In this document: in pieces, positions 1 to 64,000 of the stretch
Layout: the number at the start of each line of letters is the position of its first letter
Position numbering within the stretch: the first letter of the stretch is position 1
DNA from: Pseudoxanthomonas sp. CF385
Lineage (GTDB): Bacteria > Pseudomonadota > Gammaproteobacteria > Xanthomonadales > Xanthomonadaceae
Reading direction: 5' to 3'
DNA: 64,000 bases
Assembly: GCF_900104255.1 (NCBI RefSeq)
Contig: NZ_FNKZ01000002.1
Location: 558,001 to 622,000, forward strand
The notes under the pieces: model-generated
Databases searched by the model: none
Told to the model about the DNA's origin: nothing
The model's input: the letters and a program-made list of their open reading frames with translations, nothing else
Position numbers and translations under genes: made by a program

Positions 1-1331
1 GTGGCGCCGACCAGATAGCCGGCCTTGAGGTCCTGCAGGTTGTCGCCACCCACCGCCGCCGCGCAACACACCACCGCGCCGATCATGATCGCCGCCACCG
101 CACCCAACGGCGCGCCGCCGGAACCGACCGCCATGCGTCCGCTTTCGCCGAGCAGCAACAGCAGCACGACCGAGGCGAACAGGATGGTAGCAATGGTGAT
201 GCCCGACACCGGGTTGTTCGACGAACCCACCAGGCCGGCCAGGTAGGCCGACACGGAGACGAACAGGAAGCCCGCCACGATCATGATGATCGCCATCGGG
301 ATGCTGACGTGCCACATGCCGACGATGGCCTGGTACAGCAGCAGCAGCGGCAGCACGAACACCACCAGCGCCACCAGCATCCACTTCATCGGCAGGTCGC
401 GTTCGGTCTCGGCGACATCGGCGCCGCCCGAGCCCGCGCGCGCGGCAGCAATGCCGCTCTTCACGCCCGACAGCAGCGACTTGCGCAGCGAGAACAGCGT
501 CCACACGCCGCCGATCAGCATGGCGCCCACGCCCAGGTAGCGGATCTTCGCGGACCAGATCGCACCAGCCACGTCCTCGGCGCCTGCGCCCGCAACGCTC
601 TGCGCCAGCGCAGGATCGGTACCCATGAAGAACATGTGGTACAGCGGAATGGCGATGTGCCAGGACAGGATGCTGCCCGACAACACCACGATGCCGATGT
701 TCAGGCCGACGATGTAGCCCACGCCCAGCAGCGCCGGCGACAGGTTGGTGCCCATGTAGCCGAGGTACTTGCCGAAGAAGCTCGCGCCCGCGGCCGTGTC
801 CGGGATCAGGCGCATGCCGCTGTGCGCGGCCACCTTGAGCACCGCGCCGATGGCGGCGGAGAAGGCGAGGATCTTCAGGCCCGGGCCCGGGTTCTCGCCG
901 GCCTTCAGCACTTCGGCCGCGGCCTTGCCTTCGGGGAACGGCAGCGGCTCCTCGACGATCATCGAGCGGCGCAGCGGCACCGAGAACAGCACGCCGAGCA
1001 GGCCACCGAGACCGGCGATCGCCAGCACCCAGGAGTACTGGAAGTCCTGCCAGTAGCCCAGGATGATCAGCGCGGGGATCGTGAAAATCACGCCCGCCGC
1101 GATCGACGAACCGGCCGATGCGCCGGTCTGCACGATGTTGTTCTCCAGGATCGTGCCGCCGCCCAGCAGGCGCAGCACGCCCATCGAGACGACGGCCGCC
1201 GGGATGGCGGTGGCTACGGTCAGGCCGGCGAACAGGCCCAGGTAGGCGTTGGCGGCCGACAGCACGACGGCCAGCACGATGGCCAGCACGACGGCGCGGA
1301 AGGTAAGTTGCGGGGTCCCCGGCGAGCTCAT
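1..1331 (-). CDS. OPT family oligopeptide transporter (3' end outside window)
   Basis: Reading the minus strand from ATG at 1331 gives an open frame with no stop down to base 1, so only about the first 443 residues are present and the C-terminus lies outside the window. The start reads MSSPGTPQLTFRAVVLAI and continues with long hydrophobic helices, then EEPLPFPEGKAAAEVLKAGE, a segment typical of OPT-family transporters. These are inner-membrane carriers of roughly 650 residues for small peptides or metal chelates. The gene is divergent from a POT-family peptide transporter, with about 120 bases between them. The family call rests on motif and hydrophobicity; the substrate is not known. Confidence 0.85.
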   Translation of the reverse strand, partial: MSSPGTPQLTFRAVVLAIVLAVVLSAANAYLGLFAGLTVATAIPAAVVSMGVLRLLGGGTILENNIVQTGASAGSSIAAGVIFTIPALIILGYWQDFQYSWVLAIAGLGGLLGVLFSVPLRRSMIVEEPLPFPEGKAAAEVLKAGENPGPGLKILAFSAAIGAVLKVAAHSGMRLIPDTAAGASFFGKYLGYMGTNLSPALLGVGYIVGLNIGIVVLSGSILSWHIAIPLYHMFFMGTDPALAQSVAGAGAEDVAGAIWSAKIRYLGVGAMLIGGVWTLFSLRKSLLSGVKSGIAAARAGSGGADVAETERDLPMKWMLVALVVFVLPLLLLYQAIVGMWHVSIPMAIIMIVAGFLFVSVSAYLAGLVGSSNNPVSGITIATILFASVVLLLLLGESGRMAVGSGGAPLGAVAAIMIGAVVCCAAAVGGDNLQDLKAGYLVGA

Positions 1332-1452
1332 TGCATGTTCCCGAATTGCGGAAAGCCGACACGCTAGCGTCCGCTGCCCGGCAAGTCCAGCCGGAACGGG
1401 CCGTACGGTACCGTCGCTATACTGCCGCCCCCAATCCCCGCCGGAGCGGCCC

Positions 1453-3264
1453 TTGACCCCCCACGCCCCCGTGGCCGCCGGCCGCGACGACTTCCTGGGC
1501 CATCCCAAGGGCGTCTACGTCTGCTTCTTCACCGAGATGTGGGAACGCTTCTCCTTCTACGGGATGAAGGCGCTGCTGCTGCTCTACCTGACCAAGTACC
1601 ACCTGTTCGCCGACGGCGCGGGGTACGACCTGATCGGCGCCTACGGCGGCCTGGTCTACTGCGTGCCGGTGATCGGCGGCGTGCTGGCGGACCGTTGGCT
1701 GGGCATGCGCAAGGCGGTGGTCTTCGGCGCCCTGCTGCTGGTTGCCGGGCATGCCGGCATGGCGCTGGAGGGTGCCGCGGCCACCCTGGACAACGGGGTG
1801 ATCACCCGGGATGAAGGCGCCCTGCGCACGATGTACCTGTCATTGGCGCTCATCGTCATGGGCGTCGGCTTCCTCAAGCCCAACATCACCGGCATCGTCG
1901 GCCGGCTTTATCCGGCCGGCGACCCGCGTCGCGACGGCGGCTTCAGCCTGTTCTACGCCGGCATCAATCTTGGTGCCCTGCTCGCCTCGCTGGTGTGCGG
2001 CTACCTCGGCGAGACGCTGGGCTGGAAGTACGGCTTCGGCGCCGCCGGCATCGGCATGCTGCTGGGCCTGGCGATGTTCCTGTGGGGGCAGCGCCACCTG
2101 CACGGCCACGCGGAGCCGCCCTCGCCTGCGGCTTTGCGCGCGTCCGTGCTCGGTGTTCCGCGGGAGTGGCTGATCTACCTCGGCGCCGCGCTGGGCGTGC
2201 TGCCCGTGGCCTGGCTGATGTGGGCGGCCGCGAATGGCGCGTTCGCGCTGGGTGGCGAGTTTTCGCTGGCGCTGGCCCTGATGCTGCTGGTGCTGCTCGT
2301 GGTGCTGGCCTGGTTCACCTGGTTCATCACCACGCAATGCACGCGTATGCAGCGGCGCCAGATGCTGGCGCTGATGGCGCTGATCTTCATGTGCCTGGTG
2401 TTCTTCACCCTGTACGAGCAGACGTATGGCTCCTGGGTGATGTTCACCGATCGCATGCTGACCAAGGACCTGTTCCCGTCGCTGGTGCAGCCCGCCTCGG
2501 TGGTTGTCTGGTCGGACAGCCTGGCGGCGAACATCGGCCTCTTCATCGGCAGCGCACCGTGGTCCACCTGGGCGCTTGTCGCGATGCCGTTGTCGTTCGT
2601 GATCGCATCGCACTGGTCGGAGCGCAGCGCGCGCCCCGGCCCGCCGCGCGCGTTGTTCCTCGGCAGTGCGGCGCTGATGGTCGTGCTGGTGTTGCGCGAC
2701 TCGTTGGTGCTGCAGCAGACGGCGGGCTCGCTCACCTACCTCGGCGCATTGTTCCTGGTGGTGCTGGCGCCGGTGTTCGCCTGGCTTTGGGCGGCACTGG
2801 CGCGCCGCGGCCGCGATCCATCCAAGCCGCTGAAGGGCGCGCTAGGCCTGCTGTTCGGCGGCCTCTCTTTCATCCCGCTGGCATTGGCCGCGCAGCAGGT
2901 GGGCGCCACCGGCGTGGTCGCCAGCGTGTGGTGGCTGGTGCTGGCCTACCTGCTGCTGGAGATCGGCGAGATGTGCCTGGCACCGGTCAGCCTGGCCGCC
3001 GTCACCGAACTGTCGGTGCCGCGCGTGGTGAGCTCGATGATGGGCATGTGGCTGCTGGCCACCGCGTTCTCGGAAACACTGGCCGCCCAGTTCGGCAAGC
3101 TCGCGGCGGTGGAGATGCCGGACGACCCGGCATTCGACATCGCGAGCGCCGCGTCGGGTTACGCCGACCTGTTCTGGCTGATGATGTGGATCGGCCTGGG
3201 CTGCGCCGCGGTCGCGCTGCTGGCCTCGCCCTGGTTGCGGCGCGCGATGCGCGCCGCGGACTGA
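1453..3264 (+). CDS. POT/PTR2 family proton-dependent peptide transporter
   Basis: This is an inner-membrane di-/tripeptide:proton symporter of the major facilitator superfamily. Near the N-terminus it has the family signature FFTEMWERFSFYGMKALLLL in helix 1, and later the conserved segment GVGFLKPNITGIVG followed by FSLFYAGINLGAL. At about 603 residues it is somewhat longer than E. coli DtpA (about 500). I chose TTG at 1453 because CGGAG lies a few bases upstream; GTG at 1471 is the alternative, and the open frame extends further upstream without support. It is divergent from the OPT transporter and convergent with rmlD. Function is secure at family level; substrate range is inferred. Confidence 0.9.
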   Translation: MTPHAPVAAGRDDFLGHPKGVYVCFFTEMWERFSFYGMKALLLLYLTKYHLFADGAGYDLIGAYGGLVYCVPVIGGVLADRWLGMRKAVVFGALLLVAGHAGMALEGAAATLDNGVITRDEGALRTMYLSLALIVMGVGFLKPNITGIVGRLYPAGDPRRDGGFSLFYAGINLGALLASLVCGYLGETLGWKYGFGAAGIGMLLGLAMFLWGQRHLHGHAEPPSPAALRASVLGVPREWLIYLGAALGVLPVAWLMWAAANGAFALGGEFSLALALMLLVLLVVLAWFTWFITTQCTRMQRRQMLALMALIFMCLVFFTLYEQTYGSWVMFTDRMLTKDLFPSLVQPASVVVWSDSLAANIGLFIGSAPWSTWALVAMPLSFVIASHWSERSARPGPPRALFLGSAALMVVLVLRDSLVLQQTAGSLTYLGALFLVVLAPVFAWLWAALARRGRDPSKPLKGALGLLFGGLSFIPLALAAQQVGATGVVASVWWLVLAYLLLEIGEMCLAPVSLAAVTELSVPRVVSSMMGMWLLATAFSETLAAQFGKLAAVEMPDDPAFDIASAASGYADLFWLMMWIGLGCAAVALLASPWLRRAMRAAD

Positions 3265-3318
3265 GCCGCACGACCGACGATCACCGTCCGGCCCTTGCGG
3301 CGCTGAACGGGAGGCGGA

Positions 3319-4206
3319 TCAGCCGCCAAGCACCTGTTGCAAGCCTACACGCCACTCCGGAAGTGGGTGGCCAAGTGCCTGCTCGAGCTTCCCGATATCC
3401 AAGCAGGAATAACCGGGTCGCTGCGCGCGCGTGGGGTAGTCGGCCGTGGCGATGGGAAGCACCTTGGGTGCACGCGCGATCAGTCCGCGTGCCGCCGCCT
3501 CTTCGAAAATGGCTTCGGCGAAACCATGCCAACTCGTCTCGCCTCGGGGCGTAAGGTGGAACGTTCCCGACGGCTCATCCTGCAGACGCAGCAGCTCCGC
3601 GGTCACGTCCGCGATCAGGACCGCCGGCGTGGGTGTTCCCACCTGGTCGGCGACGACGCGCAATTCGTCGCGATCCGCGCCGAGCCGCAGCATCGTCTTC
3701 ATGAAGTTGTGGCCGTGCTGGCCGTACACCCATGCGGTGCGCAGGATCAGGTGGCGACCACCGGCCGAGCGGATCGCATCTTCGCCAGCCAGCTTGCTGG
3801 TGCCGTAGACGCCCAGAGGTGCGGTCGCGTCGTCCTCGCGGTACGGACGCGTGCCTTGGCCGTCGAAGACATAGTCGGTCGAGTAGTGCACGAACGGAAT
3901 GCCCCGCGCGGCACTTGCCCGAGCCAACACACCCGGGGCTTCGGCATTGGCCCGGAATGCCGCGTCTGCGTCGTCCTCGGCCTTGTCGACTGCCGTGTAG
4001 GCGGCCGCATTGATGATCGCGTTAGGCGCCACCCGTTCGACCAGCTCGGCCAGGGATGCAGGCGCGTCAAAATCGGCCACTTCGCACCGCCCCCCATCGG
4101 GCAGCTCACCGGATCGCGTGGTGACGACCACGTCACCCAGCGGCGCCAGGCTGCGCCTCAATGCATGACCGACCTGCCCGTTGCCCCCCAATACCAAGAT
4201 CTTCAT
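3319..4206 (-). CDS. rmlD: dTDP-4-dehydrorhamnose reductase (RmlD)
   Basis: Catalyses the last step of dTDP-L-rhamnose synthesis, the NAD(P)H reduction of dTDP-4-keto-L-rhamnose in the cytoplasm. The 295-residue protein opens with the Rossmann motif GGNGQVGHAL. It carries NAAAYTAVDKAEDD, and the short-chain dehydrogenase YxxxK pair appears as YGTSKLAGE. The length matches the family. It is the last gene of the rml operon, and its ATG overlaps the rmlC stop by four bases (4203-4206). The product feeds rhamnose into lipopolysaccharide O-chains. No strong terminator is visible in the 54 bases before the convergent peptide transporter. Confidence 0.97.
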   Translation of the reverse strand: MKILVLGGNGQVGHALRRSLAPLGDVVVTTRSGELPDGGRCEVADFDAPASLAELVERVAPNAIINAAAYTAVDKAEDDADAAFRANAEAPGVLARASAARGIPFVHYSTDYVFDGQGTRPYREDDATAPLGVYGTSKLAGEDAIRSAGGRHLILRTAWVYGQHGHNFMKTMLRLGADRDELRVVADQVGTPTPAVLIADVTAELLRLQDEPSGTFHLTPRGETSWHGFAEAIFEEAAARGLIARAPKVLPIATADYPTRAQRPGYSCLDIGKLEQALGHPLPEWRVGLQQVLGG

Positions 4207-4760
4207 GGCGTGTAGGTCGGCAGTCGCTCCGGCACCACGTCCGCCAGCAACGGCGCGACGGCATCCTTGGCCGACAATTGCGGATCGGTCACCGGCCAGT
4301 CGATACCAATCGCAGGATCATTCCAGTGCACGCCCGCATCGGCCGCCTTGTCGTAGCCGGCCGTGCACAAATAGCTGAATACCGCGCGTTCGGAGACCAC
4401 GGCGAAGCCATGGGCGAACCCTTCGGGAATCCAGAACTGCCGCTTGTTCTCGGCGCTCAGCATGACCGCCGCCCATTGCCCGAAGGTGGGCGAACCACGG
4501 CGGATGTCCACGGCGACGTCATAGACTTCGCCTTCGAGCACGCTGACCAGCTTGCCTTGGGGATTCGGCCACTGGTAATGCAGGCCGCGCAGCACGCCAC
4601 GCGCCGAGGACGACACGTTGCTCTGGACGAACGCCGTCGGCAGCCCATGCTGGCCGTAGCGTTCCGCGTTCCAGGTTTCGAAGAAGAACCCACGCTCGTC
4701 GCCGAAGACCGCAGGCTCGATCACGACGCATCCCGGCAGTGACGTCTCGATCACCTTCAC
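4203..4760 (-). CDS. rmlC: dTDP-4-dehydrorhamnose 3,5-epimerase (RmlC)
   Basis: Converts dTDP-4-keto-6-deoxy-D-glucose to the L-lyxo (4-keto-L-rhamnose) epimer. The 185-residue cupin contains [20 protein letters not shown], whose RGLHYQ holds the catalytic histidine, and later the conserved [11 protein letters not shown] segment. Length and motifs match RmlC. It sits between rmlA and rmlD with four-base overlaps on each side, so translational coupling is likely. Start ATG at 4760. Confidence 0.97.
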
Positions 4761-5644
4761 CGCACGACTCCGCGCGATGCCAGCGACAGCAGGTACTGGC
4801 CATAGCCGTTCTTCGCCAGTGGCGCGGCAAGCCGTTCGACCTGTGCGGCATCGATCCAGCCGTTACCGAACGCGATTTCCTCTGGACAACATACACGCAG
4901 ACCCTGGCGCGCCTCGATGGTCTCGATGAAGTTGGATGCCTCGAGCAACGACTGATGCGTTCCCGTATCCAGCCATGCATGCCCGCGCCCCAGCGGCTCC
5001 AGATGCAGTGCGCCCTCCTCCAGATAACGGCGATTGAGATCGGTGATCTCAAGCTCGCCACGCGGAGACGGCTTCAGTTCCGAGGCGTAATCGCTGGCCT
5101 TCCCATCGTAGAAATACAGGCCGGTCACAGCGTAGTTCGAACGCGGATTCGCCGGTTTCTCTTCAATACCAACCACGCGCCCCTCGGCGTCGAATTCGGC
5201 GACACCATAGCGCTCGGGATCGTTCACCCAATAACCGAATACAGTGGCGCCCTCGCCGCGCGCATCGGCACGCCGCAACTGTTCGGTGAACCCGTGACCG
5301 TAGAAGATGTTGTCACCCAGCACCAGGCAACTCGGCTGGCCAGCGACGAAGTCCCTACCGATCAGGTAGGCCTGCGCCAATCCATCCGGGCTTGGCTGGA
5401 CCGCGTACTGGATGTCCATGCCCCACTGCGACCCATCGCCCAGCAATGCCTTGAACAAGGCCTGCTCATGCGGCGTGTTGATCACCAGTACTTCGCGGAT
5501 ACCCGCCAGCATCAGCACGCTGAGCGGGTAATAGATCATGGGCTTGTCGTAAACCGGCAGCAGCTGCTTGCTGATCGCCTGCGTCAACGGATACAGGCGC
5601 GTGCCCGAACCGCCCGCCAGGATGATGCCCTTGCGCGTCGTCAT
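4757..5644 (-). CDS. rmlA: Glucose-1-phosphate thymidylyltransferase (RmlA)
   Basis: First enzyme of the dTDP-rhamnose pathway: glucose-1-phosphate plus dTTP gives dTDP-glucose. The protein begins [20 protein letters not shown], with the nucleotide-binding G-G-x-G-T-R-L loop, followed by [20 protein letters not shown] and the C-terminal [11 protein letters not shown] segment. From ATG 5644 it has 295 residues, the length I recall for Xanthomonas RmlA. An in-frame ATG at 5653 would add three residues, but it sits almost against the rmlB stop (5655-5657) with no room for a ribosome site. The gene follows rmlB directly. Confidence 0.96.
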
Positions 5645-5654
5645 GGTGGTCATC

Positions 5655-6710
5655 TCAGGCGGCCGTCCCGATGCGCTCGAGACGGTAGCTGCCGTCCAGT
5701 ACGCGGTTGACCCAGTCCTGGTTGGCGAGGTACCAGTCCACCGTCTCTGCGATGCCTTGATCGAAGGTGTATTCCGGCTCCCAGCCCAGCTCGTCGCGCA
5801 GCTTGGACGCATCGATCGCATAACGGCGGTCATGGCCCGGCCGATCCGCCACGAAGGTGATCTGGCTAGTGCGCGGCTGGCCGTCAGCGCGCGGTACGCG
5901 TGCGTCGAGCAGCGCGCAGATCGCGTGGACGACTTCGAGATTCTGCTTTTCGGCATTGCCGCCCACGTTGTACGTCTCGCCGACCCGTCCCTTCTCGAGC
6001 ACGGTGCGGATGGCCTGGCAATGGTCGCCTACGAACAGCCAGTCGCGGACGTTCTTGCCGTCGCCGTATACCGGCAGCGGCTCCCCGGCGAGCGCCCGCG
6101 CGATGATCAGCGGAATGAGCTTTTCCGGGAAATGATAGGGGCCGTAGTTATTCGAGCAGTTAGTGGTCAGGACCGGCAGGCCGTACGTATGGTGGAAAGC
6201 GCGCACCAGATGATCGGAAGCCGCTTTCGACGCGGAATAAGGTGAATTGGGCGCGTAAGGCGTGGTCTCGGTGAACTTGCCGGTGTCGCCCAGCGAACCG
6301 TAGACCTCATCGGTGGACACGTGCAGGAAGCGGAACTGGTCGCGCGCGGCGCCCTCCAGCGCTTTCCAGTAGTCGCGCACGGACTCCAGCAATCCCAGCG
6401 TGCCGACGACGTTGGTCTGGATGAACGCCGAAGGCCCATCGATCGAACGGTCCACGTGGCTCTCGGCCGCGAAATTCACCACCGCATCCGGACGGTGCTC
6501 GGCCAGCAGCGCGGCAACCAGCGCACGGTCCCCGATGTCCCCCTCGACGAAGACATGCAGCGGGTTTTCGTGGACCGAGGCCAGCGTGTCCCGGTTGCCC
6601 GCGTATGTCAGCGCGTCCAGGTTGACGACCTTCACGCCACGCGCCACCGCGCGCAGGACGAAATTACCCCCGATGAAACCGGCTCCGCCGGTGACCAGCC
6701 ATGTCGGCAC
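5655..6710 (-). CDS. rmlB: dTDP-glucose 4,6-dehydratase (RmlB)
   Basis: Second step of dTDP-rhamnose synthesis: NAD-dependent dehydration of dTDP-glucose to the 4-keto-6-deoxy sugar. It shows the N-terminal dinucleotide motif TGGAGFIGG, the HVSTDEVYG strand and the [13 protein letters not shown] catalytic pair. I set the start at GTG 6710 because AGGAG lies seven bases upstream and the resulting protein, beginning [15 protein letters not shown], is 351 residues long, as expected for Xanthomonas-type RmlB. An upstream in-frame ATG at 6743 would add eleven unconserved residues and bury that ribosome site. It is the first gene of the rmlBACD operon. Confidence 0.96.
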
Positions 6711-6764
6711 GCTACTGCTCCTGTCGAATAGTGTTGACTGCAAACTGCGGTGTAACGGCGCGCT

Positions 6765-7256
6765 TCAGAACGGAATGTCGTCGTCCGCGAAATCGTCCAT
6801 CGGCGGTGCCTGCTGCGGCGCCGGCGCTTGACGACGCTGCGCCTGGCCGCCGCCCTGGTTGCCGTAGTCCTGGCGCGGCGCGCGGGCCGGGCGATCGCCG
6901 CCGCCGCCGCCGCCGCCACCCTCGCGACCGCCGAGCATCTGCATCTCGTCGGCGATGATATCGGTGGAATATTTCTCCTGCCCATCCTGGCCGGTGTACT
7001 TGTCGTAGCGGATCGAGCCCTCGACGTACACCGAGCTGCCCTTGCGCAGGTATTCGCCGGCGATCTCGCCGAGCTTGCCGAAGAACACCACGCGGTGCCA
7101 TTCGGTGCGCTCCTGCTGGTTGCCGTCCTTGTCCTTGCGCACGCTCGTCGTCGCCAGGCTGATCCGGGTGATCGCCATGCCGCCCTGGGTGTAGCGGGTT
7201 TCGGGGTCGTTGCCGAGGTTGCCGACCAGGATGACTTTATTGATGCCGCGGGCCAT
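6765..7256 (-). CDS. ssb: Single-stranded DNA-binding protein (SSB)
   Basis: Essential tetrameric protein that coats single-stranded DNA in replication, recombination and repair. The 163-residue product has an N-terminal OB fold (about residues 1-110) beginning [19 protein letters not shown] and containing [21 protein letters not shown] glycine-rich, then Pro/Gln-rich flexible linker follows, ending in the acidic partner-binding tip [10 protein letters not shown]. Length and tail are canonical. It lies just upstream of rmlB on the same strand, 54 bases away, but is probably a separate unit. ispB lies divergently on the other side. Confidence 0.97.
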
Positions 7257-7377
7257 ATCGATATCCGTTCAGGGATGCCCACCGAGCGCGGGCAAAGACC
7301 AGTGGAGTATACCCGGCAGGCCCCCACCGTCGGCCGCCGCCGCGGCCCGGCGTAGGAAATCTCCGCCATGTAACGCC

Positions 7378-7383
7378 TATAAT
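7378..7383 (+). promoter_or_regulatory. Candidate -10 box (TATAAT) for ispB
   Basis: A perfect TATAAT lies 26 bases upstream of the ispB ATG. I see no good TTGACA at the usual distance, so this would be a promoter with a strong -10 and weak -35. Position and match are seen in sequence; use as a promoter is inferred. Confidence 0.45.
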
Positions 7384-7409
7384 TCAGCGACTTCCCGAAT
7401 CATGCCCCC

Positions 7410-8408
7410 ATGGCCGTCGTCGAATCCCCCCGCCCCGCGCTCGGCCTGGCCGACATCCAGTCGCTCGCCGGCGCCGACATGGGGGCCGTCGACGCCCTGA
7501 TCCGCGCCCGGCTGGCCTCCGACGTGGTCCTGATCAACCAGATCGCCGACCACATCATCTCGGCGGGCGGCAAGCGCCTGCGGCCGATGCTGGTCGTCCT
7601 GGCCGGGCTGGCCTGCGGACCGGCCACGCCAGACCACCACCAGCTGGCGGCCATCATCGAGTTCATCCATACCTCCACGCTGCTGCATGACGACGTGGTG
7701 GACGAGTCCGACCTGCGCCGCGGCCGCAGCACGGCCAATGCCCTGTGGGGCAACGCGCCCAGCGTGCTGGTCGGCGACTTCCTGTACTCGCGCAGCTTCC
7801 AGTTGATGGTGGAGCTGGACCGCATGGACGTGATGCGCCTGCTGGCCGATACCACCAATCGGATCGCCGAGGGCGAGGTGCTGCAGTTGCTGCATGTCCA
7901 TAACCCGGATACGGACGAAGCAGCCTACCTGCGCGTGATCGAACGCAAGACCGCCGTGCTGTTCGCGGCGGGCACCCAGTTGGGGGCGCTGGCCTCGGGC
8001 GCCGATGCCGTCACCCAGCGTCGCCTCTACGACTACGGCATGGCGCTGGGGTATGCCTTCCAGATCGCGGACGACGTGCTCGACTACACGGCCGATGCGG
8101 ACGCGCTGGGCAAGAACCTGGGCGACGACCTAGCCGAAGGCAAGGCGACATTGCCGCTGATCCACGCCATCCGCCATTCGGAAACCGGCATCGCGGACCG
8201 CCTGCGCGCCATCGTGCAGGCCGGCGAAGCAGACGCCATGCCCGAGGTGCTGGCGGCGATCCGCGCGACCGGCGGCCTGGACTACAGCCGCGAACGTGCC
8301 CATCACTACGCGACGCTGGCCGAGCAGGCGCTGGACGACCTGCCGGAATCCGACGCGCTCGCCGCCCTGCGCGGCCTAGCGCGCTACGCGGTGGAACGCG
8401 GGCACTGA
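7410..8408 (+). CDS. ispB: Polyprenyl (octaprenyl) diphosphate synthase
   Basis: Builds the long isoprenoid side chain of ubiquinone from IPP and an allylic starter. The 332-residue protein has the chain-start motif GGKRLRPM, the first aspartate-rich motif DDVVDESDLRRG (D94, D95, D98) and the second DDVLDYTADA (D221, D222, D225). Length is typical of IspB. Start ATG 7410. The gene stands alone, divergent from ssb and convergent with a secreted hydrolase. A GC-rich 9-bp stem overlaps its stop codon. The exact chain length cannot be read from sequence by eye. Confidence 0.95.
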   Translation: MAVVESPRPALGLADIQSLAGADMGAVDALIRARLASDVVLINQIADHIISAGGKRLRPMLVVLAGLACGPATPDHHQLAAIIEFIHTSTLLHDDVVDESDLRRGRSTANALWGNAPSVLVGDFLYSRSFQLMVELDRMDVMRLLADTTNRIAEGEVLQLLHVHNPDTDEAAYLRVIERKTAVLFAAGTQLGALASGADAVTQRRLYDYGMALGYAFQIADDVLDYTADADALGKNLGDDLAEGKATLPLIHAIRHSETGIADRLRAIVQAGEADAMPEVLAAIRATGGLDYSRERAHHYATLAEQALDDLPESDALAALRGLARYAVERGH

Positions 8409-8419
8409 GCGTGCCCGCG
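8397..8419. terminator. Hairpin between convergent ispB and hydrolase genes
   Basis: Arms at 8397-8405 and 8411-8419 are perfectly complementary over 9 bases with a 5-base loop and overlap the ispB stop codon. No T-run follows in either direction, so this is a possible shared terminator rather than a clear one. Confidence 0.4.
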
Positions 8420-8424
8420 CGTAG

Positions 8425-9207
8425 TCACCGGGCGAATGCGTCCCGGAAAAAGTCCGCCATCATCCGGTAAGCCCGCTTCGCCGATGGCGCGTGGTACACG
8501 CAGCCCGGCGGATTCTGCGCATCGGATTCGGCGAAGCAGTGCACCGCGCCGCCGAAACTGACGAACTGCCAGTCGGCGCCGGCCTTGCGCATCTCGTCCT
8601 GGAAGGCGGTGATTTCCGCTGCGGACACGTAGCTGTCGTCGCCACCATTGAGCACCAGCACCGGCGACTTCACCGGCCCGGCCGCCGGCAGATCGGTGGC
8701 GAGCCCGCCATGCAGGCTGACGACGCCCGACAACGCATCGCCGGCGCGGACGAGTTCCAGTACCGTGCTGCCGCCGAAGCAGTAGCCGAACGCACCGATG
8801 CGCGCAGCGTCCACCAGAGTCCCCGGCTGCTGCTTCAGTACCTCGACGGCCTTCTGCACACGGGCACGCAACTTCGGTCGATCGGCACGCATGGCGGTGG
8901 CGACCGGGCCCGCTTCCGCGTCGGTCTTCGGCCGGATGCTCTTGCCGTACACGTCGGCCACCAACACCACGTAGTCGTCGCCGGCGACCAGGCGCGCCTT
9001 CTCGATCGCGGATTCGTTCACGCCCTTCCAGTTGGGCACCATCACCAGGCCAGGACGCGGTTGTTTCACCGCATCGTCGTAGACGAGCACGCCGGCGAAC
9101 GTATCCCCGCCGATCTTCCATTCCACGGGCTTGGCTACGGGCGCGGCCAGCAGCAGGGGCGACCACAGCAGGGACAGCAGGCAGGGCAACAGCAACATGC
9201 GGCGCAT
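8425..9207 (-). CDS. Secreted dienelactone hydrolase family protein
   Basis: A 260-residue alpha/beta hydrolase with an N-terminal signal peptide (MRRMLLLPCLLSLLWSPLLL then AAP, cleavage near residue 22), so it probably acts in the periplasm. The nucleophile elbow is GYCFGG with Cys at about 143. Cysteine as nucleophile is the mark of the dienelactone hydrolase family. A later segment, FGGAVHCFAESDA, holds the likely catalytic histidine. The start ATG at 9207 is supported by the signal peptide. Dienelactone hydrolases usually open lactone rings in aromatic degradation, but no such genes are near, so the substrate is unknown. Confidence 0.85.
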   Translation of the reverse strand: MRRMLLLPCLLSLLWSPLLLAAPVAKPVEWKIGGDTFAGVLVYDDAVKQPRPGLVMVPNWKGVNESAIEKARLVAGDDYVVLVADVYGKSIRPKTDAEAGPVATAMRADRPKLRARVQKAVEVLKQQPGTLVDAARIGAFGYCFGGSTVLELVRAGDALSGVVSLHGGLATDLPAAGPVKSPVLVLNGGDDSYVSAAEITAFQDEMRKAGADWQFVSFGGAVHCFAESDAQNPPGCVYHAPSAKRAYRMMADFFRDAFAR

Positions 9208-9279
9208 CGTGCGTCCTCCTCAGGGGTGGCCCTCGAGTGTACGCGCGCCATGTTCACGCGATCTGACGAGGCGTCCGCC

Positions 9280-10683
9280 TCAACCGGTACCCAGACCGGG
9301 AATCGAGGTGATGGCGTCCGGATCGAAGCCGGCGAGTTCGGCGAAATGCCGGCCGCGTGCCACGTAGTCGCGGTACTGACCGAAGCTGGGCGCACCCGGC
9401 GAGAGCAGGACGACGCCGTCGTCGCCCAGCGCCTCGCGCGCGGCCGCTGTCGCTTCCGGCAACGTCTCCACGGCGATCAATGAGAAGCCGCCCTCGCGGG
9501 CCACGGGTGCGAGCAACGCGTGGATGCGCGGGCCGTTGGCACCCATCGTGATGATCGTGGCCGGCGCATCGTGGCGCATGTGCGCCGCGAAATCGGACCA
9601 GTCCACGCCCCGGTCGTGGCCGCCGACCAGCAGCGCGATGCGGCGACCGGCGAAACACTCGAGCGCGGCCAGCGTGGCGTGCGGCGTGGTGCTGATCGAA
9701 TCGTTGACCCAGGTGATGCCATCGCGTGTACCCATCGCCTGCAGGCGGTTGGGCAGCGGGCGGAACGACTGCGCATGCGCGGCCAGCGGCAACGCATCGA
9801 TGCCGCGCGCTTCGAGCGCCGTCAGCACGGCGCACAGGTTGCTGCGGTTGTGGCGCCCGGGCAGCGGCAGTGGACGGGTGTCCATCACGAACACGTCGCC
9901 GCGGTACAGGTCGTCCTCGCGCAGGTGCCAGCCGTCGGCACGGTTGAACCAGCGCACATCGCTATGCGGCAGCTCGAGCGCGGCCAGACGCGGATCGGCC
10001 GCGTTGAGCACGGCGATGCGGGGACGCGCGGCGGTGACGAGCTTCAGCTTGTCCTCGATGTAGCGCGCCTCGCTGCCGTGCCAGTCCAGGTGTTCGGGAA
10101 ACAGGTTCAGCACGATCGCCACATCCGGGTGTGCGCCACTGGCCGCAACATCGCCGGTCTGGTAGCTGGACAGTTCGATCGCCCACTCGTCCGGCGCCGG
10201 CTGCGGGTCCAGCACTTCCAGCATCGGCAGGCCGATGTTGCCGGCCAGCACCGTTCGCTTTCCGGCCGCGCGCAGCAGGTGTGCCAGCAGCGAGGTGGTC
10301 GTGCTCTTCCCCTTGGTGCCGGTGACGCAGAACGTATGCGCCACCACGCCATCGTCGCCGGCGTGTTCGCCGAACCATAGGCCGGTGCCGCCGATGAAAC
10401 GGGTGCCCGCCTCGGTTGCGGCGACCGCCACGGGGGTGTTCGGGCTGATGCCCGGCGACTTGATGACGATCTCGAACGCCGACAGCCGCGCGGCTGTCGC
10501 CTCGGTCTCCACCGCGAGGTGCGGATCGCCCAGCGCCGCGGCGTCCGCGGCTTCCTGTTCGTTGCAGAACAGCGTCAGCGGCAGCGACGGCAGGCGTTCG
10601 CGCACCGAGTGGTGGGCGGCGCGACCTTCGCGTCCCCAGCCCCACAGTGCGACACGCCGGCCCTCAAGCTGCGAAATTCGCAC
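9280..10683 (-). CDS. murD2: UDP-N-acetylmuramoyl-L-alanine--L-glutamate ligase (MurD2)
   Basis: Mur-ligase family enzyme. The N-terminal Rossmann part reads [12 protein letters not shown]; the ATP loop [10 protein letters not shown] is at about residues 121-130, and the C-terminal Mur-ligase domain includes [12 protein letters not shown]. In Xanthomonas the MurD2 type adds L-glutamate, not D-glutamate, to UDP-MurNAc-L-Ala, and the partner MurL then epimerises it. I assign this type because murL is immediately upstream, overlapping by 20 bases. Start GTG 10683 has GGGAG seven bases upstream and gives 467 residues beginning VRISQLEG; longer starts run into murL coding sequence. The specificity is inferred from the partner gene. 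Confidence 0.9.
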
Positions 10684-12019
10684 GCAGGCGCTCCCACAGC
10701 GCGGCGGGGATGCGGTGTTCGCCACCGATCTCCAGCAATGGCGCTACCACCAGTTCCGAGGCATCGAGCTGCGGCCGGATCTCGCGGTTGAAGCGCGCGA
10801 CGATCACGTCCTCGCGCCACTCCGGCCGGTCGCCCAGCGTGGCCATCGCCGCACGCGACTCCTGGCCTTCGCCGACGCATTCGAACGGCTTGTGGTCCTG
10901 GTATTCCAGCAGCGCGTCGAAGCCACCGGTCTGGTTCGCGTCGTCGAGCAGGTTACGGCCGAAGATGCCCACCAGGCGCGGCTTGGGCATGAACGGCGCC
11001 AGCGCCAGGAATACGAAGTGGCACTTCGGGCACACGCCGCACCAGCGGTTGGTCGGGCGCTCGCCCAGCAGGTGGAAATTGCGGTTGCAGCTGGAGAAAT
11101 GCGCGTCGTAGTGATCGGTGCGGGCGAACTGCCGCGCCACCGCCAGTTCCGACAGCGGTCGCAGCAGCGAGTAGTACTGCAGGTCCGCGGCCACGTGCGA
11201 CTGCACGTGCGCACCGAACGCGCGCTCGAACGCCCAGCCCTTCGACCACTGGTGGTTCACCTCGCCGGTGCCGGGAATCATGCTGCCGTAGCTGGCCGAG
11301 CGTTCGTTGGAGAACACGACCTGGTCGACGCCCTGCAGCAACGCCGCCAGCACCATGATCGCCGAGTTGATGGCAGTCACCGGGATGTGGCCGTTCCACG
11401 CGCCCTGCCGGTTGTATTCGAACAGCTCCGGCGCCAGCGCGCGACCGATGTTGAGCGTCGGCAGGCCGGTGCGGGCGGCGCAGGCGGCGATCAGCTGCGA
11501 GCCGCCGATCCAGGTGACGGTCTGCTCGATGCCGGCGCCACGCAGCGCCTCGATGCTGACCAGCGAATCCTTGCCGCCACCGATGGCGACCAGTGCGTGC
11601 TCGCGCAGCCCCGCCGCCGGCGCGGCCGACGGCGCCTGGGCACCGACCGGGAAGCGCACGCGGCCGTGCAGGCTCAGGCCATTCCGGTACGCGAACTCGC
11701 CCAGCCCGTGCACGTACACCTGCTCCATCAGCACGGCGGTAGCAGCATCGATGGCGTAGCCGTCGATGCGGATCTCGTTCGGCACGGCGGCCTTGTAGTA
11801 GCTGACGCCGGTGATCAGGTGCAGCAGGCGCACCGCCTGCTCGACGGCCTGCGCGCGCGTGGCGTCCAGCGCGAACGGCGCGCCGGGGATCGTCACGGTC
11901 TCGGTCAGCTCCGGGCCGTCGTCGAAGGCGTACACCAACCGCGCGACACCGCTCTCCGCGTCGAAAGCGCAGCGGACGAAACGGAAGGTGCGGATGCTGG
12001 ATTTGTCGAAATTACTCAT
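10664..12019 (-). CDS. murL: UDP-N-acetylmuramoyl-L-alanyl-L-glutamate epimerase (MurL)
   Basis: ATP-dependent epimerase that turns the terminal L-Glu of UDP-MurNAc-L-Ala-L-Glu into D-Glu, replacing glutamate racemase (MurI) plus MurD; described in Xanthomonas oryzae. The 451-residue protein has a PP-loop-like nucleotide motif [10 protein letters not shown] (147-152), a conserved NERSASYG segment (about 238-245) and a CGVCPKC cluster (327-333) that may bind metal. Start ATG 12019 overlaps the upstream stop by four bases; a longer frame to 12067 lacks support. It lies directly before murD2, the same pairing as in Xanthomonas. Confidence 0.92.
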
Positions 12020-12510
12020 GCGGTACCCGAAATGGCGACAGCGACCCGCCGCAAATAGCGACGGCAAACAAAATATTCAAGGACAAAGGCGGGGACGGCG
12101 CCGAGCACGATCGCGAAACCCAGCACGAGCCCTGCGAACGTGGCGGCTTCTCGCAGCATCCGAAGCAAGGAATAGTCCTCGAAAGAAGCGAGCGCAAGCA
12201 TGGCGAAGGTCGACAGGATGGCGTACATCAGAAATGACGATGCCACCACTCGTAGCGTCATGCCTCCGGGTCGCCAAGCCCGGTTCTCGGTCCGTGCTCG
12301 CCGCTCTTTCAATCCCAGCACCCATGCCGCCAGCGCCGCGGACAGAGCCGCAGGCAGCGCGAACGCCAGGATACTCATTGCGCCCTCACTGCTGAGCACA
12401 CGCTCGGGGTCGCCCACGAACACGAGCGCGGCCATTGCCAGCGCGAACGCGAGCACGCCACTGGCCAGGACGAGCTCAGCGCGCGGCTTCATGGTCCGCG
12501 CCCGATTCAA
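12016..12510 (-). CDS. Hypothetical four-helix membrane protein between lysAC and murL
   Basis: I do not recognise this family. The 164-residue protein has four hydrophobic segments (about 14-33, 45-67, 86-111 and 122-146). The segments between are Arg-rich, including LKERRARTENRAWRPGG, and the C-terminus is [19 protein letters not shown] 12510 has AGAGGA upstream; ATG 12492 (MKPRAELVLASG) is an alternative start. It overlaps lysAC at its start and murL by four bases at its end, so it is almost certainly cotranscribed with cell-wall precursor genes. A role near lipid-linked precursor handling can be imagined but is not shown. Confidence 0.75.
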   Translation of the reverse strand: MNRARTMKPRAELVLASGVLAFALAMAALVFVGDPERVLSSEGAMSILAFALPAALSAALAAWVLGLKERRARTENRAWRPGGMTLRVVASSFLMYAILSTFAMLALASFEDYSLLRMLREAATFAGLVLGFAIVLGAVPAFVLEYFVCRRYLRRVAVAISGTA

Positions 12511-15106
12511 TCACATCCTCTGCCGGCAAGCCCCGCAGGTTGTAATGGCTGGCCATCACGAACCCGTAGGCGCCGGCATCGGAGAACAGCAGCACGTCGC
12601 CCTCGGCCGTCGCCGACGGCAGCTTGCGGCGCTTGCCGAAGATGTCGCTGGACTCGCAGATCGGGCCCACCACGTCGAACGGCTCCTGTTCCGCGTCGTC
12701 CAGGCGCGACAGGTTGGCGACGTCGTGCCACGCGTCGTACAGCGCGGGCCGCACCAGCGTGTGCATGCCGGCATCGCTGCCGACGCGGCGGATGCCCAGC
12801 TTCTCCACCACCTGGGTCACACGCGCCAGCAGCGCGCCGGATTCGGCCACCAGATAGCGACCGGGCTCGATCACCAGTTGGTACGCCGGGTAAGCGGCCT
12901 TGATCGCCGCCAGGCCTTCGCCCCATGCGGCCAGGTCGAACGGCTCGTCGCCTTCGGCATAGGGAATCGGCAGGCCACCGCCGATGTCTATCGTCTCGAT
13001 GGTGCCGATCTGGTCGGCCAGGCCGCCGAGTTCGTCGGCGATCTGGTTCCAGTGCTGGGCGCTCTCCACGCCGCTGCCCAGGTGCGCATGCAGGCCGACG
13101 ATGCGCACGTCCACCGCACGCGCCGCGGCGAGGAACGCGTCCAGCTTCGCCAGCGGCAAGCCGAACTTGGAGGTTTTGCCACCGGTCTTCACCTTGTCGT
13201 GGTGGCCGTCGCCGCGTCCCAGGTCTACGCGCAGCCACAGGCGGCGACCGCGGAACACCTCGGGCCACTGCTGCAGCGCTTCGACGTTGTCGAGAGTGAC
13301 GTTGATGCCGCGCTCCAGCGCGAACGCGTATTCCTCGCGCGGCGCGAAGCTCGGGGTGAACAGCACGCGCTCCATCGACAGCGCGGGCACGGTCTCGAAC
13401 ACACGTTCCAGTTCACCGCGCGACACGCACTCCAGGCCGAAGCCCTCTTCCACCAGCGCCCGCAGGATGGCGGGATGCGAATTGGCCTTGATGGCAAAGA
13501 AACGATGATCGACGGCCGTGATGGCGGCCAGCGCACGGGCCCGAGCGCGGACGATGTCCACGTTGTACACGTAGCGCGGCGTACCTTCCTGCGCCAGCGC
13601 AAGCAGGCGTTCGCGTGCGGCCGGCGCGCTCCACCAGCGCACGCCGCGGTGGCGCACGGCGCCGTTGATCTCGCGCCAGCTGGGGCCGAACACGCTGGCC
13701 TCGTCGGTCGGCATGGCGCCGCTCTCGATGAGCGCTTCGTGCAGCAGCGGCAGCATGCCGTCGGCGTCGGCTTCGTCGATCACGAAGGTCAGGTTGAGGT
13801 CGTTCGACGACTGCGAGATCAGGTGCACGCGCTCGCGGCCGAACATCGCCCATACATCGGACAGCTTGTGCAGCAGCGAGCGCATGCCACGGCCGACCAG
13901 GGTGATGGCCGTACACGGCGCGATCACCTTCACCCGGCAGATCTCGGCCAGATCGGCCGACAGCGCAGCGAGCACGTCGGTGCTGACCAGATTCTCGCTG
14001 GGATCCAGCGAGACGGTAACGTTGGTCTCCGACGAACCAATCAGGTCCACCGACAGCCCGTGCTTCTTGAAGCGCGCGAACACGTCGGCGAGGAAGCCGA
14101 CCTGCTGCCACATGCCGATGCCTTCCATCGACACCAGCACGATGCCGTTGCGGCGGCTGACCGCCTTCACGCCGGGCACCGTCACCGCGTTGCCGTCGAT
14201 CGTCGTGCCCGGCAGTTCCGGGCGCTCGGTATCGAGGATCGCCATCGCCACGCCGGCATCACGGCACGGCTTGATCGAACGCGGATGCAACACCTTCGCG
14301 CCGGTGGTCGCGATTTCCTGCGCTTCGTAGTAATCCAGGCGCGTCAGCAGGCGCGCATCCGGCACCTCGCGCGGATTCGCACTGAACATGCCGGGTACGT
14401 CGGTCCAGATCTCCACGCGCTGCGCGCCGAGCAGCGCGCCGAAATACGCGGCGGAGGTGTCCGAGCCGCCGCGACCGAGGATGGCGGTGCCGCCATCCGC
14501 ATGCCGCGAGATGAAACCTTGCGTCAGCAGCAGCGCGGCAGGCTGGCCCGCGAACGCGCGGCGCCAGTCCTGGTCCGGCGCGGTGTTGCACGACACCGAG
14601 AGGCGCTGCGCCCACGCGCTCTGGTTGGGCAGGAAGTTCGCCTGCAGCCAGTGCCGCGCATCGACCCAGCCGAAATCCAGGCCCTGCGTGCGCAGGTAGG
14701 CCGCACCGAGCGTGGACGACAGCAGCTCGCCCTGGCCGAGCACCTCGGCCTGCCAGTCCAGCGCGCGGCTCGCCGCACGCGGATCGGTCAGCAGGTTGCG
14801 CAGCGCCGCAAGGCGGTCGCCCAGCACCGCGTCGGCGTCCAGCTCCAATTCGGTGAGGAACTCGCGGTGGCGCTGCTCCAGCTTCGCCACGCGTTCGGCA
14901 CTGTCGGCAGCGCCGTCGGCAATCGCCGTCAGCTCGTTGGTGACGCCGGACAGCGCCGACACCACCACCAGCACGCGCGCGCCCTGTTCGTCCGCCCGCT
15001 GTTTCGCCAGTTTGCCGATCGTGTTCCAGCGATGGCGACGCGACACCGAGGTGCCGCCGAACTTGAGGACGATCCAACGATCAGACGCGGGGGTGGCAGA
15101 GGGCAT
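12476..15106 (-). CDS. lysAC: Bifunctional aspartate kinase / diaminopimelate decarboxylase
   Basis: A fused enzyme of 876 residues doing the first and last steps of lysine synthesis. The N-terminal half is aspartate kinase, with VLKFGGTSVS near residue 20 and ACT regulatory segments (about 320-460, including LIGSSETNVTVSLD). The C-terminal half, from about residue 500, is a PLP-dependent decarboxylase with FAIKANSHPAIL (Schiff-base lysine), DIGGGLPIPYAEGDEP and GPICESSDIFG. The fusion is typical of Xanthomonadaceae. The kinase output also supplies threonine, methionine and meso-DAP. First gene of the unit leading to murL and murD2, so DAP/lysine flux and stem-peptide assembly are co-located. 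Confidence 0.96.
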   Translation of the reverse strand: MPSATPASDRWIVLKFGGTSVSRRHRWNTIGKLAKQRADEQGARVLVVVSALSGVTNELTAIADGAADSAERVAKLEQRHREFLTELELDADAVLGDRLAALRNLLTDPRAASRALDWQAEVLGQGELLSSTLGAAYLRTQGLDFGWVDARHWLQANFLPNQSAWAQRLSVSCNTAPDQDWRRAFAGQPAALLLTQGFISRHADGGTAILGRGGSDTSAAYFGALLGAQRVEIWTDVPGMFSANPREVPDARLLTRLDYYEAQEIATTGAKVLHPRSIKPCRDAGVAMAILDTERPELPGTTIDGNAVTVPGVKAVSRRNGIVLVSMEGIGMWQQVGFLADVFARFKKHGLSVDLIGSSETNVTVSLDPSENLVSTDVLAALSADLAEICRVKVIAPCTAITLVGRGMRSLLHKLSDVWAMFGRERVHLISQSSNDLNLTFVIDEADADGMLPLLHEALIESGAMPTDEASVFGPSWREINGAVRHRGVRWWSAPAARERLLALAQEGTPRYVYNVDIVRARARALAAITAVDHRFFAIKANSHPAILRALVEEGFGLECVSRGELERVFETVPALSMERVLFTPSFAPREEYAFALERGINVTLDNVEALQQWPEVFRGRRLWLRVDLGRGDGHHDKVKTGGKTSKFGLPLAKLDAFLAAARAVDVRIVGLHAHLGSGVESAQHWNQIADELGGLADQIGTIETIDIGGGLPIPYAEGDEPFDLAAWGEGLAAIKAAYPAYQLVIEPGRYLVAESGALLARVTQVVEKLGIRRVGSDAGMHTLVRPALYDAWHDVANLSRLDDAEQEPFDVVGPICESSDIFGKRRKLPSATAEGDVLLFSDAGAYGFVMASHYNLRGLPAEDVIESGADHEAAR

Positions 15107-15291
15107 GGATAGAATCGGGGAGGGATGCCCGAACCCTTCGGGCGTGAACCGTCGATTCTAGCCCAAGCCCCCGCACACGACCGGACCGTACCGCATGCAA
15201 CGAACGACCGTGCGACACGGGCACGGGGCTTCGCCTGCGTAGCCTGGTCCCCGACTTGGTAAGCTGCGCGGCCCCCACGCGACCTGCCTCC

Positions 15292-16170
15292 ATGACCCTC
15301 CGCCGCTACGTCCAGCTGGACGTGTTCGCCGACCGGCCCGGCGCCGGCAACCCGCTAGCCGTCGTCCTCGACGCCGCCGGCCTCGATGACGCCGCCATGC
15401 AAGCCATCGCCCGCTGGACGCGCCTGCCGGAAACCACCTTCGTGTTCGCTCCCAGCCAGCCGGGCGCGAGCTATGCCGTGCGCATGTTCAGTCCGCGCCG
15501 GGAAGTACCCTTCGCCGGCCACCCCAGCGTCGGCACTGCGCACGTGGTGTTGGACGCGGGCCTGGCCGCCCCGGTGGATGGCCTGCTGATGCAGGAAGGC
15601 GTGGCCGGCGTGCTGCCGCTGCGGGTCGACGGCGAAGGCGCCGACCGCACAATCGCGGTGCGCACCCCACGCGCGACGGTGGTGAAGGAAGGCGATCCCG
15701 AGGGCGATGCGCTGCTCGGCGCCGCCCTTGTCCCGTTGCCTGCCGGCACGCTGCCGCCCGCCCTGGTCGATGGCGGTCGCCGCTGGTGGCTGGCCGAGGT
15801 CAGCGATGAGGCCCGCCTGCGTGGCGCCACGCCGGACTGGGACGCCATCGGTGCCCTCGCCCGGGCGACCGAGAGCATGGGCGTGTGCGCGTATGCCCGC
15901 ACGCCGGGCCGCGACTACGACCTGGCGGTGCGTGCCTTCGTCGGGGCACCGGCGGCGTTCGAAGACGCGGCGTCCGGTGCGGCGAACGCCACGCTGGCCG
16001 CGTGGCTGAAATCACGTGATGCCCTGCCCGGCCGCGACGGCCGCTACATCGTCAGCCAGGGCCGGGAAGTGGGTTACGACGCCCGCCTGCAACTGCGCGT
16101 GGACGCCGCCGGCGATGTCTGGTCCGGCGGCCACGTGCGCACGATCGTGACGGGCCAGATCGACTGGTGA
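15292..16170 (+). CDS. PhzF family isomerase-like protein
   Basis: A 292-residue protein of the PhzF/diaminopimelate-epimerase fold. The start MTLRRYVQLDVFADRPGAGN holds the family's N-terminal motif; RLPETTFVF carries the conserved glutamate (about residue 47) and VPFAGHPSVGTAH the G-H-P loop. The C-terminal half repeats the fold with DAASGAANATLAAWL. PhzF itself isomerises a phenazine precursor, but most homologues have no known substrate and no phenazine genes are nearby. Start ATG 15292 gives a conserved N-terminus. Divergent from lysAC and convergent with the amidohydrolase across a palindromic element. Confidence 0.85.
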   Translation: MTLRRYVQLDVFADRPGAGNPLAVVLDAAGLDDAAMQAIARWTRLPETTFVFAPSQPGASYAVRMFSPRREVPFAGHPSVGTAHVVLDAGLAAPVDGLLMQEGVAGVLPLRVDGEGADRTIAVRTPRATVVKEGDPEGDALLGAALVPLPAGTLPPALVDGGRRWWLAEVSDEARLRGATPDWDAIGALARATESMGVCAYARTPGRDYDLAVRAFVGAPAAFEDAASGAANATLAAWLKSRDALPGRDGRYIVSQGREVGYDARLQLRVDAAGDVWSGGHVRTIVTGQIDW

Positions 16171-16182
16171 CGCTCGAGGTCT

Positions 16183-16275
16183 TGTGGGAGCGACGTCAGT
16201 CGCGATCGCTTTCCACAGACGTCTTCCCGTCAGATCCAGTCGAGTCCGCTTTTCGCGACTGACGTCGCTCCCACA
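16183..16275. repeat. Palindromic intergenic element with perfect 23-bp arms
   Basis: Arms at 16183-16205 and 16253-16275 are perfectly complementary over 23 bases, separated by 47 bases. The outer end reads TGTGGGAGCGACGTCAGTCG. GTGGGAGCGAC-type palindromes are, from memory, dispersed REP-like repeats in Xanthomonas, Stenotrophomonas and Pseudomonas. It fills the gap between two convergent genes (stops at 16170 and 16283), where it could end transcription from both sides. No other copy is seen in this window. Confidence 0.8.
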
Positions 16276-16282
16276 GGCCGGC

Positions 16283-17968
16283 TTATTCGGCCTCGTAGAC
16301 GGGTTTCCCGTCCACCCAGGTCGAGCGCACGTGCAGCGCGTCGAGCTGCTCGCCGGGAATGGCCAGGGGATCTTCGTCGAGCACGACGAAATCTGCGCGC
16401 AGGCCCGTGGCAAGCCGCCCCACCTCGCCTTCGTCATGGCCGGCCCAGGCGGCATCGGCGGTGAAGCCGCGCAGCGCTTCGGCCGCGCTGAGGCGCTGGT
16501 CCGGCATCCACCCGCCAGCCGGCGCGTCGTGTCCGTCCTGGCGCGTCACGGCTGCGTGCAGGCCGCGGCGCGGATCCACCGATTCCACCGGAAAATCCGA
16601 GCCCAGCGCCAGCTTCGCGCCGCTGGCCTGCAGTCGCTGCCAGGCATAGGCGCCACGGATACGCATCGGGCCCAGCCGGTCCTGCGCCCACGGCATGTCC
16701 GAGGTGGCGTGCGTGGGCTGCATCGAGGCGATCACACCCAGCGCGGCGAAGCGCGGGAACTCCTCCGGCGCGACGACCTGCGCGTGTTCGATGCGCCAGC
16801 GGTGGTCGGTCTTCGCCGCATCGCCCAGCACGCGCGCGTAGGCGTCCAGCACCAACCGGTTGCCGCGGTCGCCGATGGCGTGCGTCGCCACCTGCACGCC
16901 GCACCCTCGCGCCGTGCGCATCGCCGCTTCGAGCGCGGCCGGCTCGGTCACCAGCAAGCCGCGGTTGCCAGGATCGTCGCTGTAGTCCTCGAGCAAGGCG
17001 GCACCACGACTGCCCAGCGCGCCGTCGGCATACAACTTCACCCCACGCATCTGCAGGCGTCCGCCGACGTGGCGATACACGCCGTGCGCGCACAGGTCCG
17101 CCAGTGCGGCGCCGTCGCCATCGGCGTAGGTATCGATACGCAGCGGCAAGCGCCCCTCATCGGCGAACTGCTTCATCAACGCGAGGTCTTCGCGCGAGAC
17201 GCCCATGTCGTGCACGCCGGTCAGTCCGTTGCGCACGGCGGCCTGCGTGGCTTTCTCCAGCGCCTGGCGGCGATACGCGTCATCGGGCGCGGGCACCACG
17301 GCATTGACCAGCACCATCGCCGCATCGACGAACACGCCGCTGGGCCGCCCGTCCGTGCGCTCGATGCGTCCGCCCTCGGGCTGCCAATCGCCCTCCAGCG
17401 CGCGGGATGCCCGCGTCGAGGCCGCGCGAAGCGCGGCGCTGTTGGCCCAGCCCGCGTGGCCATCCACGCGCTCCAGCCACACCGGCCGATCGGGGAAGGC
17501 GGCGTCCAGATCGGCGGCGGTGGGAAAGGTCTTTTCCGGCCAGTCGTTCTGGTCCCAGCCGCTGCCCAGGAGCCACGCGCTGGGAGGCAATTGTTTCTCG
17601 TACTCGCGCAGGCGGGCGATGACTTCCTCCTTGTCGCGGGCATCCACCAGGTCCGCGCGCATCAGTGCGTACCCCAGGCCCATGACGTGTCCGTGCGCAT
17701 CGATCAGGCCGGGGACGACGGTCTTGCCGGGCGCATCCACGCGGCGCGCATCGGGATAGCGGGCGTGCAGTTCAGCCGCCTCGCCGACGGCGAGGATCCG
17801 GCCCTGGGCATCCCAGGCGATCGCCCCAGCGACCGGGCGCGCTGGATCGGAGGTATGCACGCGTCCTGCCGTCAGGACATGGACCTGCGCCTGCGCAGAA
17901 CCCGCCAGCGCGAGCGCCATCGCGACGCCCCCCCATTCATACCGTGCCATCCTCACCAGACGCCGCAT
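16283..17968 (-). CDS. Secreted/periplasmic amidohydrolase (YtcJ-like, amidohydrolase 3)
   Basis: A 561-residue metal-dependent hydrolase of the amidohydrolase superfamily. The N-terminus has basic residues and a hydrophobic stretch ending AGSAQAQ, a likely signal peptide. Metal-site motifs are visible: VVPGLIDAHGHVMGLG (HxH), HAIGDRGNR, IEHAQVV and the late LGSDFPVES. This architecture is typical of YtcJ-like exoenzymes annotated as N-acyl amide or N-substituted formamide hydrolases. The substrate is unknown. ATG 17968 (MRRLVRMARYEW) is used; the internal Met at residue 7 is possible. Monocistronic. Confidence 0.88.
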   Translation of the reverse strand: MRRLVRMARYEWGGVAMALALAGSAQAQVHVLTAGRVHTSDPARPVAGAIAWDAQGRILAVGEAAELHARYPDARRVDAPGKTVVPGLIDAHGHVMGLGYALMRADLVDARDKEEVIARLREYEKQLPPSAWLLGSGWDQNDWPEKTFPTAADLDAAFPDRPVWLERVDGHAGWANSAALRAASTRASRALEGDWQPEGGRIERTDGRPSGVFVDAAMVLVNAVVPAPDDAYRRQALEKATQAAVRNGLTGVHDMGVSREDLALMKQFADEGRLPLRIDTYADGDGAALADLCAHGVYRHVGGRLQMRGVKLYADGALGSRGAALLEDYSDDPGNRGLLVTEPAALEAAMRTARGCGVQVATHAIGDRGNRLVLDAYARVLGDAAKTDHRWRIEHAQVVAPEEFPRFAALGVIASMQPTHATSDMPWAQDRLGPMRIRGAYAWQRLQASGAKLALGSDFPVESVDPRRGLHAAVTRQDGHDAPAGGWMPDQRLSAAEALRGFTADAAWAGHDEGEVGRLATGLRADFVVLDEDPLAIPGEQLDALHVRSTWVDGKPVYEAE

Positions 17969-18027
17969 GCCCTGCTCCCGTGTGAGTCACCGGCGCGACT
18001 ATGCGCGGTGGCTACGCGCGCGGCAAC

Positions 18028-18052
18028 AAAAAGAGGGGCCTTGCGGCCCCTC
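18028..18052 (-). terminator. Rho-independent terminator after glycine-zipper gene
   Basis: On the minus strand an 8-bp GC stem (GAGGGGCC with GGCCCCTC, arms 18045-18052 and 18033-18040, four-base loop) is followed by five T residues. It lies about 57 bases past the stop of the minus-strand gene at 18109. Confidence 0.85.
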
Positions 18053-18108
18053 GGTTGCGGCATACCCCTGTCCTGCGACGCTGCGTCCGCAAAAAAACGG
18101 AACGATGC

Positions 18109-18801
18109 TCACTCCGGGCGGACGTCCACGCGGATGCGGATGCGGTCGCCGGGATGATGGTCGGTGCGCGTGTGGTAGGTGCGATTGCCGTACTCGTAGG
18201 TCACGTCATAGCCGTTCACCCGACCATCGCCGTAGTAGTCGTCGCCGTAGCGACCATTGCCGGCGGGGACGGGATCGCAGACACGGACCTGTCCCCGCTG
18301 CACGGTGCGCTCGCGCTGCGCGCTGTCGTAGATCGAACGCCCGGCCATGCCGCCGACCATCGAACCCACCGCGGTGCCTACATAGCGGCCACTGCCGTCG
18401 CCGACCTTGCTGCCCAGCACCGCGCCAGCGATACCGCCGATCACCGTGGCGACGGTACGGCCGGATTCGCTGCTACGGTTTTGATAACGGCGGTCGCCGT
18501 AGTAGCCGTCATCGCCGTAGCGGTCGTCGCGATAGCCGTCGTTGCGGTAGCCATCGCCGTCGACATCGCGCGCATACACGTCATCGGCGTCGCGGTAATA
18601 GCAACGCTGGCTGGCGCTGGTGTTGCCGTAGCGGCCGTAGCCGTTGTCGATGATGGGATCCACGCGCACGACCCGCGCGTAGTCGTAATGGGGTTCGTCG
18701 CCATAGCGGTCCGTGGTGCCGTAGTAACGCGTGGACTGCGCGGAGGCCGCGCCAGAGGCGAGCAGGCCGATGGCCAGCACGGTGGCGGTCAGACGCTTCA
18801 T
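18109..18801 (-). CDS. Glycine-zipper (2TM) envelope protein with Tyr/Asp-rich repeats
   Basis: A 230-residue exported protein with a clear signal peptide (MKRLTATVLAIGLLASGAAS, then AQ). The middle is a low-complexity run of Tyr, Asp, Gly and Arg with short repeats such as YRNDGYRDDRYGDDGYYGDR (about residues 83-105). A glycine-zipper segment follows, VATVIGGIAGAVLGSKVGDG then GTAVGSMVGGMAGR (about 117-155), as in Rickettsia 17-kDa-like or SlyB-like proteins. The C-terminus is again Tyr/Arg-rich. Such proteins sit in the envelope, but their function is usually unknown. It has its own terminator and appears monocistronic. Confidence 0.82.
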   Translation of the reverse strand: MKRLTATVLAIGLLASGAASAQSTRYYGTTDRYGDEPHYDYARVVRVDPIIDNGYGRYGNTSASQRCYYRDADDVYARDVDGDGYRNDGYRDDRYGDDGYYGDRRYQNRSSESGRTVATVIGGIAGAVLGSKVGDGSGRYVGTAVGSMVGGMAGRSIYDSAQRERTVQRGQVRVCDPVPAGNGRYGDDYYGDGRVNGYDVTYEYGNRTYHTRTDHHPGDRIRIRVDVRPE

Positions 18802-18871
18802 GTCGGGTACTCCCCCACGCCGGATTGGCGTGCAGGCATGCTCAGCCGATGCGGGTGAAACATGGCTGAAC

Positions 18872-19567
18872 TCAGCCGGGTTTCACCGCCCGGTTTAGCC
18901 ATTCGACAGCTTGCGCGGCGATGCCGGCGGCGTCGCGTCCGAGCAGCGGCCCGACATGCGACGCTGAAAGCGTTTGCAGCACGTCCGCACCCCAGGCCTC
19001 AGCCATCGCCCGCGTGATCGCAGGCGGCACATCGTCGTCCTGGTCGGACACCATGCACAGCACCGGGCATGCGGGGCGCGCCACCGCGACACCGCGCTGG
19101 GCCTCGCGCAGGACGGCACCGGATTCGTCGCGCCAGTGGCGGAACGCGAACAGCGCCGTCGCGTCATCCGCGTCGGGCATGGCCCGGCGCGTGCCGGTCA
19201 AACGCGCATCGCGTCGCCAGTGCACCACCTCAGGCCAGTCGCGCGCCGGCATGTCCGCATGCCATGGCGCCGGCGGCAGCGGATTCACCAGCACCATGGC
19301 ATCGACGTCGGCGGCGGCCCCAAGGGCGAGCAAGCCTCCCAGGCTGGCGCCGACCAGCACACGAGGTCGTGGCAACGCGGCCAGCGCGTCGCCGACCTGG
19401 GCCTGGTAGTCCCCGAACCGGGTAGCGGACAGCCCCGCAGGGGCCGGCATGAGGTCGGGGGCTTCCACGCGGTAGCCCGCCGCCTCGAACACGCCGCGCC
19501 AGAGGTTCCACTCCCAGCCGCCGCCGCCCGCGCCATGCACGAGCAGCGCGGCCCGCGTCGCCGTCAA
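18872..19567 (-). CDS. Alpha/beta hydrolase, small cytoplasmic
   Basis: A 231-residue alpha/beta-fold protein beginning LTATRAALLVHGAGGGGWEW. The HGAGGGGW oxyanion loop is followed by the nucleophile elbow VGASLGGLLALG (Ser near residue 83) and a late SASHVGPLLG with the likely catalytic His. I chose TTG 19567, which overlaps the osmC stop (TTGA); GGAAG lies about 11 bases upstream, and any later start would cut the first beta strand. Longer frames run into osmC. Probably coupled to osmC. No specific substrate is evident. Confidence 0.8.
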   Translation of the reverse strand: MTATRAALLVHGAGGGGWEWNLWRGVFEAAGYRVEAPDLMPAPAGLSATRFGDYQAQVGDALAALPRPRVLVGASLGGLLALGAAADVDAMVLVNPLPPAPWHADMPARDWPEVVHWRRDARLTGTRRAMPDADDATALFAFRHWRDESGAVLREAQRGVAVARPACPVLCMVSDQDDDVPPAITRAMAEAWGADVLQTLSASHVGPLLGRDAAGIAAQAVEWLNRAVKPG

Positions 19568-19998
19568 AGCAGGGTCGCTTCCAGCGACACCGGCACCGAC
19601 AGCGCGCGCGAAATCACGCAGCCGGCCTTGGCCTGCTGGGCGATCTCCTCGAACTGCGCCGCGCTGATCCCCGGCACGCTCGCCGAGACGGTCAGCTTGA
19701 TCGCGGTGATCGTCGGCCCCGGATCCATGCCCGGCTCCATCGTCGCTTCGGCACGCGTCTGCAGCTTGTCGGGGGTGAAGCCCGCCTTGCCCAGCACCGC
19801 CGACAGCGCCATGGTGAAGCAGCCCGCGTGGGCGACCGCCAGCAGTTCTTCCGGATTGGTGCCCTTCTCGTCGCCGAAGCGGGTCTTGAACGAATAGTTC
19901 TGCCCTTCGAACAGGCCGCTCTGCGGCGTGCTCAACGTGCCCTTGCCGGACTGCAGGTCGCCAGCCCACACCGCATCCGCGTAACGCTTCAAAGCCAT
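19564..19998 (-). CDS. OsmC family peroxiredoxin-like protein
   Basis: A 144-residue OsmC-type thiol peroxidase that reduces organic hydroperoxides in the cytoplasm. The two redox cysteines are in AHAGCFTMAL (about residue 60) and AKAGCVISRAL (about 126). The N-terminus MALKRYADAVWAGDLQSGKG and the internal GTNPEELL match OsmC rather than Ohr. Start ATG 19998. An alpha/beta hydrolase gene overlaps its stop and is likely cotranscribed. A 204-base gap separates it from the divergent EF-G-like gene; I see no clear operator there. Confidence 0.92.
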   Translation of the reverse strand: MALKRYADAVWAGDLQSGKGTLSTPQSGLFEGQNYSFKTRFGDEKGTNPEELLAVAHAGCFTMALSAVLGKAGFTPDKLQTRAEATMEPGMDPGPTITAIKLTVSASVPGISAAQFEEIAQQAKAGCVISRALSVPVSLEATLL

Positions 19999-20202
19999 GG
20001 TCGTGCTCCTCGGGTCAGGGGAAGCGCAGGGTACACCGCCGGATGTTCACGCCATGTACCGCAGTGCGACTTGACCCCTCCCCCGCGCGCGCGGATGCTG
20101 GCCGCCCGCCATGACCGCCCGCCGAGCGCCACGCTCACGGGACGCGCTCAGCCCGGACAGCCATGACGGCCCTTCGACCCAACCTACGGGAGGAACGGCC
20201 TC

Positions 20203-22248
20203 ATGTCGTACAGCACACAACAGATCCGCAACGTGGCCCTGGCAGGCCACCCCGGCGCCGGCAAAACAACGTTGTTCGAAGCCCTGCTGCATGCCGGCGG
20301 CGCCCTCCAGGTGGCAGGCACCATCGAACGCGGCACTACGGTGTCGGACCACGACCCGATGGAAAAGACCCGTGGGCATTCCATCGACACCGCCATCGCC
20401 AGCACCGACCACGGCGGCATGCACGTCAACCTGATCGACACGCCCGGCTACCCGGAATTCCGCGGTCCCGCGTTGTCGGCGTTCTCCGCGGTGGAAACGG
20501 CGCTGATCGTGGTCGATGCCGACAGCGGCGTCGCCCACGGCACCCGCCGGCTGATGGACCGCGCCGCGCAACGCAACCTGTGCCGCGCCATCGTCATCAA
20601 CAAGATCGACCACGAAGGCGCGGACTGCGCCGGCGTGCTCGCCGCGCTGCGCGAGGAGTTCGGCGCGGAAGTACTGCCGCTCAACCTGCCCGCCGATGGC
20701 GGCAAGGCGGTCGTGGACTGTTTCTGGCAATCCACGGGCACCTCCGATCTCGGTGATGTCGGCGAGTGGCACCAGAAGATCATCGACCAGGTGGTGGAGA
20801 TCAACGAGACGGTGATGGAGCACTACCTCGACCTGGGCGAAGGCGGCCTGTCCGGCGAAGAACTGCACGACGCCTTCGAACAGTGCCTGCGCGAGGGCCA
20901 CCTGGTGCCCGTGTGCTTCGCCTCGGCCCGCACCGGCATCGGCGTAAAGGAACTGCTGGACGTGGCCGAGCGCCTGTTCCCGAATCCGGCCGAGGCCAAC
21001 CCGCCGCCCTTCATGAAACTCAATGGCAGCGGCCCGCAGGCCATCGAGGCGGTGCCGGATCCTCGGGCGCACGTCATCGCGGACGTCTTCAAGATCGTCA
21101 ACGATCCGTTCGTCGGCAAGCTGGGCATCTTCCGGGTGTACCAGGGCACGCTGAAGAAGGACACCCAGCTGTTCGTCGACGACGGCAAGAAGCCGTTCAA
21201 GGTCGGCCACCTGTTCAAGCTCAAGGGCAAGGACCATGTGGAAGTCGACCAGGCCATCCCAGGCGACATCGCCGCGGTCGCGAAGGTGGACGACCTTCAT
21301 TTCGATGCCGTGCTCCACGACAGCCACGACGAGGACCACATCCACCTGGCGCCGATCGATTTCCCCAAGCCGATGTTCGGCCTGGCGATCGAAGCCGCCA
21401 GCAAGGGGCAGGAGCAGAAGCTGTCCACGGCGCTGCACAAGCTGACGGAAGAGGACCCCGCCTTCGTCGTCGACCACCAGCCGGAGTTGAACGAGACCGT
21501 CATCCGCGGCCTCTCCGACCTGCACCTGCGGGTGATGCTGGAACGCCTGAAGGAGCGGCATGGCGTGGAGGTGAAGACGCGCCCGCCCCGCATCGCCTAC
21601 CGCGAAACCATCGGCGCGAAGGCCGAGGGCCATCATCGGCACAAGAAGCAGACCGGCGGCGCGGGGCAGTTCGGTGAAGTGTTCCTGCGGGTCGAGCCGC
21701 TGCCACGCGGCGTCGGGTTCCAGTTCGCCGACGAAGTGAAGGGCGGCACGATCCCGGGGCAGTTCATGCCGGCCGTCGAGAAGGGCGTGCGCCAGGCATT
21801 GGGCGCCGGTGCGCTGGCCGGCTATCCGATCCAGGACGTGCGCGTGACCGTCTACGACGGCAAGCACCATCCGGTCGACAGCAAGGAGGTGGCGTTCGTC
21901 GCCGCCGGCAAGAAAGCCTTCCTCGACGCCATCGCGAAGGCGCGCCCGCAGGTGCTCGAGCCGGTCGTGGACCTGGAGGTCGCGGTGCCGGAAGCGCAGG
22001 TCGGCGACGTCACCGGAGGCCTGGCGGGCAAGCGCGCGCGGATCAACGGTACCGACGCGATGCGTGGCGAGATCGTGGTGAAGGCGCAGGTACCCCTGGC
22101 CGAACTGGACGGCTACGCGGCCGAACTGAAGTCGATGACCGCAGGACAGGGACGCTACAGCCTGGACTTCAGCCACTACGAGCCGGTGCCGCCGAACGTC
22201 CAGCAGAAACTGGTCGAGGCCTACAAGCCCCGGCACGACGAAGAGTGA
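20203..22248 (+). CDS. Elongation factor G-like GTPase (EF-G2 type)
   Basis: A 681-residue translational GTPase with the EF-G domain order. G1 is GHPGAGKTTL (about 15-24), G3 is DTPGYPEF (79-86) and G4 is NKID. A domain II/III region follows, then domain IV with HKKQTGGAGQFGEVFLRVEP and domain V ending near YEPVPPNVQQKLVEAYK. True EF-G has DTPGHVDF; here the catalytic His is replaced by Tyr83, as in EF-G2 paralogues with little or no ribosome-stimulated GTPase activity. So it is probably a paralogue rather than the main translocase. Start ATG 20203 has GGGAGGAA upstream. Function beyond family is unknown. Confidence 0.85.
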   Translation: MSYSTQQIRNVALAGHPGAGKTTLFEALLHAGGALQVAGTIERGTTVSDHDPMEKTRGHSIDTAIASTDHGGMHVNLIDTPGYPEFRGPALSAFSAVETALIVVDADSGVAHGTRRLMDRAAQRNLCRAIVINKIDHEGADCAGVLAALREEFGAEVLPLNLPADGGKAVVDCFWQSTGTSDLGDVGEWHQKIIDQVVEINETVMEHYLDLGEGGLSGEELHDAFEQCLREGHLVPVCFASARTGIGVKELLDVAERLFPNPAEANPPPFMKLNGSGPQAIEAVPDPRAHVIADVFKIVNDPFVGKLGIFRVYQGTLKKDTQLFVDDGKKPFKVGHLFKLKGKDHVEVDQAIPGDIAAVAKVDDLHFDAVLHDSHDEDHIHLAPIDFPKPMFGLAIEAASKGQEQKLSTALHKLTEEDPAFVVDHQPELNETVIRGLSDLHLRVMLERLKERHGVEVKTRPPRIAYRETIGAKAEGHHRHKKQTGGAGQFGEVFLRVEPLPRGVGFQFADEVKGGTIPGQFMPAVEKGVRQALGAGALAGYPIQDVRVTVYDGKHHPVDSKEVAFVAAGKKAFLDAIAKARPQVLEPVVDLEVAVPEAQVGDVTGGLAGKRARINGTDAMRGEIVVKAQVPLAELDGYAAELKSMTAGQGRYSLDFSHYEPVPPNVQQKLVEAYKPRHDEE

Positions 22249-22495
22249 GTTGTGCAGGTGCGGCATCCGGTCGCGGACGCGCGCCGGATGCCGCCTCCGG
22301 CACGCACCCGCGCCGGGCATAAGGGCATTCCACGCGGTGATTTGAGCCGCTTCGGGCACCGAATCGCAAAAAAACCGAAAAAAAGCCGCGTTTGGTGCCC
22401 TTCCGCTCTTGGCGGCGCGAAGTGTTTGCCCTACATTTCGCTTGCCGATGCGATCGGCCCGATTACCCAACCACTCGACCGTAGAGACAGGACAC

Positions 22496-22894
22496 ATGGC
22501 AAAGAGCACCAAGAAGGCCGCGCCGAAAAAGGCCGCCAAGAAAGCTGCACCGAAGGCCGCCGCCAAGCCGGCCGCGCCGAAGCCGATCAAGGAAGCGCTG
22601 AGCAAGTCGGGCCTCGTCGCCCACATCGCCGAAGCGACCGCCGTCGCCGCCAAGGACGTCCGCGCTGTGCTGGCCTCGCTGGAAAGCGCCGTCCACGCCT
22701 CCATCAGCAAGAAGGGCGCTGGCTCCTTCACGCTGCCGGGCCTGCTGAAGATCAGCGCCGTCAACGTGGCTGCCAAGCCGAAGCGTAAGGGCATCAACCC
22801 GTTCACCAAGGAAGAGCAGTGGTTCGCCGCCAAGCCCGCCTCGGTGAAGGTGAAGGTGCGCCCGCTGAAGAAGCTGAAGGACGCTGCCGCCTGA
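22496..22894 (+). CDS. HU-like DNA-binding protein with Lys/Ala-rich N-terminal tail
   Basis: A 132-residue nucleoid protein. Residues 1-30 are almost all Lys, Ala and Pro (STKKAAPKKAAKKAAPK), like a histone H1 tail. Residues 31-128 form an HU/IHF-type domain with LVAHIAEATAVAAKDVRAVL and FTLPGLLKISAVNVAAK. HU proteins bend and compact DNA; the tail should add non-specific DNA binding. Start ATG 22496 with AGGA upstream. The 247 bases before it contain A-runs near 22368-22384, a plausible promoter region. A strong terminator follows, so it is a single-gene unit. Probably abundant. Confidence 0.88.
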   Translation: MAKSTKKAAPKKAAKKAAPKAAAKPAAPKPIKEALSKSGLVAHIAEATAVAAKDVRAVLASLESAVHASISKKGAGSFTLPGLLKISAVNVAAKPKRKGINPFTKEEQWFAAKPASVKVKVRPLKKLKDAAA

Positions 22895-22918
22895 TAGGCG
22901 CGCGCCAGGTTGCACAGA

Positions 22919-22949
22919 ATCGGGACGGCCATGCCGTCCCGATTTTTTT
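22919..22949 (+). terminator. Strong Rho-independent terminator of HU-like gene
   Basis: Perfect 11-bp stem (arms 22919-22929 and 22933-22943, three-base loop) followed by a run of T residues to 22949. It lies 25 bases after the stop of the HU-like gene. Confidence 0.95.
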
Positions 22950-23032
22950 GGGCGTGCCGTAAGTCACGCTTGCGAACGACCGTCATCGCCCGCAGATACT
23001 CTGCTTGGTCCCCAACGCAAGGTGCGCCACGC

Positions 23033-23674
23033 ATGAAGATCCAGGGTTTCCTCGACCATCTGCTCAAATCCTCCAGCGGCAACGGCAGCGTGCTCAACGC
23101 CGATTTCGGCAAGGGCGCGATCACCGGGGGCGCACTCGGCCTGCTGCTCGGCAAGAACAAGACCTCGCGCAAGCTGGCCACCTACGGCGGACTGGCGGCG
23201 ATCGGGGTGATGGCCTACCGCGCCTACAACGACTACAAGCAACAGCAAGGCGGTTTCGCCGCCGGTGCCGGTCCGCAGACCGTGGACCGCCTGCCGCCGC
23301 CGCAGGCCGAACTGCACAGCCAGGCGATCCTGAAAGCGCTGGTCGCCGCGGCGAAGGCCGATGGCCATATCGATACGCGCGAACGCGAAGTGATCGAAGG
23401 CGAGTTCTCGCGCCTGGGCACCGATGGCGAACTGCAGCAGTGGCTGCACGCCGAACTCGAGAAGCCGCTGGACCCGTCGGAAGTCGCGCGCGCCGGCAGC
23501 ACGCCGGAAATCGCCTCGGAGATGTACCTGGCCAGCCTGATGGTGGTGGACGACCAGAACCTCATGGAACGCGCCTACCTGGACGAACTGGCGAAACAGC
23601 TGCGCCTGGATCCGTCGCTGAAGGCGCAGCTGGAACGCCAGCTGGCCCAGCCGCAGCCGCCCCCGCTGCCCTGA
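23033..23674 (+). CDS. DUF533 (YebE-like) membrane-associated protein with TerB-like domain
   Basis: A 213-residue protein. The N-terminal part has a glycine-rich hydrophobic segment, GAITGGALGLLLGKNK and then ATYGGLAAIGVMAYRAY (about 27-62). The C-terminal part is an all-helical TerB-like domain with AAAKADGHIDTREREVIEGE (about 105-125), where the acidic residues may bind metal. This matches DUF533/YebE inner-membrane proteins of unknown function. Start ATG 23033. The M23 peptidase gene starts six bases after the stop, so the two are likely cotranscribed. Confidence 0.85.
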   Translation: MKIQGFLDHLLKSSSGNGSVLNADFGKGAITGGALGLLLGKNKTSRKLATYGGLAAIGVMAYRAYNDYKQQQGGFAAGAGPQTVDRLPPPQAELHSQAILKALVAAAKADGHIDTREREVIEGEFSRLGTDGELQQWLHAELEKPLDPSEVARAGSTPEIASEMYLASLMVVDDQNLMERAYLDELAKQLRLDPSLKAQLERQLAQPQPPPLP

Positions 23675-23679
23675 TCCGC

Positions 23680-24243
23680 ATGCGGCCTGCCGCACGCCGG
23701 TGGCGACGTCTCGCATGGTCGTTGCTCACCTGCTTCCTAGTGGGCGTTGCGCTGGCCTGGGCCTGGGGCCAGCCGTTCATGGCCTCGGCGCGCATGCTCT
23801 GGGACATCGCGCGCGCACCGCCGCCGCCGTCGCTGCCGGTACCGGTGGACGGAGTCCGCGCGCGGCAAGTCGCCGACACCTTCGGCGCGCCGCGCGGTAC
23901 CGATCGCACCCATCAGGGCGTGGATATCTTCGCCGCGCGCGGCACGCCGGTCCGCAGCGCCACCCGTGGCATCGTGGTCGCCGTCCGTGACGGCGGTCTC
24001 GGCGGGCGGCAGGTGTGGGTGCTCGGTCCCGCCCGCGAACGGCATTACTACGCCCACCTCGACGACTGGCCGCCGGCGCTGTCCGCCGGCCAGGTGATCC
24101 AGGCGGGCGACATCCTCGGCTTCGTCGGCACCACGGGCAACGCGCGCGGCACCCCGCCGCACCTGCATTACGGCATCTACGGCGCGCAGGGCGCGTACGA
24201 CCCGCTGCCGTTGTTCAGGGCCGGCGCCTCGGCTGCACGCTGA
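23680..24243 (+). CDS. M23 family metallopeptidase (LytM-like), membrane-anchored
   Basis: A 187-residue peptidase with an N-terminal membrane helix (LAWSLLTCFLVGVALAWAW, about 11-29) placing the enzyme in the periplasm. The LytM zinc motifs are complete: THQGVDIFAARG (H and D) and HLHYGIYG (HxH). ARERHYYAHLDDWP lies between them. Such enzymes cut peptidoglycan cross-links or activate amidases. Start ATG 23680, just after the DUF533 stop. With all zinc ligands present, it is probably active. Confidence 0.92.
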   Translation: MRPAARRWRRLAWSLLTCFLVGVALAWAWGQPFMASARMLWDIARAPPPPSLPVPVDGVRARQVADTFGAPRGTDRTHQGVDIFAARGTPVRSATRGIVVAVRDGGLGGRQVWVLGPARERHYYAHLDDWPPALSAGQVIQAGDILGFVGTTGNARGTPPHLHYGIYGAQGAYDPLPLFRAGASAAR

Positions 24244-24348
24244 ACCACGCCGTCGCGCGGAACAGTCCGTCGCGGCGCGCCCCCTCGTTCGCCCGCAGGC
24301 ACGGGCCTATCTTGACTGCACTCCCCACCGCGCTCCGCGCACGCCGCC

Positions 24349-24660
24349 ATGCCCGCCACCTCCCACCGCTACCGCATCACCGTCACGCCCATCGAGGACG
24401 ACGGCCTGCAATGCAACGGCCGTTGCACCATCGAATTCGAACACGCCTGCCCCGACGACTGGATGCGCATCCTCGAGAACATCCAGCGCCAGCGCGGCTT
24501 CAGCGGCGACGAACGCGCGGCGCTGGTCGTCGGCACCAAGCTGCTGAGCGGCCTGATGCTCGACCACCGCCAGGACGCCGACGACCTGTTCGCACCGCTG
24601 CGCCCGCACATGGGCGCGTTCATCGCCACGCTGAAGGAACGCAGCCGCGACGCAGGCTGA
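24349..24660 (+). CDS. DUF3861 domain protein
   Basis: A 103-residue soluble protein beginning MPATSHRYRITVTPIEDDG. The pattern of an N-terminal YRITV strand, an acidic FEFEHACPDDWMRILENIQ helix, a conserved GTKLLSGLMLDHR segment and a C-terminal PLRPHMGAFIATLKER helix fits the DUF3861 family. No function is known and no catalytic motif is visible. Two cysteines at CNGRC are not an obvious family feature. It lies upstream of a small helix-hairpin-helix protein. Confidence 0.75.
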   Translation: MPATSHRYRITVTPIEDDGLQCNGRCTIEFEHACPDDWMRILENIQRQRGFSGDERAALVVGTKLLSGLMLDHRQDADDLFAPLRPHMGAFIATLKERSRDAG

Positions 24661-24689
24661 CGCCCATGCGGCGCGCTAAGCTGGCGCCG

Positions 24690-24980
24690 ATGAAGGCCCG
24701 TCACGCCGCCGACGCCGCGACCCTCGAGGACATTCCGAACATCGGGCCGTCCATCGCCGGCGATCTGCGCGGGATCGGCATCGCCACGCCGCAGGCGCTG
24801 GTGCAGCAGGACCCTTACGCCCTGTACGAACGCGTGAACGCCGTCACCGGCCAGAGACACGACCCCTGCCTGTGCGACTGCTTCATCGCCGCGGTGCGCT
24901 TCATGGAAGGCGGCGCGCCCACGCCGTGGTGGCACTACACGGCCGAACGCAAGCGGCATTTCGCCCACCCTGCCGGTTAG
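24690..24980 (+). CDS. Small helix-hairpin-helix protein (Cdd1/mitomycin-resistance-like)
   Basis: A 96-residue protein with LEDIPNIGPSIAGDLRGIGI (about 11-30), a helix-hairpin-helix of the kind seen in DNA-binding proteins, then HDPCLCDCFIAAVRFM. This matches the pathogenicity-locus/Cdd1 family, often annotated as mitomycin resistance protein McrB. Real function is unclear. ATG 24690 gives MKARHAADAATLEDIP; an in-frame ATG at 24666 would add eight residues. Close spacing to the preceding DUF3861 gene suggests a shared transcript. Confidence 0.78.
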   Translation: MKARHAADAATLEDIPNIGPSIAGDLRGIGIATPQALVQQDPYALYERVNAVTGQRHDPCLCDCFIAAVRFMEGGAPTPWWHYTAERKRHFAHPAG

Positions 24981-25033
24981 GGTCCGGACAGGCGCGCCCG
25001 GCTATGGTGCGCCGACGACTCCCGGAGCCTCCC

Positions 25034-25603
25034 ATGCGTACCCGACGCCACTTCCTGACCGCCACCCTCGTCGCCGGCGCCACGCTCGTGCTGGCGGGCT
25101 GCAGCACGCTCAATGCGGTCACCGGGCTGCTGGGCAACCAGATCAACTTCACCCAGCCGCAGTTGCAGCGCTACCTCAACCAGAGTTTCCCGCGCGAGTT
25201 CGACAAGCTGGGCGGCCTGGTGTCGGCCACGCTGACCAATCCGCGCCTGAGCATTCCCTCCGGCGACAACCGGCTGCGCCTGGATTTCGACATAGGCGTG
25301 AGCGCGCTCGGCGCGCGCGATGTCAGCCGCGGCCACTTCGCGTTGGCCAGCCGGCTGCGCTACAACCCGGCCACCCAGGGGCTGCACCTGGACAACCCGG
25401 AAATCCTCTCCGTGGACGTGCCCGGCGCCGGCTCGCTGATGTCCGGCGGCACCCGCCAGCTGGTCAACACCGTGCTGCAGGAATACGCCCGCAACGAACC
25501 GGTCTACAAGATCGACAGCGACGTGCTGCGCCGCCTGCCGGCCAGCAAGCAGATCGGCAACCCCCAGATCGAGGATGGCCGCGTGGTCATCCCGCTGCAG
25601 TGA
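25034..25603 (+). CDS. DUF1439 lipoprotein (YceB-like), first copy
   Basis: A 189-residue predicted lipoprotein. The signal peptide ends in the lipobox VLAGC (Cys about residue 23). The mature part contains the DUF1439 pattern: a helix FTQPQLQRYLNQSFPREFDK, then strands including LTNPRLSIPSGDNRLRLDFD. This is like E. coli YceB, a putative lipid-binding lipoprotein. Start ATG 25034 has CGGAG six bases upstream. It is followed immediately by a second DUF1439 gene without a lipobox, so the pair arose by duplication and may work together. Confidence 0.85.
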   Translation: MRTRRHFLTATLVAGATLVLAGCSTLNAVTGLLGNQINFTQPQLQRYLNQSFPREFDKLGGLVSATLTNPRLSIPSGDNRLRLDFDIGVSALGARDVSRGHFALASRLRYNPATQGLHLDNPEILSVDVPGAGSLMSGGTRQLVNTVLQEYARNEPVYKIDSDVLRRLPASKQIGNPQIEDGRVVIPLQ

Positions 25604-25614
25604 GAGGCTTCGTG

Positions 25615-26163
25615 ATGATGAAATCGTTCCTGGCGGTGCTCGCCCTGCTCCTCGCTCCGACGCTGGCGTCGGCGGCCACCCCTTCGGTGCTGCGCTTCGA
25701 TGCGGGGCAACTGCAGGCCGCCGCGCGCGCCGGCTTCCCGATGGAGGAATCGCTGCTGGACGGCTTCGCATCGCTGACCCTGAGCGATCCTGACGTCCGC
25801 ATTCCCACGCCGGGCGAACGCGTGCGGCTGCAGATGAACTACGACATCGCCCTGGCTACCGGCGAACGCCTGGAGTACGGCAACGTCGTGGTCAGCAGCG
25901 GTCTGCGCTACGATCCGGCCACGCGCGGCCTGCACCTGGTGGATCCGCAGCTGGAACACCTGGGCACCGGCGCCGGTGGACGCGGCCTGCCCGGCGGTTC
26001 GCGCGAGGTGCTGCAGGACCTGATCCGCGAGTACGCCCGCACCCGCCCGCTCTACCAGCTCAGCGCCGAGGACCTCGCCCAGGTGCCGGGCACGCTGACC
26101 GCCGACGCGCTGCGGATCCGCGACGGCCATGTGGAGCTGACGCTGGACGCGGCCGCGCGCTGA
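25615..26163 (+). CDS. DUF1439 exported protein, second copy
   Basis: A 182-residue paralogue of the preceding gene. It has an ordinary signal peptide (MMKSFLAVLALLLAPTLASA, cleavage before A-T-P) rather than a lipobox, so it should be soluble in the periplasm. Shared features with its neighbour include FDAGQLQAAARAGFP, LSDPDVRIPTPGERVRLQMN and LRYDPATRGLHLVDPQ. ATG 25615 is preceded by GAGAGG seven bases away; GTG 25600, overlapping the upstream stop, is an alternative. Function unknown. Confidence 0.82.
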   Translation: MMKSFLAVLALLLAPTLASAATPSVLRFDAGQLQAAARAGFPMEESLLDGFASLTLSDPDVRIPTPGERVRLQMNYDIALATGERLEYGNVVVSSGLRYDPATRGLHLVDPQLEHLGTGAGGRGLPGGSREVLQDLIREYARTRPLYQLSAEDLAQVPGTLTADALRIRDGHVELTLDAAAR

Positions 26164-26184
26164 CACGCCGCGACGGCGCGTCCC

Positions 26185-28404
26185 TCACAGTTCGAAGCGA
26201 TAGCTCAGCTTCACGATCAGCTGTTCGTCGTTGCGCAGGCTGAAGCTGTCGCGCAGGGCGTCGTCGACGCCGTCGGTGCCGGCCAGCTGCTCGTAACCGC
26301 CGCGGGCGTAGACCACGTACAGGTAGGACAACGGCGCGAGTTCGTAGCGGTAGCGCACCTGGAAGCCCAGGTTGCGCACGCGGAAATCCTCGACCGTGTC
26401 GCTGGCCGCCACCGCATGCCCCGACGGATCGAAGCGCCAGGCATCGTGCACGCGCGCACTGATCGCGATCGCTTCCAGCTTGACGCGCAGTTCCTGGCGG
26501 TTGTCGATGTTCCAGTCCAGGCCGGCGCGCAGCGTCGTCTCGCGGCCATCGAAGGCACCGACCAGGTCGCCCTGCGCGGCGCCCTGCCAGATCAGCCAGT
26601 CGGGCCGGCGCACGACATTCAGGCCCGCATTGAGGCTGAAGGCATCGTTGATGAAGTACGTGGCGCCGTACCAGAAGGCCGACCCCAGCTTGCGGTTGCC
26701 CGCCAGGCCGCCACCAAAGGCCTCCACCTCAACCTCGTGCGCCCAGTTGCCCTTGCGCGGGCGCTCGTACTCGAAATACGCGTTCATGTTCGCGGGCAGG
26801 CGCACGATGCCGTTGCCGCGCAGCAGCGTGTCGTTGAGGCCGGCGCTGTTGACGTTGATCTGCGCGTACTCGTAGCTCCCGTCGCGCAGCTGGCCCTCGC
26901 GGCTCATCCGGAACTGGTCGTTGAGCTTCTCGCCATGGTTGTTGTGGCTGCTGCTGACGCGCCAGCGCCAGTCCTTGGACGAATAGCGCGAGGCCTCCGC
27001 CAGGTCGGTGAAGCGCTTGCGCGCCTCCCAGTGCAGGTAATTAGTGCTGTTGCGCGACAGATAACCGAAGTCGTTGAGCTGCAGGTCGTTGCCGAAATGC
27101 ATGGCGATCCACTGCTGGCGCCAGCCGCGGTCCATTTCGTAGTCGGCCCAGACGGTGGCGCCGTAGTCCTGCACGGTGTCGCCGGCCTGCGCGATGCGGC
27201 TGCTCAGCAGGCGCGTGCGGATGTTCCAGCGCGCGGTGGGCCGCCAGTTGTGGTCCACGCCGAGCACGGTGGCTTCGCGATCGCGCGCCGGATCGTCCAC
27301 CTGGGTCAGCATCGCGCCCAGGTTCTGGGTGTCGAAATCGCGCACCACGCGCAGCGCGTTGAAGCGCCGGCCGGTGTCGCCGTCCTCGTCGGCCGAGAAC
27401 ACGCCGTAGTTCACCCGGCCCAGGCTGCCGTTCAACTTCACCGCCGCGGTGATGTCGCCGGTGCTGCCGACGCGCCGCGTATACAGCTGCTGGCTGAAGT
27501 CCGACGGCGTGGTCAGCTCGAAGATGCCCTGGTTCTCGGTGAAGAACGGGCGCTTGTCGCTGATGAAGGTCTCGGTGGCGCTGAAGTTCACCACCAGGTC
27601 GTCGGCTTCCACCTGGCCGAAGTCCGGTTTGACGGTGGCCGACAGCTGGAAGCGGCCGTTCGGCTTCCAGAAGATGTCCGCGCCGCCGTTGAAGTCGCTG
27701 CCGCCGCCGACGTTGTCGTACAGGCCGGACACGTAGGGCGTGATGGCCAGCAGTGACTGGTCGTATCGCGGCACCGTGACCGGCGCGAAGTCGGACAGGA
27801 AGCGCGGGCGCTCGAAGCTCGCCTGCGGCCACGCCATGCGCTCGCCGGTGGAGCCGATCACGCGGGCCAGAAACACCTTCAGCGTGCGCTGCCCGTCGGT
27901 GCCGTCGCGCATCGGCGCGGTATGCCACGGGATCAGCAGTTCGACCGACCAGCCTTGCTCGTCCTCGGTCACCGCATGCCGCCATTGGCCGTCCCAGTCG
28001 TCGCTGAACTGGTTTTCGTTGGTGATGATCTCGTCGGCGATGCCGCCGGTGGAACTCACGGTGAAGGCATAACCGGTGCGCCCGTCGCCATCGAAGTCGA
28101 TGAAGGCGTTGACGCGGTCCACCTGCGCATCGAAGTCGCGCTGCACCTTCTGCCGGGTACGCGGCACGCCGGGCGGCTGGGTGTTGCGGAACGCGATCGC
28201 CAGGCCGTCGGGCGTGGCCAGCACCCACGCCTCGGTGGCGAGCGAGCCGGGCTCGCCGGTCAGCGGCTGGGTCTTGCGGAAGTCGGTGACGTGGCGCGCG
28301 TCCTGCCATTCGACGGGATCGATGCGGCCGTCGATCTCGACAGCCTGGGCCACGGTGCAAGGCAGGGCCAGCGCGAGCAGGCCGGCGAATCGGGTCAGGG
28401 TCAT
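26185..28404 (-). CDS. DUF5916 protein with N-terminal CBM9-like domain
   Basis: A 739-residue exported protein. The signal peptide MTLTRFAGLLALALPCTVAQ ends before AVEIDG. Residues about 22-210 form a carbohydrate-binding family 9-like domain (EIDGRIDPVEWQDAR, then YAFTVSSTGGIADE). The rest is a DUF5916 region with repeated amphipathic strands such as FQLSATVKPDFGQVEAD, ending YRFEL with a terminal aromatic context typical of outer-membrane barrels. Likely an outer-membrane protein; whether it binds sugar, degrades something or transports is unknown. Monocistronic and convergent with the DUF1439 pair. Confidence 0.82.
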   Translation of the reverse strand: MTLTRFAGLLALALPCTVAQAVEIDGRIDPVEWQDARHVTDFRKTQPLTGEPGSLATEAWVLATPDGLAIAFRNTQPPGVPRTRQKVQRDFDAQVDRVNAFIDFDGDGRTGYAFTVSSTGGIADEIITNENQFSDDWDGQWRHAVTEDEQGWSVELLIPWHTAPMRDGTDGQRTLKVFLARVIGSTGERMAWPQASFERPRFLSDFAPVTVPRYDQSLLAITPYVSGLYDNVGGGSDFNGGADIFWKPNGRFQLSATVKPDFGQVEADDLVVNFSATETFISDKRPFFTENQGIFELTTPSDFSQQLYTRRVGSTGDITAAVKLNGSLGRVNYGVFSADEDGDTGRRFNALRVVRDFDTQNLGAMLTQVDDPARDREATVLGVDHNWRPTARWNIRTRLLSSRIAQAGDTVQDYGATVWADYEMDRGWRQQWIAMHFGNDLQLNDFGYLSRNSTNYLHWEARKRFTDLAEASRYSSKDWRWRVSSSHNNHGEKLNDQFRMSREGQLRDGSYEYAQINVNSAGLNDTLLRGNGIVRLPANMNAYFEYERPRKGNWAHEVEVEAFGGGLAGNRKLGSAFWYGATYFINDAFSLNAGLNVVRRPDWLIWQGAAQGDLVGAFDGRETTLRAGLDWNIDNRQELRVKLEAIAISARVHDAWRFDPSGHAVAASDTVEDFRVRNLGFQVRYRYELAPLSYLYVVYARGGYEQLAGTDGVDDALRDSFSLRNDEQLIVKLSYRFEL

Positions 28405-28517
28405 GGCGGGCGGGTGGTGGTCCGGTGCGCGCACGTTAACGACGCGGCCCGGACGCCACACCTGCCGTCGGTCATTTCAACCTTTCGGCATCCTGCGGCA
28501 TCCGTGCCAAGTGGAGG

Positions 28518-28991
28518 TCAGCGCCCTTTCTTGGGCTGCAGCATCGTGCCCGTGCACTTCTTGCTGCCGCAGCGGCAGGCCCAGATCTTCTTCAGACGCG
28601 CGGTGTGCGGCTCGTCCAGGGTGATGCCGTAGTTGTAGGTCAGCTCTTCGCCGGGCTTGATCGCGCGGATCGCTTCGATGAAGACCTTGTCCTTCTTGCG
28701 GTTCTTGCCGTCGTGCTCCTCGATCACCGCTTCGCAGTTCGGGTCGCAGCTGTGGTTGATCCAGCGCGCCTTGTTGCCCTTGTGATTGGCATCGATGACG
28801 TAATCGTCGTTGAGCGTGAACAGGAAGGTGTGGCCGGTTTCCACGTCGCCGGCATCGTCGGCGTCCACTTCCTCGTGCGTGCGGCGCTTGCCCTTGTACT
28901 CCACCACCCGCTCGCCCTTCTCGATCGGAGCGATGGCGAACACGCCGTTACCGTGGATGTCGGATTGGCGGGCTTCGATCTTGCGGGGCAT
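28518..28991 (-). CDS. SET domain-containing protein-lysine N-methyltransferase
   Basis: A 157-residue, nearly minimal SET domain. The start MPRKIEARQSDIHGNGVFAI has the SET-N strand. Signature motifs are complete: RWINHSCDPNCEA (NHSCxPN, 79-85), GEELTYNYG (ELxYxY, 115-122) and a post-SET zinc cluster ACRCGSKKCTGTM (138-150). SET enzymes move a methyl group from S-adenosylmethionine to lysine. The family is mostly eukaryotic but occurs in some bacteria, including Xanthomonads and Chlamydia. The substrate is unknown; Lys-rich nucleoid proteins are candidates. Start ATG 28991; longer frames overlap the divergent cytochrome gene. Confidence 0.92.
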   Translation of the reverse strand: MPRKIEARQSDIHGNGVFAIAPIEKGERVVEYKGKRRTHEEVDADDAGDVETGHTFLFTLNDDYVIDANHKGNKARWINHSCDPNCEAVIEEHDGKNRKKDKVFIEAIRAIKPGEELTYNYGITLDEPHTARLKKIWACRCGSKKCTGTMLQPKKGR

Positions 28992-29142
28992 GCGGGGGTC
29001 CGGCGGGAGGGAGGAGGGACGATTCTCGCCCATGCGCGCGGGTTTCCCAACTTTCCATGCCTGAACGTTTCCTTCCGGGGGCGTGGCCGGTCCACGCGAG
29101 GCGGTGCGTTCGATGCCCGTTCCCCTCATTGCGACCACACCC

Positions 29143-29679
29143 ATGCGCGCCAGCCCGCTCCTGCTCGCCACCGCCCTGTGCCTCACCCTGTCCGCCTGCC
29201 AGCCTGCGGAAACGCAGACGACCGCCAGGCTGCCGGCGCCCGCGCCGAGCGATGCCGACCTGCTCGCCCGCGGCGAGTACCTGGTGCGGACCACCGGCTG
29301 CAACGACTGCCATACACCGGGCTACGCCGAATCCGGCGGCACCACCGACAAGGCGGCGTGGCTGGTGGGTTCGCCGATGGGGTTCCATGGCCCCTGGGGT
29401 ACTACCTACCCGACAAACCTGCGGCTGCGCATGCAGCAGCTCACCGAAGCGCAGTGGATGGAGTACAGCGCCACCCTGCGCACCCGCCCGATGATGCCGG
29501 ACTTCGCCGTGCGGGCGATGACCGAAGAAGACCGTCGCGCGATCTACCGCTTCGTGCATGCGCTCGGCGCCGCCGGCCAGCCCGCGCCCGAGGCGCTGCC
29601 GCCCGGCCAGACGCCGCCGGCGCCGTACCTCGGCCTGGTCCTGCCGGCACCGACGGCCGACGCGCCGGCCGCGCACTGA
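29143..29679 (+). CDS. Monoheme cytochrome c, lipoprotein
   Basis: A 178-residue predicted lipoprotein with a signal peptide MRASPLLLATALCLTLSAC, the last Cys being the lipid site. One c-type heme motif, CNDCH, occurs at about residue 51 (RTTGCNDCHTPGYAESGG). Candidate axial methionines lie in PMMPDFAVRAM. Probably a membrane-tethered periplasmic electron carrier. ATG 29113 would add ten residues but weaken the signal peptide. The C-terminus is Pro/Ala-rich. Partner oxidase or reductase is not in the window. Confidence 0.85.
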   Translation: MRASPLLLATALCLTLSACQPAETQTTARLPAPAPSDADLLARGEYLVRTTGCNDCHTPGYAESGGTTDKAAWLVGSPMGFHGPWGTTYPTNLRLRMQQLTEAQWMEYSATLRTRPMMPDFAVRAMTEEDRRAIYRFVHALGAAGQPAPEALPPGQTPPAPYLGLVLPAPTADAPAAH

Positions 29680-29694
29680 GCCCTCGCGGCCGCC

Positions 29695-29898
29695 TTACCA
29701 GGGGAACAGGCGGCCGTTGAACATCCAGAACAGGCCCAAGGCCAGGCCGAAGACGGTCCAGAACAGCTGGCCCAGCCCGCGGAACAGCTTCACCGCCAGG
29801 TAGACGCCGCCGATGGCGAGCAGCACGCGCCAGACGAAGCCCTGGTCCAGGCCGCGGTCGGACGGGGCGGAACCGGAAGAAGCGTGGGTGGTGGTCAT
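29695..29898 (-). CDS. Small hypothetical membrane protein
   Basis: A 67-residue protein beginning MTTTHASSGSAPSDRGLDQG. It has two adjacent hydrophobic stretches, FVWRVLLAIGGVYLAVKLF and LGQLFWTVFGLALGLFWMF, with few charged residues, so it is probably a two-helix inner-membrane protein. I do not recognise a family with confidence. ATG 29898 is taken; the open frame extends to 29943 without improving the start. It lies convergent to the cytochrome gene with 15 bases between stops, and divergent from sufR. Confidence 0.6.
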   Translation of the reverse strand: MTTTHASSGSAPSDRGLDQGFVWRVLLAIGGVYLAVKLFRGLGQLFWTVFGLALGLFWMFNGRLFPW

Positions 29899-30061
29899 GG
29901 TGGCGATCCTGGGAAAGGGCGTCCGGGAGTGGACGGGACCCATCTTCCCGATCCCGCCGGCGCCGCATCAGTCGCAGCCGTCAACCATCGCGGGTGACAT
30001 TCGTCAGCCACCGGGCCTTGCCTGAACGGGGAAAACACCCGGGTTTGAGCCGGACGGCATG

Positions 30062-30086
30062 AAAGCGTACAATTTCGGTACGTTTT
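30062..30086. promoter_or_regulatory. Candidate SufR operator (palindrome upstream of suf operon)
   Basis: Nine-base arms AAAGCGTAC (30062-30070) and GTACGTTTT (30078-30086) are complementary except for one base, with a 7-base spacer. The site ends 15 bases before the sufR ATG, well placed for autoregulation by an Rrf2-family repressor. Sequence symmetry is seen; binding is inferred. Confidence 0.55.
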
Positions 30087-30101
30087 CCGAGTTCCTCCCC
30101 C

Positions 30102-30563
30102 ATGCTCCGCGTCACCAAGCTGACCGACTACGCCACCGTGGTCCTGACCGTGCTCGCCGCCCGGCCGGGCGAGGTCCTGAGCGCGTCAGACCTGGCCGAA
30201 CATTCCGGCCTGGAATCCCCCACCGTGAGCAAGGTGCTCAAGCCGCTGGCCCAGGCCGGTCTGGTGGAAGGCCTGCGTGGCGTGCACGGCGGCTACCGCC
30301 TGAGCCGCGATGCGGCCGACATCAACCTGGTGGAAATCGTCGAGGCCATGGAAGGTCCGCTGGCCATGACCGAATGCAGCCAGAGCGAAAGCCAGTGCGG
30401 CATCGCCCACCAGTGCGGCGCGCGCGCCAACTGGCGGCTGATCAACGACGTGGTGGCCGACGCCCTGCGCGGCTTCACCCTCGCCCAGATGGTCACCCCG
30501 CCCCCCTCCTCTTCCGACGACGTGCGCAGGCGACCCATCGCCGTGCAGGTCGCGACCCGTTGA
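30102..30563 (+). CDS. sufR: SUF operon regulator, Rrf2 family (SufR-like)
   Basis: A 153-residue transcription factor. The N-terminal winged helix (about 1-70) reads MLRVTKLTDYATVVLTVLAA and contains HSGLESPTVSKVLKPL, the recognition helix region, followed by GVHGGYRLSR. Three cysteines at C92, C99 and C105 (TECSQSESQCGIAHQC) match the Fe-S cluster ligands of Rrf2 sensors such as IscR. It should sense cluster supply and control the suf genes. It is the first gene of the operon, with a palindromic site just upstream. Whether it represses or activates is not readable from sequence. Confidence 0.92.
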   Translation: MLRVTKLTDYATVVLTVLAARPGEVLSASDLAEHSGLESPTVSKVLKPLAQAGLVEGLRGVHGGYRLSRDAADINLVEIVEAMEGPLAMTECSQSESQCGIAHQCGARANWRLINDVVADALRGFTLAQMVTPPPSSSDDVRRRPIAVQVATR

Positions 30564-30578
30564 ACCGTAGGCAGCCCG

Positions 30579-32018
<1,440 letters not shown>

Positions 32019-32027
32019 TTGCTGTTC

Positions 32028-32150
32028 CCTTCTCCCGCCGGGAGAAGGTGGCGCGAAGCGCCGGATGAGGGTGCGACGGAGGCCATGACACCGGAACCAT
32101 CCGGACTTCGCCGGACCCTCTCCCCAACCCCTCTCCCGGTGGGAGAGGGG
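32028..32150. repeat. Hairpin-rich intergenic element between sufB and sufC
   Basis: The 158-base gap holds three perfect stems: 9-bp arms at 32028-32036/32040-32048, 5-bp arms at 32050-32054/32058-32062 and 10-bp arms at 32128-32137/32141-32150. The outer stems have related pyrimidine arms (CCTTCTCCC and CCCCTCTCCC). From memory, CTTCTCCCG-type elements are dispersed intergenic repeats in Xanthomonas and Stenotrophomonas. Inside an operon they may tune mRNA stability or act as a partial terminator. Confidence 0.75.
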
Positions 32151-32176
32151 CTCAGAAGAATCAAACGGAAACGAAC

Positions 32177-32940
<764 letters not shown>

Positions 32941-32941
<1 letters not shown>

Positions 32942-34203
32942 TGAGCGCACTGCTCGATTCCCTGTCGGCCGGCTTCAGCGGCGACGCCGCGCGCCGCGCC
33001 GTGCTCGACGAAGCGCTGCGCGACGGTCTGCCGGGGCCGCGCACCGAAGCCTGGAAGTACACCTCGCTGCGTCAACTGGAACGGCGCAGCTTCACCGCCG
33101 TCGATACGCTGCCGTCGCTGGACCCGATGCTGCTGGCCGACATCCCGGCGCCGCGCGCGGTGTTCGTCAACGGCCGCTATTCGGTGGCGCTGTCGCTGAC
33201 CACCGACCTGCCGGACGGTGTCAGCCTGCAACTGCTGTCCGAAGCCCTCGCCGAAGGCGGCGATGCGGCGCGCTTCCTGCAGCGCCGCTTCGAGCGCACG
33301 GACGAGGTCTTCGCCCGGCTCAACGCTGCGCTGGCGACCGAAGGCCTGCTGCTGCGCGCCGAAGCCGACGTGCGCAGCACGCAGCCGCTGCACCTGGTCT
33401 TCATCGGCACCGACGACGGCGCCGACCGCGCCTGGCATCTTCGCAACCTGATCGAACTGCGCGCCGGCGCGTCGCTGACGGTGGTGGAGCACCATTTCGC
33501 CGCCAGCCCGCACGCGCACTTCATCAACGCCCTGAGCCACGTGCACCTCGCGACGGGCGCGACCCTGTCGCATGCGCGCGTGCAGGCCGAGAGCGATCGC
33601 GCCACAGCCCTGCTGCGCACCGACGCGGTGCTGGCGCGGGATGCCGACTACCGCCGTGTGGACCTGGAACTGGGCGGCGCCCTGTCGCGCCACGAACTCA
33701 ACGTGCGGCTGGAAGGCGACAACGCGCGACTGACGGCGAACGGTGTACTGCTGGCCGGCGGACGTCGCCATGTCGACACGCGGCTGGGCATCGACCATAT
33801 CGGCCGCGACACGGCTTGCGGACTGACCTGGCGCGGTCTCGGGGCCGGACGTGGGCGCGCGGTGTTCCATGGCGGCATCCTGATCCGCGAGGGCGCGGAC
33901 GGCACCGATGCCGCGCTGTCGAACAAGAACCTGCTGCTGTCGGACAACGCCGAGATCGACACGCAGCCGGTGCTGGAGATCCATGCCGATGAAGTGAAGG
34001 CCGCGCACGGCGCCACGGTCGGCCAGCTGGATGCCAATGCCCTGTTCTACCTGCGCTCGCGCGGACTGACGCAGGCCGAAGCCCGCCAACTGCTTACGTC
34101 TGCGTTCTGCCGCGAGCCGCTGGGCGTCATCGAAAACGCCGGCGTGCGCGATGCGCTGCTGGCGCGCGTGGATGCCGCCCTGGCCGCGCTGGAGGCGGGA
34201 TGA
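32941..34203 (+). CDS. sufD: Fe-S cluster assembly protein SufD
   Basis: A 420-residue partner of SufB and SufC in the scaffold complex. It contains RTEAWKYTSLRQLERRSF near the N-terminus, the SufB/SufD-type beta-helix core, and the C-terminal ATVGQLDANALFYLRSRGLT, QAEARQLLTSAFCREPLGVI segments. Start ATG 32941 overlaps the sufC stop by one base, and its own stop overlaps the sufS start by four bases. SufD is thought to help iron entry. Confidence 0.97.
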
Positions 34204-35444
34204 ACCGCGAAGTCCTGCGCGAGGCCGGTGCCATCGACTGGGCGCGCGTCCGCGCCGACTTCCCGCTGCTTACCCGCCAGGTCAACGGCAAGCCGCTGAC
34301 CTACCTGGACAGCGCGAACACGGGGCAGAAGCCGGCCTCGGTGATCCAGACCGTCGACGACTTCTACCGGCAGCACAACGCCAACGTCAGCCGCGCCGTG
34401 CACACGCTGGGCACGGAAGCGACCGAGGCCTACGAAGGCGCCCGCAAGACCTTGGCCCGCTTCCTCAGCGTGCGGCCGGACGAGCTGGTGCTGTGCAGCG
34501 GCACCACGTTCGCGATCAACCTGGTGGCGTATTCCTGGGCGCTGCCGCGCCTGAAGGCCGGCGACACGATCCTGGTGTCGCGCATGGAGCACCACGCCAA
34601 TATCGTGCCGTGGCAGCTCGTCGCCGAGCGCACCGGCGCGACGGTGAAGGTCGCCGAGATCCGCCAGGACGGCACGCTCGACCTCGAGGGGCTGTACGCC
34701 GCGATGACCGGCGACGTGAAGTTGCTTGCCATCACCCACACCTCCAACGTGCTGGGAACGGTGAACCCGGTGCGCGAAATCTGTCGCGAGGCCCGCAAGC
34801 GCGGCATCGTCACCGTGGTGGACGGCTCGCAGGCGGTGCCGCACCGTGCGGTCGACATCGCGGCGACCGGGTGCGACTTCTACGCCCTGACTGGCCACAA
34901 GATGTGTGGCCCCACGGGCACCGGCGCGCTGTGGGCGCGCAAGGAGCACCTGCAGGCCATGCCGCCGTTCATCGGCGGCGGCGAGATGATCAAGGAAGTC
35001 AGCTTCGACGGCACCGTGTTCAACGACCCGCCGCACAAGTTCGAAGCGGGCACGCCCAACATCGCCGGCTTCATCGGCCTGGGCGCGGCCGTGGACTACC
35101 TGGATACGCTGGGCATGGCGAACGTCGAGGCCCGCGAAGCCGAGCTGCTGGCGCATGCCACCGAGGAACTGGACCGGATCGAAGGCCTGCGCATCTTCGG
35201 CCGGGCGCCGGACAAGGCATCGGTGATCTCCTTCCTGATCGAAGGCGCGCACGCGCACGACCTGGCCACGCTGCTGGACCTGGAGGGCGTTGCGGTCCGC
35301 TCCGGCCAGCACTGCGCGCATCCCCTGTTGCAGTTCTACGGGGTGGCCGCCACGTTGCGGGCCTCGTTCGCGTTCTACAACTCGCACGAGGACGTCGAGC
35401 GCTTCATCGTCGCCCTCAAGAAAGCCCGCAGCCTGCTCGCCTGA
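34200..35444 (+). CDS. sufS: Cysteine desulfurase SufS
   Basis: A 414-residue PLP enzyme that takes sulfur from cysteine for the Suf scaffold. The PLP lysine is in FYALTGHKMCGPTGTGALW, and the sulfur-accepting cysteine is in VRSGQHCAHPLLQFYG near residue 364, the class II (SufS) context. SNVLGTVNPVREICREARKR and SQAVPHRAVDIAATGCDF also match. Start ATG 34200 overlaps sufD by four bases. No sufE or sufU sulfur acceptor follows directly, so that partner must be elsewhere. Confidence 0.97.
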   Translation: MNREVLREAGAIDWARVRADFPLLTRQVNGKPLTYLDSANTGQKPASVIQTVDDFYRQHNANVSRAVHTLGTEATEAYEGARKTLARFLSVRPDELVLCSGTTFAINLVAYSWALPRLKAGDTILVSRMEHHANIVPWQLVAERTGATVKVAEIRQDGTLDLEGLYAAMTGDVKLLAITHTSNVLGTVNPVREICREARKRGIVTVVDGSQAVPHRAVDIAATGCDFYALTGHKMCGPTGTGALWARKEHLQAMPPFIGGGEMIKEVSFDGTVFNDPPHKFEAGTPNIAGFIGLGAAVDYLDTLGMANVEAREAELLAHATEELDRIEGLRIFGRAPDKASVISFLIEGAHAHDLATLLDLEGVAVRSGQHCAHPLLQFYGVAATLRASFAFYNSHEDVERFIVALKKARSLLA

Positions 35445-35470
35445 CGCTGCGGTGGAACGGGCCGCCGCCC

Positions 35471-35476
35471 TACAAT
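35471..35476 (+). promoter_or_regulatory. Candidate -10 box (TACAAT) just before GNAT gene
   Basis: TACAAT ends eight bases before the chosen ATG of the acetyltransferase. If used, transcription would begin at or close to the start codon, giving a leaderless message. Match is seen; use is inferred, since read-through from sufS is also possible. Confidence 0.3.
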
Positions 35477-35483
35477 GGGCGGC

Positions 35484-36023
35484 ATGGATACCCTCACCTT
35501 CCGCACCGCCACCCACGCCGACATCCCGGCGCTGGTCGACCTCGTCACGTCCGCCTATCGCGGTGACGTCAGCAAGCAAGGCTGGACCACCGAAGCCGAC
35601 ATGCTCGACGGCCAGCGCATCGACCCCGAGGTGCTTGGCCGCGACATCGACCGAGACCGCAGCCGCATCCTGCTGGCCGAACGCGACGGCGTACTGTTGG
35701 CCTGCGCACACGTGGCGGAAGACGAAGGCGCGGGCTACTTCGGCATGTTCTCCGTGCGGCCCGACCTCCAGGGCGGCGGCGTGGGCAAGGCCGTGTTGGC
35801 CGAAGCCGAGCGTGTCGCCCGCGACGAATGGCGCCTGCCGGCGATGCGCATGACGGTGATCGACATCCGCGACGAGCTGATCGCCTTCTACGGCCGGCGC
35901 GGCTATGTGCGCACGGGCATCAAGAAGCCGTTCCCGTATGGCGACGAGCGCTACGGCATTCCCAAGCGCGACGACCTGCGCTTCGAGATTCTGGAGAAAC
36001 CGCTGGCGGGAGCCCTCGCATGA
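35484..36023 (+). CDS. GNAT family N-acetyltransferase
   Basis: A 179-residue acetyltransferase beginning MDTLTFRTATHADIPALVDL. The acetyl-CoA motif is SVRPDLQGGGVGKAVLAEAE (Q/RxxGxG/A type), followed by MTVIDIRDELIAFYGRRGYV, the usual C-terminal strand and helix. The substrate is unknown. ATG 35484 is chosen over ATG 35475, which lies within the candidate -10 region. It is 39 bases after sufS and overlaps the Rieske protein gene by four bases, so this pair probably extends the suf operon. Confidence 0.85.
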   Translation: MDTLTFRTATHADIPALVDLVTSAYRGDVSKQGWTTEADMLDGQRIDPEVLGRDIDRDRSRILLAERDGVLLACAHVAEDEGAGYFGMFSVRPDLQGGGVGKAVLAEAERVARDEWRLPAMRMTVIDIRDELIAFYGRRGYVRTGIKKPFPYGDERYGIPKRDDLRFEILEKPLAGALA

Positions 36024-36352
36024 GCGATACCTGGACCTTCGTCTGCGCCACCGGGGAGTTGCTGCCCGGCGAGCTGAAGACGGTGTTCGACGAGGTCACC
36101 GGGACGCCCATCGTCGTGCTCAACCACGACGGCGACCTGTACGCGCTGGAAGACAAGTGCAGCCATGAGGACTTCGAGCTGTCCTCCGGCCATTTCGACC
36201 CGGCGGAAGCCAGCATCGAGTGCGTCCTGCACGGGGCCCGCTTCGATGTCCGCGACGGCCGCGCCCTGTGCGCCCCGGCCTACTCGCCGGTGGCCAAGTT
36301 CCCCGTCCGGCTGGAGCACGGCGGCATCTGGACCCGGGACGACCGGGACTGA
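36020..36352 (+). CDS. Small Rieske [2Fe-2S] ferredoxin
   Basis: A 110-residue protein that is essentially a lone Rieske domain. Cluster ligands are complete: CSH at C47/H49 and CVLH at C68/H71, in KCSHEDFELSSG and ECVLHGARFDVRDG. It is labelled in databases as the ferredoxin subunit of non-heme iron oxygenases, but no oxygenase is near. At the end of the suf operon it may be an electron donor for cluster assembly or a dedicated client. ATGA overlap with the upstream gene indicates translational coupling. Confidence 0.9.
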   Translation: MSDTWTFVCATGELLPGELKTVFDEVTGTPIVVLNHDGDLYALEDKCSHEDFELSSGHFDPAEASIECVLHGARFDVRDGRALCAPAYSPVAKFPVRLEHGGIWTRDDRD

Positions 36353-36356
36353 CCTG

Positions 36357-36374
36357 CAGAATGTAAACATTCTG
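36357..36374. promoter_or_regulatory. Perfect 7-bp palindrome after suf operon
   Basis: CAGAATG (36357-36363) and CATTCTG (36368-36374) are perfect complements around TAAA, starting five bases after the Rieske stop. It could be an operator for the iron genes that follow or a weak terminator; no T-run is present. Confidence 0.35.
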
Positions 36375-36382
36375 TTGTAATC

Positions 36383-36401
36383 GCAAATCATTCTCATTAT
36401 C
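36383..36401. promoter_or_regulatory. Fur-box-like site upstream of siderophore receptor
   Basis: GCAAATCATTCTCATTATC matches the classical 19-base Fur consensus at 14 of 19 positions by my count, with an intact right half (TCATTATC). It lies 51 bases before a small membrane protein and the Fiu-like receptor. Confidence 0.6.
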
Positions 36402-36451
36402 CTGTCGCACCCCTGCGGCAGATCGCCGCAGCCCGCCCCTTCGAGGCCCCG

Positions 36452-36802
36452 GTGCCGCGCGTCCTTCGCCCTGTCCTGCCGACTGTCATCAGCGTGCTTC
36501 TGGCATGCCTGGTGCTGTTTGCCAGTGGGCTCAGCGCCTCGCCGATGCCGTCGCCCGCGATGGCGCACCTCGCCGCCGTCCAGACCGACGACAGCACCGA
36601 CGGGGATCTTGCGGTAACGGCCAGCGAACGCGACAGCGCGTACGCCGCACTGCCAATGCCTGCCGAATCCGAACCCGGCGCCGGCCATGCCCCCGCGCTC
36701 GCCTCGCCGCGTCCAATCGATGGCCTGTACCGGATCGCCTCCGCGTCCGACGGCCCGCGCACGCGCTCGCACGCCTACCTGAGCTGCGGCCCACCGCGCT
36801 GA
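36452..36802 (+). CDS. Small membrane-anchored protein preceding Fiu-like receptor
   Basis: I do not recognise this protein. From GTG 36452 it has 116 residues: one hydrophobic N-terminal segment (VLPTVISVLLACLVLFASGL, about 8-27) that could be a signal or anchor, then a Ser/Asp/Ala-rich region without clear motifs, ending YLSCGPPR. It lies between a Fur-box-like site and the receptor gene. A protein of similar size and layout sits before the second receptor at 40087. The coding call is moderate because the start is a weakly supported GTG. Confidence 0.55.
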   Translation: MPRVLRPVLPTVISVLLACLVLFASGLSASPMPSPAMAHLAAVQTDDSTDGDLAVTASERDSAYAALPMPAESEPGAGHAPALASPRPIDGLYRIASASDGPRTRSHAYLSCGPPR

Positions 36803-36939
36803 AGCTGCGTTGGCCCACGCCCCGCGCGTGGTGCCCGCTCCCGTGCGCCGCACACCGCGCACGAACCGAATCCCACTTTTCTCCCTCTGCCCCGTAGCTA
36901 TCGCCACCGGGTCATCCGTCCAAGCACCCAAGGATGCCT

Positions 36940-39201
36940 ATGAACTTCCGTCCCTCCCCCCTGACCGCCGCCCTGCTGATGGCGATCACCGCCCCGGCCC
37001 TTGCCGCTCCTGTCGGCGAAGCGCCGGCCGATGCCGCCATGCAGGCCAAGGAACTGGACACCGTCGAGGTGCACGGTGAACGCGTCCAGAAGGCCAGCTC
37101 GCCGAAGTACACCGAAGACCTCGTCGACACGCCGCAGACGATCACCGTGGTGACGAGCGAAGTCATGGCGCAGCAGAACCTGCTGGGGTTGAAGGACGTG
37201 CTGAGCACGCTGCCCGGCATCACCTTCGGCGCCGGCGAAGGCGGCGGCGGTTATGGCGACAGCATCAACCTGCGTGGCTTCAACGCCACGACCGACATCA
37301 CGGTCGATGGCGTGCGCGACAGCGCCCAGTACACCCGAACGGACAACTTCAACCTCGAGTCCATCGAACTCATCAATGGCGCCAACTCGGCCATGTCGGG
37401 TGCGGGCTCGGTCGGCGGCAACATCAATCTGGTCAGCAAGACTGCGCGCGAGGGCGATTCCAGCACTTTCACCCTGGGTGCGGGCACGGACAGCTTCACT
37501 CGCGCGACGGTGGACAGCAATCACGATTTCGGCGGAGGCCAGGCCTTCCGCGTGAATGCGATGATCCACCGCAACGACGTGGCGGATCGCGATGTGGAGG
37601 AGTACAAGCGCTGGGGCCTTGCACCGTCGTTCGCGATCGGCCTGGGTACCGACACGCGCTTGACCCTGAGCTACTTGCACCAGCATGACGAAAACATCCC
37701 GGAGTACGGCTTGCCCTACTTCGCGGCGTACGGCGGCCTGCTGCCGGGAATCAGCCGCGACGCCTACTTCGGCTACCGCAACATGGACACGCAGGAAATC
37801 GACGTCGACGTAATGACCGCCGTGTTCGAGCACGACTTCAACGATTCGATCTCGGTGCGCAGCCTGGCGCGCTATCAGAAGGTGGACCAGTACACCGTGG
37901 TCAACCCCACCCAGGGCACGTGGTGCCTCGACAGCGGCATCAACCCGGCCACGGGCGCGGCATGCCCGACGGGCACGCTGCCGGGCACGTACCTGCCGAG
38001 CGGCCCCCGCGGCACCACGCGCGACACCACCAATGGGCTGGCGCTCAGCCAGACCGACTTGACCGCGCGCTTCACCACCGGCGGTGTCGAGCACGCCCTC
38101 GTCGCCGGTGTGTCCTTCATGCACGAAACCTACGACCTCGACAACGGCAACATCCAGCGCAACCCGAACGGGACCGCGCCGACCTATCCGCTCATGGACA
38201 TCCATGACCCGGACAACGTCTACACCGGCCCCGTGAACTACATCCGGGGCGGCAAGACCACCGGCACGCTGGACAACCAGGCGCTATACGCTTTCGACAC
38301 GCTGAAGTTCGGCCCGAAGTGGGAACTCGCGCTCGGCGCGCGCTACGAACACAATGAAGGCGACACGCGCACGCTGACCTACGCCACCCCGGCCGCCGGC
38401 GGCGCGATCACAGTCGGACCCAAGTTCCGCAACGAAGACGAGCTGTTTTCCTACCGTGCGGGGCTGCTTTTCAAGCCCGCCGACAACGGCAGCATCTACC
38501 TGTCGTACGCAAACTCGAAGACGCCATCGAAGGGCTCCGTCAACGGCGCCTGCACCTTGCAGACGTGCGAAGTCGACCCGGAGACGGCGGTCAACATCGA
38601 GCTCGGCACCAAGTGGAACCTGCTGGACGAACGGCTCGCCGTCACGGCCGCCGTGTTCCGCAACGAGCGTCAGAACTACAAGGTCGCCGACCCCAACAAC
38701 CCCGACAATCCCTCCGGCACGCAGCAACTGGACGGCAAGGCGCGCGTCGACGGCATTGCGTTGGGCGTGGCCGGCAACATCACTCGTCAATGGTCCGTCT
38801 TTGCGAACTACACCTACTTGGATAGCGAAGTGCTCCAGAGCGTGTCGGACTTCGTGCGTGAGACCACAGGCATCGATGCGCAAGCGGGCAATCCGCTGCC
38901 CAATACGCCGGAGCATTCGGCAAGCGCCTGGACCACGTATGCCCTGCAGGATTGGACCTTCGGTTACGGCGCCACGTACCAGGGCGATTTCTACACGGCC
39001 AGCACGGCCAATGCGCCGCGCGTGAAGAGCTACATCATGCATCGCGCCATGGTCGGTTATCAGTTCAACCCCCGCTTCGGCCTGCAGCTCAACGTCGACA
39101 ATCTGTTCGACAAGCAGTATTTCACGCGCGTGCGCAACAACGGGTGGGCCACGCCGGGCGCTGCACGCTCGGCAGTGCTCACCGCCACGATCAGGTTCTG
39201 A
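36940..39201 (+). CDS. fiu: TonB-dependent catecholate siderophore receptor (Fiu-like)
   Basis: A 753-residue outer-membrane receptor. It has a signal peptide (MNFRPSPLTAALLMAITAPA, then LAA), a plug domain with TPQTITVVTSEVMAQQNL and SINLRGFNATTDITVDGVRD, and a 22-strand barrel ending in a terminal Phe (LTATIRF). Such receptors import ferric catecholates using TonB energy. ATG 36940 is preceded by AAGGA at five bases; ATG 36934 overlaps that site. The piuC gene follows, the same pairing as Fiu-YbiX and PiuA-PiuC. The exact ligand is inferred. Confidence 0.93.
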   Translation: MNFRPSPLTAALLMAITAPALAAPVGEAPADAAMQAKELDTVEVHGERVQKASSPKYTEDLVDTPQTITVVTSEVMAQQNLLGLKDVLSTLPGITFGAGEGGGGYGDSINLRGFNATTDITVDGVRDSAQYTRTDNFNLESIELINGANSAMSGAGSVGGNINLVSKTAREGDSSTFTLGAGTDSFTRATVDSNHDFGGGQAFRVNAMIHRNDVADRDVEEYKRWGLAPSFAIGLGTDTRLTLSYLHQHDENIPEYGLPYFAAYGGLLPGISRDAYFGYRNMDTQEIDVDVMTAVFEHDFNDSISVRSLARYQKVDQYTVVNPTQGTWCLDSGINPATGAACPTGTLPGTYLPSGPRGTTRDTTNGLALSQTDLTARFTTGGVEHALVAGVSFMHETYDLDNGNIQRNPNGTAPTYPLMDIHDPDNVYTGPVNYIRGGKTTGTLDNQALYAFDTLKFGPKWELALGARYEHNEGDTRTLTYATPAAGGAITVGPKFRNEDELFSYRAGLLFKPADNGSIYLSYANSKTPSKGSVNGACTLQTCEVDPETAVNIELGTKWNLLDERLAVTAAVFRNERQNYKVADPNNPDNPSGTQQLDGKARVDGIALGVAGNITRQWSVFANYTYLDSEVLQSVSDFVRETTGIDAQAGNPLPNTPEHSASAWTTYALQDWTFGYGATYQGDFYTASTANAPRVKSYIMHRAMVGYQFNPRFGLQLNVDNLFDKQYFTRVRNNGWATPGAARSAVLTATIRF

Positions 39202-39274
39202 TCGCGGGCACCGTAGTCCCCCTGCGCCCCGCCCATGCACAATGGGCGGGGTTTTCTGTCCGAGGTAAACCGAC

Positions 39275-39961
39275 ATGCTGCTGGCGATTCCGGATGTCCT
39301 GACTCCCGCGCAGGTCGCACAAGCACGGGCGCGGCTGGACGCCGCCAACTGGACGGATGGCCGCGTCACCGCCGGCTACCAGTCAGCCAAGGCCAAAGAC
39401 AACGCCCAGTTGCCGGAGGACGCACCGGCGGCGCGCGAGGTCGGCGCCTTGATCCTGGATGCGCTGTCGCGCAACAGCACGTTCTTCTCCGCGGCGCTGC
39501 CCAAGCGCATCTATCCGCCGCTGTTCAACCGCTACGACGGGGGCCAGTCGTTCGGCTACCACGTCGACAATGCAATCCGCTACGACCGCAGCCGCGGGGG
39601 CGTCGATCCCGTTCGCACGGATCTGTCAGCCACCCTGTTCCTCAGCGCACCCGACGAGTACGACGGGGGCGAGCTGATCATCGAAGACACCTTCGGCACG
39701 CAGAGCGTGAAGCTGCCCGCCGGCCACATGGTGCTCTACCCCGGTACCAGCCTGCACAAGGTGACGCCGGTGACGCGCGGCGCACGCGTGGCCTCGTTCT
39801 TCTGGATGCAGAGCATGGTGCGCGATGATGGCCACCGCCGGCTGATGTTCGAACTGGATGTGTCCATCCGCCGCCTCACCGCCGACGTGCCGGAACACCC
39901 GGCGCTGGTCCAACTCACCGGGGTGTACCACAACCTCCTCCGGCAATGGGCGGAAACCTGA
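39275..39961 (+). CDS. piuC: PKHD-type Fe(II)/2-oxoglutarate hydroxylase (PiuC/YbiX)
   Basis: A 228-residue cytoplasmic dioxygenase. The metal and cosubstrate motifs are present: [14 protein letters not shown] (HxD), [14 protein letters not shown] (distal His, Arg). The N-terminus is [20 protein letters not shown]. PiuC-like enzymes are encoded next to iron receptors in many proteobacteria and are induced by iron limitation, but their substrate is not settled. Start ATG 39275 has GAGG about nine bases upstream. It is 73 bases after the receptor stop. Confidence 0.95.
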
Positions 39962-39993
39962 GGGGCAAACAAGAGCCAACCTTGTTTGCACTT

Positions 39994-40009
39994 GATAAGT
40001 ATTCTTATC
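39994..40009. promoter_or_regulatory. Fur-box-like palindrome upstream of second receptor unit
   Basis: GATAAGTA and TTCTTATC form an almost perfect 16-base palindrome (one mismatch), rich in the GATAA/TTATC halves of Fur sites. It lies in the gap after piuC, 78 bases before the small membrane protein gene. Confidence 0.55.
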
Positions 40010-40086
40010 TAGAATGTCCGTTACGGCTCGCTTGCACGGCGGGCCAGGGGACCTTCTTGAACCAGCCGCCTGACAAGCCGACCGCC

Positions 40087-40512
40087 ATGCCTGCGCATGG
40101 GATGGCGCACGCGCCATGGAAGCGCGTGGCCGGCTGGGCATTGTTCGTATTCGGCCTGGCGCTGCTGCTGGGTTCGGGCCTCCCCGATCTGTCGCATACC
40201 TCAGCCGCTAGCGAATCCGACGCGGCCACCGCACCGGCCTTCGTCTTCCACGACCTGCGCGACCACGGTGAACCCCGCGAGGAGCAGCATCGGGACACGC
40301 CGGCCAAGAAAGCCAGGCTCACCGCGCTGAAGGTGCTGACCGAGCGCGCCCCACAGTATGCGCGTGGCGTCGCATTCACCCTGCAGGCATCGCTGCCTGT
40401 GCCGGACATGCGTTCACGCGCAATCCCGGCCATGCCGGCTGCTCCCGGCGCATTGCATCGGCCCGACCCCGCGTTGAGCCTCCACTACGGCCAGGCGCCT
40501 CCGGCCGCCTGA
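40087..40512 (+). CDS. Small membrane-anchored protein preceding second TonB receptor
   Basis: A 141-residue protein of unknown family, beginning MPAHGMAHAPWKRVAGWALF. One hydrophobic segment (about 14-31) ends in a glycine/serine region, so it may be an anchored or secreted protein facing the periplasm. The rest is charged, with HDLRDHGEPREEQHRDTPAK, and has an Ala/Pro-rich C-terminus. It lies between a Fur-like palindrome and the receptor at 40618. TTG 40056 is a possible earlier start. Its placement mirrors the small protein at 36452, though I see no convincing sequence match between them. Confidence 0.6.
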   Translation: MPAHGMAHAPWKRVAGWALFVFGLALLLGSGLPDLSHTSAASESDAATAPAFVFHDLRDHGEPREEQHRDTPAKKARLTALKVLTERAPQYARGVAFTLQASLPVPDMRSRAIPAMPAAPGALHRPDPALSLHYGQAPPAA

Positions 40513-40617
40513 TCCGCATCCTGCGGCCCGATCCGGCCGCCCTTCGCTGTTCGCTCCCTGCAGCCCGCGCTTCCGCGCGAAGGCCGCCCCTTTCTTCATC
40601 CCATCAGACAAGACCCC

Positions 40618-42984
40618 ATGAACGTCACCCGCACGTCCGTGCCCGCGCCGCTGCGCCGCCATCCCCTCGCCATCGCCCTGCTGGCCTTCGCCACCGCACC
40701 CGCGGTCGCCCAGACAGCGCCGGATGCCTCCGATGCCAACACCCTCGACACGGTGGTCGTGACGGCCTCCGGCTTCGAGCAGAAGATCACCGACGCGCCC
40801 GCCAGCATCAGCGTGATCACGCGCGAAGAGTTGCGCCAGCGGCCCTACATCACCCTGATCGATGCCGTCCGCGACCTGGAAGGCGTCGACGTCGGCGAAA
40901 CCTCAGACAAGACCGGCCAGAAAACGGTGAGCATCCGCGGCATGGGCCCGGATTACACGCTGATCCTGATCGACGGCAGGCGCCAGAACAACCACGGCGA
41001 CATTTATCCGAACTCCTTCGGCGGCAACCAGTTCAACCACATTCCGCCGCTGGACATGATCGAGCGCATCGAGGTCATCCGCGGCCCGGCGTCCACCCTG
41101 CACGGCGCGGATGCGCTGGGTGGCGTCATCAACATCATCACGCGCAAGGTCTCCGACCGCTGGCGCGGTTCGGCGACCCTCGGTCGCAGCATTCAGGAGA
41201 ACAGCGACTTCGGAAGCGACAGCACCGCCGACTTTGCGTTGATGGGGCCGCTGGTGAAGGACCGCCTGGGCCTGGGCGTGCGCGGATCGTGGTACGAGCG
41301 CGATGCCTCCACGCCGGAGTACGAAACCATCACGGCACCTGATGGCACCGTGTTCGAGCGTGCACTCGGCTTCGGCGGCGGCGGCAAGACGGTGGACAAC
41401 ACCAACAAGAGCGCCGGCGTGACGTTGAGCTGGACGCCGACCGACACTCAGAGCGTGATCTTCGACTACGACACCTCCAAGCAGGTGTACGACAACACGC
41501 CGTACCTCAACAATCTGGGCACCGAGACCTACCCGCTGGGCACGGTGGACGGCCTGGCCGGCATTTGGCGCGCTGCGCCGCAGGTCGGCTACGCCGCGGA
41601 CCAGGAGTTCACCCGCGACCAATGGTCAGTGACCCACCAGGGCCAATGGGCGTTCGGCAACAGCTTCGTCTCGCTCGCGCACATCGACACCGGCAACCAT
41701 GGACGCACGCTCCCGTTCACCGTCGCCGAACGCCTGCTGCATCGGGACATCTACTGCAACAACGCCGCGACCTGCGCGACGGGCGCGTACGCAGGGCTGA
41801 CGCGCGCGCAGCGCCAGCAGTTGGCTGTGGATACCTTCCTGCCGCGCCCGAAGCGCACCATGGAAAGCCGCCAGTACACGCTGGACGCCAAGCTGGACTT
41901 CGCCGTCGGCGACGCGCACCACTTCATCGTCGGCGGACAGGCCATCGACGGTGAACTGGAAGACGGCGTGTTCGGCATGGAAGGCGGCGGCGACGGCGGC
42001 GGCACCGTGCAGGACCACAAGATGTGGTCCGTCTTCGCCGAGGACAACTGGAAGCCGATCGAGCGCCTGACCATCACGCTGGGCCTGCGTCACGACGACC
42101 ACAACGTGTTCGGCAGCCATCTCAGTCCGCGCGCGTACGCCGTGTGGGACGTCAGCGATGCATGGACGGTGAAGGGTGGCGTGAGCACGGGCTTCAAGAC
42201 GCCCAAGACGACCGACCTGTACGACGGCATCACCGGCTTCGGCGGCCAGGGCACTTCGCCCTTCGTCGGCAATCCCGACCTGCAGCCGGAAACCAGCATC
42301 AACAGCGAGATCGCGGTCTACTGGACCTCGGCCGACGACGCGCACACCTTCAATCTCACGGTGTTCCGCAACGACTTCGACGACAAGATCGCCCGCGGCG
42401 AGACCAGCCTGAGCTGCGAACAGACCGGCGGCGTGCGCCCCTGCGCGAACCTGGGCGACTACGCGCAGCTCGGCTACACCACGTATGCGCAGAACATCAA
42501 CATCGACGAAGTGCGCATCCAGGGCGTCGAAGTGGCGGGCCGTTGGGGCATCACCGACGCGCTGTCGCTGCGCGCCAACTACACCTACACCGACAGCGAG
42601 CAGCTGAGTGGTGCGCAGCAGGGTCTTCCGCTCACGAATACCGCCAAGCACATGGCGAACACGAGCCTCAACTGGCAGGCGACGGAGAACTTCAGTCTGC
42701 AGTTGCTGGCGGAAGCGCGCTCGAAGCGCTATCGCGACGTCATTAACGGTGTGCGACGCGACTACGAGGACTACACCGTCCTGCACCTGGGCGCGCAGTA
42801 CCGGTTCAACGAGCACGTCTCGCTGTCCGGCCGCATCAACAACCTGCTGGACGAAGACTTCACCACGTTCCAGACGGTGTGGACGCAGGACGCCAGCGGT
42901 GCGTACGCACCCAGCTACCTCGACGACTACAACAACAAGGACAAGTCGCGGAACCTGTGGCTGAGCCTCAACGTCAACTTCTGA
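40618..42984 (+). CDS. TonB-dependent receptor (FepA/CirA-type iron receptor)
   Basis: A 788-residue outer-membrane receptor. After a signal peptide ending in AVAQ, a TonB box-like [13 protein letters not shown] precedes the plug ([40 protein letters not shown]) and barrel, which ends in Phe (LSLNVNF). Paired cysteines occur in extracellular-loop regions ([17 protein letters not shown]). The plug resembles FepA/CirA/BfrA receptors for catecholates. It differs in type from the Fiu-like receptor upstream. A perfect hairpin follows the stop, then a Fur-like site and the reductase-like gene set. Confidence 0.92.
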
Positions 42985-42995
42985 GGCCTTGGGAC

Positions 42996-43021
42996 GTTCC
43001 CCTTCCTGCGGGAAGGGGAAC
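42996..43021 (+). terminator. Hairpin terminator after second receptor gene
   Basis: Perfect 11-bp stem (arms 42996-43006 and 43011-43021, four-base loop) 12 bases after the receptor stop. The T-run is weak, so termination may be partial and let some transcription reach the downstream genes. Confidence 0.65.
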
Positions 43022-43028
43022 ACTCTTC

Positions 43029-43048
43029 AATTGAGAGCCATTCTCATC
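43029..43048. promoter_or_regulatory. Fur-box-like site before PepSY reductase operon
   Basis: The segment TTGAGAGCCATTCTCATC closely resembles the TGAGAAT-n-ATTCTCA form of the Fur box common in gamma-proteobacteria. It ends about ten bases before the PepSY-protein ATG, so bound Fur would block that promoter. Confidence 0.65.
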
Positions 43049-43057
43049 TGTGATGTA

Positions 43058-43729
43058 ATGGCCGCCCCGCGCCCTCCTGCCTTCGAGACGCCGTTGTCCC
43101 CATCCGCCTCCCCCGCCCTGCAACAGCAACGCCGTGGCTTCTGGCTGCGCACGCTGCATCAGTGGCACTGGATCAGTTCGGCGGTCTGTCTGGTGGGGAT
43201 GCTGCTGTTCACGATCACCGGCATCACGCTCAACCATGCCGCCCGGATCGAAGCCAAGCCCGAGGTCAGCAACCGCACGGCCACGTTGCCGGCGCCCGTG
43301 CTCGCCGGCATGGGCGATCGCCAGGAAGGCAACGCGCCGCTGCCGCCGCCGGTTGCCGGGTGGCTGGAAGACGAGTTGTCCATCGCCATCGGTACGCGAC
43401 AGGCGGAATGGTCCGATGTCGAGGTGTACCTCTCCATGCCGGGCCCCGGCACCGACGCCTGGTTGAGCATCGACCGCGAGACCGGCGCCGTGGAGTTCGA
43501 GCGCACGAACCGCGGCTGGATCTCCTACTTCAACGACCTGCACAAGGGCCGCAATGCCGGAACGGCCTGGAGTTGGTTCCTGGACATCTTCGCGGTGGCC
43601 TGCCTGGTGTTCTGCATCACCGGGTTGTTCCTGCTCTACCTGCACGGCCGCCAGCGCCGCATGACCTGGCCGATGGTCGGCCTGGGCCTGTTGGTGCCGC
43701 TGCTGATCGCCCTGCTCTTCATCCACTGA
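43058..43729 (+). CDS. PepSY-associated transmembrane protein
   Basis: A 223-residue inner-membrane protein. Helix one, [20 protein letters not shown] (about 37-56), is preceded by LRTLHQWHW, whose histidines could bind heme or metal. A periplasmic PepSY-like region follows ([14 protein letters not shown] to [19 protein letters not shown]), then [20 protein letters not shown] and two more helices. This layout belongs to PepSY_TM proteins of iron-reduction systems such as PiuB/FpvG types. No good ribosome site precedes ATG 43058; the Fur-like site is there instead. First gene of a likely five-gene operon. Confidence 0.85.
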
Positions 43730-43758
43730 TCCCCCTCCCCGCACCCACGAGTGACCGC

Positions 43759-44292
43759 ATGTCCAAGATCGCCGTCCACACCACGCTGACCATCGCACTC
43801 AGCGGCCTGCTGGCCGCGCCGGCCTACGCCGCCACCCTGGACATCAATGTCGAAGTCCCCAAGCTCAACGTCGCCGAATACCACCGCCCGTACGTGGCGA
43901 TCTGGATCGAGGGCGCCGACCAGAAGGTCGCCGCCAACCTGTCGGTCTGGTACCAGCAGCGCGACACCGCCGAAGGCCACGGCACCAAGTGGTTGCCCGA
44001 CATGCGCCAGTGGTGGCGCAAGTCCGGCCGCACGCTGAAGGTGCCGGTGGATGGCGTCACCGGCCCGACCAAGCCGGTGGGCAAGCACGCCCTGAGCTTC
44101 ACCGACAAGCAACCGCAGCTGGCCAACCTGGCGCCGGGCGACTACACGCTGGTCGTCGAGGCCGCGCGCGAAGTCGGTGGCCGCGAACTGCTGAAGATCC
44201 CCTTCAGCTGGCCGGCCAAGAAGCCGCCGCAGACCGGCAAGGCGCAAGGCACCACCGAACTCGGCGCCGTCACCCTGTCCGTCAAACCCTGA
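43759..44292 (+). CDS. DUF2271 periplasmic protein
   Basis: A 177-residue exported protein with a signal peptide ([20 protein letters not shown] then YAA). The mature domain has [20 protein letters not shown] and [20 protein letters not shown], followed by [13 protein letters not shown], which fits DUF2271. The fold is probably a beta sandwich. DUF2271 genes often sit next to DUF4198, PepSY and ApbE genes beside iron receptors. The function is unproven; a periplasmic partner of the reductase is likely. Start ATG 43759, 29 bases after the previous gene. Confidence 0.87.
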
Positions 44293-44323
44293 TCCCCTTC
44301 CACGTACGCAGCTGGAGATTCCG

Positions 44324-45136
44324 ATGAAGCGTTCCCTTGCCGTGGCCATTGCCCTGGCCTCCGTCATTCCCGCCAGCGCCCTGGCCCACAAGGCCTGGAT
44401 GATGCCGTCGCAGACCGTCATCGCCGGCACCAATCCGTGGATCACGGTGGATGCCGCAGTGTCCAACGACCTGTTCTACTTCAACCACGTGCCGCTGCGC
44501 ACCGAAGGCCTGGTCATCACCGCGCCGGACGGCAGCACGGCGGAGGCGCAGAACCTCGCCACGGGCAAGTACCGCACCGTGTTCGACGTCGAACTGAAGC
44601 AGCAGGGCACCTACCGCATCGCGACCGTCAACAAGGGCCTGATGGTCCGCTGGGAAGGCGCCGACGGCAAGCCGGCCGGCCTGCGCGGCGCCAAGCCCGA
44701 GGACCTCGCCACCAAGGTGCCGAAGGACGCGAAGAACCTGCAGGTCTCGCAGTCCGTCGGCCGCGTCGAGACGTTCGTGACCAATGGTTCGCCGAACGAC
44801 ACCGCGCTGAAGGCGACCGGTGAGGGCCTCGAGCTTTTGCCCGTGACGCACCCCAACGATCTGTTTGCCGGCGAGCAGGCCAAGTTCAAGATGCTGGTCG
44901 ACGGCAAGCCGGCAGCGGGCCTGGAGTTCGAGATCACCCGCGGCGGCACGCGGTACCGCAACGCCCAGGACGAGATCAAGGTCACCACCGACGCCAACGG
45001 CGAGTTCAGCGTGACCTGGCCGGAAGCCGGCATGTACTGGCTGGAAACCGGCACGGAAGACACCAAGACCACGATTCCGCAGGCCAAGCAGCGTCGCCTG
45101 AGCTACGTGGCCACGCTGGAAGTGCTTCCGCAGTAA
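44324..45136 (+). CDS. DUF4198 periplasmic protein
   Basis: A 270-residue exported protein. The signal peptide [20 protein letters not shown] ends before [10 protein letters not shown], the histidine at the mature N-terminus being characteristic of DUF4198. Two beta-rich halves are visible, the second (about 190-260) resembling a bacterial Ig-like or CNA-B-like domain with [23 protein letters not shown]4198 proteins are often near metal-uptake genes, and some may bind metal through the N-terminal His. Role here is inferred from context. Confidence 0.87.
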
Positions 45137-45178
45137 GCCGCAACGCGTCGCCGGGCTCCGGTCCGGCGGCGTTACCGC

Positions 45179-46171
45179 ATGAACGCGACTCTCTCCGCTT
45201 CTTCCGCACCGACAACGCCCGTGCAGGCCCTGCATGGGCACACGATGGGCACGACCTGGTCGGTGCGCTTCCATGCGCGCATGCGTACGGATCTGCACAC
45301 GCTGCATGACGCCGTGCAGGCGCGTCTCGACCGCGTGGTCGCCGAGATGAGCACCTGGGAACCGGATTCGGACATCAGCCGTTTCAACCGCGCGGATGCC
45401 GGCACCTGGTGCGTGCTGCCGGGAGGGTTCGCCACCGTCCTGGCCGCTGCCCTGGAGGTCGCCGCACGCAGCGAAGGCGCCTTCGATCCGACCATCTCCC
45501 CGCTCGTCGCGGCCTGGGGCTTCGGCGCGCATGCCCATGCGCGCGGTCGCCCGTCCGATACGGCGCTGGCGCAGGCGCGTGAGCGCGTCGGGTGGAAACA
45601 CCTGTCATTCGATCCGACGGCCGGCCGCGTACTCCAGCATGGCGGTATCACCCTGGATCTGTCGGCGATCGCCAAGGGCTACGGCGTGGACGTGGTGGTC
45701 ACGTTGCTCCGGCAACGCGGGATCGACGCTGCTCTGGTCGAGGTCGGTGGCGAACTCTATGGCTACGGTCGCAAACCCGACGGGCAGCCGTGGCGCGTGC
45801 TGGTCGAATCGTCCCCGGACGAGGAGGCCGACAGCGAGGGCCTGGAGCCTCGCGTGCTGCGACTGGACGGCATCGCCGTGGCCACCTCGGGCGATCGCTG
45901 GCATGCCTACGAACATGACGGCACGCGCTACTCGCACACGATCGATCCTCGCACCGGCGTTCCGGTCAATGACGTGGCGGCCGCCGTCACCGTCGTCGCC
46001 GATACCGCGATGCAGGCGGATGCCTGGGCGACGGCGCTCACCGTGATGGGCACGCAGGCGGGCCACGCGCATGCCGCGGCGCTCGGCCTGGCCGCCCGCT
46101 TCCTCGAACGCACCCCTGAAGGCCTGGTGGAACGCGCGACCGCGGCCTTCGAACGGCATCTCGACGCATGA
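45179..46171 (+). CDS. apbE: FAD:protein FMN transferase (ApbE)
   Basis: A 330-residue flavin transferase that attaches FMN covalently to a Thr/Ser in a target protein, using FAD. Motifs: HTMGTTWSVRFHARM, GAFDPTISPLVAAWGFG, LDLSAIAKGYGVDVVV, and the late YSHTIDPRTGVPVNDVAAAV and DAWATALTVMG with the metal-binding Asp and Thr. There is no obvious signal peptide, unlike many periplasmic ApbE proteins. Its target is unknown; a neighbour in this operon is the natural candidate. Overlaps the next gene by four bases. Confidence 0.94.
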   Translation: MNATLSASSAPTTPVQALHGHTMGTTWSVRFHARMRTDLHTLHDAVQARLDRVVAEMSTWEPDSDISRFNRADAGTWCVLPGGFATVLAAALEVAARSEGAFDPTISPLVAAWGFGAHAHARGRPSDTALAQARERVGWKHLSFDPTAGRVLQHGGITLDLSAIAKGYGVDVVVTLLRQRGIDAALVEVGGELYGYGRKPDGQPWRVLVESSPDEEADSEGLEPRVLRLDGIAVATSGDRWHAYEHDGTRYSHTIDPRTGVPVNDVAAAVTVVADTAMQADAWATALTVMGTQAGHAHAAALGLAARFLERTPEGLVERATAAFERHLDA

Positions 46172-47808
46172 GTCGGATGCCGGTGGGATCCACTTTCCGC
46201 GCACGCGTGGGCAATGCGCTCGTGTTGGCGGTGCTCGCTGCTATCGCCGTATTGATGGCCCGTTGGCAGGGCGGCGACTGGTGGGTGGCCACGCCCGCGA
46301 CCGCACGATGGGCCGTGGCGGGTGCTGCCCTGTTCGCCTACGTCGGACTCACGGCCGGCTGGCTGTGGTGGGCGCACCGACGGGATCGCGCGGTGTCGCC
46401 AAGCGATGCGGTGCCGCACGACGCTACGTGGATCGTGCATGCGAGCCAGACCGGTTTCGCCATCGAACTGGCCGACCTGACAGCGGAATCCCTGCGCAAG
46501 GCCGGCATGCAGGTGCAGCGCTGCGCCCTCGAACATCTGGATGGCGAACGACTGGCCACCATCCCGCAAGCGCTCTTCATCGTCAGCACCACGGGGGAAG
46601 GCGACCCGCCGGATCCGGCGTTGGGATTCGTACGATCGGTGATGGGCCGTCCCGCGACGCTGGCGCATTTCCGCTACGCCGTCCTCGCCCTCGGCGATCG
46701 CGAGTACCAGCACTTCTGTGCCTTCGGCCACCAGTTGGACGACTGGCTGCGCCGGCACGCTGCGCAGCCCCTGTTCGATCTGGTCGAAGTCGACAATGCG
46801 GACGACGGCGCCCTGCGCCACTGGCAACACCATCTGGGCCAGATCAGTGGGAGTGCCGATCTTCCCGACTGGGAAGCGCCGCGTTATGCGACGTGGTCGT
46901 TGGCCGAGCGTCGGGAGCTGAATCCCGGCAGCCTGGGCGGTCCCGCGTTCCACATTTCCCTCGCGCCTCCTGCCGCAGCATCCGCGCAGTGGGAGGCCGG
47001 CGATATCGTCGAGATCGGTCCGCGGCATGCGCGCGCCGACGTCCACGCCTTCCTGCAATCGATCGGCTGCTCGCCCGATGAACGCGTGACCTGGCAGGGC
47101 GAACATTGCTCACTGGCCGATGTGGTGGCGGCAAGCCAATGGCCTTCGATGCCGGCCCATCCGGGCACCGTCTCGGCGCAATCCGTGGCGGACGCGGCCG
47201 TGCCGTTGCCCCATCGTGAATATTCGATCGCCTCGATCCCGAGCGACGGTGCCCTGCACCTACTGGTACGTCTGATGACGCGCGAGGACGGTGCGCCGGG
47301 ATTGGGCAGCGGCTGGCTGTGCCGGCATGCCGTGCCCGGAGACGGCATCGCGTTGCGCATCCGCCGCAATCCCAATTTCCACGCACCCGCGCCCGACGTG
47401 CCGATGATCCTGATCGGTAACGGAACGGGACTGGCGGGCCTGCGTGCGCACCTGCGTGCGCAGGAGCGCGTGGGTGCGCACCGCAACTGGTTGCTGTTCG
47501 GTGAGCGCCAGCGTGCGCACGACGACTTCCACGGCGAAGAGCTCGCGCGTTGGAAGGCCGAGGGCCACCTGGAGCATCTGGACCTGGTGTTCTCACGCGA
47601 TGGCGGATCGCATCGCTACGTACAGCATGCGTTGCGGGCGCAGTCACAGCGGCTGCGCGACTGGATCGACGCGGGTGCCGCGATTTACGTCTGCGGCAGC
47701 CTGGAGGGCATGGCGCCGGGCGTGGATGAGGTCCTGCGTGAAGTGCTTGGCGATGCCCGGGTGGAAGCGCTGCTCGGCATGGGTCGTTACCGCCGCGACG
47801 TGTACTGA
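46168..47808 (+). CDS. Membrane-bound flavodoxin/FAD-NADPH reductase (sulfite reductase alpha-like)
   Basis: A 546-residue protein with two N-terminal helices (VLAVLAAIAVLMARW and AVAGAALFAYVGLTAGWLWW). A flavodoxin domain follows (ASQTGFAIELADLTAESLRK, STTGEGDPPDPALGFV), then an FAD/NADPH reductase domain (HREYSIASIPSDG, LIGNGTGLAGLRAHL and the C-terminal AIYVCGSLEGMAPG). The order is like sulfite reductase alpha or cytochrome P450 reductase, but tethered to the membrane. It can move electrons from NADPH through FAD and FMN towards the membrane, fitting a donor for iron reduction via the PepSY protein. Overlaps apbE by four bases. Confidence 0.9.
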   Translation: MSRMPVGSTFRARVGNALVLAVLAAIAVLMARWQGGDWWVATPATARWAVAGAALFAYVGLTAGWLWWAHRRDRAVSPSDAVPHDATWIVHASQTGFAIELADLTAESLRKAGMQVQRCALEHLDGERLATIPQALFIVSTTGEGDPPDPALGFVRSVMGRPATLAHFRYAVLALGDREYQHFCAFGHQLDDWLRRHAAQPLFDLVEVDNADDGALRHWQHHLGQISGSADLPDWEAPRYATWSLAERRELNPGSLGGPAFHISLAPPAAASAQWEAGDIVEIGPRHARADVHAFLQSIGCSPDERVTWQGEHCSLADVVAASQWPSMPAHPGTVSAQSVADAAVPLPHREYSIASIPSDGALHLLVRLMTREDGAPGLGSGWLCRHAVPGDGIALRIRRNPNFHAPAPDVPMILIGNGTGLAGLRAHLRAQERVGAHRNWLLFGERQRAHDDFHGEELARWKAEGHLEHLDLVFSRDGGSHRYVQHALRAQSQRLRDWIDAGAAIYVCGSLEGMAPGVDEVLREVLGDARVEALLGMGRYRRDVY

Positions 47809-47818
47809 TACCGCGCCG

Positions 47819-48424
47819 TCACAACGAGGCATCACGCCGCGCGGAATCCTCGATACGGATGGCCAGCAGCTCACCTCCCCCCTGCAGCGCGTATCGCCTG
47901 CGGCCTTCCGTCGACACGAGGAACGCCGTGTCTCCGGTCCAGAGCGGAGGCAACCCGTCCGCGATATCGAACACTGCCTGCCCCGCCAGCAAATGGATCG
48001 CCCAGGTGACGCCGGGTTCGGCAAAGAACAACATCGTCCCCACCAGCGGGCGATGGAACAACTCCGCCCGCACCGCATCGCGCCGCCACATCAGATTGAA
48101 GTCGTGCGTCAGGCCATCGACCAGTTCGCCGTGCACGTCGTCTTCACCCCGGAAGCGCAGCTTTCCGTGCGGCGGCTCAAGCGTTACGCAGCGCCCATCG
48201 GTGAAGCGGAGGCGCAGCCCATTCCCGCGCACCAGCACAAGTTCCCGGTCGACGCCGGGAAACGACGAGAAGGCCGCATCGCGCTCGATTTCCGCGATCG
48301 ACAACCGCCAACGCCAGGCGTCGTCGTCGGGAACACGGATGATCTCGCGCGTCCATCCGAGTCCGTTCTTCCAGCGCTCGCGCCGGTACTCGTTGGCCGG
48401 AATGACGTGCGATGCCTCCCGCAT
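47819..48424 (-). CDS. HutD/Ves family cupin protein
   Basis: A 201-residue double-cupin protein. It starts MREASHVIPANEYRRERWKN, continues with NGLGWTREIIRVP and WRLSIAEIERDAAFSSFPG, and has DGLTHDFNLMWRRD, all typical of the HutD/Ves family. HutD is linked to histidine use and Ves to temperature response, but neither activity is established and no hut genes are near. ATG 48424 has a GGTGGGG upstream; TTG 48439 is a weaker alternative. Its stop lies ten bases from the stop of the convergent reductase. Confidence 0.87.
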   Translation of the reverse strand: MREASHVIPANEYRRERWKNGLGWTREIIRVPDDDAWRWRLSIAEIERDAAFSSFPGVDRELVLVRGNGLRLRFTDGRCVTLEPPHGKLRFRGEDDVHGELVDGLTHDFNLMWRRDAVRAELFHRPLVGTMLFFAEPGVTWAIHLLAGQAVFDIADGLPPLWTGDTAFLVSTEGRRRYALQGGGELLAIRIEDSARRDASL

Positions 48425-48504
48425 GAGAACCCCACCCAATGTCGATGCGCGATTCTAGCCCGACATCACCTGTGCCCCTCGACCTCCACTTATCGCAGAA
48501 AGCA

Positions 48505-48541
48505 CATCGCCCGGGCACACATCCTGCGCGCCCGGGCGATG
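48505..48541. terminator. GC-rich perfect 12-bp hairpin downstream of ComEA-like gene
   Basis: Arms 48505-48516 and 48530-48541 are perfect complements over 12 bases with a 13-base loop. Two smaller perfect hairpins lie nearby (48570-48587 and 48671-48685). The 283-base gap between the HutD-like and ComEA-like genes holds these stems and no gene I can support. The stems probably help end minus-strand transcription, though none has a good T-run. Confidence 0.5.
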
Positions 48542-48707
48542 CTCACTTCCGTGTCGGCTCCTGCCTTCCACCAGGGTCAACCCTGGTCACCGCGAATCCC
48601 TCGCTCGATAAGTACGTCCTTGTCGGCGTCCTGCCTGGTTCCCCCCGGCATCCTGCCCCTGCATGAGGTGTCCACATCCTGTGGAAACTGCCGCATGCGG
48701 GAATTGA

Positions 48708-49043
48708 TCAACGCCTGGCCACCGGCTTCGGCTTGGCGGCACTTGCGGCGGCAGGCTTGGCTTGCGCCGCGCCGGTGCGCAGCTCGATGCGCTCCCGGTT
48801 CTGCTCCACCAGGCTCAGGCCGATGCCCTTCACCATCGCCAGTTCTTCAGCGCTCTTGAACGGGCCGTTGGCCTTGCGGTACTCCACGATCGCGGCGGCC
48901 TTGGACGGCCCCACGCCGACCAGCACCCGGTCCAGCGCGGCGGCGTCGGCCGTATTGATGTTGACCTTCTCCGCCGCCAGCGCCGGCACGGCCAACAGCA
49001 ACGACAGCGCGATGACCTTGGCAAACTGGATCAATGACTTCAT
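48708..49043 (-). CDS. ComEA-like helix-hairpin-helix protein
   Basis: A 111-residue exported DNA-binding protein. The signal peptide is MKSLIQFAKVIALSLLLAVP then ALAAEKVN. The HhH domain (about 25-92) reads VNINTADAAALDRVLVGVGP then SKAAAIVEYRKANGPFKSAE and MVKGIGLSLVEQNRERI, as in ComEA, the periplasmic receptor that pulls in transforming DNA. The C-terminal tail is Ala/Lys/Pro-rich. No other competence genes are near. ATG 49043 is clear. Divergent from the M20 peptidase. Confidence 0.92.
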   Translation of the reverse strand: MKSLIQFAKVIALSLLLAVPALAAEKVNINTADAAALDRVLVGVGPSKAAAIVEYRKANGPFKSAEELAMVKGIGLSLVEQNRERIELRTGAAQAKPAAASAAKPKPVARR

Positions 49044-49205
49044 GACGACTCTCCTTGTGACGTTGGACTCTCCATGGAAGACGGATGCATTGCGGCATCC
49101 ACCTGTTTCCGCCGCCTGCGACGGTGTGGAGAGTCTCCAGCGCCCATGGGAGCCAAGGTATCGCCTGCGCGCGCGCGGGTCTGCCCGTAAACGCCGCGCG
49201 AGGAT

Positions 49206-49239
49206 GTAGGAAAAGTCCTACCCCTTAGGGGCGTAGAAT
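49206..49239. promoter_or_regulatory. Palindromic sites and -10 box before M20 dipeptidase
   Basis: GTAGGA (49206-49211) and TCCTAC (49216-49221) form a palindrome, directly followed by CCCCTTAGGGG (49221-49231) and then TAGAAT (49234-49239), a good -10 box 33 bases before the peptidase ATG. The palindromes overlap the expected -35 position, so an operator is plausible. Confidence 0.4.
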
Positions 49240-49272
49240 GGGCGGTCATCGCATCCAGTACCCGGAGTTGTC

Positions 49273-50763
49273 ATGGATACCGCCAAAGTCGACCGCTACG
49301 TTGCCGAAAAATGGGACGACGAGATCGTCCCGCAACTGGTCGAATACATCCGCATCCCGAACAAGTCGCCGATGTTCGACAAGGACTGGGTGGCCAACGG
49401 GTACATGGAACAGGCGGTGCAGCTGATGGAGCGCTGGGCGAAGGCCCAGCCGGTGCCGGGCATGGAGGTCGAGGTGGTCCGGCTGGAAGGGCGCACGCCC
49501 CTGATCTTCATCGAGATCCCGGCCACCGGCCCCGACACCGGCGCCGACACGGTGCTGCTGTACGGCCACCTGGACAAGCAGCCGGAAATGACCGGCTGGG
49601 ACGACGACCTGGGCCCGTGGGTGCCGGTGATCAAGGGCGACAAGCTGTACGGCCGCGGCGGCGCCGACGACGGCTATGCGATCTTCGGCTCGCTGGCCGC
49701 CATCCAGGCGCTGCAGCAGCAGGGCGCACCGCACGCGCGCTGCGTGATCCTGATCGAGGCCTGCGAAGAGTCCGGCAGCTACGACCTGCCCGCCTATGTC
49801 GACCATCTCGCCGACCGTATCGGCAAGCCCTCGCTGGTGGTGTGCCTGGATTCCGGCTGCGGCAACTACGAGCAGCTATGGTGCACGACCTCGCTGCGGG
49901 GGCTGGCCGGCGGCAACTTCACCGTCAAGGTGCTCGAGGAAGGCGTGCACTCCGGCGATGCGTCGGGCATCGTGCCGTCGAGCTTCCGCCTGCTGCGCCA
50001 GTTGCTGTCGCGCCTGGAGGATGAGCAGACCGGCCGCATTTTGCCCGAAGGCCTGCAGGTGGATATCCCAGCGGATCGCCTGGCGCAGGCGCAGCAAGCC
50101 GCCCGCGTGCTGGACACTGCGGTATTCGACAAGTTCCCGTTCCTGCCTGGCATGACGCCGATGGCGGACGACCTGGCCCAGTTGGTCCTCAACCGCACCT
50201 GGCGCCCGGCGCTGTCGGTGACCGGCGTCGATGGCATGCCGCCGTTGTCCTCGGCGGGCAACGTGCTGCGCCCGTATACCTCGGTGAAACTGTCGCTGCG
50301 CCTGCCTCCCACCCTGGAAGGCAAGCAGGCCGGCCAGCTGCTGAAGGACCTGCTGGAGAAGGATCCGCCCAACGGCGCGCAGGTCAGTCTGGAACTGGAA
50401 AAAGCCAGCACCGGCTGGAATGCGCCGACGATGTCGCCGTGGCTGGAGAAGGCGATCGACGCGTCCAGCCGCGAGTTCTTCGGCAAGCCGGCGATGTACA
50501 TGGGCGAAGGCGGCACGATCCCGTTCATGGGCATGCTGGGCGAGAAGTTCCCCGGCGCGCAGTTCATGATCACCGGCGTGCTCGGCCCGCATTCCAACGC
50601 ACACGGACCGAACGAATTCCTGCACATCCCGATGGGCAAGAAGGTCACCGCCTGCGTGGCCCGGGTGATCGCCGAACACCACGCGGCCAGCGTGCGGGGC
50701 GAGACGACCGGCGTGGCCGCCGTGGCGGGTGGCGAGCAGCACGGCGACCACGGCTGCTGCTGA
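49273..50763 (+). CDS. M20 family metallodipeptidase
   Basis: A 496-residue dizinc peptidase of the carnosinase/CNDP-like branch. Metal-site motifs: VLLYGHLDKQPEMTGWDDDL (HxD), YGRGGADDGYAIFGSLAAI (bridging Asp), ILIEACEESGSYDLPAYV (EE) and GPHSNAHGPNEF with the C-terminal metal His. The dimerisation domain lies between. Cytoplasmic, as no signal is present. The C-terminus ends HGDHGCC, an unusual His/Cys tail that could bind metal. It may hydrolyse peptides imported by the OPT and POT transporters, but these are far away in the window. Confidence 0.93.
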   Translation: MDTAKVDRYVAEKWDDEIVPQLVEYIRIPNKSPMFDKDWVANGYMEQAVQLMERWAKAQPVPGMEVEVVRLEGRTPLIFIEIPATGPDTGADTVLLYGHLDKQPEMTGWDDDLGPWVPVIKGDKLYGRGGADDGYAIFGSLAAIQALQQQGAPHARCVILIEACEESGSYDLPAYVDHLADRIGKPSLVVCLDSGCGNYEQLWCTTSLRGLAGGNFTVKVLEEGVHSGDASGIVPSSFRLLRQLLSRLEDEQTGRILPEGLQVDIPADRLAQAQQAARVLDTAVFDKFPFLPGMTPMADDLAQLVLNRTWRPALSVTGVDGMPPLSSAGNVLRPYTSVKLSLRLPPTLEGKQAGQLLKDLLEKDPPNGAQVSLELEKASTGWNAPTMSPWLEKAIDASSREFFGKPAMYMGEGGTIPFMGMLGEKFPGAQFMITGVLGPHSNAHGPNEFLHIPMGKKVTACVARVIAEHHAASVRGETTGVAAVAGGEQHGDHGCC

Positions 50764-50895
50764 GCGGCTGGCCGCACCGTACGCGAAGCGCCGGGGAAAC
50801 CCGGCGTTTCCATTTCCGCGCCAAAGGGATGGCCCATGCGCCCGGCAGCCTGCTAGGCTCGCATCGCCCCACACCTTCCCAACCGGAGCGATTCG

Positions 50896-51162
50896 ATGGA
50901 ACAGATCTTTGGTGGCGGTATTCTCTGGACCCTGCTCATCGGCTTCCTCGCCGGCCTGCTCGCACGCGCCCTGAAGCCCGGCGACGATAAGCTTGGCTTC
51001 TTCATGACCATCGTGCTCGGCATCCTGGGCGCCCTGCTGGCCCGCTTCATCGGCGGCGCACTGGGCTGGTACAGCCCGGGTGAACCCACCGGCTTCATCG
51101 CTTCGGTGATCGGTGCGATCCTACTGTTGGTTATCTACGGCTTCGTTCGCAAGAAGAAGTGA
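50896..51162 (+). CDS. GlsB/YeaQ/YmgE family stress-response membrane protein
   Basis: An 88-residue protein of three hydrophobic helices: GGILWTLLIGFLAGLLARAL, FFMTIVLGILGALLARFIGG and SVIGAILLLVIYGFVRKKK. The GFLAGLLAR and ILGALLARFIGG glycine patterns are diagnostic of the family, once called transglycosylase-associated. No enzymatic role is established. Start ATG 50896 with CGGAG upstream. It is followed by a bidirectional terminator. Confidence 0.93.
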   Translation: MEQIFGGGILWTLLIGFLAGLLARALKPGDDKLGFFMTIVLGILGALLARFIGGALGWYSPGEPTGFIASVIGAILLLVIYGFVRKKK

Positions 51163-51172
51163 TTTGCAGAAC

Positions 51173-51204
51173 AAAAAAAGGCCCCGCATTCGCGGGGCCT
51201 TTTT
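51173..51204. terminator. Bidirectional Rho-independent terminator
   Basis: A 13-bp stem (arms 51175-51187 and 51192-51204, loop ATTC) is flanked by an A-run on the left and a T-run on the right, so it can terminate both the plus-strand GlsB-like gene and the minus-strand xanB. Confidence 0.95.
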
Positions 51205-51232
51205 CTTGCGTTGGACGCAGTCGGCGGATCGA

Positions 51233-52639
51233 TCACTGGCTGCGGCCGTATACGTCCTCAAATCGCACGATGTCGTCCTCGCCCAGGTAGCTGCCGGACT
51301 GAACTTCGATCAGCTCCAGCGGCACCTTGCCCGGATTCTCGAGCCGATGCTTCACGCCGAGCGGGATATACGTGCTCTCGTTTTCCGACAGCAGCAGCGT
51401 CTCGTCGCCGCGGGTCACCTTGGCGGTGCCACTGACGACGATCCAGTGCTCGGCGCGGTGGTGATGCATCTGCAGGCTCAGCGCGGCGCCGGGCTTGACC
51501 TTGATGCGCTTCACCTGGTGGCGCCCCCCGTTGTCGACGGAGTCGTAGCTGCCCCACGGGCGATGCACTTCGCGGTGCAGGACGGCCTGGCTGCGCTGTT
51601 CCTTCTTCAGTTGCGCGACCACCTGCTTGACGTCCTGCACGCGATCCTTGCGCGCGACCAGCACCGCGTCGTCGGTCTCCACCACCACGATGTCGTCCAC
51701 GCCGACCAACGCCACCAGGCGTTGCGCGTACGCATAACTGTTGCGGCTGTCGACCGCGATCACGTCGCCATGGTGCGCGTTGCCGTCGCCGTCGCGCTCG
51801 GCCACGTCCCACAACGCGGACCAGCTGCCCACATCGTTCCAGCCGATGTCCACCGGCAGCACCATCGCCTCCGCGGTCTTCTCCATCACGGCGTAGTCGA
51901 TGGAATCCGAGGGGCACGCCGCGAACGCCTCCTTGTCCAGGCGCACGAAATCGCCGTCGTGCCGTGCGGCTGCGTGCGCCGCACGCACGGCATCGACGAT
52001 GTCGGGGCGGAATCGGGCGAGTTCTTCCAGGAAGCGGCTCGCACGGAACAGGAACATGCCGCTGTTCCAGTAATAGCCGCCCGCATCGAGGTACGACTGG
52101 GCGGTGGCGGCATCGGGCTTCTCGACGAAGCGCGAGACCTTGCGCAGCCCGTCGCCCGTCTCGGCCTGGATATAGCCGAACCCGGTTTCGGGTGCATCGG
52201 GCACGATGCCGAAGGTAACCAGCGCACCCGCCTCGGCGGCCGCCGAGGCGTCGCGCACGGCGCGCTGGAAGCCGGCCACGTCGCGGACGACATGGTCGGA
52301 GGGCAGCACCAGCAGCAGCGGGTCGGCGCCACCCGCCATCGCCTGCAACGCCGCGGCCGCGATCGCAGGTGCGGTATTGCGGCCGACCGGCTCCAGCAGG
52401 ATCGCCGGTACCGGCGCACCGATCTGGCGCAGCTGTTCGGCGACCAGGAAACGGTGTTCTTCGTTGGCGACCACGATCGGGCCGAGGTCGGCCAGTGCTT
52501 CGACGCGCCGCCAGGTGGCCTGCACCATGGTGTCGTCGCCGGCCAACGGCAGGAACTGCTTCGGGTAGGCCTCACGCGAGAGGGGCCACAGGCGCGTGCC
52601 GGAGCCGCCGGAAAGCAGCACGGGTTGGAGTTTGGCCAT
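51233..52639 (-). CDS. xanB: Mannose-1-phosphate guanylyltransferase / mannose-6-phosphate isomerase
   Basis: A 468-residue bifunctional enzyme making GDP-mannose for polysaccharides. The N-terminal nucleotidyltransferase has [20 protein letters not shown] and [14 protein letters not shown]. The C-terminal cupin isomerase (about 350-468) has [20 protein letters not shown], then [14 protein letters not shown] and [13 protein letters not shown] with the metal-binding His residues. This is XanB in Xanthomonas, AlgA or ManC elsewhere. The rest of an exopolysaccharide cluster is not here, so it stands alone. Start ATG 52639. Confidence 0.95.
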
Positions 52640-52711
52640 GCAAGCCTCGCAAGTCGGTAGGGCGCCAGTTTACCCTGTAGCTCTTTGACGCCAGTGCCCG
52701 GCCACAACCGC

Positions 52712-53728
52712 ATGAACCCCACGATTCAGGACCCCTCCGGGCGAGGCGCCCAACGCCTGGAATGGGCGCGCGGTGCGCTCGGCGACCCCTATGCGCAGCT
52801 GGAGCGCGCATCGATGGATGCGGGTTTCCGCAGCTACTGGCGCAGCCTGGGGGATGGTCCCGGACGCATCGTGATGGACTCGCCCCCGGGCCTTGAGGAC
52901 GTGCGGCCCTGGCTGGCCATGCGTGGGTTGCTGGCGGACGGCGGCGTGCGCGTGCCCGAGGTGCTGGCCATCGACACCACGCTTGGCTTCCTGCTGCTGG
53001 AGGACCTCGGCGGGCCGACGCTTGCGCACGTGATCAGCGACGACAATGCCGACACCTGGTTCGACGCCGCCCTCGAGCAGTTGCTGCGCCTGCAGGCGAT
53101 CGCGCCGCCCGAGGACATGGGCGAGTTCGGCGAGGCGCTGCTGCAACGCGATGCCGGGCTGTTCGACGAATGGTTCCTGCGCCGGCACCTCGGGTTGACG
53201 CTCGATTGCGGCGAAGCGGACGGGCTGGAACTGGCGCAGCGCCGCCTGATGGACAACGCCCTGACCCAGGCGCGCGTGCTGACGCACCGCGACTTCATGC
53301 CGCGCAATCTGATGCCGGTGACGCCGGGCCCCGCCGTGCTCGATTTCCAGGACTGCGTGCGCGGGCCGATCGCCTACGACGCGATGAGCCTGTTCAAGGA
53401 CGCGTTCCTGAGCTGGCCGCTGGAGCGTGTCGATGGCTGGCTGGCGCGTTACCACGCGCGCGCCACGCGCGCCGGCCTGCCGGTACCGGAACTCAAGGTC
53501 TTTCTCCGCGACGCGGACTGGATGGGCATCCAGCGGCACCTGAAAATCCTCGGCATCTTCTCGCGGCTCCACTACCGCGATGGCAAGACGCGCTACCTGC
53601 CGGACGTGCCGCGCTTCATCCGCTATCTCGACGAAGTGCTGCCGCGGTATCCGGAGCTGGCGGGACTGCGCACGCTGCTCGATGCGCGCATCAAGCCCGT
53701 CCTTCACGCTCGCGGTGAGATCGCATGA
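52712..53728 (+). CDS. amgK: N-acetylmuramate/N-acetylglucosamine kinase (AmgK)
   Basis: A 338-residue sugar kinase of the aminoglycoside-phosphotransferase fold. It phosphorylates MurNAc and GlcNAc at the anomeric position, bypassing the MurQ route. Kinase motifs: VLTHRDFMPRNLM (HxD...N, H192, D194, N199) and AVLDFQD (D211). AmgK is known from Pseudomonas as the partner of MurU, and murU follows here with a four-base overlap. Start ATG 52712. Acts in the cytoplasm on cell-wall fragments. Confidence 0.93.
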   Translation: MNPTIQDPSGRGAQRLEWARGALGDPYAQLERASMDAGFRSYWRSLGDGPGRIVMDSPPGLEDVRPWLAMRGLLADGGVRVPEVLAIDTTLGFLLLEDLGGPTLAHVISDDNADTWFDAALEQLLRLQAIAPPEDMGEFGEALLQRDAGLFDEWFLRRHLGLTLDCGEADGLELAQRRLMDNALTQARVLTHRDFMPRNLMPVTPGPAVLDFQDCVRGPIAYDAMSLFKDAFLSWPLERVDGWLARYHARATRAGLPVPELKVFLRDADWMGIQRHLKILGIFSRLHYRDGKTRYLPDVPRFIRYLDEVLPRYPELAGLRTLLDARIKPVLHARGEIA

Positions 53729-54426
53729 AGGCGCTGGTGTTCGCGGCAGGCCTGGGCGAGCGCATGCGGCCGCTGACCGACCACACGCCCAAGCCGCTGA
53801 TCGAAGCGGGCGGCAAGCCGCTGATCGTCTGGCACCTGGAAAAGCTGGCGGCACTCGGGGTGCAGGAGGTGGTGGTCAATACCAGTTGGCTGGCCGACCA
53901 CTTCCCGCTCACGCTCGGCGACGGCGCACGCTGGGGCCTGCGCATCCACTATCTCTACGAAGGCGACACGCCCCTGGAAACCGGCGGCGGCATGCTCAAT
54001 GCGCGCCCGCTGCTGGGGGAAGCGCCGTTCCTGCTGGTCAACGGGGACATCTGGACCGATTTCGACTTCGCCGGGCTCCCGCGCGAACCCCGCGGGCTCG
54101 CGCACCTGGTGATGGTGGATCCGCCCGGATACGCCACGCACGGCGATTTCGCGCTCGACGCGGAAGGCCATGTGCGGCACGACGGCGCGCGACGGCTGAC
54201 CTATGCGGGCATCGGTCTTTATCGCCCCGCGTTGCTGGACGACTGGGCGCAGCACGTGGACGAACACGCCGGTGTGGTCGCCGACGGCAAGCCGCGCTTC
54301 CGCCTGGCGCCCCTGCTCCGCGCGCACATGGACAGCGACCTGATCACCGGCCAGCACCACGACGGGCGCTGGACCGACGTCGGCACGCCCGGGCGCCTGG
54401 CGGAACTGGAAACCGCCCTGCGATAG
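53725..54426 (+). CDS. murU: N-acetylmuramate alpha-1-phosphate uridylyltransferase (MurU)
   Basis: A 233-residue nucleotidyltransferase that turns MurNAc-1-phosphate into UDP-MurNAc, returning recycled wall sugar to synthesis without MurA/MurB. The N-terminus MKALVFAAGLGERMRPLTDH has the GxGxRMxPLT nucleotide loop; KPLIEAGGKPLIVWHLEKLA and NGDIWTDFDF follow. Length is right for MurU. The recycled UDP-MurNAc would feed directly into later Mur ligases such as MurD2 elsewhere in this window. Coupled to amgK by ATGA overlap. Confidence 0.93.
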   Translation: MKALVFAAGLGERMRPLTDHTPKPLIEAGGKPLIVWHLEKLAALGVQEVVVNTSWLADHFPLTLGDGARWGLRIHYLYEGDTPLETGGGMLNARPLLGEAPFLLVNGDIWTDFDFAGLPREPRGLAHLVMVDPPGYATHGDFALDAEGHVRHDGARRLTYAGIGLYRPALLDDWAQHVDEHAGVVADGKPRFRLAPLLRAHMDSDLITGQHHDGRWTDVGTPGRLAELETALR

Positions 54427-54471
54427 GGTCCGCTGCGACGATCCGGTGCTCCCGCGCGTACTGTGGACCAG

Positions 54472-55029
54472 ATGGATGCGCGCACGGCCCCCCAACCCGA
54501 CTCCGAAGCCGCCCGCCTGCGGCGAGCGCGCCGTGGCGACCAGGCAGCCTTCGAAGCGCTGTATCACGAGCACGCGCGCGCCGTGCACGCGTTGGCGTTC
54601 CGGCTGACCGGCAACACGGCCGAAGCGGAGGACATCGTGCAGGACACGTTCCTGCGGATGTTCGGATTCCTGTCAGGCCTGCGCGACGACACGCCACTGC
54701 GGCCATGGTTGAAACGCGTGGCCGCCAACCTGGCCATCGACCGCCTGCGCCGCCAGCATCGGTCCGGCACGGAGGCCGAACTCGCCCTGTTGGCTGACGA
54801 CTCGCACGCATCGGCCGTCGATGCCGTCGATGCGGAAGCGCTGCTGCGACGTTTGCCTCCGCCCGCGCGTACTGTCGTATGGCTGCACGAAATGGAGGGC
54901 TGGTCGCACGAAGACCTCGGCCGCCGCTTCGGGCGTACGGCCAGTTGGTCCAAATCGCTGTTGTCCCGCGCGCTCACGCGGCTGCGCGAGGACCTCGAAC
55001 CCCCTGGAGATGCTTCCCATGACCCGTGA
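54472..55029 (+). CDS. ECF-type RNA polymerase sigma factor
   Basis: A 185-residue sigma-70 family factor with only regions 2 and 4. Region 2 (about 20-90) has AFEALYHEHARAVHALAFRL, then AEAEDIVQDTFLRMFGFLSG and NLAIDRLRRQHR. Region 4 (about 125-180) has LPPPARTVVWLHEMEGWSHE and RRFGRTASWSKSLLSRAL. ATG 54472 is preferred over GTG 54463. It overlaps the following membrane-protein gene, a likely anti-sigma. The target genes are unknown; the PDZ protein downstream is one candidate. Confidence 0.9.
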   Translation: MDARTAPQPDSEAARLRRARRGDQAAFEALYHEHARAVHALAFRLTGNTAEAEDIVQDTFLRMFGFLSGLRDDTPLRPWLKRVAANLAIDRLRRQHRSGTEAELALLADDSHASAVDAVDAEALLRRLPPPARTVVWLHEMEGWSHEDLGRRFGRTASWSKSLLSRALTRLREDLEPPGDASHDP

Positions 55030-55414
55030 ACCGATCCAGGCGCGCCTGGCCGCCCTGCCGGAACCCGAACTGCCACCCGCGTTGTGGCCTCGCCTGCATC
55101 TCGCCCGCGTGCGTCAGCGCGAACGTCGCAAGCGGGTCGTCGCGGGGGGACTGGCGATGCTGGCCGTGATCGCATTGCCGCTCGTTTACACGCGTCTCGC
55201 GCCTACGCCCGCGCCCGTCCCCGCACCGGCCGTGCTTGCGACAGCCCCGCGCGCACCGTTGCACGAAGAGCCGCTGCGCAGCGTGGACCGCGCGCTGCAA
55301 CACGCCTACGAGCGTGGCGCCAGCGAACAGGAGCTGCAATGGCTGTGGCAGCGTCGCGAGACACTCGCCGAACACGGCACGGCTGCGGCTCCGCCCCAAC
55401 CCATCGAAATCTGA
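55019..55414 (+). CDS. Small single-pass membrane protein, putative anti-sigma factor
   Basis: A 131-residue protein. The cytoplasmic N-terminus (about 1-40) includes LAALPEPELPPALWPRLHLA, then basic RQRERRKRVV and one membrane helix (AGGLAMLAVIALPLVYTRL). The periplasmic part has Pro/Ala-rich sequence and a helical RALQHAYERGASEQELQWLW. It overlaps the ECF sigma gene by 11 bases, the usual place for an anti-sigma factor. No zinc-binding HxxxCxxC motif is visible, so the anti-sigma role is from position and topology only. Confidence 0.7.
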   Translation: MTREPIQARLAALPEPELPPALWPRLHLARVRQRERRKRVVAGGLAMLAVIALPLVYTRLAPTPAPVPAPAVLATAPRAPLHEEPLRSVDRALQHAYERGASEQELQWLWQRRETLAEHGTAAAPPQPIEI

Positions 55415-55425
55415 GGCCCACCTTC

Positions 55426-56301
55426 ATGGACATTCTCCGCATCCCCCCCCGCCTCCTGGTCGCGACCGCATTGATGGCCGGCGCGATCGCGAACAGCCAC
55501 GCGCAGTCGACCCGTGAACTCGATGCCGCCCTGGTGCAGATGTCGGAGCGCGGCGACCTCAAGGACGCCGGCGCCCCCCAAGTGATCCAGAAACCCGCGC
55601 AGGTCCGTTACGAACTCGGCGCGGTGGTCGATGTGCGTAGCGCGCAGCGATCCGGCTTGCCGGTCCTGGCGCTGACGCCCGACGGACCCGCCGCGCGCAT
55701 CGGGCTGAAAGTGGGCGACAGGCTGGTCGCGCTGAATGGCGTGCGGCTGGATGGCGCTTCACCGCCGGCGCCCTTGCTGGAGCAGGCCATGCAGCGGGGC
55801 CAGGGCCGCATTACCGCTGAGGTGCTGCGCGGTACGGCGCCGGTAACGCTCAAGGGAACGGCGGATGTCAGCGCCGTGCCGGCGTACCGGCTGGAGATCG
55901 GCCCGGATACCCGGGGTACCTGCGGGTTCGTCACCGCGCGCATGGGCGTGGTACCGAAGACCCGGAACATTTTCCGGGCCGACATCACCACCATCGATGG
56001 GCGCAGTACGCCGCTGCAGTCGGTCAACCGCCACCGGCTGGCGGCGGGACGGCATGTCCTGGTGGTGCAGGAACTGATCGATACGAATCGCCTGAACCCG
56101 GCGCAGCTGGTGCAGATCAACAAGATGAAGCGCTTCGCGCTGGCGAAGGCCTACAAGCCGCTGGTGGTCGACATCAAGCCGAACACGAGCTACCGCATCG
56201 GCGCGCGGCTGCTGCGCGACAGGCTGGATACCCAGAGCCTGCGCGACAACGCGTACTGGGAGCCCGTGGTGTGGGAAGAAGTCGCGGAGCCGTGCCCCTG
56301 A
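55426..56301 (+). CDS. Exported PDZ domain protein
   Basis: A 291-residue periplasmic protein. The signal peptide (about 1-26) ends SHAQ. A PDZ domain spans roughly residues 65-140, with VLALTPDGPAARIGLKVGDR and LVALNGVRL. The C-terminal half (about 150-291) has no family I recognise, with one Cys in RGTCGFVTARMG and a second in the final EPCP, possibly a disulfide. No protease domain is present. Eleven bases separate it from the membrane-protein gene, so it belongs to the sigma-factor unit, maybe as a signal sensor or effector. Confidence 0.8.
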   Translation: MDILRIPPRLLVATALMAGAIANSHAQSTRELDAALVQMSERGDLKDAGAPQVIQKPAQVRYELGAVVDVRSAQRSGLPVLALTPDGPAARIGLKVGDRLVALNGVRLDGASPPAPLLEQAMQRGQGRITAEVLRGTAPVTLKGTADVSAVPAYRLEIGPDTRGTCGFVTARMGVVPKTRNIFRADITTIDGRSTPLQSVNRHRLAAGRHVLVVQELIDTNRLNPAQLVQINKMKRFALAKAYKPLVVDIKPNTSYRIGARLLRDRLDTQSLRDNAYWEPVVWEEVAEPCP

Positions 56302-56302
56302 C

Positions 56303-57037
56303 TCAGTCCGTGGGCGGCTTTCCGCTGCCCAGCGTCTGGCGCAGGAACGGCACGGTGATGCGCCGCTGGGCGGCGAGGGATGCGCGGTCGAGCGTGTCGA
56401 GCAACGCGACCAGCGCACCCAGATCGCGCTGGGTATGGGTGAGCAGCCAGTCGAGCGAGGCGTCCTCCAGCACCAGGCCGCGCCGGTGCGCGCGTTCGCG
56501 CAGGACGTCGCGACGCCCGTCGTCGTCCAGCGGGTCCAGCATGATGCGCATGCACTGCTGCAGGCGCGAGCGCAGGTCGGGCAGGACCAGGCCGAGTTCA
56601 TCCGGAATGCCGCGCGCGGTGTACAGCACGTTGAGGCCGTTCGCGCGCGCCCGATTGTGGAAATCGAACAGCGCGACTTCGTCCTCGCGGTTACCCGCGA
56701 CGGCTTCGAGGCCGTCGAGCGCGATCACGTCGTACCCTTCCAGCGCCTCGAGCGCCTCGCGCGCACGGCCGGCCGCCGCGATCATCGGCAGGTACGCCGC
56801 GCGGCGCTCCTGCTGTTCGGTGGCAGCGCACAGCGCGAGCGCCAGATGGGTCTTGCCGGTGCGCGAAGCGCCGGCGATGTAGGTCCACGTCGCAGCAGGC
56901 TGCGCGGCCAGCGCCCGCAGACCCGGCAACGCGCCGTCCGGCGGACGCACGAAGGTCTCGAGTCGCTGGTCGGCGGGATAACGCAGCGCGAGGGGCAGCT
57001 GCGGCCCCACGTTCGCGCCGCCCGGGGCGTTGCTCAC
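56303..57037 (-). CDS. hda: DnaA regulatory inactivator Hda
   Basis: A 244-residue AAA+ ATPase related to DnaA but lacking its DNA-binding domain IV. The N-terminus QLPLALRYPADQRLETFV includes the clamp-binding QLPL-type motif near residue 13. Walker A is YIAGASRTGKTHLA and Walker B is VIALDGLEAVAGN. Hda with the sliding clamp stimulates ATP hydrolysis by DnaA to limit re-initiation. It overlaps the upstream AI-2E transporter gene by four bases. Note that GASRTGKT has the GxxxxGKT spacing. Confidence 0.93.
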   Translation of the reverse strand: MSNAPGGANVGPQLPLALRYPADQRLETFVRPPDGALPGLRALAAQPAATWTYIAGASRTGKTHLALALCAATEQQERRAAYLPMIAAAGRAREALEALEGYDVIALDGLEAVAGNREDEVALFDFHNRARANGLNVLYTARGIPDELGLVLPDLRSRLQQCMRIMLDPLDDDGRRDVLRERAHRRGLVLEDASLDWLLTHTQRDLGALVALLDTLDRASLAAQRRITVPFLRQTLGSGKPPTD

Positions 57038-58197
57038 GGCTCTTCGCTGCCCCGCTCGGACGCCTGCTCCAGGCTGCCCTTGTCGATGTAGGAATCCAAC
57101 AGGATCGCCGGCCTGTCGCCGGCATACAGCCGACTCTGCGTGTAGCGTTCATGGGCGAACCGCAGCAGCACGTTGGCGATCGCCGCGATCGGCAGCGCCA
57201 GCAGCATGCCCAGGAACCCGAACAGCTGGCCGCCGGCCATGATGGCGAAGATCACCGCCACCGGGTGCAGGCCGATGCGATCACCGACGATGCGCGGTGT
57301 CAGCACGTAGCCCTCCAGCATCTGGCCGACCACGAACACGCCCATCACCATCGCCACCAGCGACCAGTCGCCGCCGGACTGCACCAGCGCGGCAATCACG
57401 CCCAGCACGATGCCGCTTGCGGTGCCCAGGTAGGGCACGAAGCTGATCAGGCCGGCGATGATGCCGACCAGCAGGCCGACCTTCAGGCCCACCGCCGACA
57501 GGCCGACCGCGTAGATCGCGCCCAGCGCCAGCATCACCAGGAACTGCCCGCGCAGGAAAGCGCCCAGCACCTCATTCGATTCCAGCGCCAGTCGGGTGAC
57601 CGTGGCGATGTGGTCGCGCGGCACCAACGCGGCGATACGCTCCACCAGCAGGTCCCAGTCGCGCAGGAAATAGAACGTCAGGATCGGCAACAGCACCAGG
57701 TTCGCGATCCACGCCATGACGGCGAAGCCCGAACGCGAGAAGTAGCCGAACAGCGTCGCCGCCACGCCGCCGGCCTGTTGCCAATGGCTGCGTACCCATT
57801 CGGTCAGCCGGTCCGGATCCAGCCAGGCGACCAGTTCGAGCCCCGTACGGCGCTCGACCCATGGCAATGCGGTCTGCACGAACCAGTCGCGATAGGCCGG
57901 CAGCGATTCGATCACCGTGACCACCTGGCGCTCGATCATCGGCACCAGGATCACCAGCGCCAGCACCAGCAACAGCAGCATCAGGGTGAAGACCAGTACC
58001 ACGGCCGTGGTCCGCGAGCGGCCGGTGCGCTGCAGGCGGTCCACCCACGGGTCGCCCAGCCAGCCCAGCAGGGCGGCACAGACGAACGGGGTGAGCACCG
58101 GCGCAAGCAGCCAGACCAGCCAGCCCACGATCAGCGCGATGAAGAGCCATTGCCAACGGCGGGCCAGCGTTCCTACCGGCGTGGAAGAAAGGTCCAT
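57034..58197 (-). CDS. AI-2E family transporter (PerM-like)
   Basis: A 387-residue inner-membrane protein with about eight helices, from WLFIALIVGWLVWLLAPVLT at the start to AIFAIMAGGQLFGFLGMLLA-like C-terminal helices. It carries the family's YFSRSGFAVMAWIANLVLLP and GLISFVPYLGTASGIVLGVI segments. Members include sodium/proton antiporters, and the autoinducer role is uncertain. It is commonly encoded between hda and a DUF2066 gene in Xanthomonads, as here. Start ATG 58197. Confidence 0.9.
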   Translation of the reverse strand: MDLSSTPVGTLARRWQWLFIALIVGWLVWLLAPVLTPFVCAALLGWLGDPWVDRLQRTGRSRTTAVVLVFTLMLLLLVLALVILVPMIERQVVTVIESLPAYRDWFVQTALPWVERRTGLELVAWLDPDRLTEWVRSHWQQAGGVAATLFGYFSRSGFAVMAWIANLVLLPILTFYFLRDWDLLVERIAALVPRDHIATVTRLALESNEVLGAFLRGQFLVMLALGAIYAVGLSAVGLKVGLLVGIIAGLISFVPYLGTASGIVLGVIAALVQSGGDWSLVAMVMGVFVVGQMLEGYVLTPRIVGDRIGLHPVAVIFAIMAGGQLFGFLGMLLALPIAAIANVLLRFAHERYTQSRLYAGDRPAILLDSYIDKGSLEQASERGSEEP

Positions 58198-58209
58198 GCG
58201 ACTCCCTGG

Positions 58210-59292
58210 TCAGCGCATCTGGAAGGCCGGCGGCTCGCCTTCGCCGCCCGTGAACGGTGCCTGGTCGCCCATCGTGCGGCGGAAGCCGGCAAGGCCGGAA
58301 ACCAGTTCGAGATCCAGCTCCAGCATGTCGCCGCTCGCCCGCACCGGCGTGATGCGGCGGACGACGGCCATCTTCTGCAGGTGACCGGTCAGGCGGAGGT
58401 AGTCGTCGGTGCTGCGGACACCGGAGAACAGGACGCGATAGGTGCCCGCCGGACCGGCGGTCCCGCGCTTGCCGTACCGCTTCACCAGCGCATCGGCCGT
58501 ACCGTCCGCGCCGGACGACATCGCGCGCCGGGCATCGGCATCGGTGACCGACCACTTCGCCAGCACCTTGCCTGCATCGACGAACACCCAGTCGGCCGTC
58601 CAGCTGTTCTTGTCGCGATACAGCTTGCCGATCAACTGCATGGGCGGGCTGTAGCGCGAGGATGCCCGCGCCACGGCGGCCGTGTCCTGCCGCCAGATGG
58701 CGCCGACCAGCGCCTGCTCCGCGGCGCCGCCGCTCGGCAGACCGAGGCTGTAGCCACGTTCGTTCGCGCGGTTGAGCAGCGGACGTGCGGCGTTGGATTG
58801 CGGCAGGCCGACCAGGCGCGGACCGCTGCCGTCGTTGATCGCCAGCCAGACCACCGGCTTGGGGCGCGGCTGCGGCCAGATCGGCAGGCCGAGAGCGCCC
58901 GCCAGGCCGTTGACCTGGTCTTCATCGAAGCGCACCACCAGCGTGGTGCGGAACGTCGGCGCGCCCGCTGCCGAGGTGCCCTGGTCCTGGCGGTAGTCGT
59001 AGCCATCGACGTAATCCTTGGCATTGCGCAGTTCGGCGCCCACGCCCGGGCGCGACATCACGCCCCGATCGCCCGACAGCTTGCCGAGCACGCTGCCCAG
59101 CGCGCGCGCGAAACCGCCCTGGCGCTCGGCTTCACCCTGCCCGTTCACCGGCACTTCCGCCTGGTAGAGACCGCGCGCCGACACCGCGTCGCCTTCCGTG
59201 CGCAGGCCGGACTGGGCCTGCACGGCGGGCGTCGTGGTCAATGCCGCCAACAGCAGGGCGGTGGCGAGGGCGAAACCAGGAATCCGGCGCAT
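58210..59292 (-). CDS. DUF2066 domain exported protein
   Basis: A 360-residue protein with a signal peptide (MRRIPGFALATALLLAALTT, cleavage after AVQAQ). The mature part has VPVNGQGEAERQGGFARALG and LRNAKDYVDGYDYRQDQ, then PKPVVWLAINDG, the pattern of DUF2066. Function unknown; periplasmic. ATG 59292 is preceded by AGGA seven bases away; longer frames run into the purM promoter region. Likely cotranscribed with the AI-2E transporter and hda. Confidence 0.87.
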   Translation of the reverse strand: MRRIPGFALATALLLAALTTTPAVQAQSGLRTEGDAVSARGLYQAEVPVNGQGEAERQGGFARALGSVLGKLSGDRGVMSRPGVGAELRNAKDYVDGYDYRQDQGTSAAGAPTFRTTLVVRFDEDQVNGLAGALGLPIWPQPRPKPVVWLAINDGSGPRLVGLPQSNAARPLLNRANERGYSLGLPSGGAAEQALVGAIWRQDTAAVARASSRYSPPMQLIGKLYRDKNSWTADWVFVDAGKVLAKWSVTDADARRAMSSGADGTADALVKRYGKRGTAGPAGTYRVLFSGVRSTDDYLRLTGHLQKMAVVRRITPVRASGDMLELDLELVSGLAGFRRTMGDQAPFTGGEGEPPAFQMR

Positions 59293-59354
59293 CGAGCGTC
59301 CTTGAGCTCTTCTGACCCCTCGAATTGTTGCCCGAATGGCATGCCCTCGCCAAC

Positions 59355-59373
59355 GCCGGCCGTTCAGGCCGGC
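59355..59373. promoter_or_regulatory. Palindrome between divergent DUF2066 gene and purM
   Basis: GCCGGCC (59355-59361) and GGCCGGC (59367-59373) are perfect complements around GTTCA. It lies between two divergent genes, 22 bases before the purM -10 candidate. It may be an operator or simply a GC-rich stem. Confidence 0.35.
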
Positions 59374-59394
59374 CGATTCCGGTGGCGATTCCTT

Positions 59395-59400
59395 TAAAAT
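59395..59400 (+). promoter_or_regulatory. Candidate -10 box (TAAAAT) for purM
   Basis: TAAAAT, within CCTTTAAAATC, stands out in a GC-rich region 30 bases before the purM GTG. No good -35 hexamer is seen at 17 bases. Confidence 0.4.
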
Positions 59401-59429
59401 CACGCCTCTTGCCCCGCCGAAGACCGACC

Positions 59430-60479
59430 GTGACCCAGCCGACGACGCCTGCCCCCACCCCGATGACCTATCGCGACGCGGGTGTCGACATCGACGCCGG
59501 CAACGAACTGGTCGAGCGCATCAAGCCGCTGGTCAAGCGCAGCTTCCGCCCCGAGGTGATGGGCGGCCTGGGCGGCTTCGGCGCGCTGTTCGACCTGTCG
59601 GGCAAGTACCGCGAGCCGGTGCTGGTCTCCGGCACCGACGGCGTGGGCACCAAACTGAAGCTGGCGCAGCAGTTGGGCCGCCACGACACCATCGGCATCG
59701 ACCTGGTCGCGATGTGCGTCAACGACGTGCTGGTCCAGGGCGCCGAGCCGCTGTTCTTCCTCGACTACTTCGCCACCGGCAAGCTCGACGTGGACACCAC
59801 GGTGGCCGTGGTCGGCGGCATCGCCCGTGGCTGCGAGCTGTCCGGCTGCGCGTTGATCGGCGGCGAGACCGCCGAGATGCCCGACATGTACGGCCCGGGC
59901 GAATACGACCTCGCCGGCTTCTGCGTGGCGGCGGTGGAAAAGTCGCGCCTGCTGGACGGCGGCAAGGTCCGCGCCGGCGACGTGCTGATCGGCATCGCGT
60001 CCAGCGGCCCGCATTCCAACGGCTATTCGCTGGTCCGCCGCATCTACGACCGCGCCGGCCGTCCCGCCGACATCGACGTGGGTGGCGTGAAGCTCGCCGA
60101 TGCGCTGATGGCGCCGACCACGCTGTACGTGAAGCCCATTCTCGAGCTGCTGCAGGCCCATGACCTGCACGGCATGGCGCACATCACCGGCGGTGGTCTC
60201 ACCGAGAACATCATCCGCGTCGTGCCCGACGGCCTGGGCCTGGAGATCGACGCCAGCGCGTGGGCGCTGCCGCCGGTGTTCGACTGGCTGCAGCGCGAAG
60301 GCGCGGTCGAAGACAGCGAAATGTGGCGCACCTTCAACTGCGGCATCGGCTTCGTGCTGGTGGTCGCGCCGGACCAGCTGCCGGCCGTGCAGGCGGACCT
60401 GGCGCGCCTGCAACTCACGCATTGGCAGATCGGCCAGGTGGTGCCGGCCGCGGGCGGCGAGCGCGTCCGCATCGGCTGA
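59430..60479 (+). CDS. purM: Phosphoribosylformylglycinamidine cyclo-ligase (PurM)
   Basis: Makes aminoimidazole ribonucleotide in purine synthesis, using ATP. The protein has [40 protein letters not shown], then [26 protein letters not shown] and [16 protein letters not shown]. From GTG 59430 it is 349 residues; ATG 59463 (MTYRDAG) gives 338, and both starts are plausible. The unit runs purM, a DUF2238 gene, then purN, so two steps of the same pathway share a transcript. Confidence 0.96.
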
Positions 60480-60487
60480 GGCGCGCG

Positions 60488-61108
60488 ATGCCGCGCACCA
60501 AGGGGATCGCCTTCGGGCTGACGCTGGCCGTGTTCGCGGCCAGCTGGATCGCGCCTCGCTGGCCCGTCGAGCAGGCGATGCACAGCAGCCTGACCGTGCT
60601 CGGCCTCGTCTGGCTGTGGTGGCACGACCGCCGCTGGTCCCTGCGGCCGATGCACTTCGCGCTGATCTGCGCGTTCATCGTGGCGCACTGCATCGGCGCA
60701 CGCTGGCTGTATTCCAACGTGCCGTACGACGCGTGGCTGCGGGCCGCGATCGGGTGGTCGCCTGCGGAGGCCTTCGGCTGGCACCGCAACCACTTCGACC
60801 GCTTCATCCACCTGATGTACGGCGTGTGTTTCGCGCCCGCGGTCTGGCACTGGCTGCGCCAGCGCTGGCCGGCGCTGTCCATGGGGAAGGCCTTCGGCAT
60901 CGCGGTGATGCTCATCATGTGCAGCAGCCTGGTCTACGAGTGGCTGGAGTGGGGCATCGCACTGACGATGTCGCCGGACGCCGCGGAGTCCTACAACGGC
61001 CAGCAGGGCGACGTCTGGGACGCCCACGCCGACATGCTGCTTGCGACCCTCGGCGCGCTCGCGACCTGGCCGCTGGCGCGCCGCGAACGCACGCAGGCAG
61101 CGACATGA
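60488..61108 (+). CDS. DUF2238 (YjdF-like) membrane protein
   Basis: A 206-residue protein of about six membrane helices, beginning MPRTKGIAFGLTLAVFAASW. Conserved features include a HRNHFDRFIHLMYGVCFAP stretch, WLEWGIALTMSPDAAESYNG and QQGDVWDAHADMLLATLGAL, as in the DUF2238/YjdF family. The conserved His and Asp residues near the membrane are notable, but no activity is known. It is inserted between purM and purN with nine bases and a four-base overlap, so it is transcribed with them. Confidence 0.87.
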   Translation: MPRTKGIAFGLTLAVFAASWIAPRWPVEQAMHSSLTVLGLVWLWWHDRRWSLRPMHFALICAFIVAHCIGARWLYSNVPYDAWLRAAIGWSPAEAFGWHRNHFDRFIHLMYGVCFAPAVWHWLRQRWPALSMGKAFGIAVMLIMCSSLVYEWLEWGIALTMSPDAAESYNGQQGDVWDAHADMLLATLGALATWPLARRERTQAAT

Positions 61109-61758
61109 CGGCGCGCATCGCGGTGCTGGCGTCCGGCAGGGGCAGCAACCTGCAGGCGATCCTGCGGGCCATCGAGGCAGGCACATTGAAGGCCGAGGTC
61201 GTGGGCGTGTTCTCGGACCGTCCCGCCGCGCCGGCCCTGCGGCTCGTGCCGCCCGCTGCACGCTGGAGCGCGAAACCGTCCGGTTTCCCCGACCGGGCGG
61301 ACTACGAGGCCGCACTGGCCGACGCGGTCACCACCGCCAAGCCCGACTGGATCGTCTGCGCGGGCTACATGCGCATCCTGGGCGATGCCTTCATCGCGCG
61401 TTTCCGCGGCCGGCTGCTGAACATCCATCCCTCGCTGCTGCCCAAGTACCGCGGCCTGCATACCCACGCCCGCGCCCTCGAAGCCGGCGATACCGAGCAC
61501 GGCGCCAGCGTCCATTTCGTCGTCCCTGAACTCGATGCCGGCGCGGTCATCGGCCAGGTCCGCATCCCCGTCGTCGCCGGCGACACCCCGGAAACCCTCG
61601 CCGCTCGCCTGCTGCCGCGTGAACATGCCCTGCTGGTGGCCGCCCTGCGGCTGGCCGTCGCCGGGGAGTTAGCTGAACAGGGAGATACGGCGTACCGTCA
61701 TGGTCAGGCGCTATTAAATCCCCTGTCTCTAGATTCAGCCGACCGTTTGGTTCCCTGA
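61105..61758 (+). CDS. purN: Phosphoribosylglycinamide formyltransferase (PurN)
   Basis: Transfers a formyl group from 10-formyl-tetrahydrofolate to GAR in purine synthesis. The 217-residue protein begins MTARIAVLASGRGSNLQAIL (phosphate loop), and the catalytic region is RLLNIHPSLLPKYRGLHTHA (N and H) with GASVHFVVPELDAGAVIGQ (D). Length is normal. ATG 61105 overlaps the DUF2238 stop by four bases. The 3' end of the gene has lower GC than the rest, without other signs of transfer. Confidence 0.96.
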   Translation: MTARIAVLASGRGSNLQAILRAIEAGTLKAEVVGVFSDRPAAPALRLVPPAARWSAKPSGFPDRADYEAALADAVTTAKPDWIVCAGYMRILGDAFIARFRGRLLNIHPSLLPKYRGLHTHARALEAGDTEHGASVHFVVPELDAGAVIGQVRIPVVAGDTPETLAARLLPREHALLVAALRLAVAGELAEQGDTAYRHGQALLNPLSLDSADRLVP

Positions 61759-61775
61759 CGCTTCGCCTCCCCCGG

Positions 61776-62492
61776 ATGTCCCTCAACCTACGTCTCCCGA
61801 TGCTTGGCCTGATCCTGGCCGGACTGGCAGCGCCCGCCCTGGCGCTGGAGCCGTTCGTCGCCAGCTATCAGGCTTACAACGAGGGAAAGCTCGCCGGCAG
61901 CGCGAGCATGAAGGTGGCGCCGCGGGGCGGGGAGCAGTGGCAGATCGACCTCAACGTGAAGGGCACGCGCGGCTTTGCCCGTCTGGCCGGCCTGAACATC
62001 GAACAGAGCACCGTCTTCGATGTGGAAGGCGACCTGCTCCGCCCGCGCAGCCAGGCTACCGTCCGGCACGCGCTGTTCATGGGCAAGAAGATGGTCGGTA
62101 CTTACGACTGGAACTCCCATACGGCGCAGTGGCAGGGCGACATCAAGAAGAACAGGAAGGCTCCGCTTTCCCTGCAGACCGGCGACCTGAGCGCGCTGCT
62201 GATGAACCTGGCGGTCATCCGCGACGCGGCGCCGGGCCGCCAGCTCAGCTATCGCGTGGTCGACAACGGACGCGTGCGCGAATACGCGTACGCCGTATCC
62301 GCCGAACCGGAGACGGTCGAAGTGGATGAACTGAGCTACAGTGCCCTGCGCGTCAGCCGCATCAATGGCGGCAACGACGAAACCATTTTCTGGGTCGCCG
62401 ACGGCGTCCCCACCCCCGTGCGCATCCTGCAGCGGGAAGACGGTCAGGACGGCATCGATCTGCGCCTGGTCGAATACCAAGGAGTGCCCTGA
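61776..62492 (+). CDS. DUF3108 exported protein, first copy
   Basis: A 238-residue periplasmic protein. The signal peptide MSLNLRLPMLGLILAGLAAP ends near ALALEPFV. The mature domain has FVASYQAYNEGKLAGSASMK, TYDWNSHTAQWQGDIKKN and a C-terminal TPVRILQREDGQDGIDLRLV, matching DUF3108. The family probably forms a large beta fold; its function is unknown. A second DUF3108 gene starts three bases after its stop, so the two are tandem paralogues. Confidence 0.88.
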   Translation: MSLNLRLPMLGLILAGLAAPALALEPFVASYQAYNEGKLAGSASMKVAPRGGEQWQIDLNVKGTRGFARLAGLNIEQSTVFDVEGDLLRPRSQATVRHALFMGKKMVGTYDWNSHTAQWQGDIKKNRKAPLSLQTGDLSALLMNLAVIRDAAPGRQLSYRVVDNGRVREYAYAVSAEPETVEVDELSYSALRVSRINGGNDETIFWVADGVPTPVRILQREDGQDGIDLRLVEYQGVP

Positions 62493-62494
62493 GC

Positions 62495-63184
62495 ATGACG
62501 AAGAACGCCTTCCACACCCCGCGCCTGCTGCTGGCCGCCGCCCTGTTCGGCGCAGCGTCCGCACCGGCGCTCGCCGTCGAAGCCTTCACCGCGCAGTACA
62601 ACGCCAGTGCTCTGGGCATGGTGGGCGAAGGCCAGATGGTCGTCGCGCCGCAACCGGGCAACCGCTGGCAGTACACGCTGACCGTGCGCAACCAGGCCGT
62701 CGACCTCAGCCAGAAGACCGTGTTCGACGAGCAGGACGGCCGCATGCGTCCGTTGAACAGCAGCGACAGCTCGCGCCTGCTGATCAAGAAAAAGAACGTC
62801 AACACCACCTACGACTGGTCGAAGGCCCAGGCCACCTGGACCGGCGACATCAAGCCCGATCGCGCCGGTCCGGTGAAGCTGCAGGCGGGCGACATGGACG
62901 CGCTGTTGGTCAACCTGGCCATCGTGCGCGACGTCGCCGCCGGCAAGCCGCTGACCTACCGCATGGTCGAGAACGGTCGCGCCAAGGCGATGACCTACCA
63001 GGTCGCCGGCAAGGAGCGCATCACCGTCGGCGGCAAGGCGCAGGACGCCACCAAGGTCGTGCGCACCGACGGCGACAAGCAGACCATCGTGTGGGTCGTG
63101 GCCGACGCGCCCGTGCCCGCGCGCATCCTGCAGCGCGAGAACGGCCAGGACACCATCGACCTGACGCTGAAATCCTGGCGCTGA
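62495..63184 (+). CDS. DUF3108 exported protein, second copy
   Basis: A 229-residue paralogue of the preceding gene. The signal peptide MTKNAFHTPRLLLAAALFGA ends near PALAVEAF. Shared blocks with its neighbour are FTAQYNASALGMVGEGQMVV, NTTYDWSKAQATWTGDIKPD, and ARILQRENGQDTIDLTLKSW. Start ATG 62495. The close spacing suggests one transcript and a joint role in the periplasm. A strong terminator follows. Confidence 0.88.
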   Translation: MTKNAFHTPRLLLAAALFGAASAPALAVEAFTAQYNASALGMVGEGQMVVAPQPGNRWQYTLTVRNQAVDLSQKTVFDEQDGRMRPLNSSDSSRLLIKKKNVNTTYDWSKAQATWTGDIKPDRAGPVKLQAGDMDALLVNLAIVRDVAAGKPLTYRMVENGRAKAMTYQVAGKERITVGGKAQDATKVVRTDGDKQTIVWVVADAPVPARILQRENGQDTIDLTLKSWR

Positions 63185-63203
63185 AACACCGGTGGCCGCA
63201 AAG

Positions 63204-63230
63204 AAAAAGCCCGGCGATGCCGGGCTTTTT

Positions 63231-63231
<1 letters not shown>
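63204..63231. terminator. Bidirectional Rho-independent terminator
   Basis: A 12-bp stem (arms 63204-63215 and 63219-63230, loop GAT) has an A-run on one side and a T-run on the other, serving both the plus-strand DUF3108 gene and the minus-strand EF-hand gene, whose stop it abuts. Confidence 0.93.

Positions 63232-64000
<769 letters not shown>

Follow-up and report, generated by a model that had tools for sequence, protein, structure and literature searches.

Five co-directional genes of Pseudoxanthomonas sp. are a further example of the PepSY-like flavinylated systems described by Meheust et al. in 2021 (PMC8238504). Taken together, the evidence makes it likely (a probability of roughly 0.7) that they form one Fur-repressed operon that serves iron assimilation by exporting electrons to the periplasm, with hemes in the PepSY protein, FMN on DUF2271, and DUF4198 and FeoB as further parts. 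While the idea of such a module is already published, two points appear to be new: a correction of the start codon (TTG at 43094) and promoter of the first gene, and an operon-encoded ApbE without export signal next to a Sec-signalled DUF2271. The features discussed below are given by their coordinates in the window, that is, the whole stretch of 64 kb that was analyzed.

36934..39201, + strand: TonB-dependent siderophore receptor, most like Fiu, upstream neighbour (subfamily TIGR01783, over cut-off)
39275..39961, + strand: PiuC/YbiX-type Fe(II) dioxygenase, upstream neighbour (profile matches)
40618..42984, + strand: TonB-dependent receptor, CfrA/FepA-like, upstream neighbour (equivalog matches all under cut-off)
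43031..43059, + strand: predicted sigma-70-like promoter TTGAGA-17-TGTAAT, from the frame comparison, overlapped by a Fur-type box at 43032-43046
43094..43729, + strand: PepSY_TM_like_2 three-helix membrane protein (PF16357, 4.9e-85; the listed ORF, 43058-43729, runs from the ATG)
43759..44292, + strand: DUF2271 periplasmic protein, Sec-type signal (N-terminus read), predicted flavin carrier (PF10029, 7.8e-51)
44050..44070, + strand: flavinylation motif D98-G-V-T-G-P-T104 (DGVTGPT), Thr104 being the predicted FMN acceptor
44324..45136, + strand: DUF4198 periplasmic protein, probable metal binder (Pfam, 7.3e-59)
44387..44389, + strand: codon of His22, the predicted first residue of mature DUF4198 (from the presumed cleavage site)
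45179..46171, + strand: ApbE FMN transferase without export signal (PF02424, 1.1e-82; the sole ApbE found in the genome; no upstream start)
46168..47808, + strand: membrane-anchored CysJ-like NADPH flavodoxin reductase (Flavodoxin_1, 4.9e-23; NAD_binding_1, 3.3e-6)

The locus and its published relatives

All five genes of the module are real and gave Pfam matches, in the order PepSY-DUF2271-DUF4198-ApbE-reductase. The original prediction had described a consecutive run with its last two genes overlapping, and this was indeed observed, with the stop codon of ApbE sharing 4 bases (46168-46171) with the start of the reductase at its ATG. Gene order and strand were identical in 76 of 77 five-gene loci, the window counted. 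As in the systems defined in 2021, a membrane protein of the PF03929/PF16357 type lies beside flavinylation genes, and at least one of ApbE, FMN-binding, DUF3570 and DUF2271 proteins carries a signal peptide; here, with N-termini read by eye, it is DUF2271 that does so and not ApbE.

Meheust et al. counted 3220 PepSY-like flavinylated clusters, of which 2833 include DUF2271 and 1500 include DUF4198, and their text likewise links a PepSY-like membrane protein, DUF2271, DUF4198 and ApbE to Fur (PMC8238504). Their NAD-binding domains, however, are counted within the PepSY gene, whereas the Pseudoxanthomonas reductase is a separate gene. Closer still is the Caulobacter locus CC_3059-3063 (CCNA_03155-03159), which has the five gene kinds in the same order under iron and Fur control, and where the PepSY gene goes by the name "transporter". 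Two tabulated columns list these five genes as up 12- to 51-fold (PMC3751524), and transposon insertions in the locus are reported to lower fitness in EDTA (PMC12004947).

A Fur-type box and the start of the PepSY gene

A Fur-like site had been proposed ahead of the module, and a conserved box, TGAGAGCCATTCTCA, was found at 43032-43046 with two mismatches relative to TGAGAATnATTCTCA. Across the 64-kb window, three matches with at most three mismatches to the Fur pattern were present compared to 0.44 expected, and 1 of 100 shuffles reached three. With a slightly relaxed pattern, 76 of 115 clusters had a box of at most three mismatches close to the start of the PepSY gene, in contrast with 15 of 575 shuffled stretches and none of 115 downstream stretches.

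The start of the PepSY gene, previously placed at the ATG at 43058, did not withstand comparison across loci. This ATG is overlapped by a -10-like hexamer, TGTAAT (43054-43059), and TTGAGA (43031-43036) sits 17 bases before it. An ATG occupies the equivalent place in 19 of 41 box-bearing loci; it is in frame in only four (the window, L055, L057 and L075), and in L055 and L075 it runs into a stop. Further, among close relatives (L083-L089 and L093), the ATG is out of frame, while a TTG equivalent to that at 43094 of the window is in frame. Based on this frame comparison, the ATG at 43058 is probably part of the promoter -10 box and the conserved start is the TTG at 43094; for the same reason, a leaderless start at the ATG close to the Fur box was rejected. 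Speaking against this promoter, a consensus scan of 39900-48500, which requires an A as the second base of the -10 hexamer, returned neither promoter nor terminator. Two further start candidates were seen just upstream of the TTG in L088.

The predicted flavinylation partner of ApbE and the possible site of modification

It had been suggested that ApbE flavinylates a partner, which agrees with the evidence and with the published model, and the partner can now be named: it is predicted from sequence to be DUF2271, modified at Thr104. Of 114 DUF2271 rows, 113 have Thr at the acceptor position and the remaining one has Ser. In line with this assignment, the DUF2271 of A. ursilacus is flavinylated by its own ApbE and a Thr-to-Ala exchange abolishes the modification (PMC8238504). 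In ApbE itself, an Asp-Ser-His set is conserved among 92 rows (S237 in 99%, H253 in 97% and D281 in 98%), where these residues were equated with Ser241, His257 and Asp285 of Vibrio ApbE by order and spacing rather than by alignment.

In contrast with the signalled DUF2271, ApbE has a non-hydrophobic N-terminus that shows neither a signal peptide nor a lipobox, and no start lies upstream. To place this in context, 95 loci with PepSY, DUF2271 and ApbE were considered, the window included, of which three fusions and L104, whose ApbE is cut by a contig end, were dropped. Among the remaining 91 clusters, as called by a hydropathy rule together with reading of the N-terminus and not by SignalP, ApbE was unsignalled in 78 and signalled in 13; the 78 comprise three loci without a readable start (L162, L166 and L172) and six with borderline, proline-rich N-termini (L134, L135, L138, L139, L168 and L178). 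Some loci duplicate others by genome (e.g., L054/L092, L063/L096 and L067/L100). By comparison, an export signal is present on all 30 control ApbEs, which come from genomes where no ApbE was recognised within the cluster; these are 30 of the 37 ApbE places found, the other seven not given as loci. Rows below a profile score of 90 (DUF2271) or 120 (ApbE) were excluded from the alignments and row counts, and fusions were kept in the ApbE tree, which was built by a quick method from 140 deduplicated rows and is unrooted.

An unsignalled ApbE paired with a signalled DUF2271 suggests, as far as N-termini can tell, that flavinylation of DUF2271 precedes its export. Going further, and more tentatively, an entire ApbE clade dedicated to the DUF2271 module may have left the periplasm to flavinylate DUF2271 in the FAD-rich cytosol, with the FMN-bearing preprotein then pushed through Sec, although we consider this somewhat less probable than its converse. 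Export of DUF2271 by Tat was not supported, as the Tat-type motif searched for occurs in none of 114 rows. The ApbE tested by Meheust et al. differs in having had a signal peptide, which was removed for expression, and their motif, [S/T]GA[S/T], reported as conserved and not stated to be required, differs from the TGPT of Pseudoxanthomonas DUF2271, where Pro replaces the usual Ala at position 103 and the acceptor Thr is kept (PMC8238504). The passages considered from PMC8238504, PMC11334425 and PMC12052999 mention neither unsignalled ApbEs in DUF2271 clusters nor the TGPT motif, both of which the supplementary tables of 2021 may hold.

The same observations could be taken to mean that ApbE works in the cytosol on a cytosolic protein and that, in this lineage, DUF2271 is not covalently flavinylated, the Pro variant marking a lost modification. 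In favour of this reading are the lack of an export signal on ApbE and the distribution of Pro at position 103, which occurs in 49 of 74 rows whose ApbE is unsignalled and in none of 13 with a signalled one. We nevertheless regard it as unlikely: the acceptor Thr is almost invariably retained, and the motif is not kept in the other proteins of the cluster (PepSY, 0/115; DUF4198, 1/114; reductase, 1/84; ApbE, 1/92). Moreover, searches of the genome gave no FMN_bind protein, a single DUF2271 match and a single ApbE match, and an ApbE-DUF2271 fusion (L183, which falls outside the 114 rows by the score cut) still reads SGPT.

A proposed electron path and its substrate

A path from NADPH through the flavoprotein and the PepSY protein to the periplasm, as originally predicted, is plausible and fits both our evidence and the published model. 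NADPH would reduce the membrane-anchored reductase on the cytosolic face. This protein is CysJ-like by NCBIfam, with a score under the CysJ family cut-off; it has conserved flavodoxin, FAD and NADPH motifs, including Ser476 (99%) and Arg477 (98% of 84 rows), a pair that, by presumed analogy with CysJ and CPR, reads NADPH. Electrons would then cross the membrane via two b hemes in the PepSY protein, at an inner site formed by His37 and His196 and an outer site formed by His60 and His162. These residues, numbered from the ATG at 43058, are conserved in 99% (His37), 83% (His196), 93% (His60) and 100% (His162) of 115 rows.

The PepSY protein also matches PepSY_TM (1.1e-11). The siderophore reductase FoxB (PDB 7abw) is PepSY-like too and has two bis-His heme sites (PMC11334425), yet the Pseudoxanthomonas protein differs in being a short PepSY_TM_like_2 of three helices that has partner proteins, and the structural match is weak; a sequence search of solved structures returned no match for either the PepSY protein or DUF2271. 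That the PepSY protein is instead a siderophore permease, a role proposed for larger PepSY proteins with 4-8 helices in Alteromonas (PMC7190382), is very improbable, considering that it has only three hydrophobic segments, with conserved His at both membrane faces, and that the operon also encodes an NADPH flavoreductase and ApbE. From the PepSY hemes, electrons would pass to the FMN that ApbE is proposed to attach to Thr104 of periplasmic DUF2271, and FMN-DUF2271 would reduce ferric chelates or ferric siderophores; the released Fe2+ may enter via FeoB, for which a FeoB_N match (186 bits) is present in the genome.

The view that no job is known for either DUF protein no longer holds, given flavinylated DUF2271 (PMC8238504) and the metal-bound structures of the DUF4198 fold (PDB 9gcb; 9mhl-9mhn, "Zcp"). 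DUF4198 shares its fold with these two solved proteins, and the search of solved structures gave weak DUF4198 matches to the Zcp entries, which are filed there under the title "Phosphoribosylglycinamide formyltransferase". Ala-His at the predicted mature N-terminus, as expected of a His brace if the presumed cleavage site is correct, is invariant in 114 of 114 rows, and DUF4198 probably binds metal; in the proposed pathway, the mature N-terminal His would bind metal or chelate. By contrast, IsDUF4198 (9gcb) uses His18 as well, and the position corresponding to this second brace His, by unaligned count from the mature N-terminus, is Trp in the protein studied here and also in 100 of 114 rows. 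The Zcp mutant title (9mhl) names His29, His31 and His142, whereas the N-terminus of the window DUF4198 is H-K-A, compared by count only.

Since the nearest solved proteins of this fold hold Ni, Zn, Cu or Co (PMC12537917), the module could reduce or deliver another metal, such as copper, nickel or zinc, with DUF4198 as the binder. We judge this improbable in view of the Fur-type boxes at the clusters, the iron regulation of the Caulobacter operon (PMC3751524) and the iron-responsive DUF4198/DUF2271 genes of Alteromonas (PMC7190382). As had been noted, two TonB receptors lie beside the module, both upstream. The ferric siderophore originally named as the substrate is nevertheless still a presumption, as TonB receptors share an 11-13-kb stretch with the module in 19 of 19 loci from the family of the window and in just 2 of 14 from sister family f11.

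For the Pseudoxanthomonas/Stenotrophomonas/Luteimonas group, this analysis turns five poorly named genes into a single testable electron path for iron uptake, with Thr104 of DUF2271 as a named residue to inspect for flavin. It also raises a concrete question, namely in which compartment covalent flavin is attached to an exported protein. Should this happen before Sec export, models of periplasmic flavin supply and of Sec cargo limits would need revision, and a cytosolic ApbE clade, if real, would break the rule that exported proteins are flavinylated outside the cytosol, a FAD exporter no longer being needed.

The operon, its neighbours and its distribution

The window carries a run of five genes in one direction, encoding in order PepSY_TM_like_2, DUF2271, DUF4198, ApbE and a flavodoxin-type NADPH reductase (43058-47808), the last two sharing four bases, which confirms the original prediction. 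The iron receptors that it placed beside the module are also present, both upstream. The neighbouring genes are as follows.

Upstream of the operon: Fiu-like siderophore receptor
Upstream of the operon: PiuC/YbiX dioxygenase
Upstream of the operon: CfrA/FepA-like receptor
Downstream of the operon, opposite strand, facing it: HutD/Ves-like gene

The Fiu-like receptor and then the dioxygenase (36934-39961) form the same kind of pair as Caulobacter cciT/cciO; cciT homologs are reportedly tied to clinical cefiderocol resistance (PMC12004947). One further full-length PepSY_TM match (1.5e-60) lies elsewhere in the genome (G000:C1:2159662-2160819). The genome is Pseudoxanthomonas-like: its DUF2271 is 97% identical to that of the nearest named relative, Pseudoxanthomonas sp. 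Root630 (L083).

The kind of module is already known, and the window operon is a new member. Meheust et al. (2021) reported 3220 PepSY-like clusters and proposed iron reduction (PMC8238504). In Caulobacter, where the five-gene order is the same as in the window, the operon is reported to be under iron and Fur control (PMC3751524), and EDTA fitness effects are described for the counterpart locus (PMC12004947). PDB entries 9mhi-9mho name the molecule phosphoribosylglycinamide formyltransferase, but are titled Zcp with a DUF4198 fold.

Among genomes of the order, DUF2271 was found in 47/150, and among those of the phylum in 81/397 (75 of the 81 above the family cut-off). The reading covered the window and 149 fetched loci, and our own profiles matched 149 of these 150 sequences. 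All five genes occurred in 77 loci (window included), with identical strand and order in 76; others lacked ApbE, lacked the reductase or carried ApbE-DUF2271 fusions. Within the same 11-13-kb stretch, TonB receptors were found in 19/19 loci of the window's family, f1 (divergent loci L048 and L049 left out), vs. 2/14 of the sister family, f11. For the proposed siderophore link, these neighbouring receptors are thus lineage-specific evidence only. In L104, a Stenotrophomonas pictorum contig, the PepSY gene was matched in two reading frames, so that either the gene is broken or the assembly is faulty here.

The probable promoter region and the PepSY start

Two overlapping elements lie at the head of the operon.

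43032-43046: Fur-type box
43031-43059: TTGAGA-17-TGTAAT promoter-like element

Allowing up to 3 mismatches to a relaxed pattern, a Fur-type box was found in 76/115 clusters vs. 15/575 shuffles and 0/115 downstream stretches; therefore, it is not a chance match, and the Fur-like site predicted ahead of the module is borne out. There are also two weaker Fur-like sites, with 3 mismatches: 36382-36396 lies upstream of the first receptor, and 39993-40007 separates the dioxygenase from the second receptor.

In five-gene loci of f1 and f11, the form of box searched for was present in 41 and absent from 13. Of the 41, 20 have TGTAAT as their -10 hexamer and 8 have TCTAAT; a consensus promoter scan, which demands A as second -10 base, did not report TTGAGA-17-TGTAAT. 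The stated PepSY ATG (43058) falls within this hexamer. An ATG occupies that place in 19/41 box loci and is in frame in four (window, L055, L057 and L075), two of which reach a stop shortly after. L083-L089 and L093 have this ATG out of frame, whereas the TTG that corresponds to 43094 is an in-frame start in these loci.

The proposed electron path

The reductase retains its flavodoxin, FAD and NADPH motifs, and one or two N-terminal hydrophobic segments are present in 73/86 rows (none in 8; 5 unanchorable). In the PepSY protein, three hydrophobic segments are accompanied by conserved histidines on both membrane faces (His37 99%, His60 93%, His162 100% and His196 83% of 115 rows, numbered from 43058). 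By analogy with FoxB, for which two heme sites with two histidines each are reported (PMC11334425), we infer an inner heme at His37/His196 and an outer heme at His60/His162, although the structural match of FoxB to the window protein is weak.

The predicted flavin carrier and the side of flavin attachment

The window DUF2271 contains DGVTGPT. The acceptor position is occupied by Thr in 113 of 114 aligned rows and by Ser in the other, and the residue ahead of it is Ala (64 rows) or Pro (50 rows); none of the other cluster proteins searched keeps a flavinylation-type motif. Searches of the window's genome gave single matches for DUF2271 and ApbE, and none for FMN_bind. The Amantichitinum ursilacus DUF2271 is reported to be flavinylated by its own ApbE, a Thr-to-Ala exchange abolishing this (PMC8238504); with that precedent and the conserved Thr, the earlier proposal that ApbE flavinylates a partner is narrowed to a predicted one, DUF2271.

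The reviewed motif, D-x-x-[S/T]-G-A-[S/T], has Ala where the window has Pro, and an Ala-to-Val change reportedly lowered flavinylation to about half (PMC12052999). Pro occurs in 49/74 rows with an unsignalled ApbE, 0/13 with a signalled one and 1/27 without a counted local ApbE; the last row is L104, in which the contig ends within ApbE. Because most Pro rows are close relatives, these counts represent few events. The fusion L183, outside this count, also has Pro, in SGPT.

The window ApbE starts MNATLSASSAPTTPVQALHGHTMGTTW, in which no hydrophobic stretch is seen. Its reading frame closes 14 codons upstream, leaving no alternative start there. By the same reading, an export signal was absent from 78 of 91 cluster ApbEs; the 13 signalled ones are mostly from f11. 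The ApbE search covered 13 f1 genomes (window included) whose operon ApbE is unsignalled: 12 had no second ApbE, and G102 also has an ApbE-DUF2271 fusion. As a control, 28 genomes whose DUF2271 cluster has no ApbE beside it were used, one of which, G064, has a divergent signalled ApbE after all (L041 and L233 being one gene). ApbE was found in 27/28, the exception being G109, an assembly in 460 contigs; 30 of 37 ApbE places were read, and by our reading all 30 showed a lipobox or signal peptide.

In an unrooted ApbE tree (140 rows), one side of a supported branch (SH-aLRT 99) holds 101 rows, including the cluster ApbEs except L041 and the fusions: 89 lack a signal (75 cluster, 14 from a related cluster type), and 12 carry one. 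These 14 form a supported group on that side. In their cluster type (L184-L187, L189-L193, L196-L198, L200 and L201), the DUF2271 is divergent (matched by Pfam, missed by our profile), the flavoreductase is more distant and the ApbE is unsignalled. Several cluster ApbEs outside the window's family (L110, L111, L144, L146, L154, L156, L165 and L173) share a short N-terminal element, a polar residue followed by [V/I]-[L/I]-[I/V/L]-P, at the would-be signal peptide position. The fusions L046, L048, L050, L177, L179 and L181-L183 have mostly hydrophobic N-termini, and 7/8 lack [ST]Gx[ST] in the matched DUF2271 part.

DUF2271 itself reads as having a Sec-type signal, with a Tat-type motif in 0/114 rows. 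The simplest reading of these sequences is that flavinylation precedes export: ApbE would flavinylate DUF2271 inside the cell, before Sec export. In the published DUF2271 work, signal-less versions of both proteins were reportedly expressed in E. coli, and the chemistry is therefore possible in the cytosol; FMN-bearing DUF2271 would then have to pass through Sec. The cytosolic Klebsiella ApbE is described as serving a soluble fumarate reductase (PMC12052999), a target that remains inside the cell, whereas the window DUF2271 has a Sec-type signal. For one studied ApbE, the cytosolic form reportedly failed to replace the exported form in a growth test (PMC12052999), a warning that ApbE location matters. 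In our view, it is worth testing on which side of the membrane DUF2271 acquires its flavin.
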